Shown: positions 1 through 64,000 of the stretch, piece after piece | Layout: each line of letters opens with the position of its first letter | How positions within the stretch are numbered: position 1 is the stretch's first letter | Source: Gracilariopsis chorda | Lineage: Eukaryota > Rhodophyta > Florideophyceae > Gracilariales > Gracilariaceae | Direction: 5' to 3' | Assembly: GCA_003194525.1 (NCBI GenBank) | Contig: NBIV01000127.1 | Location: forward strand, 124,001 to 188,000 | Length of the DNA stretch: 64,000 nucleotides | Made by a program: the position numbers and the translations under genes | Notes under the pieces: model-generated | Databases searched by the model: none | What the model was told of the DNA's origin: nothing | Seen by the model: only the letters and a program-made list of their open reading frames with translations

Positions 1-340
1 TTTTTTTTTAATATATCGATGTATCCTACGGTAACTGTAGAGCACCCAGGCTTCCTGCATCGTCACCATCATGCTGTCCTACCAGCGCCATCAACCAATC
101 AACAAATACCGCGCATATTGGACCTTCAGTGAATCAGAACAAGGCCACCACTAAACTGCATCCAGCCGCAAGGCGTCCAGAGTCATTGACGTGGAAGCCG
201 AATACGTACCCGTGTCTCGCCATCCCGAGCCATCACCAGTGCCAGTGCAACCAAGCGCCAGTGGCATTCGAAAGCTCGGCAAAAAACACCCCAAGTGATA
301 CGCAGACAAAATTACGACGCCCCGAAGAAAATCACTGCAC

Positions 341-553
341 ATGCCAAACGGTTTTGCACGTTGCGCAAAATTTAATACAACTGCAAAGATGTTTTCTGAC
401 CACTGTCAGTCAAAAACGCATCGCCACCGTGTGCAGTGCAAGCGTATTGCACCTTACTGTGCCACTTGTAAGTGCTCATTTGGGTTCCATCATCACTTTC
501 ACCGTCACAAAAACAGCGACGCACAAAACAAGGTGCTTTGCAATCAAAATTAA
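341..553 (+). pseudogene. Possible C2H2 zinc-finger remnant
   Basis: A 70-codon reading frame rich in Cys and His. It contains a CATC pair followed twelve residues later by a His, with a FHRHKN stretch that resembles the helix of a C2H2 finger. An earlier DHCQSKTH stretch could be half of another finger. The last expected His is absent, so at least one finger would be incomplete. It may be a scrap of a larger gene or a chance ORF, and I see no neighbouring gene it belongs to. The rest of positions 1-770 shows nothing recognisable. Confidence 0.2.
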
Positions 554-1739
554 AATAAATAAGTACCCTTGTTTCTGCGTGTTATAGCCCGTCTACTTGA
601 TAAGATTAATAGGTTATTATCGTAAAAGTGAAGTATAGATTAACACAAATATATAGTACTTTAGCATACTTAACACTGTAGTAATTGACATAGTTCATCA
701 TGCCGCCCTTTAACGGAAATTTTTCTAGCCACATAAGGTATGCCAGTCAGCAACCATGACAATTCATCGAATTAATTAAGAACATTCACGAAAACAGTAC
801 CTAAGCAGACTCTGTTCAAATAATCGAACTCTTTTGAGATCTGAATATCCTTCAGAAAACCTACTTTCTTTTATAATTTTGAGTAATGGGTTGCCTACGC
901 GCAAGTTCGCAAAGTTTTCAGAAGATCGTGGAATTAACCTCGCAGAACATGAAACCGGTAATCTCTTAAAAAGAACTGCCAAGACTATTTTTGAGAAGTC
1001 CAATCTAGAGGATGCTTTCACTGCTATAGATTTATTCGAAAAACGCCAGTGCCTGCCCGACCTGCACGACAGCAAGCCCCTAGATATGCTGAAGGTGTAG
1101 AAGACACCAAGGATGAGCAGCAACGTGAGCTCCCACCCCCAAAGCGTGTGAATGAACAAAATCACCAAGCCCAGCCGTGGCGTCCTCAAACCCTTAGCAT
1201 TGAGCCACAGAATAACTTCGAATACAACAGAGATAAACTTGGGCATTAAATGTCGTCTCGCTTCAAACATGACTCTTCGAAGTTTTCTGGACCTCTTCGT
1301 AAGTGCTGGGATGAGTTTCTAAGAGAGTAAAAGTACGCTTCCTTGGAGTTTACCCTATCCAATCATCAGAAACTCTATTATATACACCACACCATGTTTT
1401 GCGTGGTAATGCAAAATGATTTTACATAAGACATATTGATGGCAGAGTGCGAAGCTTCAGAGAAGCTTCAGCAATCATGGAAAAACAGTAAAATTCGCTC
1501 TTTCGTCAGAACCGCATTGCTGCCTACCTTAGTACTTTAGAAATACAGAAAGTCGTGTCGGAGAGTTCCTCATTAAGTGATGCTTTGGAGAGACTCCATG
1601 AAGAAGTTTCAAAACTTGCCCCACAAGGTCCCATGCACTGCCTCAGAACGCAATCACCTTGAGTACTTACCGAACGTTGTAATTGGAAATTCGTGAGCCC
1701 AAGATGCCTGTAGCAGAGTAAATGCGGGACTGATAAGCT

Positions 1740-4700
1740 ATCAAGAACTCTATGGACAGTTGGAAGCAGCAACTGAACTTGATCAAAAGGAGAAAATCGA
1801 TCATATGCGAGATCAAAAGATTCTTCAGTTAGACTCACTCTCCACCGATGAATTCCAAAATCCGGGCACAAGTGAAGCCTTTTATGATGGCCAATCTCGA
1901 TACACATGCCCCCTGAGTTCCTCAAAACGGACAAACTTTCGTCAATCAAAAAGCAGACGAAATGTTACCTGTTGGAATTTTTGTAAATGTAGAGCAGTGC
2001 GTGTGCACATACCCTCTAGGCGATATGGATCATAAATGATTCAATACTTACGTGGTATCGGGTCAACTCAGGTATGAGTGGACCATCGGAAATACTGGCT
2101 GAAATTCGATATGAATTTTAATTGTTTTTTTTTGGCACCTTTGTGGGTGATTTCTGTGGCTTGTAGATCAGATGGACGCGCGAAAAGCGTACGGATATTA
2201 TTCATGGCTCGCATGATTCAAAAGTTTCATGTTTCGTTGTGGCCAGCAGTGCCGCTAAGTGACACAAGAGTGTGGACAACAAGTGTGGCATACTACAGCA
2301 GTAGTATTCTTAGTTTCATGTGACCAAACAGTACTTAAGGGAGGACGGCCTTGCCGCTTCACACCGAAGTAAAGACAAGCTGTGACTTGCCTCTGATTTT
2401 ACCGCCTGCACGAACTGACCAACTCCTGCTGAGGTTTCACCGCGTTCGGTCTCGGTGTACTCATGTGCAAAGTATCACCAAGGACCGCAGATCTGTCTTA
2501 CTCCATGGGTTCGCCTAGTGTTCAATATTTTTTAGCGTTTTGGTTACTTTTTATGGCGGAACAGATAGACTTTCGACTCAGCATTGAGTTTTGTCGTGCT
2601 GGCTGAGCCAGCCCCACTCCTCACCGCTAGGCCTCTTTCGGCTTTCCTCACGACCCGCAGGGTTGTACCTTTCTTTTTGGTTTCTACTATTTTTCCCTTC
2701 TCCCCTTTCTGGAATCTCCGTGGACCGGAACCCCGCTCACACGGACCTGTGCACTAGGTTGAACAGCTGGTAACCCGATTTTCGTTGTCACCTCCGTCAG
2801 TATAGCAGGAAGACCCCTCGGTTTTACACACGAACACCTTGTGGTACGGAGGGCCCTGTCGCTGCGCCTACCTCACAAGAGAGCCAGGCTGCGAACTCCC
2901 TGGGAAGATTTTCCGCCTAGGGATATTGCTCCACAGTATACTCGTACATGTCATTGCCGAATGCAGGCGCTGCAAGGATCTCACCAGCAATGCCACCAAG
3001 CGTGTGCAATATTTACAACGCAGCGGCTGGAAGGATCAGAACAAGCCTTTGAAACGCATTCTGTATGAAATGTGCCGACAGCTCGAAGAATCCAGTGATT
3101 CTGACGCGTTCGAAAGCGTGCAAAACATTCTTTGCTTGCAATGGCGAGGCAGATGGTAATGCATACGACGAAACCTCTGATCCTTCCATACAAGTCTTTT
3201 CGTCGAGTTTTGGAAGGCAAAATGCCGACCTCTCTCTCTCGAATTCACATGAGGATTTTTAAATGGGGGTAGTAATCATTTCTGCCGTAGTGCTCCTCCC
3301 AAGCACCAGAACGAGAAAGGACCAGACAATTCCTCCACGGGGCTACCTCGAATCACTCGTCTTTTTACGAGAAAGCAAGCACGATAAAGTTCCCAAACAT
3401 CTCCTTAGAACCTTGTTGACATTCAAAATGTGAAGGCAAGTTCATTCGACAGAAAACTACGCAAATTTCAGGGCGCATGTCTAGACTCTGACGCACGACA
3501 ATCCATAATAAAAAAACAACAATCCCAAGCGTGATGTAAACTTGTAGGCATTCCATTCAAGCTGGACCACTCCAACAAAGCTTTTAAATTTGGAGATGGC
3601 ATATAATTCAGCCGTGGAACCATGCAAGTACGCATTCCAATCCCTGGCAACACTTTTCTTCCACTTGAGATTGAAGTCGTCGACGCCTCTGTACCTCTTC
3701 TTATTGCACTCGATATCTTGGACTTACACGCTCTTGTACCTGACAACGTGGACAACATGTTACTCAACAAGAAGTTCAATTGGTCGATACCAATCACGTT
3801 GAAATTCGGTCATATGTACTTAGAATGGGACTTCTCTGAGATTATTTACACAAAGAGTGAACTCCGAAAAATGCATATGCACTTCTACAATCCATGCACA
3901 AACAAACTTTTCACCTTGAATTTCCAAGCAAAGCCAGGAAATGTCACACCGAAGACCAGAATAATACTCATCGAGCGTATCTCAAAATCATGTGCCACTG
4001 GCCAACATTTTAAAACCTCGGCCACAGTCTTTCCAAGTATCCATTCCAAGCAAAATAATATTCAACAGTGAAATTGCTTTGAGTGTTACATTGTTTGGAT
4101 TAACTGCCAGTTGTACACGTTGTTGATACACAAACACACTTCCGTTCTACAATATTCTTAAATAGTCAAACCACAGAAGCAATCGGCTATGCATTTTTCA
4201 GTTGTTAGGAAACATTATAAACCGTCTATCCAGACACGATGAGACTGGATAAAGACAGACAATTCACATCGGCTCGATGGAAAGAACTGGCAAGCATGGC
4301 TGGAATCACCTTACATTTCTCAGGAGTGGAAAGTCATAAATCTGTTGGAGCTGGTGAATGATACCATGAACCCTTATGTCGTATCTACCAAAAGATTCGA
4401 CACAGCGAGCCCGATGTCCGCATCACCTTAGCCCTTCGACTTGCAGTCATGGCTATGAACGATACAATGCATCCCAAAGAATTTGTGCCTTCACTACTCG
4501 TCTATGGAGTTATTCATCGCTTTCTACCGTTGGCACAGAACTTCCAAATCATGAGGAGCGAATGAGAGGTCTTACAATCACGCGCTCTAAGATGGAAACA
4601 ATCACTTCGGAACTTCGTTTGGGTCGTAAAATGTTTGCGTGCATTCCATCTGCCACATTGACAAACTTGAAGGTTGGACAAGCAGTTCTAGTCTATCGAA

Positions 4701-5474
4701 AATATTTGAAGCCAATAAAATGGACTAGAATGTGCAAAATTGTAAGGATTGATAACAAATAAGCCTTAATGAATCGTAATGGAAACACGGTCCAACTATT
4801 GCACAAATCAATCTTTTCCATCGTGACAAACTAGTGGACAGCCTTCATCCTTGTCTACAACCAATACTTCTTAGTGATTCTGAACTCTATGATGTTCAAA
4901 TTACTGAAGTGTTAGGTCTTTCCTACCACCGTCGGAACCGACCAGCATTCAGTAAAGCCAAACGAAAAGAGCGGACAGGATTAGTATCCAGCGGAACGTA
5001 GAAAGTCATTAGAAAAGACGAAGTGTTAGAAGACTCCAATATTCTTCTGGGCACTTTGTGCTCGCCATCAAAAATCAAGAAACTGATGAGAAGAAACTCA
5101 AACCCAGATTTGTCGCCCAAGGGCAAAAAGATCCAGAAAAAGCGTTTCTAGTGCGCAACTCGCCTAATCTAAGACAATATTCAACCCGAGTTCTCGGTAT
5201 AGTTGCCACTATTTATTGGTAGAGATTACGGAACACAGACATTCGTCAACCATAATTGCCATCCGCACAGACGCTCATGCTTAAAGCATACCTGAAGCCT
5301 CAAAAAGAACTGGAACTTCCAGCAGAAATTTTGCTCGAAATTCTCCGCCCTTTTTATAGGCTTTCAGGCTCTGAAGACTATTGGTTCAGAATAATAACCA
5401 CACATCTGAAAGAGGACTTAAGAATGAAACCGACCAAAGGACATCTGTCACTGTTTATGAAAGACGAACACTCA
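1740..5474 (+). mobile_element. Fossil Ty1/copia-like retrotransposon, left part
   Basis: This is a decayed copia-like element read on the plus strand. A gag-like stretch with a damaged zinc-knuckle look lies near 1760-2035. An aspartic-protease region is near 3440-3850, an integrase zinc region near 3860-4060, an integrase core near 4240-4760 and the first half of reverse transcriptase at 4920-5474. The order (protease, integrase, RT) is that of Ty1/copia. It is broken many times and is clearly old. A degenerate LTR lies inside it at about 2319-2936. Harbinger-1 interrupts it at 5474 and the coding region resumes at 16189. Weak gag-like sequence may reach back to about 800. No LTRs of its own are recognised. 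Confidence 0.75.
2319..2936 (+). mobile_element. Degenerate solo LTR of the 19 kb / 52 kb family
   Basis: This stretch resembles the solo LTRs at 19152-19947 and 52519-53350 in the same order: a pyrimidine-rich middle, a segment with CCCGCTCAC then CGGA, an ACCCGATT block followed by CACCTCC, and an end reading ATTGCTCCACA where the better copy has ATTGCACCACA. It is shorter and more diverged than the other two. The left edge is approximate and I see no target duplication. It lies within the copia-like fossil and is itself a fossil. Confidence 0.5.
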
Positions 5475-5496
5475 GGCGGTGTCTAAACAAGCGTGA
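5472..5496 (+). repeat. Harbinger-1 left terminal inverted repeat with TCA target duplication
   Basis: TCA at 5472-5474 is followed by 22 bases that recur, inverted and identical, at the right end. Immediately inside is a short imperfect palindrome (AGCGTGACGTTCACGCT), a likely subterminal transposase binding site by analogy. The GG[CG]-type first bases match the usual start of PIF/Harbinger ends. Confidence 0.85.
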
Positions 5497-5616
5497 CGTT
5501 CACGCTCAAAACAAGTGAATACTTTACAATTTTTAAAAAAAGCGGCTGTAAATCGAAGTAAGAGAGACCCTTATTGACCCCTATTCAAACACAGGTCCAA
5601 ACAGCGGTCCAGTCTG

Positions 5617-6966
5617 TTGACAGATCCCATCTCACATCTTCCAACCATGATCACTCTAGTTGAAAACAGCCATTCTAATACTTGGGCAAACGAATCACCT
5701 TTTTCCGCATGCATCCTATCTTCATATCCGTTATTCTACATGGCACACGTCGAAGATCAGCGCTTAATCACGCTGGATTACACACTGCAAAAACTCATTT
5801 CCCGTAGAAAGTTTTCTACAAAATCGCACGTTCCACCATCCTTAACTCGTCAAGGCATCACTTTCGAGTCCATTACCAACTTTTTGAGCGACAACACGTT
5901 CAAGCGTAACTATCGCATGAGCCGTTAATCGTTTTACAGACTGGTGCGCTTGCTCTCTCCTCTCATATAAAAAATTGAAGAGATGGGAAGACGATCTGGA
6001 CGTCCAACCATTTCTGTGGAAATGCGACTAGGCATAACTTTGAGTAGACTTGCAGGTGGGTCGTTTGATACGATACATCAATTGTTCCGAACGCAACGTT
6101 CGAATGTGTATAGTGTTTTCAAAGAAGCGTGCAACGCATTGTCTAACATACTAACCCTTCCAGGAATTCCAGACCAGTTGGAAGCACTAGAAGAACTTTC
6201 AAACGGATTCAAACTATCTAGGTCACAAGTCAGCCCATTCACTGGCTGCATCGGAGCAATTGATGGAATATCAATTGAGATAAAGCCACCTAAGTTCAAC
6301 GCTCCGAAGTATTGGTGCCGAAAGGATTACTACGCAATACCTGTTCAGGCAGTGGTAGACTCTGGGGGCAGATTTTTATTTGCTTCTGCAAAATGCGTTG
6401 GGTCTACTCATTACTCTTTGGCGTATGCCTCTACAAAACTTTCGGAGTATCTGAATAGCCGGAACCTCCCAGGAGAATTTTGGATTGTTGGGGATGAAGC
6501 ATATGTCTGTACTGATAATCTTATTACACCAATACCGGCTTCACAGGTTTCTTATTGGTATGAGAAATCGTTTAACTTTTTCTTGTCTTCCTTGCGCATT
6601 CACGTTGAGCAGGCTTTTGGAAGGTTAGTTGCAAGATGGAGGATATTGCAGAGTCGTCTGAACTATTCGGTGAGTATAAGCGCAAGCCTTATTATATTAT
6701 GCATGAAGCTTCAGAATTTTTGCATCGATGAAGGCGAAGAAAAGCTGCGGTCGTTTTCTGTACGAGAAATCGAAGACTTTGACAAGGATGTTCTACACTG
6801 GTATGGTATCTGTAAGGAAAGCATTGGTATGATGGCATCTACCGAAGATGAAAGGCCTTCTAGTTTACTGGTGGCACGGTCTACTATGAAACGGAGCGAA
6901 ATGGTCGAAATCGTGCGACGCCGAAATCTTCGCCGCCCAGAAGTGACAGGAGTACCGGAGCTTTGA
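5617..6966 (+). pseudogene. PIF/Harbinger DDE transposase (DDE_Tnp_4 type), Harbinger-1
   Basis: The long open part (5983-6966, 327 codons) has the family blocks in order: GCIGAIDGI with the first catalytic Asp, a WCRKDYYAI block, QAVVDSGGRFLFA, FWIVGDEAY with the second Asp, and RIHVEQAFGRLVARW with the Glu. Upstream in the same frame, 5617-5928 encodes the N-terminal part ending NYRMSR, and after a TAA come SFYRLVRLL residues typical of the family. Two in-frame TAA codons (about 5926 and 5968) separate this from the long ORF, so translation would either start at the ATG at 5983 or the gene is dead. It lies just inside the left end of the element, facing the accessory gene. The catalytic triad itself is intact. 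Confidence 0.9.
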
Positions 6967-7124
6967 TGAGCATTGATAAGAAAATTGGTGTTGGTTGAAT
7001 GCTCAGGTTCGTATGCATCACTCAACACTACTTCCGTTTTGCTATCTGACAGAAATTGACTTCATTTGTCTTTGCGCTCCCCGAACAGTGTAATGGTCTG
7101 CCATGTATACAAGAGCACCCCAGC

Positions 7125-7335
7125 GAGTCTCTTCGAACCGCTTTTTTCCCAGATTACTTGGATCCTCACATGCAAGAACTAAAGCGCCATCGAATTCTTC
7201 GGTTTCAGGGAGAAGGATAGCCACAAAGACTTCAGCTGTGAAGCACCCCGCAAAGCCACTAATGTTGATTGCTACGCCGGGTCTGCGCATGGTTTCCTCG
7301 GCTGGACTTCTGGATCTCCACTTTCCTCCATGAGG
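7125..7335 (+). repeat. Repeated NOT1 linker module, copy A
   Basis: About 211 bp strongly resembling 10776-10987. Both copies read in the same phase as a Ser/Thr/Pro-rich linker; compare LMLIATPGLRM here with LLMIATPCPRL in copy B, and KTSAVKHPAKP with TTSAVEHPTKP. Copy A is immediately upstream of, and in frame with, the first recognisable NOT1 exon, but a TGA at 7331-7333 separates them. A short preceding stretch (7072-7103, peptide LPEQCNGLP) also resembles NOT1 linker sequence at 9695-9727 (LSEQRNGLP). Confidence 0.8.
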
Positions 7336-10300
7336 TCCAGCCAGCTTCAATGGGTACGGTTCCGGACACCATCCCAATCAGCAAAATAACAAGTCCCCTG
7401 TTTCCGGAGAAGTTGAACTTTCAACCCAAGAAGTACTGGAGCGATTTAACTCTATTTATCCTCAACTTGTTTCGGAAGTGGAGCTCGTGACCATGGTGAC
7501 TTCTTGTTCAAGCGGGAATTGTGAGTATGTGAAAAAAAGACCCGACAACATTACGGACTGCGCTATCTATAAGTTTAGATATGCAAATCCTGCCTGATTT
7601 ACTGGCAGGTAACATGTCGGTTGACTTCTCTCTGGAACTCGCCATGCTGGCATATCAAGAAAACGTGCTCAAGTTTGGAAGTTTGTTGATGGAGTTTCTT
7701 ACCTCTCAAGGAGCTCAGGCTGCATCATCCGTTGTTGTTTGCATTGCGCACAAAGCTCTTCTTGAAGCCAGCCCATCCAGACAGCTGTCAGTTGATGCTG
7801 TATGCATCATTCTTCGATGTCTTATTAATTCGGTTAGACGCTCCCACGCGAACCAAGGCAAGGAATTTGGTGAAGATGTTCAGGACGTTTACAAAGTGTT
7901 CGGTCGACTTGATCCGAGAATATCTGACTTTGCTCCTTCATCTGATACTGGGAATGCTAAAGTTGGTGTGGGAAACGAAATTCCCACTGTAGCACCATCA
8001 AATCAGTCCGACGCCGCTTCAACTGTGGCGGTGATGTTACTTTTAACAACACCTGGTTCAAGCGGTGCTTCGACTGCATTCCTTCCGTCTATAGAGAAAT
8101 AAACCGATGTTTTATTTCAGACGCTGTACCAAGGTGAATTTTTGCCAGATCAGGCTGATGACATTCTGCGACGTATGAAAGCGTCCAACGTTGAACAAGA
8201 TATTCAGGTATACAATTGTATGCTGCATACGCTTTTTGACGAGTTTAGATTCTTCAAAGATTATCCTGATCGTCAGCTGAAGATAACTGGGGTTGTGTTT
8301 GGATCTATAATTCAGTATGGTCTTATTGCGGGCGGGCTACTCGGCCTTGCAGTTCGTTGTGTGCTAGATGCCCTAAGAACCGTCGATCCTGCTCCACATC
8401 CAGTTGGGAGACTCACTGAGTTTGGCTTATGCGCTTTAGAACGCTTTGAAGCTCCTTGCTATAAGTGGCCTCAGTTCTGTTCTCATATGCTGGAGCTGCC
8501 GAGGCTAGAAGAAATTGCACCAGGGCTTATCGGTGAGGTTCAACGAGCTCCCGATATCAATGGAGCTGTGATTCCCAGTGCTGTTGAAAAGAAGATAGGC
8601 CTTGCAGAAATGGACAGGCAAACAATTATTGAACCAATCCACTCAACTGAAGGAGGAGTTCCCACTGTGTCACCCTTCCGAAATCCTGCAGCAGATGCTG
8701 ATGCTGTTGGAAAACTTGTTGAATGTCCTCCTCGTTCTGCGAGCATTACTCCGCTGAAACGAAGAAGTGTTTCTTCTACGCCATTGAGGTCATCTCCAAC
8801 AGGGGGAGTTGATGGCCCACTTGGACTCCCTCCTTTGGATTTATCGAACCTTCTTGGTCTATCTGCTGATGAAGCAAGTCTAGTAATTGTACCCAACGAA
8901 ATCACCAAGGACAAAATGAAGTGCGTTTTCAACAACTTGTCTCAAGCAATGGTGGACGAGAAAGTAATGGAGATGATAGCGATACTCAAGCCCGAATTCT
9001 TCGATTTCTTTGCGGTCTACATTGTTGTGAAACGCGCGTCATTGGAAGCGAACTTCCATAATCTCTACGTCGAATTATTGGAGAGGATGTCGGAAAAGAC
9101 TATGTCTTTGCTTCCTCTAGTTTGCCGAACGACCTACAAGCGAGTTAAAGTTTTGCTGGCTGTTGATAGGTCAAAAACTTCGGCAGACCGGGGAATGTTG
9201 AAGAGCCTTGGAAGTTGGATACGGTCCCTTACGCTGGCCAGAAACAAACCTATTCTCCGTCGTGAACTAAATCTGAAAGAAGCCCTTCTAAACGCGTACT
9301 CGAACGAAAGATTTACAAGAGTGATTCCTTTGGTTGCAAAAGTATTAGAAGCATGTCGAGATTCCAAGATCTTTAAGCCTACTAATCTGCGGGTACGAGG
9401 CGTGCTAAGCTTAATGAAAGAAATATACTCCCTCGCAGATTTGAAGTTGAACATGAAGTGCGAATTGCAGATAATTTCAAAGCAGATTGGTATTGACTTG
9501 AATAAAATTGTGCCATCAGATCTTCTGAGGTCACGACCCACTCCTGACAAGACTCAGAATCCAGATTTCGCGACGAATAAAACAAGTGCGTCACCACCAC
9601 AAAAATCTCCAACAGCCACTGCATCGTCTTCTCCCGAAGTCAGGCGTAGGTACACTGAAGAAGTCGTTGGCTCAAGATCTGCTGCACCCATCTTTACGCT
9701 CTCCGAACAGCGCAACGGTCTGCCGTCTTTGTCGAAGCCACTGCCTGCTGGCCCAAGTGCTTCTGGGGGTCGTTTGAACATGAACCATAATCTTCTTTCA
9801 GCCAAGATAGGTGCACTAGCGCTTGAATCTGTCGGGAAAATCTCAAATATACTGCAGGGCGCATCGATTTCTTCCAGTATGGTAGGGTACTCGCAAGGTC
9901 AGAGGAATCCATTACACCTGCAGGACACACAGAGTACAATGGGTATCGTGATGGTGCCAATAAGTTCATCTCATTGGACTGAGAGTTCTGTTGGTGCTCC
10001 GGAAATGCTTGTACCAAACCTTTCGCAGCTGGTGACTGTCAGTCCTTCATTGGGCCTGCTGGAGTCTTCTCTGAACTTGAAACGACTGATTCCAATAGCG
10101 ATTGGTCACGCAATTAGGAAAATCATTCAACCTGTCGTCGAGAAGAGTTGCGCTATCGCATACTTGACGAAGAAGGAGCTCACATCAAAGGACGTTGCCA
10201 ATGAGCATGATATTGGCAAAGTCAGGAGAGCAGCAATGCAAATGGTGCAACAGCTAGCAGGATCTTTGGATTTGGTGACGTCCAAAAAACCATTAAGGGT

Positions 10301-13246
10301 ATATATGGGAAACCGGCTTTGTACGGTTTTGAGTCCCAGTGTCGTTGCATACCAGAACATGATAGAACAAACAGCACAAGTGATTTGCAATGGTAACCTT
10401 GACATTGGTTGCGCCCTTATCGAGCGTCATGCGAAGAAAAAGCAGCACGGGACTTAAACGAAAAGATTGGGTCTGCGTTTGCCAACAGACGGCAATCAAG
10501 TTCTGCGTACACCTATGGTATGATCCCGGGACCAGACTTGTATTCAGTGTACAATGAATTCTCGAGAACTCATTGGACGGCTGTAGGATCACAATTTGTT
10601 ACACCGGCATCTACTTCCCAGCCATATCCTACGGCCAGTCAACCCCCGTTATCTAACTCTGCCGATTTTACGCCAGGGGTTACCGGTTTTCATCAATCCA
10701 GCTCTGTCTCTTCAGACCATTTCATACCTGAGCAAAGATCTGGTACTGCTAATCAGGACATGAAAGCGTCTCATCGATTCTCTTCGAGTCGCCCCGCTCC
10801 AAGAGTACTTGGCTCCTCACAAACAAGAACCGAAGTGTCGTCGAATCTTTCGGTTTCAGAAAGAAGGGTACCAGTGACGACTTCAGCTGTGGAGCACCCC
10901 ACAAAGCCACTATTGATGATTGCTACTCCGTGTCCGCGCTTGGCTCCCTCTTCGGCTCTTTCGGCTCTCCTCTTTCGAGGAGGATTCTAATATGTATCGT
11001 GAAGCTTATGTTCTCATTTTGGAAAGTCTTCGTGAATCTTGTCGGAGATTGTCGAAGGAGCTTGCTACCTGGTTGGCGTTTTCTGAAGAACGAAGAAAGC
11101 TCAATCTAGAATGTATTTTGGCACTCCTCAGACCTGGCTCTCTACTCAGCAAGACCAGCTATGATGAGATTCTTGCAAAAGCTATAGACAATGCTAGAAA
11201 CGTGACAGCACTGGATTTCGCTTGTTCCATTGTACGGAAAGCAGTTATTCAGGAGCCATTGGCTACCGCAGGTGACTTTTATCTAACACTTGAAGGTATT
11301 TTGAAAGTCGCACGGACGCAAAACACCGCAAATACGTCTATGACCGCAGATGAACTACTCGCACTCGTAGACGCTGCATGAACCGTCGTTCAAAAAGCAG
11401 ACGCAACACACGGATCGGGTAGTACAAACACTGAGGCCAACACGACTTCAACAAGACATTTAAAAGACCCAGAAGATATCGATCTCATGGGTTCAAGGAA
11501 AGTAGTCGCGCAAGTTCTTCTTGAGTGGCACCGAGTCTTGACTGCTGATGTTAATTGATAAATTCTAGACCAAGCGGTTATGAACTTCATGGAACAGGCA
11601 CGTGCAAGTCTCTTGGCGACAACTGACACCGTACAGAAGTTCTTCCAAGTAGCTGTGGAGATCGTGACCACAGCGACTTCTCTGCTTCTGGAGTCTATAG
11701 AGAGCGAATCAGGAATATCAACTGATATTATTGAGGCCCCCTACACCTCAGTTGAGAATCTGATATGTATGCTGAGCACACTCTGTCATATGGAAAAAGT
11801 TGGATCCGCTTCTAAGAAAATCAAGGGGGTGCATTTACTCTGCCATTTCTACGTCACTGTTGCAAAGGATATGCTAAAGCGATGCAGCTAAGGGATCTGA
11901 GGGCACATTCTCATATACTAACTGGTATAATGGCTCGGTTTTCAGTTGGCTCGATTTTGAAGGAACGGAGCGGAACAGATGACTTTGAACCGACTGTTGA
12001 TCAGTTCTCTATAGCGTTCTTCCATAAGCTTCAGGGCATTTCTTCGAAGGCAGAAGCTATAGAGTTCCTAGATGACAAGGAAGACGGTCTGTTCCGATGG
12101 GTACGTGATCTTGGAAGCCTAACACTTGAAGATGTAGAAGTCAATCTTGACAGTCTTTCCGTTCAAGGAGGATTAGTAGGCGTCCTAAGCTTATTTTCGC
12201 CGTCAAGGATACCCCCGTTTGCTTTCTACTGGCTACAACTCCTAGCAAACAAAGAATTCTTCCCAAGTCTACTTTCTGTTAAGAGCGTGAATGGTGGGCC
12301 TTTGTTTCGGCATTTGCTTCTTTCGTTTCTTCAGTTCATCTCTGGATATCTGAAAAACTCTACTGAACCGCTCTCAATGGTGGTTCGAACGCTTTACAAT
12401 GGGTTTCTGAGAGTGTTGCTAGTTGTGGTTCATGACTTTCCGGAGTTCTTGTGCGCATATCACCTGGACTTTTGCAATGTTATACCTAGTAGCTGCGTTC
12501 AGCTTCGTAATTTGGTTCTGTCGTCGTTTCCGAAACAAATGCGCCTTCGTGATCCGTTCGCCCCTGATCTGAACGTGAAGAGACTACCGAAAATGGTGAA
12601 TCCTCCCTTAATACTATCGAATTTTGTGACTCCGTTACAGGGTAGTGGCATGAAAGGGGTGATTGATACGTACTTGAAATCGAGTGGAAGGTTCAGTGGG
12701 CAAGGGATGTCACTTAATCTTGTGAAGTACATCCGCTTCACTGGTGACAAGGGACAGACCAGGTACAATCTTACCGTACTCAATTCTTTTATCGTGTATC
12801 TGTCCCAAAGTGCTACTTCCGGTTCCGGTGACGGTGATATCTTGAACAGCTCTTCTACGTATATCATTCGTTTCTTTAGTTTTCAACTCGACTTCGAGGT
12901 GCAAACACATCTTTTCAATGCACTTACAAACCAACTGCGTTTCCCCAACAGTCACACTATGTACTTCAGGAATGTGATCCTCATGTTATTCCGCGAATAT
13001 AGTATCGAGTGGGTGAAGGAAGAGATTGCGAAAGTGCTGGTCGAGAGGCTAATTGCGAACAGACTACCACCGTGGGGACTACTAACTACGTTTGTTGAGC
13101 TGCTGAAGAATCCTGATTACAACTTTTGGAACTACTCGTTCTTGACTTGTGCGCCTGAAAATGAGGACCAGTTTCAGAATGTTTCAAAGCATTCCAGGGC
13201 GCCTTCATTTCAGAATAGACGCCAATCGCTGGTGTCTGTGAAGTAG
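7334..13246 (+). pseudogene. NOT1/CNOT1-like CCR4-NOT scaffold, degenerate and N-terminally truncated copy
   Basis: NOT1 is the scaffold of the CCR4-NOT deadenylase complex. Domains appear in the right order: the TTP-binding-like region (8121-8545, motif YNCMLHTLFDEFRFF), the MIF4G/CAF1-binding region (8890-9530, NNLSQAMVDEKV and LTLARNKPILRRELN), DUF3819 (10045-10570), and the C-terminal NOT superfamily domain (about 11720-13230, DFPEFLCAYHLDFCNVIP, PWGLLTTFVELLKNP). Two introns fit: 7521-7578 (GTGAGT...TTTAG) and 8031-8120 (GTGATG...TTCAG). The N-terminal HEAT half of usual NOT1 is not seen. The frame shifts near 10430-10440 (at an A5 run), near 10975 and near 11885-11990. In-frame stops lie at 11379 and about 11553. 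The gene sits entirely inside Harbinger-1, between its two genes. It is either a captured copy decaying in place or a gene damaged by assembly indels; the identity as NOT1 is secure. Confidence 0.88.
10776..10987 (+). repeat. Repeated NOT1 linker module, copy B
   Basis: Second copy of the module at 7125-7335, located inside the NOT1-like gene between the DUF3819 region and the C-terminal NOT domain. The reading frame used upstream ends at 10990, and the next domain continues in the following frame from about 10974 (FEEDSNMYREAY). The frame change therefore coincides with the right edge of the module. Confidence 0.8.
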
Positions 13247-14312
13247 GGCGGACAACCATGGCTAGACAGAACTAGTATTAGCGTAAAGCATTTCTCATTG
13301 TATACATTGTGGAAGGCCTACCCTATAGCCCTAACTATCAACAACGTGGGACATAATTACCAAGCACTAGAATAGGCAAGATATTCCGGAAGAAATGCCA
13401 ACTGCAAGTTATCATTTTCGTACGTGGTGACTGTTCTTTACCACGATGTGGACACTATTGGTACAGGAAGCATTGATATCTCTACTTCCCAGCCAAACAT
13501 TGGACCTCATTACGGATTTGATCCACATCATCATTCACTGAGCAGTAAAACAGTATTATTCGCCGATCTTGTTATGCTATACTCCCATTTCGCCCCAAGA
13601 GTCACTCGTCGAGTGTAACGCTATTGTTCATGCTGACCATTCCATGGAACATCAGAATCTCTGCAGCGATTCCGGGCTCTCTCCATAAAGGAGGTATGAT
13701 CTTCTTATTCCCGGATGGACTTCTGCATATCATCTGGGAGGCTACCTATGGCTCTTTCAGCAGTTCAAGAGATAAAGTCCTGTTCAGGTTCAATGAACGT
13801 AGCCAACGTGTTTAGCAAAGCCGCCTTAAAAGAAATCAATAAACCAAAAGCAAAGTTAGTATGTCTGTATCTCACTGACTCCCATGTACCTTCAACTTCT
13901 TTTTCCTGTTTCTCCAAGCGACTTGTAATCTTCGAGACGACACAGCGACCAACTCGAACCGTGTAGGTAGATGAAAGAACACCATCAGATTCATCGATTC
14001 CCAACTTGGGTTCTGCGGCAGAAAGAGTGGCTGAATAACGCATGGCGACAACTCCAGTGAGGCTCTCCAACAAAATACAAGAAGCCGAAAAACGTGGCTT
14101 ACGTTCCTCTCTTGGATCGCGTCAAACCTAGCGAAACGAAATCGAACCCGGGATAGATAGAATGCAAGCAGTAGCAGAACCAAAAAATGCGTGGCCACGA
14201 CAACCACCTCCCCAAATACCACCCAAACCACCATCAACGACAATATCTCCAACAACACCACATACAAAAGCCCTTAATGATAACAAAAGTAAATCAAAAG
14301 GCAGTAGAGAAA
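13247..14312. other. About 1.1 kb inside Harbinger-1 with no recognised gene
   Basis: The stretch lies between the convergent ends of the NOT1-like cargo and the Myb-like accessory gene. Several 60-130 codon ORFs occur on both strands, but none shows a recognisable motif. It may hold the 3' untranslated parts of both genes. Confidence 0.5.
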
Positions 14313-15857
14313 CTAAATAGCATTGTTCTCCGCATCAGGTCTGGACTTTTCAACCATCTTTTTAAATCTCTTCAGCAGATGGCTATGGTTTTGTTGTAGT
14401 AATTCCACCAAATCCTCATCATGCAAATCTCGAGCTCTTTTGATCTGCATGGAGCTCTCTGCAAGATACGTTGCTAGTTTGACACGATGATCAAATTCGT
14501 CCCTCTGCTTTTCTTCATCTGACTTCTGTGGCCCTGCATTCCTGTCACGTTCTATGGCAAGATGCTCCGGCAAAATTGCCATCTGTTCTTCTGAAATCTT
14601 ATTCGATTGAACCACTCCTTTCGATATTTCACTAAGATCCTTATAGCTTCCACTGTTTCGTGTCCCAGAGCTTCTCCTTCGCTCCACCGCAGCCTGATTC
14701 TGTTGTCCACTCCCTAAGCAACCCTCTTCAATACCTCCTTCATCCTCGTCGATGAGCTTCGAGGTTGTTGAGAGCAGATCTTCCGCCTAGTTTGCGGTAC
14801 CGATGCGCGATACGCAAAAAAAGACATAAGCCCGTTTCGAATCGGCAGTCAGTTCACCTTTCGGGGTCATCCGTAGAAAGTTGCAAATGTTACTTGGATC
14901 GTTCTGCCCTGACGTAGACCAGTTTTCCCTAGCTATAGTAACCATCTTCTTCACACTGTTGTACTGCTTTTTTAACACGGAAGCGCTACGGTCGCATAGA
15001 GGTCTCATATTTGAGTCTACCTCATCCAATCTTACAGCACAACTGTGCTTCGAATCCACGTTCTTATCATTGAATCGATTTGCAATAACTAACCAGGACG
15101 AATCCTGCGTCACGTTAGCCTCCAACTCTCTTCGATTCAATGTCTTACCGATAGCCTTATTGAGGGCATTTTTCGCAAGTTCGTCGTCCCGTAAAATTAC
15201 TATAAGCCTCGCAAATTCATTGAGACTGAAGCTTGGTTCGCTATGTTCGACTTCTTTATCCACCGTGAGCGGATATCCAGAGCCTGGGTCTGCCGCTTTG
15301 TAATCAACAATAAGTTTCATAACCACTTCGCGGTCAGTAAATTGAAGCATATTAACAAACTCACCTACATCAGGCAAACTAGAAAGAGTAGCACAACGAC
15401 TGACTGCGTCCCTTTCCCACTCAAGAAAATCTTTGAGTTCATCGTTGGCTGAAAGACAATCCCCGATACTGGTATCCTCGAAACTTTTAGTGTGAAAATA
15501 CAACACTAATCTCGAAAGAAGTTCAGTGCGAGTTCGATTACGAATGCGAAGCTTAAACGGCTTTGAAATCGCTTGCAAATCTTTGACGGTCTTCTCCAAC
15601 AGAAATGAGTAGAAAAAGGCCATTCTCGTATGTTCTCGAAAAGCGGGTTCATTGTATGGAGAGACAGTAATCTGGGAGGACGAAGCCAAAGCGGTTACAT
15701 CTTTAGAACCCGGTGCGGTACTGGTGGTTGCATTTCGGTTTAGTGGTGTCTCTTGTCGTGTTGTACATTTTGCGTTTCCCGGAAGGGTTGATGGGTGTTT
15801 GCGTGGACTCCTGCGAATGGAAGAGATGGGAGCGGGGTTAGGACATTTGTCTGACAT
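14313..15857 (-). pseudogene. Myb/SANT-like accessory protein of Harbinger-1
   Basis: PIF/Harbinger elements encode a Myb/SANT-like partner that binds the element ends and brings in the transposase. The frame starts at the ATG at 15857 (MSDKCP) and runs 357 codons to a TAG at 14787-14789. The same frame is open again to 14313 and adds a charged coiled-coil tail (LVELLQQNHSHLLKRFKKMVEK). The centre has a SANT-like block (SFSLNEFARLIVILRD, SSWLVIANRFND, NMRPLCDRSASVLKKQYNSV, ARENWSTSGQNDPSNICNFL). The accessory genes of the other Harbingers here also end in coiled coils, so the tail probably belongs and the TAG is a single break. The gene lies next to the right TIR and faces the transposase. 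Confidence 0.7.
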
Positions 15858-15907
15858 GATGGTTGTACGAGAAACAAAGATAAGGTAGGGGTGCGCGAAA
15901 AAACACA

Positions 15908-16163
15908 AAGCGCTTGCCGTGGGAGATTATAGATTGTTTATTGTACAACCAAATGGCGGACAGAACAGGTCCGTGGGGCAGACCGAGGGTCTTCAAATTT
16001 GAATGATTGGTTTACGATCGACCAAGTGGCTTGCCCTCGTTTGGGAAGCTTTTCTGCTTACAGAGAAGAGGACTTTAGGAAATTCACATGGCTTTCACGG
16101 TCAATACGGTTCCAGGTTGATCCTGCCAATCAAAAGGCCTATATAGGCGTGCACGGGCTTCGC
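15908..16163. other. Right subterminal region of Harbinger-1
   Basis: About 250 bp between the accessory gene start and the right TIR, holding no ORF of interest. It should contain the accessory gene promoter. A TATATAGG-like string lies at about 16140-16147. Confidence 0.4.
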
Positions 16164-16188
16164 TCACGCTTGTTTAGACACCGCCTCA
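16164..16188 (-). repeat. Harbinger-1 right terminal inverted repeat with TCA target duplication
   Basis: The reverse complement of 16164-16185 is identical to 5475-5496, and TCA follows at 16186-16188. Just inside, GCGTGAGCGAAGCCCGTGC gives a second imperfect inverted motif in the same place as at the left end. Confidence 0.85.
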
Positions 16189-17088
16189 GAGCTCAATGGT
16201 TAAACCGTTGTTTACGTAGATGACTTCTTTCAATACGGAACCGATCAATTCCTGCAACAGGCAAAGCTTACCATTCAGAAATTTGAGTCAATAAACTTAG
16301 AAATGGATTCCACTCTCACAGGCGTAAGAGTACGCACAACCAATTACGGATTTTCACTAAGTCAGAAACATTATGCCAAACCATTGCAAATTCTTCCAAA
16401 AGATTGCACATTCTCTGATTTACGTTCATTCAGACATAAATTTGCTTGGTTAACCTACACGCGACCACATATTTGCTGTGATGTCAATATGGCTGGTCAA
16501 GTTACGGAACAATGTTTTTCAAAACAAAATGTGAAAAAACATCCACAAAATCGTAATGGATATTCAGCAATGTCAAAATGCGAGTCTGGAGTGGGTTAAA
16601 CTTGAAGTCAACTCACTTTGCCTCAAGGTATGCTCTGATTCATCATTTTCCAACAACGCAGACAACTAATCTCAGATCGGATTCATTATTCTTCTCGTGG
16701 AGAAGTTCGACAAATGCAATATTCTTCATTTCTCAAGTCACAGAAGCAAACCGTTACCAGATTGGTTTTAGAAAGACAACTATACGCATTCGCAGACGCA
16801 TTCAATATAGCTGACGCTACCAAAAACGACTTAGAATCAATAATTGGGAAGAAATTTGCTATCAAAATGCTTAGTGACTCAAAAAGTGTATTTCACGTAA
16901 TAACAGAAAGCTCATCGAAATCCAAAAAGCGACGATCAACATTTCAGCAGTTCGTTAAGCATACTCGTACCATGAAATTTCTGATTTTGGATAAGTCCCC
17001 TCCGACAACAACCCCGCCAATTCTTTCACGAAACTTAAGAACTGTGATGCTTTGGACCAAATTCCATTTACTTCTAAATGCATTTTAG
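16189..17088 (+). mobile_element. Fossil Ty1/copia-like retrotransposon, right part
   Basis: Continuation of the element interrupted at 5474. It begins with the RT catalytic block (a YVDD-like motif near 16213), continues through the RT C-terminal region (about 16230-16550) and ends in an RNase H-like region (about 16710-17088). It lies on the same strand and continues exactly after the TCA flanking Harbinger-1. It is old, with several breaks. An AATAAA string at about 17136 could mark its 3' LTR, which I cannot delimit. Confidence 0.75.
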
Positions 17089-17664
17089 ATATTCAGAAAT
17101 TATTTATACGTGATTTTATGCGATTATTGTAAGCAATAAAAGGAGAGGGAATGTGTGGATATAGTTTGGTGTGCTCACAGTCTTTATCAGCGGGTTAGAC
17201 ACAAACTGATGGATCAGACCATTTCACCATCCTTTGGGATGGTGAAAAAACGTCTTGCCTTCTCACTATTCTTAAGGATGGTGACATGGGCTGTTTACAA
17301 TGTCGTTTGCATTGCTGCGTGCATCTAGTACAGTCCGAGGAAGACGAGTAGTGTCTATCTCCTTGTACTATATGAGAGAGAAAACGAAGCACGACCCCGG
17401 TTTCTGTTCTCAACAAACTTCACTTGAACTACCTCAACTTGTGATTTAGCAATGAAATCTTCCTTTTTGGACCGTCTCTAGGTATCGTTGCAGGCCGCAA
17501 CATTTTTAAAAAACGTATTATTTCACGACAACTGCTAACAGTCCCTAGTAGGGCTACACTCTCTTATCGTAGAGTTTAGTAAACTACATGTACACGTAGT
17601 AAAGGTAGCCGATTAGAACATTTAAGATTGATCTGGTCCAGATGAAATATTCAGGGGTGGAAGG
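17089..17664. other. Intergenic or old-LTR sequence with a perfect hairpin
   Basis: No gene is seen. A perfect 11-bp stem with a 4-base loop (TTTCACCATCC, then its complement) lies at 17222-17247. A near-palindrome CTACATGTACACGTAG lies near 17583. The stretch may include the remains of the copia-like 3' LTR. Confidence 0.4.
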
Positions 17665-19065
17665 TGTGAGGCCTGAAATCACAGAAAGGCGCGAGGGTGT
17701 CGTTTACTGATGGTTGGTTTGCTTATGACTCGTCGGGTCAGACGCCAGTGGTACTGTGATGTGCGGTTTGACGCAGTCTGATGGTGGTTTGTGTGTATCA
17801 GGGGGAGGGTGTGAACGGTGAGCAACAGGAGTGGTTTCGTTGCGGCCTGACAGTCCCAGGTGTTGCGAGCTGGGCTGGTGTGGTGCGAGAAAAGAGGCAG
17901 GTTTAGATGTTGTAGAGCTGTAAGGAAAGCAGGTGTTTTGAGGGGCTTCCTTATTATGTTGGATTTCAGGTTGGCTGACGGTACATGTTTGATGTCAGTG
18001 GCCTTCGCGTTTTGGTGAGATTTCAGGTAGTGGTGTCAGATATCAATGAGTTTGACACAGTTAATTGGTGCTGTGTTCAATGCCACTTCCATGGCAGCCT
18101 GATTGCCAATGAGATTTGGGGTTGGGAGTGGTTGTTCGTGGTGTGGTCTTTCAGTATTTCTCGAAGGCAAATTGTTTCTTGAATTGCTTTTTTTGCGGCG
18201 ATATATTCCACTTCGCATATGCTAAGTGCTATGGTTTTCTGCTTGGCCGCGGTCCTGGGGATTGGACAGTTGTTGACTAGGTGCAGTGTTCCAGAGTAGA
18301 AACGTCTTTTGGTGGCGTTGGCAAAGTCTGAGTCCGTGTATGAGGTTAGTGAGGCTGTAAGGTGGGGGGAGTAGATTATGCCGAGTTGCGAGGTGTGAAC
18401 CAGGGAGTGTAGGAGGCGTTTAAGTTATGACCATTGGGCACTGGTCGGGTTGTGCACATCGGCTTCTAGAAAACGGTGTGTGGTTTTCGGTGTTGGATGC
18501 GATTTGGGTTTCTATGGCTTGAAGGAGGGCGTAGGGCGTGTCGGAGTAGTTTTGGGCTGTGATTTTCGAGTATATTACGTCTGCTAGGCTAAGAAATGTT
18601 ATGAACTTGAGGACAGCTTGATGCTTTGTGTGCAGCGTGGTTTGCGTGGGGTCAGTGGGTATTTCTGGGTTGCCAATGAGGTGGGGTGTTGTGTCGTGTG
18701 TAATGGCTTGTCGCATGAGGCTTGCTTCCCATATAGCCGTGTTATCGGGGTTGAGAGTTAGGATATGTGGTGTTTTGCGATCCATGTCCGCTTATTGAGT
18801 TATGTCGATAGGGGCGTGTGTTTCCGTTGCTGTTAGTTGGGCTTTGCCAAGGATGCCATTTGTGAGTTCGTGGATTGACGCTCTTAATTCTCTGTGAAGA
18901 GCGTGAAGATTCCTGGGGGTTGAACTAGGGCTTGACTGTGAATGGCGGTCGATAACCTGTGAGCCCTGACAGCCAGAAAGGTGCGAGAATGTCGTCTACT
19001 GAGAGTTGGTTTGCTTATGAATCGTCAAGTCAGTCGCCAGCTGTACTGTACTCTGCAGTCTGACA
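17665..19065 (-). mobile_element. Short broken copia element with ~110-bp LTRs
   Basis: Two direct repeats of about 110-118 bp (17665-17782 and 18958-19065, both starting TGTGAG) bound an internal region read on the minus strand. A gag-like ORF (18785-18420) is followed closely by an RNase H-like stretch (about 18220-17990). Next to the right repeat on the minus strand is GGTTATCG, similar to the half-tRNA-iMet primer site used by copia. The internal region is far shorter than a full copia element, so it is broken. The repeats differ visibly (roughly 80% alike by eye), so it is not recent. Confidence 0.6.
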
Positions 19066-19151
19066 GAAGGCAATCGATTGGAATCCCAAGATTGCAATTA
19101 GGAATGCCAAAAGGTTCCAATCTGATTTGTACTACAAATTATGGACATAGC

Positions 19152-19947
19152 TGAAGTGCAAAGCCCTTAGAGAGGGATTCTTGGTACTTGGTTGATTTCC
19201 CGAATGTTTCTGTAATGTAGCCATTGCATGAACTACGACCACTAATAGTGGATTTGGCACGTGGGACACGGAAGAATCAATTGGCGGTTGGCGAAAGTAG
19301 TGGGCATGAACCACCAAAGTGGAGTAATTTAGTTAATTCTATTTATTATTATTACACCCGTTTCTGGGATGCTTAGTACTTAGTGCGCCAGCAGGTTGCG
19401 GTCGCACCAGTAAACTTTCCCCAACAAGCGACCCCAAGCTGGGGAATTGGCTCTAGACCTCACCGCCTTCGCGTGTTCTCTACTCCTCTTTGGAAGGAAG
19501 CACCGTCGCATACGGGAGGTCTAACCCCCTTGCCTATCTAAAGGACCCCAGTATTCGGATTGTTATTCCAGCTGTCTTGGTGTTCGCCTTGTATAAGGTT
19601 AATTTACCGGCACTCCCCTTAGTCTTCGTCACGACACTCGTGGCTCTGCTCTTTCTTATTTTTCCCTTTTCAGGGTGGATTCCCCGCTACCCACGGCTCA
19701 TGTTCGCGCGTGCCACTAACTTGGAAACCTCACCTCTGTAGAGGAATACCACCCCCATACACCGTCCCTGCGGATACCCGATTCTTGCCCTAACCTCCCT
19801 GTGCAACTCGCGACGGGTGGCCTTGGCCATACAACCCAACATAGTCATGCCACTCCTGGGAGGGCTCTACCCAACTGGGCTCACCTCTAACGAGGAAAGA
19901 TCCTGAACGTCTTTCGGTGCAATCCCGCTTCCGGGCATTGAAGTACA
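19152..19947 (+). mobile_element. Solo LTR (family shared with 52.5 kb), TSD ATAGC
   Basis: A 796-bp unit starting TGAAGTGCAA and ending ATTGAAGTACA, flanked on both sides by ATAGC (19147-19151 and 19948-19952). It aligns along its whole length with 52519-53350, for example GGGATTCTTGGTACTTG against GGGATTACTGGTACTTG, the GGGGAATTGGCTCTAG block, and GGACGTCTTTCGGTG. There is no internal coding sequence, so this is a solo LTR left by recombination. The terminal shape resembles that of the gypsy element at 29.3-40.9 kb. Confidence 0.85.
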
Positions 19948-19952
19948 ATAGC

Positions 19953-21722
19953 AATCTTCGCTCAGATTGCATAAGTCTGTAATCGTGGGGCTGCATCAAA
20001 CCTCCCCACATATTACTATTATCAATTTCATAACATTAGCCTAATAGATGCACAGCATGAATGCGCAAAAGTGTGAAAGTTCTAAAACAAATGCTCTATT
20101 CATCTGACCGTTACGCATTTTACGTCGAAATCGTAAACTATACTTCAACGGTAACCATGTTAATCTGTTTTAAAAGGTCTCACTATGACATGCTCAGAAA
20201 ATTTGAATGGTCGTTTCTAGGACGTTGAATTAGTTTAGAAGCGACTAGCTTGGAGAGTGCACATGGAAGCAAAGGTTAAGATCGAAGGATGGGCTGCCAT
20301 TGCGTCGATAGGTGAAGATTGTAATCGAATTGCGATGAAGTACCTAAAGCGATTGCAATTAAATTGCAAGTTGGGAGGAGAATTGCAGTCGTGTGTAAGA
20401 TTGCAAGCTTGAATTGCAATCCCTTCCCATTTGGATTAGTTCCGCCCCTGGCAGGTATCACAAAGCATTGAAACGTATTTTGAATGCTTGGAGCGAATAA
20501 GCTTTCATCGGTCGCATGCTGCAGTCTGCAGTAATGTTTCTATTACCGAGTGAAACCGTAGATATTGCTCTTTATGAATGGAGTATCCTGTGACGCTTTG
20601 ACTATTGCCAACGTAAATCTGAGTTCCTACCTTGACGTTGGTGTCGGCGTGGCAGTGGAAGCTGTACAAAGGGGAAAGTAGAGAAAGCCTGACTTGTCTA
20701 GTCGTAGGGCCAGGATGCGAGTGAGTTTCATGAATGGATCCCGGCAACGAAGAACCTGCAGTGCACCCACCCTAGGATAAGAAGGATGTTGGATGAGCTC
20801 TCTTTCTTTCGATTGGAATTTCGGCAATAAGGCAAGACTCAAGGCATAGGTTCGACAAAATTTCTACGTATATAAGCTCCAGCGGTGGCGCTATTCACTT
20901 GTTGATGAAGATCGCGCTATAAGGCTAGGCATCAGACCTGGAAACAATATAGGGGGGTCCTTAAGTGTGACGTCAGCGGATGTCTTTGTGAGCCGTGGCT
21001 GTCTAGGTTTGGCGTGGTGGGTGCCTCTGGTCCTTCAAATCACCGTACTGGCGTGGCCTAAGACGTGTCTTTCATCAGTGGCTTCGGTAACCTTAGAACG
21101 GAGAGAGTACAAGAGAGAATTAGACAGAGGGTCGGCAGGCGTGGGTGTAGTTTCTGTGCCGGTTTCTCTAAGGGAGCTGGTGTTGGCAAGCTGGCAAGCT
21201 GCTGCAAGAACCAAGCAGTAGTAACTGAGGCGTGGTGGCGCTGGTCTCAGGGACCTTCCGGGTACTAGACCCGGCAAATGCTCCAAGAGAGTGCCAGGTG
21301 ACGGCTGGCCTTAGTTCAGGCAGCACGTAGTCGGAAGCAACCCTCCTAAAAAGCGCAAACCAATGCCACGGGACAAAGTGGCCCTCTAAGTGGTCGGGGC
21401 TAGCTGCTGGGCGAGGTTAAGGACCTACAAGAACAACAAAACCGACCGTTCTTTCGCAACTGTGTGCTCGACTCAAAGGCAATCGCGGACGCCCTGGAGC
21501 TATTCAGGGCAGCGTCCAAAGGGCGGCCGAATACCTTGGGTAGCGGAAGCAGAGCAACGTTGCACTGCTTAACGCTTTGCGGAAGGAGGTTGACGAAATC
21601 CCTGAAAGGGACGACGCTGACCCTATCCTGCAGCAAGTCAAGGACGGGACTTATCCTTTAGCAGGAAAGGAGAAGACCCCTGAAAAGGAAGGACTGCCGA
21701 GGAAACTGAAGAGGAATTCTCT
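19953..21722. other. Repeat-like sequence, no recognised gene
   Basis: About 1.8 kb without a convincing gene. At 20311-20425 the motif ATTGCAAT/TTGCAA and near variants recur many times. 20940-21720 is more GC-rich, with short overlapping ORFs on both strands and no recognisable motif. It may be the 5' part of whatever element encodes the ORF at 21723. Confidence 0.4.
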
Positions 21723-22448
21723 TTGAAAAGCAGTGGCGATGACGGAAGCGAGGCCGAATCATCCCGTACGCCACGCCGTAATGGAGACGCTGACTGGGCT
21801 TCAGTAATGCAGGCTCCAGCAAAGATTCAACGCGACCATAAAAGGGACCGTGATGAACTACGCAAAGAGCATGCTTCTCTTCGAAAAGAGCTTCAAAGGT
21901 TGAAATCCAAGAATGCTAGCAAGGAGAACGATTTCTTAAAAGTTCTGAGTCAAGCCAGGCGTGAAGAGGTTGAAAGCAAGGACGAAATCGGAAAAAGTGA
22001 AACTTCGGACTCCGACGAGAACTTTTGGAGCGCGAAACCTTCTGCGCCGACTTCCAAAAAGGCTATTACACGGTTCTTTAAGAAGTTAGCGCGCCGGCCT
22101 TTGCCGGATCAGACGGTTCTCGTGGGCTCTCTAGAAGGAAAGAACGTGTTGTGAAAAGCTTTGAACAATTTCCAGACAGTCTCCACTTGGACTGAAGCTC
22201 GGCATTTGGGTGGAAATCTAAATAAGCGCAAAGCGGCTACACTGGCAAAAATCATTGACTGCGTCATTAGTTCTCTGGATGTTATGCGTGCGAAGGAAGA
22301 ACTCGTGGTTGAGATTGCCATTCCGCATCTGGCAGCTGTTGTAATGGCGTACAGAACCAAGACCAAGTCTGCGGCGCGTGAATTGGAGGAAGAGCAAGAT
22401 GACTTGGTGAGCGCAACTCACCGACGACGATTACATAAGTCAGTTTAG
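21723..22448 (+). pseudogene. Unrecognised coiled-coil reading frame, possibly gag-like
   Basis: Two blocks in one frame (143 and 95 codons). The first is charged and looks coiled-coil (HKRDRDELRKEHASLRKELQ), followed by an acidic Ser-rich stretch. The second has a hydrophobic helical segment (LAKIIDCVISSLDVMRAKEE) and a charged tail. I do not recognise the family. The lysine/arginine-rich, coiled-coil composition in a transposon-rich stretch suggests a structural (gag-like) protein of a retroelement. No RT or transposase follows. It appears broken. Confidence 0.35.
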
Positions 22449-24061
22449 TTGAAAGAAGAACTCTGGACTTCGACACAAAGGATGAGTCTGCCCTTTTGGA
22501 TGATAGGTAGAAGGCTTGAGACGACTTTAGAGAAAAGAAACCAGCATATAATGCACTGAAGTACGATGGACGAGCAGGATATTCTTCCCATACAGTAGGT
22601 AGTTGGTGATGCAAGGAGGCACCTAGAGTGTGTACGTAATCGACGAAATCAGCGTCTTAGGAACATAGACTGCTTGAAGACATCCTGCACAACCTGTTAG
22701 GTAGGCTGTATGCCCTGAATACCGGCATGTATTCTCATATCATCCGAAGTCAGGAGAGAGAATCGCTATCAAATGGTTGGCGACCAACATCTTGCAACAC
22801 ATCGGAGTGGAATCCTTCCGTCGAAGCTATTTCGATGCGCGATTTTCTAAGAAGAAGAGGACGTTCATTTTACATATGAACCCATAAAACATTAAGTGTG
22901 GTTGGACCCGGAGCGAGTAGCTACTGACAAGCTTTACATGAACCTGAATGCCCTCAACCTACAACAAAGCAATCGGTTTGAGATGGTATCTACCAATGCA
23001 ATATTGCTTGTCAACGTGCCGTTGCAATTGGGCTGGGGATCTGGAGGTTATTGAAGTCTTCTCATGGGTCCACCATGAAACTGGAATGTGGAAGAAGTGG
23101 TGCTTAGGGAAATCTGGAAGTACTAGTAGTAGTAGATCAACGGTGGAGGCCCGTCCATGTGTAGAAGTTTTGCCATGGATAGGGCCGGGAGTATAGATGT
23201 GTGAAAGAGGTGCATGGGTTTGGGGAAGGGCAAGAAAAATGGTTCAAGTTCATTGAGGGATGGAGTCGCTTGCTTATGCTTCGCGTGGTTTTCTGAATAT
23301 TTTAGCTTCGTACAAAAGTCAAATGTTATTGCCAAAAATCACTATGTGCAAACAGTGTCTTTAGATGCCTTAGAAAATATCATGCTGCCTAAGCCCTGAA
23401 TGAACGTAGTGAGCTGCCGAAGGTCTTTAAGTAATAAATAGCATGATTCTGTGCCGCCTCAGGAAATAGCTTCACAGAATAGTTGTTCTTGTTCACTCTC
23501 TGACAGCGTATTGCACTAGAAGTTAGACGCAAGTCACGCGGCCGAGCCATGGATAGGTGCGTAGGATAAGGGCTTCGTTTGTATAAGAGGCATAGCTTTC
23601 ACATCTGTAGTTGCGCTTCTGCTTTCTCTTTCAATACCTGTGATCAATACGCCCCTTCTAACGGTTTGTAAGTGCTAAAGAGTTATCAGAGTAGTGGCTA
23701 GCGTTCCGTGGGAGCGTCGTGAAGATCTGACCAGGATTGTCGTGAGCCAACAGTCCTCCAGACCAATCCTGTCCAACCTGGATGCTGAATAATGACATTC
23801 ATCACCAGGCATCTTTCGATTCGGCACATTTCTAATTGTGCCAAACTTGTGCCGAATCCATTTCCCAATTTTGTCCAAATTGGTACGTAAAACCGGAAGG
23901 CAAATTTCACAATACAAACTGTAACGAACATGAATTGGCGCCAAAAATAGGCTCATTTAAGCTCAAGGACAGCCCCTAAAGACACACCAAGCCAATACAC
24001 ACACGAACGTGATACGAAATCTGCACTTCCGCCATCATCTCTGCTTGAAGTTACTCCCAAA
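22449..24061. other. No recognised gene
   Basis: About 1.6 kb of short ORFs with no motif. An inverted repeat (ATTCGGCACA, then TGTGCCGAAT about 20 bases on) lies near 23819-23858. The right part may be the left flank of the hAT-like element that follows. Confidence 0.4.
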
Positions 24062-26250
24062 ATGCCAAAACGCATTTCAAAGCCACAACGACGTACAGCA
24101 GTCTCATCCAATCCACAAGATAAGATAAGGTTTGGATTGACCCTAACCTCTCGGCATCTCCAAACTGCAGCAATTAATGCAGTCTTTTGCCGTTTCTGCA
24201 TCACATATGGAGGGGAGGAACAATCAAATGGACGGCGTTCTTCATTCCTAATGAACAAAATCTTTTGCGTGCCATTCCGAACAGATAATTACCTACTGCA
24301 CCTTCGAAGCCAGCAAAGGACTAAATGGGAGGAGTATCAACCATTATCTTAAGAAGAGAAAAAACCTTACTTCGACATTGAAGTACCGTATACGGAGACA
24401 ATTCAGGCGCATTTTGGAGAAGATGACAAATTATATTCTAATTATCATTCAATATCGACTCAAGAATAGTGAAAGAGATTTTAAGAGATTTGTTTCTGTC
24501 TCATGAAACAAACCCAAACCGTTTTGAAAGAAACTATCTGTTCACATTTTACTCTGATCACGATATCTACACGGTAACTATAAACAAAGCTTCGCAATTC
24601 AAAATGATGATTGGAAATGTTTCTTTAGGAATGTCGTTTCGCCAGGCTTGCAAATCCACTAGAGTTAGGAAAGCAGTATGGGGTTGGGCTGCTCTCTCGG
24701 GATTGTCGGAGCAAATGGTGTCTCATTACCTGCATGTGGTGGTGTTCATAAACCTGCAGAGAATTGCGTAACTTCTACGTGATAGTAATTGCTGGGCTTA
24801 TTCGCTTGCTTTTGGTGCAGCAACCAAGCATAGAAATGCATATAATGATGTACGCATTCGTCTATGTGTGAATGGGAAGGTCATACAGCTTCTGGTACTG
24901 GCCATTCCTTTTTACGAATCTCACACTGGCCAGGCTACTTTCGAAGTGATTACAACTACTTTGAAGGCTTTAAATGGCGAAATGTGGGCTGCAAAGCTAC
25001 TGTCAGCCACTACAGATCGCGCTGCAAATATGGATGGCATGTATCAGGGTGCGGTGACCCACTTTGCTGCAGTGGCTGGGAATGGTTTCTTACACATTTG
25101 GTGTGCGGCTCACCAGTTAGATTTCGTCATTCAAGATGTGCTCAACGGCTCGCTACGATATCAGTTTTATGCAACAATTTGTCGCCTTATCTCGTTTCTC
25201 CGAAAGCAGACAAATCTGAGGAGTGAGATGAGAACTACATGTCCCTTTGTTGCAACCACACGATGGCGGTCGTTGGTAAATGTGCTTACCTGGCTTTCCA
25301 AGCACGAGGTGAGAGTTTGTGAGTATATCGCAAATATTTCGAATAGTCCCGTCGTGTTACCATCACGTGTGTGGTGGGTGCCCCTATCTGGAATTTTGCG
25401 GTTTCTGTCGTGCGTGGAAGTTTGCTTTCAGTGTACTGAAGGAAAGGAAATGCTTATTTTTGAACAGAACAGTCATTTTCGTGCTCTTCGTGATGATATG
25501 CGTACCATGGGAGACATCATAGGTCCTTTGTGTGGTATGGAGATGTTTACGACAGTGACTGAGATCGATGTTGCTGCGCAGAGTGGAAACTGTATCGTGG
25601 ATGCTACTGCTGTGCGAAATGTCCTAAATTACATAAGCTAGAGAGTGTTGAATGACTTTAACTCACTATCAGAGAACGAGAAAGGAGAGGTCTTTACCAC
25701 TCTTTCATCCCTCTTTCCTTCGGCATATTTAAAGCTCTCTGCGCTAACCGCTGAACGGGACCCAAGAAATGTGCCAAGCGAAGCGCAAATTCTACAAACG
25801 CTCCCAAAATAGCTTTCGAAATTACGCCCCCTGGAGTTCTTTTCGATTGTCAACTCACAGAGGTACAGAATGTGTTGCACTCGGAGTCAAGAAAAAATCA
25901 ATGATATCGAATCCGCGTTTGACGACTTCAAGGACACCATGCTTGGTGACTCTGCCCTTCAACAACACTTATCTGACCTTCCTGATGAAGTTCTCAAATG
26001 TGGGAACGTGGTCCAGAAGTCGTGGCAGTACTTCATGCCCAGTTTAGGAAACTGCGTGCTTTTGCGGCGCTTTGGCTACGGTTTTTCTGGGAACCGCAAC
26101 AGTAGAGAGCGATTTCTCTGTGAACCGCAACAGTAGAGAGCGATTTTTCTGTGATCCAATGGGAGAAAGATGACAAACGTCAAAACCTTACGGATATTGT
26201 CCTGGAAGAAATTCTGCAGTCGAAGCAATACGATCTCTTAAAACGTCCCC
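24062..26250 (+). pseudogene. hAT-like transposase gene, broken
   Basis: hAT transposases cut and paste DNA with an RNase H-fold catalytic core and a C-terminal dimerisation region. Here 24062-24352 encodes a BED-like zinc finger start (CRFCITYGGEE, PFRTDNYLLHL), continued in frame past a TAA at about 24350. 24469-24771 and 24868-25641 carry the core (LLSATTDRAANMDGMYQGAVTHF, HIWCAAHQLDFVIQDVL). 25640-26250 carries the hAT C-terminal signature in pieces (a conserved ATVESDFS-type block is scrambled by a 31-bp tandem duplication). Reading uses at least two frames and several stops, so the gene is dead. I could not define terminal inverted repeats or the 8-bp duplication. Confidence 0.75.
26091..26152 (+). 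repeat. 31-bp tandem duplication in the hAT C-terminal region
   Basis: Two adjacent 31-bp units starting GAACCGCAACAGTAGAGAGC differ at one base. The duplication adds a unit that is not a multiple of three to the conserved C-terminal block, and so shifts the frame. The near identity means it is recent compared with the rest of the damage. Confidence 0.9.
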
Positions 26251-26299
26251 AATTCACCTGAAAACCTGTAAGTGAAAAACCGTAGGAAGGAGCTAAGTA

Positions 26300-27472
26300 T
26301 GAAAGAAGTGCTGAATAACTGGCAGAGCGTGTTAATACATTAACGAATTTTGGATTGCTTTGCATTGATCTCTTCGCATGTTACTATACTTCGCCAAATT
26401 ACGATACAGTAAACGTTACCTTGCATCTTGACATATGTTTTCCTTAGTCTCTGAACACCACCAGCGGGGATACGAGATTTGCAAAAAGAGCGCGAGTGCA
26501 AGTTGCGCTTGAGCCGTGCCTCTAAAATGGGAAGCGGGTTGGAAATCTGTGATTGCTGCAACTTTGAAGCCTTGGGACGATAAATGATCTGCTGGTTCCA
26601 CTTACAGATGCTTGGAGATGGATGGCAGCGACTTGCGATTTATCAACTCTTTGTTGCGCTGTTCCCGGTAACGACACTTTTTTGAGTACAGTTCGGACAG
26701 CAGGTCAAACACAGCATCGATCTGGCCCTGTATGGTGAAATTCATGCTTTGCGTAGGGGTGGTGCAGGTGGTGGCCCAAAGCTCCTCCTTGACCAGCTTT
26801 TCTTGCAGACGGGCGTTGTCTCCGCGCGCGAAAAAATCCTAGAATCGTGCGTAACAGGCGCTGTGTTCTTCATAGTCTTTGTTCTCGTTGTTGTCGGGCG
26901 TAGAAGATGGGGGCTACACATTAAGAGGGAATGGGTGGCGGGCAATGCCATCAACGGAGAGGCGCAGTTCTCTGGCACGCACTGCGCGCAACGCCGTGCG
27001 CGCGCGCGGCATAATCAATCTGGCAATGGAGACCAAAAAGCTCGCCACGAGGCGGAGTGGGTATTTGGGAAGGCTCGGGGAAGGTAGATGAAGACAGGGA
27101 AACACGTAGAGCTAGACACGGTAGTTTGAGAAAGCATTGAAGCTGAAGACGGTTTGATCGGATATAGTAGATGCGCGTTCGACGGATGAAGTGGCCTAAA
27201 AACTTCTTTGGGCGTTGTTGCGGAGCAATAAGCTGGACGAATTTCTGTTCGGATAATCGCCGAGGCAAGGTAAAGCGTGCGTACGTGTGCCAATTCTGCA
27301 AAGAGCCTGAGTCGGTGCCATTTTGGTTGAAAGCGAGTGCAGAGAAAGGTGCGCGGGCGCACAATCTCTGCAACAAAAAACGTTGAGGACGTCAGTGGCA
27401 TTGTAGGAAGAAGCACTGGAAGAGTGTTTGCAGGTTATTTGGGGTGTGTGACGGTGAAGGATGGTCTATAGT
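26300..27472. other. No recognised gene
   Basis: About 1.2 kb with several overlapping 60-140 codon ORFs on both strands and no motif. It includes a CG-alternating patch (about 26998-27010). It lies between the hAT-like gene and the proposed left end of Harbinger-2. Confidence 0.4.
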
Positions 27473-27744
27473 GACTTTACGCAGTCGGTTCTCATGGAGA
27501 TTTCACGAAGATTTCTCCTGTAATCCTTACATTACTGGTACACGTTGTGAAAAACGCTGTATGGAAATGGCAAATGGCCGTCACATGTGACCATTTCGTG
27601 AAGCGATTTCACAAATATTTCGCGTTGATAAGCGGCCATGAAATCCACAGAAATGGCGGGAAGTGCACTACAAACTGCTAGCATAGCAGGTTCTTATACC
27701 AAGTAGCTGAGAACATACCGGACTTCCCTTCTCCTCCCACCGAT

Positions 27745-28620
27745 ATGGCTACCGTTTTACCGTTCACTCCACCGCCGACCTCGCCCTCCGCGATGGTTCC
27801 CAACGAACCCCCCTCTACATCTTGTCCTCCAACAGCCTCACGACCTTTTAGCACTTCTAAAGCGAAATCGTACGGCTTCTCTGCCACTGACGAACTCATC
27901 ATCGTGCGCGAAGTAGCGGCGGCAAACGGGCACATCGCTCCTTACGGCGAGATCGCGGCAGCGTTTGCAGTGGCGTCTCAAAAAGCGAACGAGAATGATG
28001 CGCTAACTGTCAAGAAAAGCAGTAAGAGCATACAAGATGGTTACAACAAGTTACAAGACATCTTCGACAAACAAGATGCACGATAGCGCGTGATGTTGGG
28101 GGTTGGTGGTGAGGTTACTGAAATGGATGAGTTGCTTGGCGCGATGGCGGAAGCGTGGGAGGGTATTCAACGTGACAAGAGCGCAGAAAAGGACGAGAAG
28201 CGTCGCAAGGAGGTTGAGAAGGAGAAAATGGGGAAGGAGATGGTTGCGCGGTCGTTGGTTAGGAAAAGCAAAACTGGCCCGGATGTTGAGAGCGATGTCG
28301 ATACTCAAGGCGAAGAAGAAGGTTCGTTGTCGAAGAGAAGGCGGCTTAATGGCAGACTGAGAGGTGGGATGGCAGGGGAGCTATCCTCGTTTGGCCAAGC
28401 TCTAAAGGAGGCGGACATGCTGCGGGTCCAAGTCGAACAAGAACGACTCATTCTAGAGCGCGAGCGCCTGAAGGTAGAGCAAGAAGAGTGCGAGAAGGAG
28501 AGAGAACTCCGCTGCAAGGAGCGCGAGGCGCGCGATAAGCTGGAACTAGACAAGTTTAACCTAATGATAGAAATGTTTGCGAGTAAACGTGAAAAGGTAT
28601 GCGGCTGCTCATTGACGTAA
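27745..28620 (+). pseudogene. Myb/SANT-like accessory protein of Harbinger-2
   Basis: One frame runs from the ATG at 27745 to a TAG at 28084-28086 and is open again to 28620 (113 then 176 codons). The first part has a Pro-rich start and a SANT-like helical block (FSATDELIIVREVAAANGHI, ALTVKKSSKSIQDGYNKLQDIF). The second part is a long charged coiled coil (EQERLILERERLKVEQEECEK). The order, DNA-binding head then coiled coil, matches the accessory genes of the other Harbingers here, so the TAG is probably a single break. It would bind the element ends. The gene faces the transposase, whose stop lies at 28734. Confidence 0.65.
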
Positions 28621-28733
28621 AGGAATCGACTTTAGCGATTCTGAGGAGCCACGACAGCGGACAACGGCCCGCGGGATCCCGAAGTTTCCCCACTCTCGCG
28701 TAAGCCCGAGCAGCGAGGACAAATACTTTACGT

Positions 28734-29310
28734 TCAACTATTTTTGTGTGCCATGTATGCCTCCAGCCTCAGAGCATCGCACTCGAAGTACTGTGCTATA
28801 GTGTTCGTGTACACGCAGGCTCGCACGTTCGTTAGCAGTAACGCAGCTAGATACAAAGCTCCGACTGGCGATTCTGACACGCAAAGTTTCCTCTTGAAGT
28901 ACAAAGTTGTCCAATACAACTTAACCTCCTCGAAGAGCCACTCGAACGTCACTCTTGCCACTGACATGGCTTGGTTGAAGGCTCTTTGAGCTGCAGAAAG
29001 ATTCGAACCTCGAAACAGAACTTTTATAAACGACCTGACGTTGTATCCCGAGTCTCCGTAGATGACGTACTGCTCTTCAGCTATGAACAGAAGCTCTGAT
29101 AGTTGCTCTTTCAGTCCGCAACGAACATACAACGTCCAGTCGTGCCAATAACCTTCAATTGGACCAGCAGCATACAAAATGAGGCCGTCTGGAGTAGTGA
29201 CAACTTGGTACTTCAGTGCACGTTTCCGCTTATATCCATTGTACATCACAAGTTGTTCCACGCTCTCTCCTGGACACGAGATCCCAAGGACCGTTCCGTC
29301 TATGAAACCC
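28734..29310 (-). pseudogene. Harbinger-2 DDE transposase, C-terminal part
   Basis: The minus-strand frame begins at the gypsy target duplication with the block FIDGTVLGIS (first catalytic Asp), then YNGYKRKRALKYQVV, DGLILYAAGPIEGYWHD, YVIYGDSGYN (second Asp) and AMSVARVTFEWLFEEV, which has the position of the catalytic Glu. The N-terminal part is at 40859-41651 on the other side of the gypsy element. Because the insertion falls between the N-terminal domain and the first catalytic block, this copy cannot make transposase. Confidence 0.85.
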
Positions 29311-30250
29311 TGTGGTGCAATACCACACGCGGAAAGGATCCCGCGACAGCGGCAAAGTCACCCAAGGTGTCCGAGCCTTGCACCCTTGGTGAGGGCGGCT
29401 CAGAAGTAGAGCCCTCCGAACGTGACCGACACGAGTCGGATGTAGGGCCGAACGGTCACTTCTCGCACAGCGCACGGAGGTGTGGGGAGAATCGGATCTA
29501 GCGCTCGACGGACAGTCGATCAGTGTGCAACTCGGTGTTGCCGGTGGTCTGGTGGAGTCCGCTGTATGCTGCGGCGCGGCGAGTGGAACACCCACGAATG
29601 AGGGAACGATCCGTACAACGGTATCCTCTAGGACAAAGAAATGAGGGGTGGGGAACGAGCCGCACGGCCGGCGCAGACTCGTGACGAGCAATAAATATCC
29701 CGAGACGTCGGGGCCAAACCTGATACAGGGCGGAGTAGAAACAGTCCGTATGACGGTAAACAGAAGAAGAAACAACAAAAGAAAACAGAAAGTAGTCCGT
29801 AAGTAACGGTGGTATCACTCCTTGATGTGCAAGGGGGGGTGACGGAGCCGGATCGGTAGCAGCACTCCCCTAGGTTGGGGTCATAGCCGTATACCAACGG
29901 TCAAAGTCAGAGCCCAAACCCTTGTTGAGGTTTTCTTCCGTAGGGTCGGCGGCGAGTGCCGCCACCTAAGTACGGCCACTGTAGTGTGGATTACTAACTA
30001 AAAATAACTAATTACCCCGGGTGCACCGGGCCTGACATCCACGTGTGCGTGGTGGCTCACTTGGCATGAGCCGTCCACTCAGGCGGTGTGCACTACACGT
30101 GTTACCCACAAGTACCCCCTTCATAGGGGCATCTCCCATATAATGGGTTAGCCCAATACACCTCATGTATTCCGTATCCCAACGGCTAACCACGCATCTT
30201 ATATGAAGAGCGATTTGATTCCCTCTACCTCCGAAGGCTATTGAACCACA
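29311..30250 (-). repeat. Gypsy 3' LTR
   Basis: 940 bp, nearly identical to 39920-40858, preceded on the plus strand by AACCC. On the minus strand it directly follows a polypurine tract (complement of 30251-30262). Confidence 0.95.
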
Positions 30251-30305
30251 TCTCCCCCTCCTGAGGTGAAAACACTGGAACAACTTCGGCGACTTCCATC
30301 CCAAG

Positions 30306-32198
30306 ATGGCCATAAATAACCGAGAGGACTCGTGCGATGCAACCGACTCATCGGAGAGCCAACGCGAACTCGCGCTTGTTCCTTACCATCCTTGTCCACG
30401 CCATCCAACGACAGCTGCGAGGAGCTCCAACCAACCACCAGCCAACCCGTCATCGGGCCCTTCCTCTTCGCGAATCCCGCGGTATCCGAGGCGCACTCCG
30501 ACTGCTCGGGTATATGTTCCCGTGCAGCCACGGTTTCGTTTGGCTCCCTTGCCACCTCCGCTCGCGACGGCTCCACCATCGGTGGCTCCGAGTGACGACA
30601 TCCCCGCAGGCACGGGTCAACCAAACCAATCGTTCCTCCGCGATTGGAGCGACGCACCCGGCGCGTCGATGTCTGCCGCTTCTAGTGGGTGGCCAACGTA
30701 TGGCGCCTTGCGCATCCGGACTCCGGCGAGGCATTCCGAGTGGTTCGCTCGGGCTCCTTGGTTCGATCCCGAGGCTGTTCGGAACACTCCGCTCATCGAT
30801 TCGTATGCGGTGGACGAAATCCTACGCGGTAGGCTACCCGTGAGCGTTGTCCGGTCGTGGGACTGGTTGGCGCACGTTGCGCTCTCCACGCCACTACTGT
30901 GGTGGGCGTCAAACGAAACCGAACATCGGGCGAGAAGTGAGATGGCCCGATTGGGCTATCGCCGATACCATCGGTTGGCAAACGAAGTGCCCGTTCCGTC
31001 GAGTTATGGGTTCAACGTCGCGTATTACCGTACTTACGGAGAAGCCTCCTATGGAGACCGCTTATACGGGGTGATACCAGAGTTGGACCAGTACTCTGGA
31101 AGTGTCCAGCCGTACCAGGACCTGGTTCTCTGGACACGACCGATTCTCCGGGCTGAGTTCCGGTACCTCCGCAAGAGTTCACGCGGTGAGTTCTTCGAGA
31201 TTGTCCGCTTTGAGCGAAAGCAACGTTCCCGTCGGGGGCTCCTGGTACCATACCAGCACATCGAGATCGAACGCCTCTCGTCGAGGGCCTGGAATCGATA
31301 CGTTCCGCTGCCTACTTTCTGGCCTGCGGTGGAAGTCCCTCGAGGGTGCAACGTTGAGTTGCCTCCGTTTCTCTCGTACGTGTACTCACGGTTCTTGCAC
31401 AATCCGCCTCGTGGTCTCTGGAGTTTCCTAGCGACGGAGTGGACCGTCCGGGTTGCAGCCTTCCTCCTGTGGGAAGTGTGCGACAAGTACCGGGTCTGGT
31501 TCATTCCAGAGTTGCTCCGCCATTCCATTCGCGGTTTGGATCCCTCCGAGGTACTCGGTTCCGTGCGTAATGCGCGAGAAGCCACCGGGTTGGTGGACGT
31601 GATTGACCAGGTCGACTGGGACACTGTACCGGCAACTCAAGCGTCGGAAGGGATCCGCCGTCGGTGGGATAAGTCTCCTGGACGGAGTGTCGCTGCGGGC
31701 GATTTCGTATACTTCGACCCGTGGCAATGGGAGCAGATATCCGCTAGCGAAGCGGCTGAGCGGCGCCGTGCGGAACGGATTATCCCCGATGATCATCCAA
31801 GGGGCTTCGTGTTCGTCGAGGAAGACGAGGGTGGCGAGGAATATGAGGAAACCGCTGAAGCGGGGTCACCGATGTCGGATGGCGACGGCGTGGTCGAGGA
31901 GATCGACATCACCGACAATGTCGGGGCATCCAGTGGTGCTGGTGACATTCCCTCGTGTGGGGGCGATGCTCCAGTGGCTCCTCCTTCCCCGGTGGCGGGG
32001 GGGGGTGCGAACAACAGTAGCACCAATCCGCAAGTTGCAGTAGTCCGCCAATTCCTCGCTGGAGTTGGTGTACCCGTACCAGATACGGTAACCACCCTTG
32101 CGCAGTTGCAAGCGCTCGCCTCCGAGTACTTTCGGGGAGGAGGTGGCGGTGGTAACTCTGGTGGGTACTTCTCCGGGATGGGAGGAAATCTTCCCTAA
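30306..32198 (+). CDS. 630-codon antisense ORF of the gypsy chromovirus, unknown function
   Basis: This ORF is on the strand opposite gag-pol, starts 56 bp inside the 3' LTR and stays open for 630 codons. The N-terminus is Pro/Ser-rich (about residues 40-115). A Trp/Tyr/Arg-rich central domain spans about residues 125-475 (SWDWLAHVALSTPLLWW, YYRTYGEASYGDRLYGV, WDKSPGRSVAAGDFVYFDP). An acidic stretch (FVEEDEGGEEYEE) and a Gly-rich C-terminus follow. I recognise no domain. Some plant Ty3/gypsy elements carry extra ORFs between integrase and the 3' LTR, in sense or antisense, also of unknown function. It does not overlap the pol or chromodomain frames. Expression could come from the 3' LTR read in reverse or from the flanking DNA. 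Confidence 0.7.
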   Translation: MAINNREDSCDATDSSESQRELALVPYHPCPRHPTTAARSSNQPPANPSSGPSSSRIPRYPRRTPTARVYVPVQPRFRLAPLPPPLATAPPSVAPSDDIPAGTGQPNQSFLRDWSDAPGASMSAASSGWPTYGALRIRTPARHSEWFARAPWFDPEAVRNTPLIDSYAVDEILRGRLPVSVVRSWDWLAHVALSTPLLWWASNETEHRARSEMARLGYRRYHRLANEVPVPSSYGFNVAYYRTYGEASYGDRLYGVIPELDQYSGSVQPYQDLVLWTRPILRAEFRYLRKSSRGEFFEIVRFERKQRSRRGLLVPYQHIEIERLSSRAWNRYVPLPTFWPAVEVPRGCNVELPPFLSYVYSRFLHNPPRGLWSFLATEWTVRVAAFLLWEVCDKYRVWFIPELLRHSIRGLDPSEVLGSVRNAREATGLVDVIDQVDWDTVPATQASEGIRRRWDKSPGRSVAAGDFVYFDPWQWEQISASEAAERRRAERIIPDDHPRGFVFVEEDEGGEEYEETAEAGSPMSDGDGVVEEIDITDNVGASSGAGDIPSCGGDAPVAPPSPVAGGGANNSSTNPQVAVVRQFLAGVGVPVPDTVTTLAQLQALASEYFRGGGGGGNSGGYFSGMGGNLP

Positions 32199-32427
32199 CA
32201 TGGGGTTTAGACTCGTGTGGTAGTCCCATGATAGAGTGGGTGCCACCTGTGAATAGGTGGTAAACTTCTCCGGCAGCCGCCGGCTTGGCATGCTTCGTCT
32301 TCTCTTCCTTCCTTCTTCTTCTTCACTCCGCCACGGGGCGGGCTTTCCGCAATAAGCGGTATGTTTCTCCACAATTAGCGGGTTGCGCTCAATAATGTGG
32401 GTGTTACTCCACAGAAGGTCTGGGTGG

Positions 32428-33303
32428 TCAACCCACTTGGGCATTGTCCAGCGTAGCTGGTATCGGAGTCCGCGTCCTGCGGTGGTATTGCAAGACCTTC
32501 GAGCGTAGAAGGTGCTCGATCGGTTCGGGTGTATCTTCGTTTGGAGGGTATCCGTACCAACGGACTCGGTAGACCAATTCCACATTGGAATCGTAACCAT
32601 GGCTCACGATGGTCTCAATGACAAACTCTTTGTCGTGTACTTCCCGCTGTATGGGTGGTACGCGGCTTTCCTCGGCGGAGGGCTCCATTCCGCTGTAACT
32701 GCGGTCGGCTGTGACTGTCTTCTCCCGCTTCGGCGGTAGCGCGTCCTGTACTCCAGGTGGTTTCCGTGAGCCAGGCCACAGTGCCTTGGAGGCGGTTGTA
32801 GTGCGCTTCCTTGGTGCTACGTCCGGATTCTTCGGGTCCTCCCCCTCAGAGTGGTTTTCCTGGGGCTTCCAGTCGTCCCGTACTGCGAGTTTCCTCGGCT
32901 TCGAGGGGTGTTTCCGTGTTGACGGAGGAGCTTCCGCGTCGCGCGCGCTCAGCGTGCGGTGCACGGTCACGTGCCGTGGCGGCGGTTGGCCGTTGGGCAC
33001 GGGCGGTTCACTGTCAAGCTCCACGTCGCCGTGGGACGGGCCGTTAATTTCGGAATTTCCAATTTCAAACGGCGGCCGTTTTGCGACGGGGCCACGCGTT
33101 GCACTTGTGAGTTCTAGCTCCTGTGGAGGCGGTTCCCCTACGGGGGGTGACACTTGGCGCTCTGTTGGCGCGTCCAGGTGACTTGGTGAATCTCCACTCT
33201 CCGTGGCGCGTGTGCGCGCTCCGTTATCACGGCTCCCGTTTGTCTTCTCGACGGTGTCGTGAGCGACTTCATCAGACAATCCCAGATCTGGGTCAGCAGT
33301 CAC
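32428..33303 (-). CDS. Chromodomain-bearing C-terminal ORF of the gypsy element
   Basis: 291 codons, mostly Pro/Ser/Arg-rich and probably disordered, ending in a chromodomain (KEFVIETIVSHGYDS, VYRVRWYGYPPNEDT, PIEHLL). Chromoviruses carry this domain at the end of integrase, where it targets integration to marked chromatin. Here it is separated from the integrase GPY/F block (near 33830) by over 1 kb of low-complexity sequence, which is longer than usual. The aromatic positions of the chromodomain are largely present. Confidence 0.8.
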   Translation of the reverse strand: MTADPDLGLSDEVAHDTVEKTNGSRDNGARTRATESGDSPSHLDAPTERQVSPPVGEPPPQELELTSATRGPVAKRPPFEIGNSEINGPSHGDVELDSEPPVPNGQPPPRHVTVHRTLSARDAEAPPSTRKHPSKPRKLAVRDDWKPQENHSEGEDPKNPDVAPRKRTTTASKALWPGSRKPPGVQDALPPKREKTVTADRSYSGMEPSAEESRVPPIQREVHDKEFVIETIVSHGYDSNVELVYRVRWYGYPPNEDTPEPIEHLLRSKVLQYHRRTRTPIPATLDNAQVG

Positions 33304-33681
33304 CGAGCGTTCTCGGGTGTTCTGCCCTTCTCTTGCCGCGATCGCGGGGGTTCTCTTGAATTCCTTCCGCGTTTGCGGTACGTCTCCCGCCTGTGCGGGC
33401 TTCCTGCTAACATCCTTCTACTCTGTTTCCGCCGTTTGTGGTTGTACTCCCCGCGATGGGGTAACCGGCGAATCCGTTTGCGATGGCGAGAAACTGGAAG
33501 GTGTAGCTGTCCCCTCCCTCTCCTTTGCTGGAGCGACGGGGTCAGAGGTAAGAATCCCCGTGAGCGGGGCGATGCGTGTGTGGATGTGGGACGGTGCCGT
33601 GGGTGCCGGGTGAGGTTCCGACGCGGTCGGCAAGTCAGCAAGGCCACGTTCCGGGTGGGGTAGAACAGTAGGGCGGGTAGT

Positions 33682-36600
33682 TTACTCATCCGCGGTGGGG
33701 GTTTCCGTGTCGACGGGTGTGTCCTGTGCCGGAAGTTCCCGGGTAGCGGCGTTGGCTGGCCTCGGCGCGAGGACGACGCGGTCACGAGAGATACGTTCGT
33801 ACTGTCCCTTGATATCAAGGACAACCGTCGTGTCGGTAGTAGAAACAACCCTATATGGGCCCTCCGCGATCGGAGACAGCTTATGACGCTTCTCCTTTTC
33901 GGGGTTGTAATATTCCTTGCGGAGAAATACATAAGAGTTCACCCCGAACTTCGGGGTCCTGTCCACTCGGGCATCGAAATTCCGCTTATAAGCGGCTTGC
34001 GCTTTAGACATCGCATTCCGTACAACGTGTAAGATCTTGGTTGACCAAGCTTTCCAAGCGTCCCTGTGGTACCGTGGTGACGGAAACTTGTCCAACGTAG
34101 CTTGGGGTTCGATTGCCACCGGTGGTGGGGTACGTGAGAGTACCAGCTCAAATGGAGCAATTCCGGTGACTCGGTGAACCTGCGTATTGTAGGCGTAGGT
34201 TACCGCGTCGGTGTAAAGATCCCAATCAGTGGGGTGTTCTGCAACGAACGTTCTGGGGCGTTCAGCATTGTGCGGTTGAAACGCTCCACCTGCCCGTTAG
34301 CTTGCGGGTGGTAGGTGGTGGTAAACCAGTTCTTGATGTCAAGAATGCGACATACGTCCTAGAAAAACTTCGCTGAGAACTGCGATCCATTATCCGATAA
34401 CAAATCAATCGGTGGTCCATAGGTGAAAACCCAATGGTTAACAAAAGCCTTCGCGACGAAGGTAGCTGAAACCTTTGGCAAGGGGACCGTACGCACAAGT
34501 TTAGAGAAGCGGTCAGTAATTACCAGCAAGTAGCGGTTGGCCCGAGGTGTTCGGACGAATTCGCCCAAGATATCGATTGCGACAAATTCAAGGGGAGCCC
34601 TTGCGGGGAATAGGACCAACTTCTTGGAGTGCTTGCGCAACTTGATGCGGTTCTTCGCACATGCCGAGCAACCTCGGATGGTAGCATATGCCTCAACAGC
34701 CATAGCTGGCCAGTAGAAATCCTTGCGTAAGGTGTAGTACAGCTTTCTCCCGCCTGGGTGAGCGGATAACTTCGCATAATGCGAGAGATTCAGAACTCGA
34801 GACTGCAGGGAGTGAGGTACCACGATCTGTGGGCGATCTCCGACAGTTCGGACGAGGTAGCCTTGGTCATTCGTGACCAAGGGTAAGGTAGCTCCTCCGT
34901 TTAGGCGGGCGCGAATCTGCGTGCACAGCGGGTCTGAGTGCTGTTCCCGGACCACTTCTTCCGGAGTAATCGGTACAAAAGAACCGGGTACGGGCTCCGC
35001 AGATGATGCGGCCAGAATGGCATCGAAGATGTCGTACTCTTCCGGGTCTGAGTCGGTGTCATCCTCTTCGTCTCCCGAAAGGAAACAAGGTATCTCCAGG
35101 TCATCCACTGGTTCAGCTTCTGCGGCTGTTGGCAAGCGGGAAAGTGCGTTGGCCTGAGCGTTCAGGATACCCTTCTTGTACCGGACTTCGAAGTCAAACT
35201 CTGATAGCCGGAGTCTCCACCGCATCAAGCGGCCAGATGGCTCCGAAATGGAGAGGAGCCAACGCAAGGCCGAGTGATCGGTGTGCACAGTGAAATGGTT
35301 TCCCATAAGGTATGGGCGAAGGGTTTGTAGGGCCCAAACTACAGCCAGACATTCCTTCTCGGGCACCGAGTAATTCCTCTCGTGAACGTTGAGGCTCCGT
35401 GACCAATAACCGATTGGTAAGCGCTCTCCACTCTCTGTGGTCTGGAACAATGTGCATCCAATCTGGACGTTGCTTGCGTCCGTGTCCACGGAATACGGTA
35501 AACCGAGTGTCGGTAGTGACAGTATCGGTGGCGACGTCACCGCATCCACGAGGGATGAAAAAGCCTTTGCTTTAAAGTCATCAAATGGTTCCAGGATGAC
35601 TGGTTGTCCTTTCCGGAGAAGTGCGTTGAGAGGGGCTGCAATATCCGCGAAATGCGGGATGAAACGACGGTAGACGTTGCACAAACCGAGAAATGATCGG
35701 AGTTCCGTTTGCGTTGTCGGGTGCTTGGCCTGCTTGAGGGATTTGACTCGCACCTCGTCAACCGACAACCGTCCCGGACGGATAACATGGCCGAGATATT
35801 TCACGGTGTCTGTGAGGAACTCGCACTTCTTAAGTTTGAGGGTTATGCCTCCGTCACGTAGGACTCGCATTACATCCCTGACATGGCCCAGGTGCTCATC
35901 CAGGTTACTGGAGAAAATGATGATGTCATCCAGGAACACCAGGCAAGTCTTCCACTTGAAGCGGGCTAACAAGATGTCCACCGCTCGTTGGAAAGTAGCG
36001 GGTGCGTTCGTGAGGCCAAATGGCATCCGTTTGAAACGGTAGAGGCCCTGATGGCAAACAAAAGCCGTTTTGTCACGGTCTTCCTCCCTGACTGGGACCT
36101 GCCAATACCCCCAATTCGCATCAAGGGTTGTGAACACTTTCGCACTTCCAAGCGAGTCAATACATTCGTCCATACGCGGGATGGGATACACGTCTTTGAC
36201 CGTAGCCGCATTGAGTTTGCGGTAATCAATGCAAAACCGCCAGGACCCATCAGCTTTGGGAGCAAGAACTACCGGCGAAGCCCAAGGGGATTGAGCCGGC
36301 TCGATTACGCCTGCGCGTAGCATCTTCTCAACTTGAGATTTTTCTTCTTCCCGAGCTGTCGGACCTGCCCTGTAAGGGTTTTGTGAGATCGGCCGGGTAT
36401 CCGGAAGTAAGTCAATCCGATGTTCGGTGATCCCGATTTTCCCCAGAGAACCGTCCCACATAGACGTGAATTCACGTAACATATCCCGTAACTGATCACG
36501 GTGAGACTCTGGGACGTGGCTGAAGTCCAGAGACTCGAGCTCCTCAACAGGATCCTTCTTCTCTTTTCCGGGTGATTCCGGTTCTTCTCCCGACGAGGTC

Positions 36601-37670
36601 GGTGCCTCCGCTTCCGAGTTCTTCGGCGATTCAGTATTTTCCGAGTCTGTCGGCTTGGTGACAACCGAGTTCGCTTCGGTTTCCTTCTCCTCCCCCTCCT
36701 TAGGTTCAGCGATCCCAAGAACTTCGGCAGCCAATACCTTCGTAGGTATGATTGCCACTGGATGTGGAAGTACAGAGCCAATGACTTGGTTCTTGACCAA
36801 CCACTGTTGGGTAGGGCTAAAATTGGCCACTAACACCTTAAAAGGCTTCTCGGGTTCTACGAGTACGATTCCGTTCGCTAAGGCGAGATGCTTTGCCTCA
36901 TATAACGAGGGTAACGGCTGGACCGTTTGCATGCCGTGTGTGGCGGATGAAACAGTAACCCAGGTTTGCGATTCCGGAGGAATGCAAATAGACCGAGCCA
37001 CTCGGAGCTTCGTGGAGGGGCGATCCTTTTCCAACGGTTGTTGGGCGACCGGCAGGGGAACCTGCTTTTTGAGCGCCCTCCGGAGCGGCTTCCGAACAAT
37101 CGGCAGTGTCGTCCCGTCTATGAACTCGACGGTTTTGCAGCGTGGTCGAATGGCTTCGACGAAGCGATCGCAAAAGTCGGCTCCGAGGATTATCGGTGCA
37201 GCCAGTTGTTTGCAGACGACAAACTGCAACTGGGCAACGCAGCGACCCAGCCTCACAACGAGGTCGATTGTTCCCACGATTGAAAGGGGGTTGTTGTTCG
37301 CGTCAGCGATATCCATCGGCGCTGCCGAGCGAATCTGAGCCCGTAACTGCGGGGGTAGAAGAGACTGAACCAAAAAATTGGGACCAGCACCCGTGTCGAG
37401 GACGGACAACTGTCGGACCATATATTGATTTGAAATACCCAGGTCGGCGTAAACTTTATAGTTTCGTTTCGCCATGACCAGGACTCTTTCCGGAATACGG
37501 AGATTTTTCGACCGTACCCACGGGCGACGGAGAACAGCTAAGTGTTCCGAGTCCACGTCTGTTGTGGCCATTTTCCGTGTGAGGATTTTGACCTGGGAGC
37601 GAGGCTTCGCAGCCTCCAGTGCCTCCGACCTCGACGTCGAGGGCGCCTCTCCTGGAGTGGAGACTCCCAT
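33682..37670 (-). CDS. Gypsy pol region: protease, RT, RNase H, integrase
   Basis: The main ORF (37670-34359, 1103 codons) carries an aspartic protease (LDTGAGPNF), RT (YRKLNAATVKDVYPIPRMDE, MPFGLTNAPATFQ, VFLDDIIIFS), RNase H (YSVDTDASNVQIG) and the integrase zinc finger and start of the catalytic core (AIDILGEFVRTP, LLSDNGSQF). The remainder of integrase, with the GPY/F-like block LSPIAEGPYRVV, lies at 34350-33682. Domain order (RT-RH-IN) is that of Ty3/gypsy. The pol ATG lies two bases after the gag stop, in another frame, so pol is probably made by frameshift or re-initiation as the family is known to do. It is broken in the integrase part. Confidence 0.9.
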
Positions 37671-37672
37671 AC

Positions 37673-39295
37673 TCAGTTTTTCTGAGCTTCACTGCTACCT
37701 TGCGGGTTCGCAGAACCAGCGACAGCTGCAGTGCTTCCACCTTGAGGAGGTTGGGTTCCCGCGTCCTGGGACTGGAAGTCCGCTATATTGCGGGGGAAGA
37801 CCGACCTCGCGCGCAAGTAAGCTGAGGCGGGTACCCTCTCCTTTTCGGCAGGGGTCAAGGCTTCGTAGTTTACGATCACCTTTGCCATATCCTTCATAGG
37901 AAGGTAGCAGTTGGTGGACACATGTCCCGGTTTGTAACACAGATGGCAGATGATGTGTCGGAGTTGATCCGCTATATGCGGTCGGCGGTCCGATCGTGGA
38001 GGATAGGGGTCTTTCCAACCTGGTCGTTGGGTTCGTGTTCCACTGGAGTACGGCACCGTCAAGGCCGGAACATGATTTCCAGCATACATTGCGGGGTCTA
38101 CGTCCCCAGTAGAGGGTTCCGTTGTCGACGGTAGCTCCGTTGTCGGCACTGACGAGTCGCTTTGCAGCAGATGCATGTTGTCGTACATCCCGTGATCCGT
38201 TCCTCTCGTCAGAGGCGGTGACGGTACCTGTCTTGCCTCCAGGGGGAGGACTTTGCCCGACCAGTGCTTCGTTCCCTTACGAGCTCGGAGTGCATCGCCC
38301 TCGGCTTGGGCGAACTGCACTAGTTCCAAGTAGGTGACTCTCCGTCGATCCTTGCGGTGACGGGCAACCAGTGTCCTAATCGTAGGGTCGAGCCCATCCA
38401 CAAACATGGTACACCTCTCCTGCGCGGAGTACACGTTACCACAACGGTGGAATGCCTTGTTCAACCGCGTGGAGTAAGCTGTTTCAGACTCCTCCGACTT
38501 CTGTCGGGTATCCCGCAAAGCGATGATAGCGGCTTGAATAGCATTCCCTGTTGCGTAAGACCTCAGGAGATACTGCACGGCTTCTGGCCAGCAGGTAACT
38601 TCTCCTTCGGAGGCTCTCGAGGACCCACGAACCGAGTTGAACTGGTCCCCCGCCATTCCCCTCAGAAAGTAAGGTAAGGCAATATAGCCCTGAGCCTCGC
38701 TCATCCCGAGTATATCGGCTTCCGCAACAAAGCGGGCAAGGAAATCCAAGATAAGGATTGGGTCCTCTCCTGTGAACTGTTTGCGGAGCGTGAGCTCCAA
38801 CCGTTTGATGCAATCCTTCACACGGCCAGTTCCTCGAGGGGTTCTCTCCATGCTAGAGTCCTCCAACCGATAGTATCGGTACGACAGTAGTTTCCGATAC
38901 AAAAGATTCGTCGGCTTCAACTCCTTGAGTCCAAGGTGCTTCCGTCCTTTCTCACGGGTACGCACGGCGCCATGCGTGGCTTCCGTGTACTTCGACCGCG
39001 ATGCGCGGGAACGGTGGTTCGGCTCAGCATCGGATGAAGAGGAGGAAGAGCCGTGACTGCGGACGTCGGACTCGGAAGATGACGAAGATGACAAACCTTC
39101 TTCCATCTTGACCTTCTTCCGCCTGTGGCGGTCCGTCGCGCGGTGCGACTTCCGAGATCCCTCGGAAACTGGGGCACCCGGTGGTACTGCATCATGAATG
39201 ATGGTTTGCTCCAGCGTTTCCAAACGGGCTGCCAGGCGATTAAGACGTTGGGCCACCTCTTGCAAGAGGGTACCCGAAACCTTTCGGCCTTCCAT
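37673..39295 (-). CDS. Gypsy gag
   Basis: 540 codons, immediately upstream of pol. A Ser-rich charged N-terminal half is followed by a retrotransposon-gag-like helical domain (LRKQFTGEDPILILDFLARFV, YSTRLNKAFHRCGNVYSAQERC) and a CCHC zinc knuckle (CHLCYKPGHVSTNC) near residue 470. It forms the particle shell and binds RNA. The ORF is whole. The leader between it and the 5' LTR holds the primer site and a further 110-codon ORF (39703-39371) in another frame. Confidence 0.85.
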   Translation of the reverse strand: MEGRKVSGTLLQEVAQRLNRLAARLETLEQTIIHDAVPPGAPVSEGSRKSHRATDRHRRKKVKMEEGLSSSSSSESDVRSHGSSSSSSDAEPNHRSRASRSKYTEATHGAVRTREKGRKHLGLKELKPTNLLYRKLLSYRYYRLEDSSMERTPRGTGRVKDCIKRLELTLRKQFTGEDPILILDFLARFVAEADILGMSEAQGYIALPYFLRGMAGDQFNSVRGSSRASEGEVTCWPEAVQYLLRSYATGNAIQAAIIALRDTRQKSEESETAYSTRLNKAFHRCGNVYSAQERCTMFVDGLDPTIRTLVARHRKDRRRVTYLELVQFAQAEGDALRARKGTKHWSGKVLPLEARQVPSPPLTRGTDHGMYDNMHLLQSDSSVPTTELPSTTEPSTGDVDPAMYAGNHVPALTVPYSSGTRTQRPGWKDPYPPRSDRRPHIADQLRHIICHLCYKPGHVSTNCYLPMKDMAKVIVNYEALTPAEKERVPASAYLRARSVFPRNIADFQSQDAGTQPPQGGSTAAVAGSANPQGSSEAQKN

Positions 39296-39897
39296 AACCG
39301 TGTTAACGTCGGCTCGTAAAACACGGACGTCGTTCGAAACGTCCCGAACATCGGCATCATCGAAACGAGTTCAGAGTTTCGTTATATCCTGAATCAGGTT
39401 CACCTGCGAGGACTGCAGGATCCTCACCTGTGCCTCTAATTCACGGAGGGTAAACTCGTCGGACCTCGACGACATGGCTTGAGCCGCTGCCAGAGCGAGA
39501 TCAGCCGGTCCTTGAGCTTCGGGAACCTCGTTCACGGAACGGGGTCCCCTGGAAGCCGGAACTGGGTCATCATTTCCCGGCATGGTCAGGGCGTCCCGCG
39601 GCAATGGCGGTAAGCTCTGAGGCAAACCGGTAGAACCGGGAGGGCCGGATGAACCGGGCACGGAACCAGTTCTGGAACGTCCTGTATTCGATGGACGGGG
39701 CATCGCTCACCGATAGGGACCGGACCAAGTAAATTCACCAGTTGTAGCTTCCGAAGATTCGGGCAAGTAAATGAATACCGTTAAAGCGGATGCTCCCAAC
39801 CTGCTGGGAACCAGACAAACCGATTCCTCGTTCGGACAAGCAGCAACGTGATTTACACCACGTTTCACCACCCGCGACAGCGCAGGCGTAGGACTCC

Positions 39898-39917
39898 GAT
39901 TCTAAGTCAGGAGACCA
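39898..39917 (-). promoter_or_regulatory. Primer binding site of the gypsy element
   Basis: Two bases inside the 5' LTR, the minus strand reads TGGTCTCCTGACTTAGAATC. Its complement fits the 3' end of a tRNA: CCA, a discriminator A, a 7-base acceptor strand TCAGGAG, a 5-base T-stem CTAAG and T-loop bases GATT in the right places. I cannot name the tRNA. Confidence 0.7.
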
Positions 39918-39919
39918 CT

Positions 39920-40858
39920 TGTGGTGCAATACCACACGCGGAAAGGATCCCGCGACAGCGGCAAAGTCACCCAAGGTGTCCGAGCCTTGCTCCCTTGGTG
40001 AGGGCGGCTCAGAGGTAGAGCCCTCCGAACGTGACCGACACGAGTCGGATGTAGGGCCGAACGGTCACTTCTCGCACAGCGCACGGAGGTGTGGGGAGAA
40101 TCGGATCTAGCGCTCGACGGACAGTCGATCAGTGTGCAACTCGGTGTTGCCGGTGGTCTGGTGGAGTCCGCTGTATGCTGCGGCGCGGCGAGTGGAACAC
40201 CCACGAATGAGGGAACGATCCGTACAACGGTATCCTCTAGGACAAAGAAATGAGGGGTGGGGAACGAGCCGCACGGCCGGCGCAGACTCGTGACGAGCAA
40301 TAAATACCCCGAGACGTCGGGGCCAAACCTGATACAGGGCGGAGTAGAAACAGTCCGTATGACGGTAAACAGAAGAAGAAACAACAAAAGAAAACAGAAA
40401 GTAGTCCGTAAGTAACGGTGGTATCACTCCTTGATGTGCAAGGGGGGTGACGGAGCCGGATCGGTAGCAGCACTCCCCTAGGTTGGGGTCGTAGCCGTAT
40501 ACCAACGGTCAAAGTCAGAGCCCAAACCCTTGTTGAGGTTTTCTTCCGTAGGGTCGGCGGCGAGTGCCGCCACCTAAGTACGGCCACTGTAGTGTGGATT
40601 ACTAACTAAAAATAACTAATTACTCCGGGTGCACCGGGCCTGACATCCACGTGTGCGTGGTGGCTCACTTGGCATGAGCCGTCCACTCAGGCGGTGTGCA
40701 CTACACGTGTTACCCACAAGTACCCCCTTCATAGGGGCATCTCCCATATAATGGGTTAGCCCAATACACCTCATGTATTCCGTATCCCAACAGCTAACCA
40801 CGCATCTTATATGAAGAGCGATTTGATTCCCTCTACCTCCGGAGGCTATTGCACCACA
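39920..40858 (-). repeat. Gypsy 5' LTR
   Basis: 939 bp, nearly identical to the other LTR and followed by AACCC at 40859-40863. It should hold the promoter for the minus-strand gag-pol transcript. Confidence 0.95.
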
Positions 40859-41651
40859 AACCCAGGCAATTATCCAGTGCACCAGTTTCCTCATGAACCG
40901 CTCTGGAATACATCTCAGTGCGCTGATTCATGTCTTCCGGTGAGATGTTTCCCATGATTAGGTGGCTACGAGCGTTTAAAAACGCTTCTATGCCCTCCCA
41001 GAACAACTCGGATAGTTGCGAATAGTTCTTGGAAAATAGAAGCCCTCGGTCAAACCATCTTGCAGAAGATGATAATTGACGTAACACAACGCATGTCACC
41101 AGCAAAGGATTACAAGAATATTTGTTTCTGGACGTCACTCTTGACGTGGTATGCCATCCAAGATCTATTAACATACGAGAGATGTCGCTGTTCCTAAACC
41201 TGAACAGCACAAGGCATGTAACATCAGTAACGCTTCCGAACTTGAAAGAAAAGGTGAAAGTTGAAAAATGTCGCTTGAGTATTGCGTAGCGCCTTTTTTC
41301 TTCTGTTTCAGATACATACTGAGCGGCAATCGCAAAAAAAACGTGGGAAGAAGTGGAAAGCGTAACTGGAATTGTCTGTCTGCGACAAGCAATGGTAGGT
41401 AGTATAATTGCCCACTTTACCTGTCGACCATTGCTTTGGGAGTGGGAATAATCGGAATGCCTACGGAGAGGCACCTTTGGGAAAGGGATAGTATTTTCAG
41501 GATAAGGGAGACCTTGATTGGTAATACTCACAACTCGAACTGATTTCTTACTGCGTAAAGATTCGTTGATGATTTCATCATATTTGCAGGTTCCGCCTTT
41601 TCTGATTTTCTGGCTTACAAATATCGTCATATCTGGTTGTGACTTTCTCAC
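40859..41651 (-). pseudogene. Harbinger-2 DDE transposase, N-terminal part
   Basis: A minus-strand frame from about 41651 (GTG) or the ATG about 20 bases further in. It reads through FRFRNSDISRMLIDLGW, a helix-turn-helix-like region and AVHEETGALDNCLGL, then meets the AACCC duplication and the gypsy LTR. FRFRxxDI...L and GALDNC...FIDGT are the usual blocks just before the catalytic core of PIF/Harbinger transposases, and the core follows at 29310. A small out-of-frame edge exists right at the junction (the frame continues a few codons into the LTR by chance). Confidence 0.75.
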
Positions 41652-41662
41652 TGCGTAAAGCC

Positions 41663-42106
41663 TAATATGTTTTACTTCGAGGGTGTCGCGACGGCGGTCT
41701 GGCTATTATCAAGTCTGTGTGGTGGGCGCACGTGTCGTTCGTGTGTGCGGTCTGGCAGGGTGGACAGGGCGGTCCGAAATTGTGCCGAATCGGTTTTTGT
41801 TTTATGGTCGAAAACGCGCGGATTCGGACAATTCGGAACGTTCCGAATCGAAAGAGGCCTGTTCATCACGATTAAATAATTTACGAATTTGTGCTAAACC
41901 CTGACAGGCTTTGTTTTCTCAACTCACCGAGAAGCGAGAAGCCCTTTGAGCTCCGGACCTTCCCCACCGTTCATGCGAATTTTGTTCTATTCATGGGACC
42001 TACTAGCTGCCACCAAATATCAGGCATCAATCTCTTGTTCATCCGACAACCATTGTCTGGCCTCTGCTGAAATTCGACAACCTCCTTCTTCATAACAAAC
42101 GCCTCA
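41663..42106. other. Gene-free flank between Harbinger-2 and the host gene island
   Basis: No gene is seen. Two overlapping short ORFs on opposite strands have no motif. A stretch rich in GAATCG/CGATTC-like words lies at 41778-41855. Confidence 0.4.
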
Positions 42107-42634
42107 ATGAAAGACATGGCGTGCGCATTCGCACTGACAACACCTTTTGTGACGTCAGGGGCCGCCCCCGCGATCACCAGCAGCTGGAACGGTAGAAGAA
42201 TACCTGTCACACCATGGCGACGGCCTATTCGAGTACACACGGCATGCCTAGCTGTGAACAAAGAGCCAAATGCATCTAAAGATGAAGAGCAGCTCGATGA
42301 AGCTGCTATGAGAGCTGCCGAGATCCACGAAGTAATGAACGGCTTAAAGCAGTTTAAGGATCGTATAATTGAAGGTACGCAACAGCCCTAAAGCCGGCTT
42401 AGCTGCTCATCGCAGTGCTTTGCGCATCGATTTTTGTTTATGCTAACCACTATTGTTGCGTCCTTCGAGAAATGTTTCTTTCGCGAAACTGTAGATGCGA
42501 CTAAACTAGCGAGAAAAGTTCGAGCGCCAAAGAAGCAGCTGGAGGCCGCGTTGGCTTCGCATCCGGATATCATAAGGATAGATGGGCATATTGCAGAGCT
42601 AGAAGAAGAGCTCAAACATTTGGGAGATCGATAA
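42107..42634 (+). CDS. Hypothetical protein with possible organelle transit peptide, two exons
   Basis: The first part (42107-42391) starts with a Ser/Thr/Arg-rich, acid-poor stretch (MACAFALTTPFVTSGAAPAI, RRIPVTPWRRPIRVHTACLA) that resembles a plastid or mitochondrial transit peptide. A charged helix follows (AAMRAAEIHEVMNGLKQFKD). The second part, in the same frame and ending at 42634, is helical (DATKLARKVRAPKKQLEAAL, DIIRIDGHIAELEEELKHLG). Between them a GTACGC donor (42375) and a TGCTAAC branch-like motif (near 42441) suggest an intron, though the obvious acceptor TTCGAG does not keep the frame, so exact splice sites are unsettled. I do not recognise the family. It is probably a small soluble, nucleus-encoded organelle protein. 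ATG choices at 42107 and 42116 are both possible. Confidence 0.5.
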
Positions 42635-42768
42635 ACGTTGTCGCCATCATAACCTTGACAGAGCCCATTGTGGGAATAGTTTGTGTTTACATCGCCTCCT
42701 ATCGTGCGTGGCATAAGCACACTAGATTGTGCCTTTGGTTCGTAAATAGCCCGCGCTGTCGTGACCAC

Positions 42769-43000
42769 TTACTCTTCCCCACGAGCAGCCGCACGAGCTA
42801 GTGCTTCTTCTCGAGCCCAAGCCTGGGGCGACATATTGGGTCGTGAGTTAAGTCCGAATCCGAGCATCACGCCTGCAAGGACTAGAGTCCCAATGTATGG
42901 CACCTCCCAGTCAAAAAGCTTTCTTCTCTCTCCCGGCTTACGAATCGCTTCGCCGAATAGGCGCCCACCCGGTTCATTCACTTCGGTTTCCCCAAACAGG
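42769..43000 (-). CDS. ESSS-like (NDUFB11-type) subunit of mitochondrial complex I
   Basis: The frame encodes GGRLFGEAIRKPGERRKLFD, then DWEVPYIGTLVLAGVMLGFG (one membrane segment) and SRPNMSPQAWAREEALAR, ending at 42769. The pattern of W/DWE, one membrane helix, then WAR.EA.AR is that of the ESSS/NDUFB11 subunit of NADH:ubiquinone oxidoreductase, a one-pass inner-membrane accessory subunit. The frame is open upstream of the GTG at 42981 to about 43013 and contains no ATG, so the start is probably in an upstream exon; CCCCAG near 43000 could be its 3' splice site. The family is usually about 100-150 residues, so roughly the N-terminal third is missing from this call. Confidence 0.55.
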
Positions 43001-43015
43001 CCTGGGGATGTTTAA

Positions 43016-44135
43016 AGGGTTGGTCATATTCAAATGTAGGGTTAGAGTTCAGCCTATGAAAACATTCGTTGTCGTTTCCGGGTCCCGCTATAGTTGAGAA
43101 TGAATGAGACACGCCGCACATCCTATGCACACCAAGGTTGGAATTCGATTCCCGGAGCCTGACGCTTTGTCTGATTCTTACTAACGATTAACGCCGCCGC
43201 GCTCCGTAGCGGATGGAAACAACGTACCTCCTCCTCCGCGTACTGATCGAGAGGAATGAAAAGCTCTAGAGAAGCTTCGTAGTCTGAAAGCCATTTTTTC
43301 CTTCGTGCTCAATCGAAGATGTTCCTGGACTCTCAAGTAAGATCAGGAGAAGACAAGGGAGACCGAAAGATGAGCGAGAATAGTATCTTATCACAGCCGC
43401 ACCCCCAAGGGCTGTCTGTGGTTCTGCAAATAACTGCTCTGTGCCTGCGTATTTTAAAACCATTACTGCACAGCATTTTGTTTCTGTGTGGGACACGTTT
43501 TCCTTTCAGCTCTCCCTGCATGTTCAAGTCCGACCTCTGGCATTTTTCTTCTTTCTCTTCGCTCTTTTGACGAGCATTTGGCTTACCCTCGATCATCTGG
43601 GGTTCGACGAGATTCCCCCGTACTTCGACTGAACTGAACTTAGTGCTTGACGCATTGCTCTTCTCTTCAGATAAAGAATGACAAGGGATGGAAGATAGAG
43701 TTGGCTAAGAGACCAAGACATGGCAATGACCCTTGCTATGTTTGAGACATTATGAAATGGGATTAAGTCTTCTCGTCATTGTCGACCGTTTGGCCAGAAG
43801 TGAAAGTTTGCTGTGACTACAGGCCACTAGGTGAAAAAGCAATTTATGATGGCATGTAACCCTTTACCTTCGGTAGCACATGGACGTTTCGCACAGTATC
43901 TACGCCGAATACGCAGACGCTTAGGGTGCTGGGCGAATGTTAAATGGGACAGTCCTCATAGTTAAATGCTATCTACACGGTCCATACCTACGTTCATACC
44001 TATTAGTTATTCTCGTAGCTCTGTAACTGATCTGTTATAAGCCAGGCCTTATTAACTTACCATACAGCACAAAGAGCCAGCTCAACTGATTGCCCTCGTC
44101 GTGTCGGAAACCTTACAAATGATTCATATCGGATA
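43016..44135. other. About 1.1 kb without a recognised gene
   Basis: It lies between the ESSS-like gene and the PEX13-like gene. Short ORFs (43319-43632) on both strands lack motifs. It may hold the first exon and promoter of the ESSS-like gene on the minus strand, and the 3' untranslated part of PEX13. Confidence 0.4.
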
Positions 44136-44951
44136 TTACAAGCTCGAGGAATCTCCTGCAGTTTGGTCTGTAGATCTGGCTGCCTCGTCCCTTCTTTTGC
44201 GGAACTGCCCGAGAGCCATCTCGAAGGGGTCATCCTCCGGTACCAAACCAAGTATTCGGAGCACCAAGGCAACAGGGGAGAATCGTCCCGCCAACGGTGA
44301 CATGAAAAACAAACACAACAACCTCCATACATTGCTCGCTCTTCGTACTATTTTAGCCACTACAGCCAACGGCCCGGTCTTAACGGAGAGCCACATCTTC
44401 GCCTCGTGCCTGAACGCGCTTAAACTGTAACCCAAACCGAACAACGCGTCAAATAGCATGTGAAGATTGCGTAGTATATCTTCTATCATTGAAGACACTC
44501 TCGCGAAACGTGCCATAGCGTCATGCATGCCTGACATCACCATCTCAGAGGTCTGTCGTGCATCATTGAGCACTTGGCCTGCAGAGAATTGCTGGCGCGC
44601 GTTGAAGCCGAAGGCTGGATTTCCAGCGTACCCAGCACCGTAGCTGCCAAAGCCAGCCCCAAACCCACCCATATAAGAACTCCCGTAGTTTGCGTTGTAA
44701 GGCGAAAAGTAAGAGCTAGGGTAGGAACCGTTATACATCTGGTAGGGAGTTGAGTTCATTGGGTTGGTGATGTTTTGATTCAAGAAATCCGTATTCGTCG
44801 TACCATTTTGGTTTGTCGGGTACGCGTTGGTCGCATGCGCCACGTTGGTTGCTCTACCAGATCTAGGTTGCTGATTGGAATTTGATCCTCTTTGATGCTC
44901 ACCGTGGGAACGGGTTTCTGTGAATGGGTCTGCAGACGTATTCTCACACAT
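44136..44951 (-). CDS. PEX13: PEX13-like peroxisomal membrane protein, no SH3 domain
   Basis: 271 codons from the ATG at 44951 (MCENTSADPF). PEX13 is part of the docking/translocation pore that imports proteins into peroxisomes. The N-terminus is Ser/Asn/Gln-rich, followed by a Tyr/Phe-Gly-rich tract (YGSSYMGGFGAGFGSYGAGY, about residues 90-120) like the YG-rich segment of PEX13. Then comes the conserved helical part (MHDAMARFARVSSMIEDILR, MLFDALFGLGYSLSAFRHEA) and one or two hydrophobic segments (NVWRLLCLFFMSPLAG, VALVLRILGLV). It ends soon after, without the SH3 domain found in yeast and animals, as in plants and many protists. A non-ATG extension to 44996 is open. The identity rests on pattern, not a search. 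Confidence 0.65.
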   Translation of the reverse strand: MCENTSADPFTETRSHGEHQRGSNSNQQPRSGRATNVAHATNAYPTNQNGTTNTDFLNQNITNPMNSTPYQMYNGSYPSSYFSPYNANYGSSYMGGFGAGFGSYGAGYAGNPAFGFNARQQFSAGQVLNDARQTSEMVMSGMHDAMARFARVSSMIEDILRNLHMLFDALFGLGYSLSAFRHEAKMWLSVKTGPLAVVAKIVRRASNVWRLLCLFFMSPLAGRFSPVALVLRILGLVPEDDPFEMALGQFRKRRDEAARSTDQTAGDSSSL

Positions 44952-45483
44952 ACCTTCAAAAGATAGTTCGACTGGACAACGGGCGGTCTGACCCAATCAG
45001 TGGTATCAAATGCAATGGCAAGGATTGCAAGAAGGTTAGAGAAAGACCCAAAGATTCACGAAGTTCACGACTTGTGACAAAAATACGATAGACGCGTATT
45101 AGTTCGATTACGGATGTTACAAGTGCGTTCTCCGTTGTAGTTGAACAAGACCCAGCAAAGAGGACTCGCTTGCAGTCTTGATATGGCTGTGAAGGAGCCC
45201 TGAGAAAGTTATCCGAGGTGCAGTGGAGTGGATGCCCGAGGCAAGTTAACGCTCTTCGCGCACGAATAAATGATCGTCTCCGTTGGCCTTGTGTCGTTCT
45301 CTGCAAACTAAAGCTGGTCAGTGGTCTGTGACGATGCCCTTGGCTGGGAGTAGGATTCGGCCTTGCATGAAACACGTGAAATTCTCCTACCAAAGGTGAA
45401 CGGCACACGCCCAAGTATAGAACTGGAACACGTCTGTGTTTCTAGGATGTTACAAGGGTTTACATCAGAGGTCAGCTAGCGTT

Positions 45484-45687
45484 CTACATTTCGTGCCATG
45501 GATAGATAGTTGTCAACCCGAGTAGGGAGCCTTGAACCTTTGCATAAATTTGCTCGGCAGTGGAATTCAGGAAATCAATTGTAACAATATATGTTGTTTC
45601 TGGCTCGATTTCGGCGTAATCTGGGAAGGCCTCCAAAATCTTTTCCATCAGATATTGAAAAGCATATTTGCACTCCCATGCTGCCAT
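45484..45687 (-). CDS. Hypothetical 67-residue protein or exon
   Basis: A small ORF beginning MAAWECKYAFQYLMEKILEA with an acidic, well-ordered look and a beta-like stretch (ETTYIVTIDFLNSTAEQIYA). Composition resembles real protein, but I recognise no family. It may be a small gene or the last exon of one on the minus strand. The stretch 44997-45483 upstream of PEX13 holds nothing recognised. Confidence 0.3.
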   Translation of the reverse strand: MAAWECKYAFQYLMEKILEAFPDYAEIEPETTYIVTIDFLNSTAEQIYAKVQGSLLGLTTIYPWHEM

Positions 45688-45869
45688 GGTTCGTACTTTG
45701 TTTTGGTTTAATACGTGCGTTCTTCTGCCCGTCGCAACTTAACATCTCCAAAACCTCAAGAGCGATTGTGATCAGCTGTCACCTCGATATCTAGCTAGAC
45801 TGTTCAGATCCTAACGTCGAATGAACGCTTTACTAGAACGGGCCTCAGCAGAGACATAATAGTTGTTAA

Positions 45870-45962
45870 GGCCCTGTCTGCATATGGATATGGACATGGG
45901 TTTTTGGCACTGCACCGGGAAAAGAATTAAAAATATGTCCATGTCCATATGTAGACAGGGCC
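45870..45962. mobile_element. Tourist-like MITE (93 bp), TSD TAA
   Basis: Long inverted repeats starting GGCCCTGTCTGCATATGGA on the left, and nearly the same inverted on the right, face each other with a short centre. TAA flanks both sides (45867-45869 and 45963-45965). A GGCC start with a TAA duplication is the signature of PIF/Harbinger-derived MITEs. With no coding room it must be mobilised in trans. Its ends differ from those of the Harbingers in this window. Confidence 0.85.
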
Positions 45963-46158
45963 TAAGGTTAAGGATTAGCGATCGCTACCCGCAATCCTTC
46001 GAACTTGTCTAACTGTTAGTATTTACTCAGATAGTCTGCATCGAGGTTTTCTGAGACGTTCCTCTACCACCCTAAGCACCTGGGTGAGCTGTTGAGCTTA
46101 AATCCAACTCTTGCACGGAGAAGTGATCCTTGAGATTCCCAGCATTACTGAATCTACT

Positions 46159-46666
46159 ATGGGATATTCGCTGTGTGTAAGAGATTCCATCATGATAGCC
46201 CATTCGTTCACTGGAAATGAGTTCGGCCCAGCACAAAAGGTATGCAATCACTCGAGTCCGGAAAACAACGGCTCCAAATAGAAAGGACTAGATCAGATAA
46301 CATAAAGTTCTAACAAGCAACCGGGAAAACGGTGATCGTATCGGCTGTGAATGTCAGATGCATGGTGCAACCTACGTGGTGGACTGCGAGTTTATTACAG
46401 ACAAATTGGAGAGCCACCTGAACTGGGTAGTGGACATTGGCGAAGCAAGCACAGTTTTGAAAGAGGTTCTATCAGAATTCAACTACAAGAACCTCGATGA
46501 ACTGGAGGAGTTTCAGGGACAGAACACGACCACAGAGTTCATGTGCAGACAAGTATTTGATCGCGTGGCGGATCGGTTTAAGGGAAAGTTTGTTGGTGCT
46601 ATTCGAATCAAGATGTCTGAATCGCACATAGCATGGGCGAGTTACACGGGTATTGTAGAAGAGTAG
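46159..46666 (+). CDS. 6-pyruvoyl-tetrahydropterin synthase / QueD-family protein
   Basis: Two exons: 46159-46239 (27 codons from the ATG) and 46358-46666, joined across a 118-bp intron (GTATGC...GTCAG) in phase 0, giving 129 residues. Exon 1 reads IMIAHSFTGNEFGPAQK, with the first zinc-binding His. Exon 2 starts MHGATYVVDCEF, continues with LNWVVDIGEAS, NYKNLDELEEF and TTTEFMCRQVFDRVADRF, and ends with KMSESHIAWASY. This is the PTPS fold. Classical enzymes have HGHNY where this protein has HGATY, so one zinc His is replaced, as in a bacterial/plant subfamily whose reaction I cannot name. It sits between the MITE and the eS12 gene, which is convergent with it. Confidence 0.8.
46240..46357 (+). 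other. Spliceosomal intron of the PTPS-family gene
   Basis: 118 bp, donor AAAAG/GTATGC, acceptor ATGTCAG/ATG. It joins two exons whose fusion restores a continuous family alignment. It is a good example of the host's splice signals for this window. Confidence 0.8.
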
Positions 46667-46906
46667 TCTTATCGACGAAAGCATCATGCGTCGCACATGC
46701 TACGCTTGGTACGACGTTTTTTACTTAGGTCCATTGACTATCCCAGCTAATCATGGATTGCAGCCTTTGCAATTGTTCTCACACTCATCAGGACGCCCTT
46801 AAGAGTATGTAAAGACCGTAGCGTAATAGGTACCGAAGTGACCTTCCCTCACTGCAGAGAAAAAAGACAATGCAATCGATATTTGCGGCAGCTTGAGACT
46901 GTACAA

Positions 46907-47335
46907 TTACTCGTCTCCATCCTCCTTATTCTCCTTAAGGTATTCGAGCAAGAACTCGTAGCCCGGTGAGCTCTCACCGAATTCCTTAATGACACAGCTG
47001 GTGGCACCGACCACCTTAGTGGCATTACCCTCCTCGTCGATCTTGCAAAGACCAGCCCATTCACCAAGTTGCTTCTTATCCGGCACGCGCACGAGCGCCA
47101 CTTCATGCGCAGCACAAAGTGCCTCGATCAAACGCGTGTATCGCGGCTCGTCACAGTCGGAAGCGAGGATGCACAGTTGTGCCTGACCGCGATCCAGAGC
47201 CTTTACGACTTCGTTCAGACCACGGACCAATCCGTCGTGCACGAGAGACTTTTTGAGCACCTCTTGCAGGGCCTTGAGGATGTCCATTTCTCCGACATCT
47301 TCGGGGACGGCGTCAACGGGAACTTCGTCAGACAT
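46907..47335 (-). CDS. RPS12: 40S ribosomal protein S12 (eS12)
   Basis: 142 codons from ATG (MSDEVPVDAVPEDV), full length for eukaryotic S12, an L7Ae/L30e-fold protein of the small subunit beak. Recognisable blocks are LKKSLVHDGLVRGLNEVVKA, GQAQLCILASDCDEPRY, LIEALCAAHEVALVRVPDKK, LGEWAGLCKIDEEGNATKVV and the acidic C-terminus. No intron is seen. It is convergent with the PTPS-family gene (stops 241 bp apart). It is clearly a functional host gene, the most certain one in the window. Confidence 0.97.
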   Translation of the reverse strand: MSDEVPVDAVPEDVGEMDILKALQEVLKKSLVHDGLVRGLNEVVKALDRGQAQLCILASDCDEPRYTRLIEALCAAHEVALVRVPDKKQLGEWAGLCKIDEEGNATKVVGATSCVIKEFGESSPGYEFLLEYLKENKEDGDE

Positions 47336-47745
47336 AGCGGGTTAGATGGGTCGTGCGCTTCTGCGAAAAGGGACAGTGATCAAGGTTGTCACCAGACAAG
47401 GTTCCTCCAACCTGATGAGATATTTCACAGATGGGGCATCCGCTCGGCGACGACGATGGGGAATGGTGCTCGCAGGATCATATAACACGCAGAAGACGGT
47501 CTGCGGTGTGCTGTCGGCGTCCGAAGTACGTGTACAAGTTTTATTAGATCTTTGATCCGATTAGAATCTCGTGTTCGGTAACGCGGGAACGTTGGACAGC
47601 AGCGCTGGAGCGATATAATTACAGAAGACGAATCTTCAGATTCATCGCTGTTCGCCATCCAATACGATCTGCCCAACGCAGACGCCGATCTACGAAGGGC
47701 AGACAAGATGGTAGGGGTTTTTGGCATGCACAGTTCAGTACATTA
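47336..47745. other. Upstream region of eS12, no recognised gene
   Basis: About 400 bp between the eS12 start and Harbinger-3. It contains a 100-codon minus-strand ORF (47727-47425) without motifs. It presumably includes the eS12 promoter. Confidence 0.4.
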
Positions 47746-48276
47746 GGCGTTTTTAATTAAGGGAACTCAGTGCTATTTCTAAGGCTCCTTTTCTGGCATG
47801 TTCCTTATTTTGAAATAACTTGCTCATTTCAAAATAAGACCCTAGCATGTTTGAGGACATCTGCCTCCCTCTCTTCTGCCACCAGGCATTCCATCATGAA
47901 CGAGGACTCTGACGATAACACCTCCTCCGCTATGGCACTTATGTCACAATTCGTAGCTCAACAGCAATACACACAGCGTCTTTTAAAGCAAGGAAACATT
48001 GCCGCAAAAAATTTTATTCGCTCTGCTACACACACATCTGACCACGAAGGAATTGAAACTTCTATCTCACGACCAGGAAGAGGTAACACCCTTTTCTTCC
48101 ACAAGGCCACTTACGTCCGCCGGCATCCCTCAGGTATATACAACTACGTGCGCTCTTAGAAAACCAACATACATCTCTTTGAGAAGATCACGCACTTAAC
48201 TCATGCAAAATTCGACAGTTTACACACTTTGGCTGAAGTAGAACTACAGAAGCCTTTGGACGTGCTTCGTGAATTC

Positions 48277-51200
48277 TGTGGTGACGCGCACACACGTCCA
48301 CCACTGCCACATAGCTAGGGAGCGCTCTATATAAAGCACCCAGGAACACTCGTCACCGGCGTCGCTGTTCCTGGGGTATCGGTTCGTCGTCACAGGTTAT
48401 GGGCCCAGAGACGTCTGAAATCTCTTCAAGACTTTCAAGATTCTTAAGACGACAGGACAGATCGGAAGACGACTACTATATACAAAGCCTTCTTCAAAAC
48501 TGTTACACTCTTCAACAAGAAAAATCCTCCCTCAGCCTCTCAGTCGCTGAAACATCTTCTACACAACATCTCTCCATCATGGAATCTCTTTCTCAACCAA
48601 AACTGTCTTATACAAATTTCACCTTCTGGAAAGACGCTCTGTCTATAAATGCCGCCTTATTAGACGCAGATGCGCTACTTGAAAATGATCTACCTGTACC
48701 TCAGGATCCAGCTTTACTGTCGGTTCATACAAAAAAATCCAACAAAGTGAAGTCACTCATTATGCAAAGCATTCCGGAACACATCATTGAACAACTCCCG
48801 ACAAACATCCTAGCTGAAAGTCCCTACCGCATAACTCAAATTATTTCCTCACACGTACAACAAACAAACATGGAAGATCACGATACACTCGATGCAGAAG
48901 CACGAGCTCTTTTATTTACTACAGGCATGGAAATCAAGGACTATATATCTCAACATCTCAAGATCCGAACCAAATTGCTCAACGCTGAATTCCCCAATAT
49001 ATCTGACGAGAAAACTACTGTCAAGTACCTTTTCTATGGTTTGAAGTTCAACCCTGACCTCTATCAATTGGCCATCGTCATGGCAGGATCCCCACCGCCA
49101 ACTATTAGAGAATTTACGAACCGCCTCCAGCAAGCCACATTACTGCAGAAAGCTATCACACCAACCTCATCCACTTCACCTTACACATCCTTCACGCCAG
49201 CACCCACCGCACCCGAGGCCTCCCGTTCTCGTCCTCGTCGTGTACGCAACAAACCGTTCTCAAATCATCCTCGTCCCCAGGGCTACACTGGAAAGTGGTG
49301 TCGCGTACATGGATGTGTTACCCATAGCGATGATGAGTGCACACTACAGAACAAGGCAAAAATGCAAGCTCGGGCGTTCGTGGCTGAACCGGAGTCGTCC
49401 TCGAAAAACCTTCTCGAGGAGCTTCTGCTCCGCATGTCTGCATTAGAACACAATGTGGACGCTGACCATTCCGCACCGCCCGATGGTAAGTTCATTCTCG
49501 ATTCTGGCGCTTATCCTACACACGTCTCCACTCCACACCCCACCATGAATTCCCCCTCAGGACCAACTTACACCCTGTCCGCCAATGGCCACACTTCCCG
49601 CATCACGAAACAGGGGTCAATAACAATTCCAACGACGCATAAGCCACTCGTCATCTCCAATGCGGTCCATGCTCCAAACATACGGCAGAATCTCCTTTCC
49701 GTCACCTCACTTGCGCACAAGTATGGACTCGTCGTCTTCACCCCCTCCAAGGCTGCAGTCATTCGTCCACGCCGACCACCCCTTAGTTCCGAAATCATTG
49801 CCTGTGCTTCCTTGATAAACAACCAATATGCTCTCGATACTCCCTCCCACGCCTTTGGAACTCGAACGATAACCCAACGCACAAACCCCTTACTCAAGCC
49901 TATCAACCCACAAACATCTATACCCCCGCCAACCCCAACATCTTCCCCCCCGCTACAATCCCGCATCCCCAATCTCAACACATTCCCTACCCCATCCCTA
50001 GAATCGCAACAACCTTGGCTCACTCGCCACCAACCTCCGTCACTTCCCCCTCCTACCTCGAAAATCAAGCATGACTTCATGGTGTGGCACCTCAAGCTAG
50101 GCCACATCCACCCCCGCACCCTTCAGGTAATGGCCAAACACAATCTCCTCCCAAATCTCCCTCGCAGTCTCCAACACACTCCACCGCAGCTACACTGTCG
50201 CGGATGCCGCGAAGGCAAATCGAAACCCCAACCTCATCGCCGCACAACGCACCATACCTCCCCTGGCGTATACATCGCCATCGACACCTGTGGCCCACTT
50301 CAACCTCCCTCTAGACAAGGGCACAGCCACATACTTGTTGCCATCGACATAGCATCCCGCTTCCTTCATATAAGATTCCTCAAAACCCGCTCCGAAGCTC
50401 TGACCCAACTTCTCGACATTCTCACCCTCATCTACGCCACTCACAATCGCCACCCACTCCATCTCGTTAGTGACAACGCTAAAGAACTGACATCCCAATC
50501 CTTTCAAAAGGCTCTCATCTGCTGCATTCCTATACACCAAAGGTCTCTATGCTCACCTCACTGCCCATGGTTACCAAGCTCTCAAATCCGATCCAAATGT
50601 TTTTCTCAAACCAACACGTCACGGCCTGACTATCGTCGGAATCACCACCGACGACTTTCTTGCAGCAGCATCCGACCGCCGCTCACTTGATGAACTGCAC
50701 ACTGCTCTGCAGGCGAAATACACCGTGAAACGGCTTGGTAAGCCCACAAAGTACATTGGTTGGAACTTTGAATACACTGCTTCAGGTTTTCGCGTACACC
50801 AGAACCACCTCATCCACGAAATAGCGGAGAAACTTCGACTGCGCCATGGCAATCCGGTCAGCACACCATATACAGACGGCCTCAATCCACAGATACCGCT
50901 CCAATCCCAGCCCATCTCCAACGTAATCCACAAACTTTACCGCGAAACCCTTGGAACCATCCGCTACATCGCCGATTCAACCCGCCCCGACATTGCCTTT
51001 CTGACCAGCGCCCTTGCTCGTTCTCAACGGAATCCAACACATCATGATTGGCTAATGCTCAAGCGACTAGTCCGCTACCTCTACTGCACTCGCGATGCCG
51101 GCCTGCACTTTCGTTCTGGTCACACGCAATCGCTGGAATGCTATGTTGACGCGGATTATGCCAACAACACCACAAACCGCCGCTCTGTCACCGGCATCCT

Positions 51201-51811
51201 GATCCTCTTGAACGGCACACCAATCTCATGGCGTAGTTCCCTACAAGGGACGGTCAGTCTGTCAACGTGTGAGGCCGAATTTATCGCCGCGTCTCAAGCC
51301 GTACAAGAAGTTGTATGGACACGCAACTTTTTAACCGAACTCCGTCAACACTGTGAGGCCGCTACTCCGCTCAAGATCGATAATCAAGCTGCTGTATTGA
51401 TTTCAAACTCCACAGCGCCCACAAAGCGGCGAAAGTACATCGATATTCGCTATCACTTCGTCTTGGATGCAGTACGGCGCAAAGATGTCTGCGTTCATCA
51501 CATACCGTCAAGCACGATGCTTGCTGACCCGCTCACGAAACCACTGAAACCTCAGCGCTTTCGAGATCTCACAGCTTATGTTCGAGCCCAACCTCCATCG
51601 CACGCGGTGGGGGGGCCTGTGGTGACGCGCAAAGACGGTACGACTCCACTCTCACCGCGTGCTGTTACGCAGCCAGTGGCTGCCAGCCACCCTCATGGTG
51701 ACGCGCACACACGTCCACCACTGCCACGTAGCTAGGGAGCGCTCTATATAAAGCACCCAGGAACACTCGTCACCGGCGTCGCTGTTCCTGGGGTATCGGT
51801 TCGTCGTCACA
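48277..51811 (+). mobile_element. Ty1/copia element with very short LTRs, TSD AATTC
   Basis: The 5' LTR is 48277-48394 (118 bp) and the 3' LTR 51618-51811 (194 bp); the shared part is nearly identical, and the length difference lies between two short direct repeats of GGTGACGCGCA. AATTC flanks both sides (48272-48276, 51812-51816). GGTTATGGGCCCAG follows the 5' LTR, as in elements primed by an internal fragment of initiator tRNA-Met. A G-rich polypurine tract precedes the 3' LTR. A gag/protease/integrase ORF (48399-50690; zinc-binding CRVHGCVTHSDDEC, protease ILDSGAYPTH, integrase HLKLGHIHPRTL) is followed by an RT/RNase H ORF (50725-51735; LSTCEAEFIAAS, KYIDIRYHFV). It is shorter than a normal copia and broken, with one or two breaks in pol. 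It looks fairly young. Confidence 0.9.
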
Positions 51812-52518
51812 AATTCCATCCAGAGACAGTAAGAGTCCCAAGGAAGAGAAAGTTGAACACGCAGGAAATAATTTTCTTTCTGTTCGAAATTTTTGGGGAA
51901 TCGGACGAAGGGAACCAGGGTTTGGAGCACATGGCATTGAAGTATGGAATGTCTGTGGGTAGCGTTTCAAATTATTTCAGACAGGGATTAATGGCTTTGC
52001 ATAAAACTCTGGACGAAGTCACGCCAAGACTTGTGCGATGGCCATCCCATGAGGAAAGGTTAAACATGGAGGGAATTTTGATAGGGTTTCCTTTCTGTGT
52101 CTTTTTCGTTGATGGGAACAAAAACAAGCAATGGAGTCCGAGTGACGCAAAGGAGCAGAAAACAGCGTACGATGGGTACAAAAAGTGCCACTGTTGGGCT
52201 TTATTGGTGTTCTGTGATATGTTTGTAAGATTTATTCGAGTGGAGATTAGTGATCATGGTGCAGAATCCGATCGTAGCTTGTACACTAACTCAGTTGTGT
52301 ATCGTAACTGCGAGTCATACCTTGCGAATGGACAACATGGAATGGCTAATATGGGGTTTGCTGGTGATGGTGAGCTTGTAGTCCCATACAAACGGACCGA
52401 AAGTACTTCTTGGTTGTATCGAACTGAGCACAATAAGAACATACGGAAGCGAAGGATGGTTAAAGAGTGGGGAATAGGGTTTATTAACAACAGATATAGA
52501 TTGTTCCTTGGGCGTTGG

Positions 52519-53350
52519 TGAAGTGCAACGCCCTCAGGGAGGGATTACTGGTACTTGATCGTTTTCCCGATATTTTCGGTTGTGTAGTGTGTATATGACC
52601 TACGCCCCACAATGGTGGGTATGGGCACGTGGGACACGATTTTGGGTCAATTGGCGGTTGGCCACAGTAGTGGATGTTGCCACGAAATGTGGAGTATTTT
52701 AGTTGATTTTATTTATTATTTTCACACCCATTTCTGGGAAGCTAGTACTTAGTGCGACGGCGCACTGCCATCGCAGCAGTTTACCTTCCCCAACAAGGCA
52801 CCCCAACCTGGGGAATTGGCTCTAGTTGTTACCGCTTGCGCGCTTGCTCTACTCCTCCTTGGAGGGAAATGCCGTAAACCACGGGACATCTAACCCCCTT
52901 GCACATCTAAAGAGGCCCATCCTTGGGAGTATAATTGTTCCAATAACATTGGTGTTTCGCCCTGTATAGGGAGTTCTGTCCACCGGCATTGCCGTATTTG
53001 GTTGTCGCTCTCGCGACTCACCCTCGCCCACTTTTCCTCCTTTCCCTCCACTCTCCTCCTTTCCCCCTTTCAGGGTAGTACATCCCGCTACCCGCGGCCC
53101 TCCTGTGTGCACCCGCTCACAATTCCCCACTCACTTGGAAACATACCTCTACTGAGGATCACACCCCGCTCACGCGGATACCGATTCTTCGCCTTCACCT
53201 CCCTGCGCAAGTCGTGACAGGTGTCCCTGGTCTTACAAACCGGCTTCGCCGTGACACCTCTGGGAGGGCTCTACCCAACTGGGTTCACCTCGTGAGAGGA
53301 AGATCCCGGACGTCTTTCGGTGTTTTTCCCCCTTGGGGCATTGCACCACA
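52519..53350 (+). mobile_element. Solo LTR, TSD GTTGG
   Basis: 832 bp, TGAAGTGCAA at the start and ATTGCACCACA at the end, flanked by GTTGG (52514-52518 and 53351-53355). It is the same family and orientation as 19152-19947. The Harbinger-3 transposase reading continues across it. There is no internal region, so it is a solo LTR. Terminal bases resemble those of the gypsy chromovirus (ATTGCACCACA), which suggests a related Ty3/gypsy family. Confidence 0.9.
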
Positions 53351-53628
53351 GTTGGCCTTTTGAGAAAGATCTGTTTCCTATTGCGTACCTTCCTGTTGTC
53401 ATGGTGGCTAACTGGCAGTTTGATCGTAGGGGATTTGCGCTCCAAACCAGAGACAGGTATATGGAGAAACTTGAGCGAGCCGACCGTTTGGTTGATGAGT
53501 AATGTGCGCGGCTTCGAGCGATGCGCCCCAAGTTCGCAGCGCTCGACGCCGCACTCAAACTTTTTTTTAGCTCAATTGGTTCCTTCGGCGTCATCCGTGG
53601 GCTCCGATTGCGACGGCACGGGCACGTT

Positions 53629-54600
53629 TTATGTGTTCGAATGCGTTCCAGTGGCACAAGGAGGGTTGTTAATTGGTTCCGGGGCGAGTAGGTTTGAATG
53701 CATGTTGAGCGGTGGTTGACAGGTTGACGCCATAGAAGGTAGCGGGGCTGTGGAGATGCTTGGAACAGGAAGGTTGTTCTTCTGTGCATAAAGCGCAAGA
53801 AACGCACTGAACTGCTCGGCCTGTCTTGCCGATACTGCGACGCTAGCCATTGCTGCATTCGCGCTAAGGGTCTGAACCCTTAGAAGATGTCGATCTGCTG
53901 CGCGACGCTCCTCCACACGTTTCTTTTTGATCTTCTCTTTCTCTTTCTTCTCTTTCTCATAGTCTGCTTTTCGTTTTGCGAGGCGATTGGCCTTTTCACT
54001 ACGAGATTTCTGAAGTCTTGAAAGTGTTTTCGCTGAGCTGTCCTCTTTTGTAACAATGTTCTTCTCTGATTCCATTTTGAAGTCAAGAAGGGCTTGGTCT
54101 AAGAGATGTTGAGCATCTCCTTGTTTTCCACCTGGTCGTACAGCGGCAAATATCATCGTAGTATCTCCTTCTGCAGCGTCCGCAATATGTACATTTTTGG
54201 CCTGCTTCAAAGCAACAGACGCTATGTATTGCACGTTTGAAGCTTTCAGGGTTGCCATGTACTCTCTACGCCATGAAGCTCCATACGATAGCTGTTCTTG
54301 CAGCACTTCTTTGTCTGTTACGTGACGTTGTACAGCGCTTTTTGCTACCCGAGAGCATGTGGTTTCGAGTGTTTACCCTTTCTGCGTTGGTGCGCCGAGA
54401 GCTACAAGTTGTCGTAAGATCCATACCTTTTCAAGCTTGTTAGGGACAAAACGTTGGCTTATCGTAGAGCTGGATGGGGTGGTGGTTGGACGCAGTTGAT
54501 CGGAGCATGTGTTGGATGACTCTGCTGCCGAATGGTTCGCAGTTGCGCTTGCGTTTGGAGAGAGATTGCTCTGGGTCGGCATCATGGAGTTTGAGTCCAT
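53629..54600 (-). pseudogene. Accessory (Myb/SANT-like) protein of Harbinger-3
   Basis: A minus-strand gene facing the transposase. The start is probably an ATG near 54600 (MDSNSMMPTQSNL) followed by a Ser/Thr-rich stretch and FVPNKLEKVWILRQLVALGA, after which the frame changes. From 54306 to 53629 comes LQEQLSYGASWRREYMATLK, a helical region, and a strongly charged coiled coil (KRKADYEKEKKEKEKIKKKR). Position, orientation and coiled-coil tail match the partner genes of the other Harbingers. The SANT repeat itself is only weakly visible. It has at least one frame break. Confidence 0.5.
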
Positions 54601-54813
54601 GTCTTCGGGTTGAAATGCAGCGCGGGCATGGATCTTGAAGCTTAAGAATAGTGGGAGAACTCCGATCAGACTTACTAGAATAACAATTTGAGGCACTAAT
54701 TCAAAACAGCAGAACATTTTAACAGAAGTTCTATTTCCAAGTTAAAACGGGTGCGACTGCCATTCACTAAGTTATCGCCATGATAAGCTTCGTTTCTCTT
54801 AATTAAAAACGCC

Positions 54814-55394
54814 TATTATTCTGTACTTATCACAATATGTAAACTACTGAAATACTAGACACGGATTTTTCTTTGGCAGAGAGTTCGGTAACAGGTCTTG
54901 GGGAGGATGATCTTGCACCTTCGTACTTGATCATACAAAAATCGGCATTCGCCACAAAACCATCTCTAAGGAAAGAACGAGAGCTTAAAACGCTCTCCTT
55001 TTTCTTGCAAAAGCGCGACGGGCGGATGTTAGTAATGCACCAAGTCCTTAGTTTTCAGATAGATTCAAGAGTCAATTGTGAAAGAAGCGCTTCATACAGA
55101 GCGTATATAAAGGGTAGCTAGCTTTTCGTTTTCCTTGTAAAGACTTGGTGACAGCTAGAGCCTGAAGCGCTGTCGTTTTACTAAAAGTGTTATGTACTGC
55201 ATTATTGGTCTGATAGAATGGCCTTATAGCCGTAACGTGACAGCTCGAAGACGTTACAGAACACATGCAGTTCTTTGGTTATGTTTACTATGCAGGAAAT
55301 TTGGTACCGTTTGTTAATGGTGGGATCAGGAGAAATTATTTGGTTTTGCCACTTCAATTTTAAGCGAAATATTCTACAAAGCTTTAGACTTATT
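54814..55394. other. Spacer between Harbinger-3 and Harbinger-4
   Basis: An 82-codon ORF (54873-55121, plus) with no known motif follows a TTTGGCAG string that could be a splice acceptor. It could be a remnant of the Harbinger-4 transposase N-terminus. Nothing else is seen. Confidence 0.3.
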
Positions 55395-56050
55395 TTATTC
55401 TAACTTTTCTACTTTAGTATCACTGTATCGGCTGTCGTTTCTTTCCTCAAAAGCAGCTACATACGCTGCAGCGCTGAGCAATGCTGGTGCACCCTTAGAT
55501 AAATGCGTTGGATTTATCGATGGAACGAACTTAAATCTATCAACACCCAAAGGCAGTGCCCAGTGTGACACGTAGAGTGGCCAAAAGCGCAGAAACTGCC
55601 TCACCTTCCAAGCAATGAGCACTCCTGATGGTCTGATATTTCACATCTTCGGCCCTCGCGAACGTCGGGGGCACGATATGACGGTTTATCGTCATTCTAA
55701 TATCGATGAAGAACTCAGCACTACTTTGTGAATAGAGGGTACTCAGTATTACATTTACGGAAATCCTGCTTACGTAATCAGGCCATACTTGATAATAGAC
55801 TATGGAGTAGCTCTTCTTATGGAAGAACAGAAAAAATTTATCAAGGAGATGTCGGCATGTCAAAATGCCGCAACATCTTTTAAAGACATCAAGAAGTACT
55901 CTTTACATGTTCCGAGCTCGAAAAAGATGTGAATTGGCTGCAAACCAGCAGCCTTATGGTATTTTGTGTCCGCTCTGTTGTGAAACTTCCGTGCATGCCT
56001 GTACGGTAATCAAAGTGCAACTGCCTTTAACTGTGCAGCGCCTACCTTAG
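55395..56050 (+). pseudogene. Harbinger-4 DDE transposase remnant
   Basis: The plus-strand sequence reads, in pieces, ALSNAGAPLDKCVGFIDGTN (first catalytic Asp), RNCLTFQAMSTPDGLIFHIF, GPRERRGHDMTVYR, YYIYGNPAYVIRPYL (the second Asp is Asn here) and KIGCKPAALWYFVSALL-like C-terminal residues. These are the same block types as in Harbinger-2. Several stops and frame changes break it, and the N-terminal third is not recognisable. Element ends were not found. Confidence 0.7.
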
Positions 56051-56304
56051 AGTAATACGTTGCAACGATACTGCGGGAGTAATGACTGGAAACGATTTAC
56101 GAAAAGTTTGCATGAGCAACAAGTCTGCCGTATGGTATGGACTTCAATGCCTTTGTTCGGCCTCCCTCCATATCAACTTTTGTGGCGCAGTTGTCTTATC
56201 AACTCCAACATGCTGCGTTGAACTTTCATCCCTAGCCTTCGTTTTGCCGCTACCTCTTGCTCTCACTTATTATTTTCTTCCGCTTCTCTTCTTTTGGCCT
56301 CCAA

Positions 56305-57180
56305 TTAATGTTCTTCTAAGTGCACACGTCTCTGCTCTATTTTATTGCGATCTTCTGCAGTACTAGCTGCATTGTTGATGCCCTGGTTCTCAAGAGCCAG
56401 AAGCTTTTCCTCACGCACGACCCGGGACATCTCCAAGCTGAGACGTTCCTGATCTCGGACATCTCGGCGCTCTGCCATTTTATTTCGTAGTTTTTCAGCT
56501 TTCTCCACTGCTAAGATTGCCGTACTCATGTCCTGACGGGTCTTTCGCGGCGAGATTCTCCTCCTCTTGCGCCTTGTATCCATACTTCCCTATTCTTCGT
56601 CATTCGGATCGCCACCATCATGCGATCGAGAGCTACTTCTTGACATAGCCATGTCCCGCACATTACGACCCGCAGCAAATAGGGAATCTTCCTTCCCTTG
56701 TAGTTCCATCCTTGCTGCCTCCTTTTCATCGTTGAAGTCGTCTATTTCAATGACTATATCTTGGTCAAGCTGCTCAAATTCACCGTATGTCTCCCCGCCC
56801 CTCGATTCATTGGCTTTCTTGCGATCCGCGCCTCTGAATTTCGCGATCAAGAGCTTAAAGCGATTTTAACAGTGTTTACCGTCAGGTTTTTCATGTGACC
56901 ATGTTAGCTTCATTGACTTTCTGCATTACAGTGGCGAAACCAAACATTCTTGAACCATGCTTCGGTCTGTGGGCGTTTGCTGCCTGAAACTCCTTTAGCA
57001 GCGCCAAACAAGGACGTCGTTGAATTTGCGCCTTGTGTTAGAAGAAGGACGGGATGATGGTCGCTGTGGTTGAGTGTGCTGCAATTGATCCGGAAGCACC
57101 TGGTCTACGGGAGACGGAATGGGAGGGGCAGTGCTTGGTGCTGTCGTTTCAGTAGTTGCAGAGATGTCCTGTGTGATCAC
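56305..57180 (-). pseudogene. Accessory (Myb/SANT-like) protein remnant of Harbinger-4
   Basis: A minus-strand gene facing the transposase remnant. From 57180: a Pro/Ser/Gln-rich start with RRKFNDVLVW, then, in another frame, KEFQAANAHRPKHGS, which resembles REVAAANGHIAPYGE of the Harbinger-2 partner. Next is an acidic block (FEQLDQDIVIEIDDFNDEKE) and a charged coiled coil (AEKLRNKMAERRDVRDQERL). Stops and frame changes break it. The arrangement again is transposase and Myb-like gene converging. Confidence 0.6.
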
Positions 57181-57899
57181 CTCTGCACATGATGGAGCCT
57201 GTTGTCATAAAGGCATGGTTGTGGTAGCGTTGGTGTGTCGATGTGGGCAGGAGAAGGATAACACAATTGGTGTATTGGTTGGACAGTATTCCCGCTATTT
57301 TGTACAGAAACAAGCTTCGGTACCAAGCACTTACTACCGAAGTTTCTTTGCTTTATTCGGCGCAGACTGCTCACACCTTCCAGCTCGACCAAAATATGGA
57401 CCGAAATAACACAGTTCTTTCCTTGCCAAAACCCACTAGTATCCTAATCATTCCTTTCAATGAGTGGAGCCAGAAGGAGGGATAATGGCAACTTATCAAT
57501 ATTTAATGTAGTAGACTATGATAACTTAAACTAACTGCTTGAATTTCAAAGAATTCCATTCTTTGCATGGGGCCTTTCCGAATCGCATTAAGGTAGGAGA
57601 TGCGAATTTGGAAGGCCAGGCCAGATTGCTTCAATTACTAGTGGTAGAGGCCTCCATTTAGGGAGGTTCATAAAATTGATTTCTTGGGCAAGAATATCAG
57701 AAATTTTATTTTTGAAAGCCAAAAAATTGAAACTGGACCCAAAAATGGCAAAATCCGACTATTCTAACCCCGTCTCACCAACAAAGTTTAGATATGCGTT
57801 GGTAGAAGACTTAATGCACTCGATTTTCTGTTTGGCTTGAGCAGAAAAAATCGAGTTTAGCAATAGTGGCGGCTCCTAACTGTACGTAGCGGAGAAGCA
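57181..57899. other. Gap between Harbinger-4 and the DIRS-like element
   Basis: Short overlapping ORFs without motifs. The right end of Harbinger-4 and the 3' end of the DIRS-like element must lie here, but I cannot place either. AT-rich repeats of AAAATTG-like words lie at 57670-57760. Confidence 0.35.
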
Positions 57900-60800
57900 T
57901 ATCCCGTTTTTTCTAGCGGCTACGCCATTGGGTATGCAAGATAGGCTTGTTTTGTGTGTAATCATACATCACACCACCTTAACAGAAGGAGTGCGATGTG
58001 ATGTGCGGGGTTTTCGTATCGCAGCGGAGGTGATTTTGAAGGTTGTCACGAATGCACTCGTTTAACTGCTCATTGCCGAGCAAGAAGTGCTGTGAATTCG
58101 GGTCACGATCTTTTTGTAGCGAAAAAAGTCGTTGCAACCATTGGTGAAGCAATGGTGTCCAAATAATCACGCTTTGTTGTAGCTGGGAGGTTTCACTTCG
58201 TTGTAATATCAAAATGCCAGCATGTGACTTAGGTATCTCAGCTTGGAGTATTTCTTTCCATCGGAGCGCTGCTAGCTCATTAGACCGCAGATATCAGTCA
58301 AAAGAAAGCAGGATAGAAAGGCCAAACTCGAACGAGTAGAGGCGATTTCCAAAGTAGGTAAGAGCAACTGCTTAAGTACGACGACTGAGAGTATATTGCT
58401 GGCTAGTTAGTATCTGATCCCAACCAAGCAATGCTTTATGCGAAAGCGGGAGCTGACGTTTCAGTTCGGGCAGAAAAAATAAAATGGCAGTTTTTGTCGA
58501 AGCATAGATGCCCCTTCCAACGCCTTCGTTCGAGTGATAGATGTAGAAAACTTACTCCCCAAGCAGCGTGTCAATTTCATCAAGAAACGCGCTTTTCCGA
58601 TTTTCTTTGGACCTTTTCAAGAACCGATTCAATACTTGTAAATATCATTTCTCCGTCACGGGGGCCAGCAAGGCCAGAGCTAAGTCAAAACCGTAGTGAC
58701 GGGGCATCTGCAGGATTAATTTCTGAGGGGATCCAGATCAGAATAATCTGTACTTCCCCAGCTAGTGACAATGCAGATATTCGGCGGCTGTCTCGCTGGA
58801 GCGTGGGTGCAGACGTTCGATCTTTCCGAGTAACAAATACAAGACTTGTGAATCGATTAGAGAGGAAACGCGAAAACTTCTGGGACGGGACTGCTTACAT
58901 AGCGACCTGAGACCAAAGAGTAACGCATCGGCCTCAAGTACATTAACGTGCGCAGAGCACCGCAAATCATGCGATTGGATTAGTTTCCAGTCTAAAAACT
59001 TGAGGTGGTCATTAAAAATCGAGAAATCGAGTGCTTGATTTCCCAATTCTCGGAGATCGTTTCGCAGAAAATGGGTTTTAGAAAATCGGATTGATGCGCC
59101 ACATTTGACGTTTGCACGGGGTCGTGGATATTCGTTGGGGCGTAGAGAGCTGCTCCTTTTTGTGTGCTAGCATCGTTCCATAACAGAAACGGGCATTGAT
59201 CTGCTTTCCTGTCAGCATGTAGTAACGGTGCAAGGGCAATGAAATTTTTCAACTCATTTGTATCACTTAGAGGGGGAGTAAGGACCGATTTTTGAATCTG
59301 TAGCAGCTTGTAAACCTGGTTGAGATATGCAAAAATCGGCCTTCTCAGTAGCATAAACCAATTCCATTGGCCGAGGAGCGATTCCAACACCTTTTGAGGC
59401 CAAATCTTCTGCCTCACCGAAAACCAGGTGTTAGCTATAACGTGCTCCAATTTTTCTGGGGCGGTTCCAAATCCCCAGAGAGATCCACGACGATTCCTAA
59501 CACCGATATACGATTCTGGCATGGGGATACGCATTTTGATAACTTAGGCGGCAGGTCGGCGCTTTTGAAAGCAGCAAAAACATGATTGTAGTATTTTGCT
59601 ACAAGCTCCCGATCCCGTCCAAAAATAAAGAAGTCATCAATGTACATCCCGTATCTTACCAGCCCTAACTTGAAGAATTTTAGACAATCTCGAGATCTTT
59701 TGGCAGCTTTCCTAAGTGAAACGTGACAAAACGATGGACTTACCGCGCAACAATAACATAGGGATTCTAACCCATGGGTAGCACTCTCAGGCGGATTTCC
59801 ACTCGTTTACCATTGCTCAGAATTGTTCGCAAAACCAGAAAACTTTCGGAGATGTACCGGGAGCTCCAAGCGATAATAAAAAGTGTCGATGTCTAATTTT
59901 CCAATCCAGAGTGGGTCTGAAGTATCCTTTTTGAGCTGCGCCATCAAGCTGGGAGTACGGAGTGAATGGTCTTCAGGTTTCGAAAAACACAAATTCCCCC
60001 GCCTGGCATCAGTAATCAGACGTTGGCGATCTGCATCCTTTGGGACTGCAATCACTTTATTCATTTTTACGGGGTCTTCGGCACAAAATTCTATCAACTT
60101 AGCCTTCAGTAACCTTTCCACAAGTTCTTCGTAGTTTCAATTCTTTACCATGATCACGATTTTCTGATTTCGGCGCTGCCACGGAGGAACAGAGTCAGAA
60201 ATAATTAAGCGAGATTCTGGCTCGCAATATTGCCGGGCAACATCGGGTGTCAATACTGCTGAGAGAGGAACAGACCCTGAAACGCCACCAGCCAGTAGCG
60301 ACATCAAATCAGGGTCAATGTCCAAGGCATCTGCCTTTCAAAACTGATCCCTATAGATATCGATGTACGACCAACAGGCTGCTGGCTGTACCTGCAGCAA
60401 GGCGAGGCGGCACAAACTTTCGCACTGGTCAATGAGGTATTGCTGGACGTGAGCAGGAAGTTCAGAGTTTTGGGGATACCGTTCCTGATTTTCCGGGATT
60501 TGGGAACGAAAATCTTTTAGAAATCGCGCATTGGGATTATAAAGCAGATTGAGGCCCCTAGGGCAAAATTCAGCAGTGCGAAAAATCAAACGCGAACGAT
60601 GTAAACGCGAGCGGTTTCGGCGAGATGGGGAGGATTTTGGGTGTCCAGAAACGGCCACCTTTAACGGACATAGGTCATGTCGATCCATAACTATAAACTA
60701 CTACTACTAAAAATTGGTTCTACGATAAGCTGCAATAAAAACAAAAGTCTACTCTAACTCGCCCCCACCCACTCCCCCTTTCTACTGAGATCGTGGCTTC

Positions 60801-61966
60801 TAAGCGAGTTCCATAGCAAGTTTGGTGGCTCGAAAATGCTTGTATGACCGCAGCTGGGTGTCTTGAACACGCTTGGAGTGAGAATTGGAATTCTCCTCCA
60901 AGTGGCCAGCAACCTGCCAACTACGATGAGCCATGGCCGTTTCGATGGCGTAAAGTCGGCGCGGAATCACCTCGACCGCGGAAGATCTCTTCATCCATGG
61001 GAAACCCTCATCCTGAAGGGGGAAATCCAATGCTTGCGCTATCGATGCAGCTTCCCGGGTATTACTGTAATTATTACTAAGCCCGTGGTTTGGGAAATGC
61101 CGCACCGCTACCGTGATTGATCCTGATCCATAAATGGGCAGCAAGTCTAGCATAAAGCTACCTACAATCTGTTCCTTTCCTGTCACCTTCAACCTTATGC
61201 AAGTGAGACGAAAACGACGACTATCTTCTTTGTCATCTTCTGACGCACTTTCGCTTTCTTCCTTCCTCCTCTTCTTATGATTATTTCCACGGCGTCCAAG
61301 CACTTCAAAATTGCGTTTGTCACTATCGAAGCTACTATTCGACGCCAATGAGTTACTGTGTGAATTCTAAAGTGCCCTTCAACGCGCCCGGGAACGTGAT
61401 TTAAGCATGCTTATTACGTCTTAGGGCCTTTCCTCCTTTTCGCTCCTCTTGTTACTCTCGACTACACCCGTCACGGCGGAGACAACCTGGCCCAGCTTCG
61501 CTGCAGTTTCAGCTGTAGAGGGGCCTCCGTCGCTACCTTTTCTGTTTTTTGAAGAGCGGGTCCGAACTGCCTCCTCACCATCTACACTATCCTGGTCTAT
61601 TCGAGATTTCTGAATCCCTTTTGGTTTCTTAGATGACCTGTATTTGACTTAATATACCGGTCTCATCTCGGAATCTGAGGCCGCATGACGCTTACTGGGA
61701 ACAACTATCTCATCTTCCAAATCTAGTTTGAGAGACGGATAGCTTCCAGACACAAGCTCCATTGCGACGAGCGAAGCGGTCATTGGTTCTGGGAGCACCG
61801 AGTCCCAGTCAAACTCAGGGAATTTTGCTTCAAGCCGCTCGAGCGCATTTTTCAAGCCACTTTCAGTAGGCCTCGAGAGCTTTGCGAAATTCACCTCCTT
61901 TCTAAAATAGTCCAGCGCCTCTTTACCCGTCTTCATAACTTCACAATGGCGTAAGACCTCAGACAA
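57900..61966 (-). mobile_element. Fossil DIRS-like (tyrosine recombinase) retrotransposon
   Basis: Read on the minus strand. A gag-like region (61966-61649 and 61348-60800) comes first. RT follows (60121-59807, with VPKDADRQRLITDAR; 59647-59435, with MYIDDFFIFG), then RNase H (about 59200-58720, with NVLEADALLFGLRS) and a tyrosine-recombinase-like N-terminal region (about 58650-58400). There is no integrase. This order and the recombinase fit DIRS-like elements rather than LTR elements proper. It is broken many times and old. I did not find its split or inverted terminal repeats. Confidence 0.6.
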
Positions 61967-64000
61967 TTTTTCTTTTGTAGAAAGTCGATATTGTCAGAAA
62001 AGTGGCAGACTCATACCACAATTCCTGGTCAGTATGGCCCACTGAAGGGCTTCTATTTGGTTCGTAGGGCTGCTCATGTGCAGTAGGACGGCTATAAAAC
62101 CTCGTAAGCTGGACTGGCTGCAACTTTGCACTCCAGTCCCTCGTAAACCCTAGTGCGATATGTCGGAGCACCTAAAAAAAATTATGGACACGCTGCTAGA
62201 GCTTTCTACCAGATTAACAGTACCAGCACCTGGTCCAGATGTTTCTCTCTCGCAGGTCGCCTGGGAATGGCAATCGATCTTTCGCGCTAACGCCGCCCCC
62301 AGTCCCCTTGTTGAGTTAGACTAGCCACTAGCACGCCAAAATACCAGCCCACCAGTTCTCCAAAGTCATCCGTGACGTATTACAGGTATATGAAATCCCG
62401 AAGCATTGGTTGAGGCCAAACTGGAATACAGTTTGGCCTCAGTGCAGGCAAAATTTCGCCCTAGGGGATGAACAGTAGACTTGTCCATCTAAGCTGCAAT
62501 AAACTGCCCTAGCAACACAGCCGTTGTGCAGCTCTGAATTTTTATGTATTGTTTGATCGCCCAGATCGGATACACACATTGTTGAGACAGTCAAGAAAAT
62601 ACACAAGAAGGTGCAAAAATCTGTTGCAATGGCAGGAAAAACTACATTCAAACACCCTCCGTGATCAAGACTTTAAGCGGACAAAGCGGTCTCACCCATT
62701 ATTGACACGCTCAAGAATAGTTTCTGTGACACCCAAGGAGCCATATGCGTCTACAAAAAAGGCATAGCCGCACATGCTTCTTAGGCGGTGGACGTAGAGC
62801 TTTCGGAGCAGAATCACCTTAAGCGAAAGCCCTACTTTCCACTAAGAATTAACAACCCCTTCTGAATTGTCAACAGGAAATAGTTCACGGCAATCAAGCG
62901 GTCAGCCAAAATTTAGATTTTTCTAATAAGGGGGGGGGCATAAGAAAGAGTTTTCTTTATCCGTTTTCCAGACCAGCCTACCTAAGCGGCGATCGTTCCA
63001 ATGTAGATATGCAAGAGTCTTAGTTTCCTTCAGACTCAACCAAACCGGTCAAAAAAAATTTTCCCTGCCAAGGAATCTGTAGTTCTTACGAACGGCACGA
63101 CGAGAAGGTGCTTCTGCAGCGCAGAGACTGAACATACAGCACGGCAGGGGGGGGGGGGGGGGCGTGTTCAGTACTTCTAAATCCAGCGAAGTCAGAAATT
63201 TTAAAACCTCAATTCTCGGAGTGCGCCGCGTTTCAAAAAACTCTCTGCGCTTTCCCAGTGGTGAGCTCAGGATTAAGTTCTAATTTCACAAGTCACAACA
63301 CTACCAACTAAAACTAAAGCCCAAGGAGACACTAGCAGTCCTTCGCAGGGGTGAGAGAAATTCCCTCGAATCCTCAAAACTGTAAAATATCCCAAGAGTC
63401 CAAAAACTCGATCGAATCGACTGCATCAATCTCTCAGCGGTGCGCCTTTTCAATCTCACAATTTCCTGGCGGAGAACCGTTTTGCAACGTGAAAATCAGC
63501 TTTGCTCCAGGAGTCCGAGAATTCAACCGAAGCTACTGCACCGAATACATCTCCAGAGAACACCCCCAGAGGCTAGACGGAACGCCACTCAACCCCCCCT
63601 GATATAATGGCTATAAGCCCCAACCCTAAAAGCCCCATTTCTCTTTGAAATGTCACTAGGTCCAGAAACCACTCTAATGTTTTCTTAAGCCAACCCTCTA
63701 TTTTTTGACACATCAATGCACCAAAACATCCCATCAGACTGTACCATTCCCGTCTTTTCTCTAAGTATTGACAGTTGCTTTGTAGTAAAATAGCCCTAAG
63801 GTCAGACGGCTGGCAAGATGGAGTGCCGAAGAGGTGGACAAAGGCCCAGAGCACGATTGGCTCGTGTCCATATTAGCCACGTGGGTCGGAGATAATTGTG
63901 ACCTGAGGTGTGACCTCAGCTGGACCTGGCACTGCAGCACAGTTCACAGGAGAATAGTGTAGCTTTTAATTTAATTTATAAGTAGTAGCTACCGGTGGTC
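61967..64000. other. About 2 kb without a recognised gene
   Basis: ORFs are all below 100 codons and lack motifs. There is a run of 16 G at 63147-63162 flanked by a short inverted repeat (CTGAACA and TGTTCAG), a shorter G run near 62930, and a CTGAGGT/ACCTCAG palindrome near 63904. Possibly the 5' end of the DIRS-like element and old repeat DNA. Confidence 0.4.

Follow-up and report, generated by a model that had tools for sequence, protein, structure and literature searches.

Probable two-step capture of NOT1 sequence by a PIF/Harbinger transposon family in the red seaweed Gracilariopsis chorda

The element and its insertion site

The window, a 64,000-nucleotide stretch of DNA from the red seaweed Gracilariopsis chorda, contains a PIF/Harbinger element of 10,711 bp on the forward strand (5475..16185), here named C127. 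It is bounded by perfect 22-bp terminal inverted repeats, GGCGGTGTCTAAACAAGCGTGA on the left (5475..5496, forward strand) and its exact reverse complement on the right (16164..16185, reverse strand). The target-site duplication TCA is present on both sides (5472..5474 and 16186..16188). The short inverted ends and the 3-bp target duplication are those of PIF/Harbinger elements. A genome search with the 22-mer end yielded 53 matches at three or fewer mismatches versus none for a reversed-order control. The two 200-bp flanks, joined over one TCA, gave a single unbroken match at 40 of 40 scored places (83-86% identity; 93 candidates). Because of these uninterrupted relatives of the target, the 10.7 kb must have been inserted cleanly into a repeat of high copy number, and the claim of a single insertion in the initial annotation was confirmed by ends, duplication and target alike. 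The same annotation regarded the target as a copia fossil continuous across the insertion. The continuity was recovered in the joined flank, whereas the label "copia" found no support, as a Pfam search of the tested flank ORFs recognised no family.

Transposase and partner gene

The N-terminal part of the transposase frame (5679..5970, forward strand) is broken by TAA codons at 5926-5928 and 5968-5970, the latter common to eight of the 12 elements described below. The following catalytic frame of 331 codons (5971..6966, forward strand) matches the IS5-like DDE family DDE_Tnp_4 (PF13359) with an E value of 8e-27 and 94 bits against a cut-off of 24.8. Its shared substitutions indicate purifying selection. 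GAIDG, VGDEAY and HVEQAFG, which we take to be the catalytic motifs of the DDE transposase, were all found in the frame. Transposase sequence is kept in all 12 elements, often with stops. A protein search with the transposase (101 proteins) found no relative above 50% identity outside the G. chorda genome; hence, no second species is known to harbor the NOT1-bearing Harbinger subfamily.

The second Harbinger gene, the partner gene, is located on the reverse strand (14313..15926) and comprises 379 codons, a stop at 14787-14789, and another 157 codons. In the C74 element, the corresponding position is occupied by an intact 531-aa gene with which it shares 41% identity, and a second gene of this kind is present and conserved across three subfamilies. 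The second gene (ORF1) of PIF/Harbinger elements encodes a Myb/SANT-like DNA-binding protein; for the partner gene no Myb match was obtained in Pfam, and weak matches to DUF3012 and Maf were dismissed as chance. Transposase and partner gene are convergent, and the cargo occupies the interval between them.

Captured NOT1 sequence

Seven NOT1 Pfam families, two of them on one stretch, were identified between 7533 and 13246 (CNOT1_HEAT, TTP_bind, CAF1_bind, DUF3819, ARM_Cnot1 and NOT1_connector, Not1; best E 2e-94). Ends, DDE_Tnp_4 and these families support the annotation as a PIF/Harbinger element with captured NOT1. About 6 kb of NOT1 with four domains had been proposed between the Harbinger genes; the cargo is there, the domain count was too low. 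The resident NOT1 gene on contig C40 has an unbroken frame of 2394 codons, so the window copy is not the sole NOT1 in the genome.

The cargo begins with small rearranged NOT1 pieces (7068-7504); source positions are given below in coordinates of the NOT1 home locus. What is left of the first capture's left edge (7068..7102, forward strand; home locus 5121-5155) is followed by a first-capture piece (7109..7484, forward strand; 6192-6568) and by a templated filler at the second-capture junction (7485..7504, forward strand), which matches 7417-7436. The second, younger capture (7503..10979, forward strand; 2934-6411) is 94.5% identical to the resident gene and encompasses the HEAT, TTP-binding, CAF1-binding and DUF3819 regions. 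The first, older capture (10973..14109, forward strand; 6728-9864) is 91.6% identical and contains the connector/ARM and Not1 domains up to the stop at 13244-13246. The adjacent 3′ flank (13247-14109) was captured from the region downstream of NOT1 and includes a remnant of the final 162 codons belonging to the gene that converges on NOT1 at the home locus (13624..14109, reverse strand). The NOT1 frame of the window element is interrupted by six in-frame stops and two frameshifts.

A family of NOT1-bearing copies

The initial annotation left open whether the capture was a one-off event or a family trait. The search with the 22-bp ends revealed a family: besides fragments, at least 12 copies are bounded by such ends. 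The 12 elements, built from 24 of the 53 end matches, are situated at unrelated sites, and NOT1 sequence was present in each. Their 400-bp flanks were mutually without similarity (12 of 12). The 3-bp duplications match in eight elements, with TCA in four and TGA in four; the two 3-bp flanks differ in the other four. PIF/Harbinger elements typically prefer TAA/TTA (TWA) targets, a preference not treated here as defining. None of the eight matching duplications conforms to it, and the C74 element of another subfamily is also flanked by TCA. The C197 and C563 elements (10,712 and 10,711 bp) repeat part order and length of the window element in unrelated flanks. The ends of the window element are therefore no assembly accident, and the earlier concern that they might not be joined is answered as far as sequence can say.

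The old elements C245 and C91 carry one nearly continuous piece of host DNA, which is 79-83% identical and spans 5108 to about 9860. C127, C197, C563, C10 and C236 additionally hold 2934 to about 6408 at 94-95% identity with the same junctions. A near-complete NOT1, starting at host residue 373, reaching the C-terminus and interrupted by a gap, is assembled in five elements. Further insertions interrupt several copies, among them C10, C45 and C245. C409 and C486 were not counted among the 12. C409 differs from C563 at one of 1903 compared sites, and the two may be one insertion assembled twice. Compared with the relative P0002, the copies show host-derived amino-acid states. In the tree of copies, C236 and C100 were placed inconsistently and basal support was low (51 and 25); the unstable placement may reflect exchange between NOT1 copies or with the host gene.

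The remaining 29 end matches were not assembled into elements. Among 14 single-end loci aligned to the window element, C13 (an internal deletion derivative), C84 (carrying NOT1) and C148 (carrying transposase) retain further element sequence besides an end; in eight the similarity is confined to an end, and C18, C27 and C106 gave no alignment. NOT1-like sequences of 67-70% identity (C843, C782) were omitted from the selection, frame and tree counts.

Selection on cargo and transposase

An intact NOT1 frame was found in none of the 14 copies examined. Individual stops are common to six and to seven copies, and one is found in all second-segment copies. Shared nonsynonymous to synonymous (N/S) ratios of NOT1 were 2.42 versus 2.58 expected (13 copies) and 3.04 versus 2.53 expected (6 copies); the second-segment count was redone without the near-identical C409, which was omitted from the final selection count. 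In the 3′ segment, shared and private ratios differed slightly (Fisher p 0.04), while neither departs from neutral. The transposase yielded a shared N/S of 1.23 versus 2.81 expected (p 1.3e-5). Its N-terminal fragment alone showed no constraint (23 N and 4 S shared). According to these substitution patterns, NOT1 decays in a seemingly neutral manner, whereas the catalytic frame of the same elements is under purifying selection. Judged from broken frames, shared stops and neutral-looking substitutions, the NOT1 cargo is a passenger.

Mode of capture and alternative explanations

The first capture comprised 4.8 kb of genomic DNA, namely 3′ NOT1, intergenic DNA and the end of the convergent gene. 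The second capture placed 3.5 kb more of NOT1 inside this first piece. At the level of sequence, the shared breakpoints demonstrate that the same locus was captured from twice, at different times. The captured stretch was DNA, and acquisition via mRNA is excluded, since the first piece passes the NOT1 stop into the gene on the opposite strand. The junctions carry microhomologies of 2-6 bp (TGGAGC, CT, TTTC) and a filler of about 20-25 bp templated from host 7411-7436.

Very probably, a Harbinger family captured NOT1 as DNA in two steps and then spread it as a decaying passenger. DNA of the NOT1 locus would initially have been taken into the interval between the two convergent genes, and a later copy would have gained 3.5 kb more within the first piece. 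The junctions point to capture during repair of transposon breaks by template switching; the second event may have been guided by the homology already captured. The composite elements would have kept transposing, many of them presumably in trans or by a shortened transposase, because eight of the 12 share the stop in the N-terminal part. The return to the same gene could reflect a ratchet, in which homology already captured leads a broken element back to that gene and repair then copies more, the interval between the genes serving as a general cargo slot (NOT1 or MOT1, depending on the subfamily). The second capture passed through microhomology switches within the NOT1 locus, and the odds that a site chosen at random from 91 Mb falls in this 7.2-kb gene are about 8 in 100,000. 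This generalisation is tentative and somewhat less likely than not.

The first capture could also have arisen by fusion, if two Harbingers flanking the 3′ end of NOT1 were mobilised as one and their inner ends were lost. Tandem insertion with re-mobilisation is described for Pack-TYPE acquisition (PMC8903248), and the transposase half and the partner-gene half enclose a single collinear stretch of genomic DNA. However, no inner ends were detected in the 12 elements beyond the 53 end matches (three or fewer mismatches), and the filler and microhomologies of the second capture, which lies within an existing piece, do not fit; fusion is considered unlikely. The least credible of the alternatives derives the copies from block duplication or read collapse instead of transposition. 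Near-identity of C409 and C563 and the copies split by insertions would agree with such an artefact, but matching duplications in eight of 12 elements, dissimilar flanks in all, inner breakpoints identical across elements and uninterrupted relatives of the target speak against it.

Other alternatives concern a benefit of the cargo. Captured NOT1 and MOT1 might be retained because they yield antisense or small RNAs that affect the resident genes or silencing. Two subfamilies hold fragments of large regulators, neutral codon evolution is no test of RNA function, and read-through of the partner gene would be antisense because this gene points at the NOT1 3′ end. Nevertheless, the retained pieces vary widely from copy to copy and contain many indels, making an RNA-level function improbable. 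A protein from the element, e.g. a dominant-negative scaffold protecting transposon transcripts, is more improbable still. The near-complete NOT1 in five elements and an annotated 435-aa piece of the C10 copy would favor it, yet shared stops, frameshifts and neutral N/S rule out a functional full scaffold and leave a short NOT1 fragment protein improbable.

Known gene-carrying elements and other cargo

Capture of a long NOT1 stretch by PIF/Harbinger had been called unusual, which is overstated in view of PIF precedents (PMC2528002, PMC2572040, PMC8903248); the fragments described there are smaller. Grapevine Pifvine-3 elements keep transposase and ORF1 and carry host exons and introns, some shared by several copies. 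Their extra region, as described, reaches 3.5 kb and lies in the 5′ part, whereas the G. chorda cargo of 4.8 kb, later about 7 kb, lies between the two genes (PMC2528002). It further differs from the Pifvine-3 account by its origin from one gene in two dated steps, by the test of neutral versus constrained evolution, and by the red algal host. As in Pifvine-3, a host gene resides in transposase-bearing PIF elements in several copies, here in 12 of 12. The Harbinger Turmoil-1 of Caenorhabditis elegans has captured coding fragments of two genes, which are described as free of purifying selection; they measure 205 bp and 131 bp and are located inside long inverted repeats of one full-length copy (PMC2572040). 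Maize and rice Pack-PIFs move gene fragments between PIF ends, with 58-163 bp of gene sequence in the examples given. Pack-TYPE elements are defined there as lacking a transposase gene (PMC8903248), unlike the 12 G. chorda elements. Pack-MULEs and gene-carrying CACTA elements transduplicate gene fragments that mostly decay (described in PMC2528002), but use transposase superfamilies other than PIF/Harbinger. According to these accounts, PIF gene capture is already known in smaller pieces from grapevine, C. elegans, maize and rice. New in G. chorda are the size, the stepwise recapture of one gene, the two cargo lineages and the red algal host. The elements provide a stepwise record of a cut-and-paste transposon acquiring most of a large host gene, with donor locus, successive intermediates and junctions within one genome and the transposase as internal selection control.

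A second Harbinger subfamily contains MOT1/BTAF1 sequence in the same slot, at 18 loci besides the resident gene. Eleven of the 18 adjoin a transposase match; C124 was not included, as it matches the non-MOT1 insert only. With unlike cargo in the same slot of two subfamilies, the capture mechanism becomes testable. A LINE ORF in the C24 and C74 Harbingers was rejected as third cargo, since the same LINE occurs elsewhere at 98-99% identity. Eight of its other copies are nearly full length, two of these inside the MOT1 elements C318 and C171. The C369 element was likewise rejected as carrier of a third host gene, since the 800 bp tested proved to be a dispersed repeat with 54 matches. Annotators should be cautious, as the public 435-aa G. 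chorda protein "CCR4-NOT transcription complex subunit 1" is 100% identical to the transposon copy C10.

Structure of the NOT1-bearing element

The PIF/Harbinger element on contig C127 (NBIV01000127.1) of the red alga Gracilariopsis chorda (Gracilariaceae) is bounded by a perfect 22-bp inverted repeat at window positions 5475-16185, with TCA at either side. The joined flanks, with one TCA kept, matched uninterrupted at all 40 places scored out of 93 candidates, at 83-86% identity. Inverted ends, TCA pair and uninterrupted target relatives agree with the single 10.7 kb insertion proposed in the initial annotation. When up to three mismatches are allowed, the 91.3 Mb genome contains 53 matches to the 22-mer and none to its reversed-order control. 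The transposase (DDE_Tnp_4) has a frame of 331 codons. The second Harbinger gene, the partner gene, lies on the opposite strand. It shares 41% identity with an intact 531-aa gene at the same position in another Harbinger and is alignable with the partner gene of a third; a Pfam search assigned no family name to it. The long NOT1 region matches seven NOT1 Pfam families, two of them sharing one stretch. The target repeat recurs every ~6.1 kb on C673, C520, C312, C1017, C1058 and C1040, possibly as tandem arrays or as an assembly effect.

Gene capture by PIF/Harbinger elements is of a kind already known. Published studies report it for grapevine (PMC2528002), C. elegans (PMC2572040), and maize and rice (PMC8903248), and a review serves as a further source for comparison (PMC13317346). 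Titles and abstracts of the open-access papers searched yielded no PIF/Harbinger gene capture for any red alga. The G. chorda case adds the size, a second capture from the same gene, two cargo lineages and a contrast in selection.

Element family and resident NOT1

The genome search for paired 22-bp ends, proposed with the initial annotation, yielded 12 inverted end pairs that were treated as elements (on contigs C127, C197, C563, C103, C156, C100, C48, C91, C245, C236, C10 and C45), and all 12 enclose NOT1 sequence. The 3-bp target duplications are identical in eight elements (four TCA, four TGA) and unequal at C563, C48, C91 and C245. Comparison of the 400-bp flanks revealed no resemblance between different elements. 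C197 (10,712 bp), C563 and C127 (both 10,711 bp) have an identical order of parts. The greater spans of C10 (24 kb), C45 (29 kb) and C245 (12.8 kb) result from further insertions inside; C10 and C45 were compared without their middle portions.

The resident NOT1 gene, whose search had likewise been suggested, was located intact on C40. Among 19 genome matches to the Not1 domain and 17 to the CAF1-binding domain, this locus scores best. Its uninterrupted frame comprises 2394 codons, the next longest around those matches at most 936. In the protein database, its residues 380-1100 come closest to NOT1 proteins of full or nearly full length, with identities of 94%, 86%, 84% (Gracilaria domingensis) and 83% (Agarophyton chilense). 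A public G. chorda protein of 435 aa (P0223), which bears the name CCR4-NOT transcription complex subunit 1, shows 100% identity with the C10 transposon copy; the matching element lies at C10:601626-625751. Two small contigs hold NOT1-like sequences whose alignable portions are only 67-70% identical to resident NOT1 (C843, 1739-8556; C782, 10869-17667). Both sequences have frame breaks and identical match coordinates to the host.

Two captures from one gene

Captured pieces are given in positions of the extracted C40 region (host), in which the NOT1 frame occupies 1818-9002. In C245 and C91, the first capture extends nearly continuously from host 5108 to ~9860 (79-83% identity), with ~360 bp absent near 8610-8969; C45 holds its right part (82-85%). 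C103 and C156 contain host ~5108-5222 and 5803-9864, the larger piece at 91-92% identity, and C48 has the same pieces at 86-88%. C100 carries host 6192-9864 (90%). This capture extends 862 bases beyond the NOT1 stop. At the home locus, a 344-codon frame converges on NOT1, and the first capture holds its last 162 codons, a remnant present in 11 of the 12 elements and missing from C236. The first capture was taken up as DNA, because it runs past the NOT1 stop into the end of the convergent gene.

C127, C197, C563, C10 and C236 carry in addition host 2934 to ~6408 at 94-95% identity, inserted into the older piece between host positions 6568 and 6728. This second piece is also found in the partial copies C486 and C409. 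C236 retains more of the old left piece than the other second-capture elements and looks like an intermediate. On the left side of the inserted piece, host 6563-6568 and 7411-7416 share TGGAGC; filler continues from there up to host 7436, where the 2934 piece takes over at a shared CT. On the right side, host 6405-6408 and 6728-6731 share TTTC. Both junctions recur in all five elements, with point differences. Template-switching break repair leaves short homologies and templated filler, and we infer that the second capture arose in this way.

Selection on transposase and cargo

Substitutions shared between copies stem mostly from lineages still transposing, private ones mostly from the time after insertion. 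Expected ratios of nonsynonymous to synonymous changes (N/S) were taken from the mutation spectrum, with the host as reference state for NOT1 and the majority for the transposase; repeated mutations were included in the counts. In the catalytic frame of the transposase (12 copies), shared N/S was 65/53 = 1.23 versus 2.81 expected (p 1.3e-5), private N/S 3.16. The NOT1 3' segment (13 copies) yielded a shared N/S of 225/93 = 2.42 versus 2.58 expected (p 0.62), and the second segment (6 copies) 85/28 = 3.04 versus 2.53 (p 0.47). Transposase and 3' segment differ from one another (Fisher p 0.003). A slight difference between shared and private N/S in the 3' segment (Fisher p 0.04) was not read as selection, since neither class departs from neutral. 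This segment has 11 shared stop sites, among them one in six and one in seven copies, and one stop in the second segment is common to the copies compared. An intact NOT1 frame was found in none of 14 copies, all of which contain in-frame stops (1 to 12 per copy).

The N-terminal transposase fragment alone had 23 nonsynonymous and 4 synonymous shared changes, thus no constraint. It ends with TAA in 8 of 12 copies and with a sense codon in three; C45 has a gap. On account of the unconstrained fragment and the shared TAA, many copies probably moved by means of transposase that was either produced at another locus or translated from a start further downstream.

Timing of the captures

Timing sites were amino-acid differences between the host and P0002, its nearest relative, with the changed branch assigned by outgroups. 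At P0002-branch sites, the second-capture state (the majority of five copies) is that of the host in 27 of 28 cases; at host-branch sites, it is so in 8 of 10. In the older parts, host-branch agreement is 6/11 for the 3' segment of the young elements, 8/11 for C100, 5/11 for C48/C84 and 7/13 for C245/C91/C45. The latter, the oldest, show the host state at 19 of 28 P0002-branch sites, eight of the remainder being unlike host or P0002. Copies that predate the split would be expected to retain the ancestral residue at host-branch sites; on these small numbers, both captures seem to have followed the split, with the second the more recent. Host branch lengths in the trees (0.032 for the older segment, 0.0087 for the younger) agree with this order. 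In six young copies, short shared branches (0.1-0.2%) against long private ones (~1.6-2.2%) mark a burst. Exchange of sequence between copies is likely, because C236 shifts from tree to tree and support for the basal nodes is weak.

A MOT1-bearing subfamily and other Harbingers

The ends of a second subfamily, GGGCCGTTCTAAACAAGCCTGA, have 35 genome matches at three or fewer mismatches (control 0). Its transposase shares 50% identity with that of the window element and is followed downstream by part of MOT1/BTAF1. The MOT1 copy on C10 (90.6-99.1 kb) matches DUF3535 and SNF2. Its best solved-structure matches are 'helicase-like' chains of 1847-1897 residues, which we take to be fungal Mot1. The frame of this copy, the one read, is broken into pieces. 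The resident MOT1 on C9 has an open frame of 1884 codons. Apart from C9, a 3.65-kb probe from the C10 copy detected MOT1 sequence at 18 loci, with 78-98% identity to the probe across loci and 92% for the host gene; by coordinates, at least 11 of the 18 adjoin a transposase match among the matches listed. In young copies, MOT1 is interrupted by a 945-bp stretch not derived from C9, which is absent from the copies on C273, C165, C2 and C130. The best separate match to this stretch is C124:22692-23647 (90%).

The second subfamily moved recently: in its C74 element, flanked by TCA at either end, the transposase and partner frames are both open, and over 5.4 kb this element is 99.87% identical to the one on C24. 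Reading of the C74 element revealed no MOT1; a LINE follows the transposase. An open endonuclease/reverse-transcriptase ORF of ~1010 codons directly follows the transposase at C24:395200-401200 and C74:25500-32000. It represents a nested LINE carried along with the element, because the same LINE stands elsewhere in the genome (98-99% identity). In the C101 element of a third subfamily, the transposase match and an open partner frame lie ~1.1 kb apart, perhaps representing the cargo-free state. A 168-codon open frame lies in between (C101:23804-24310). A dispersed repeat present in the C369 element is found four times on C218 (86.5-116 kb) at ~9.5-kb spacing, possibly a tandem array.
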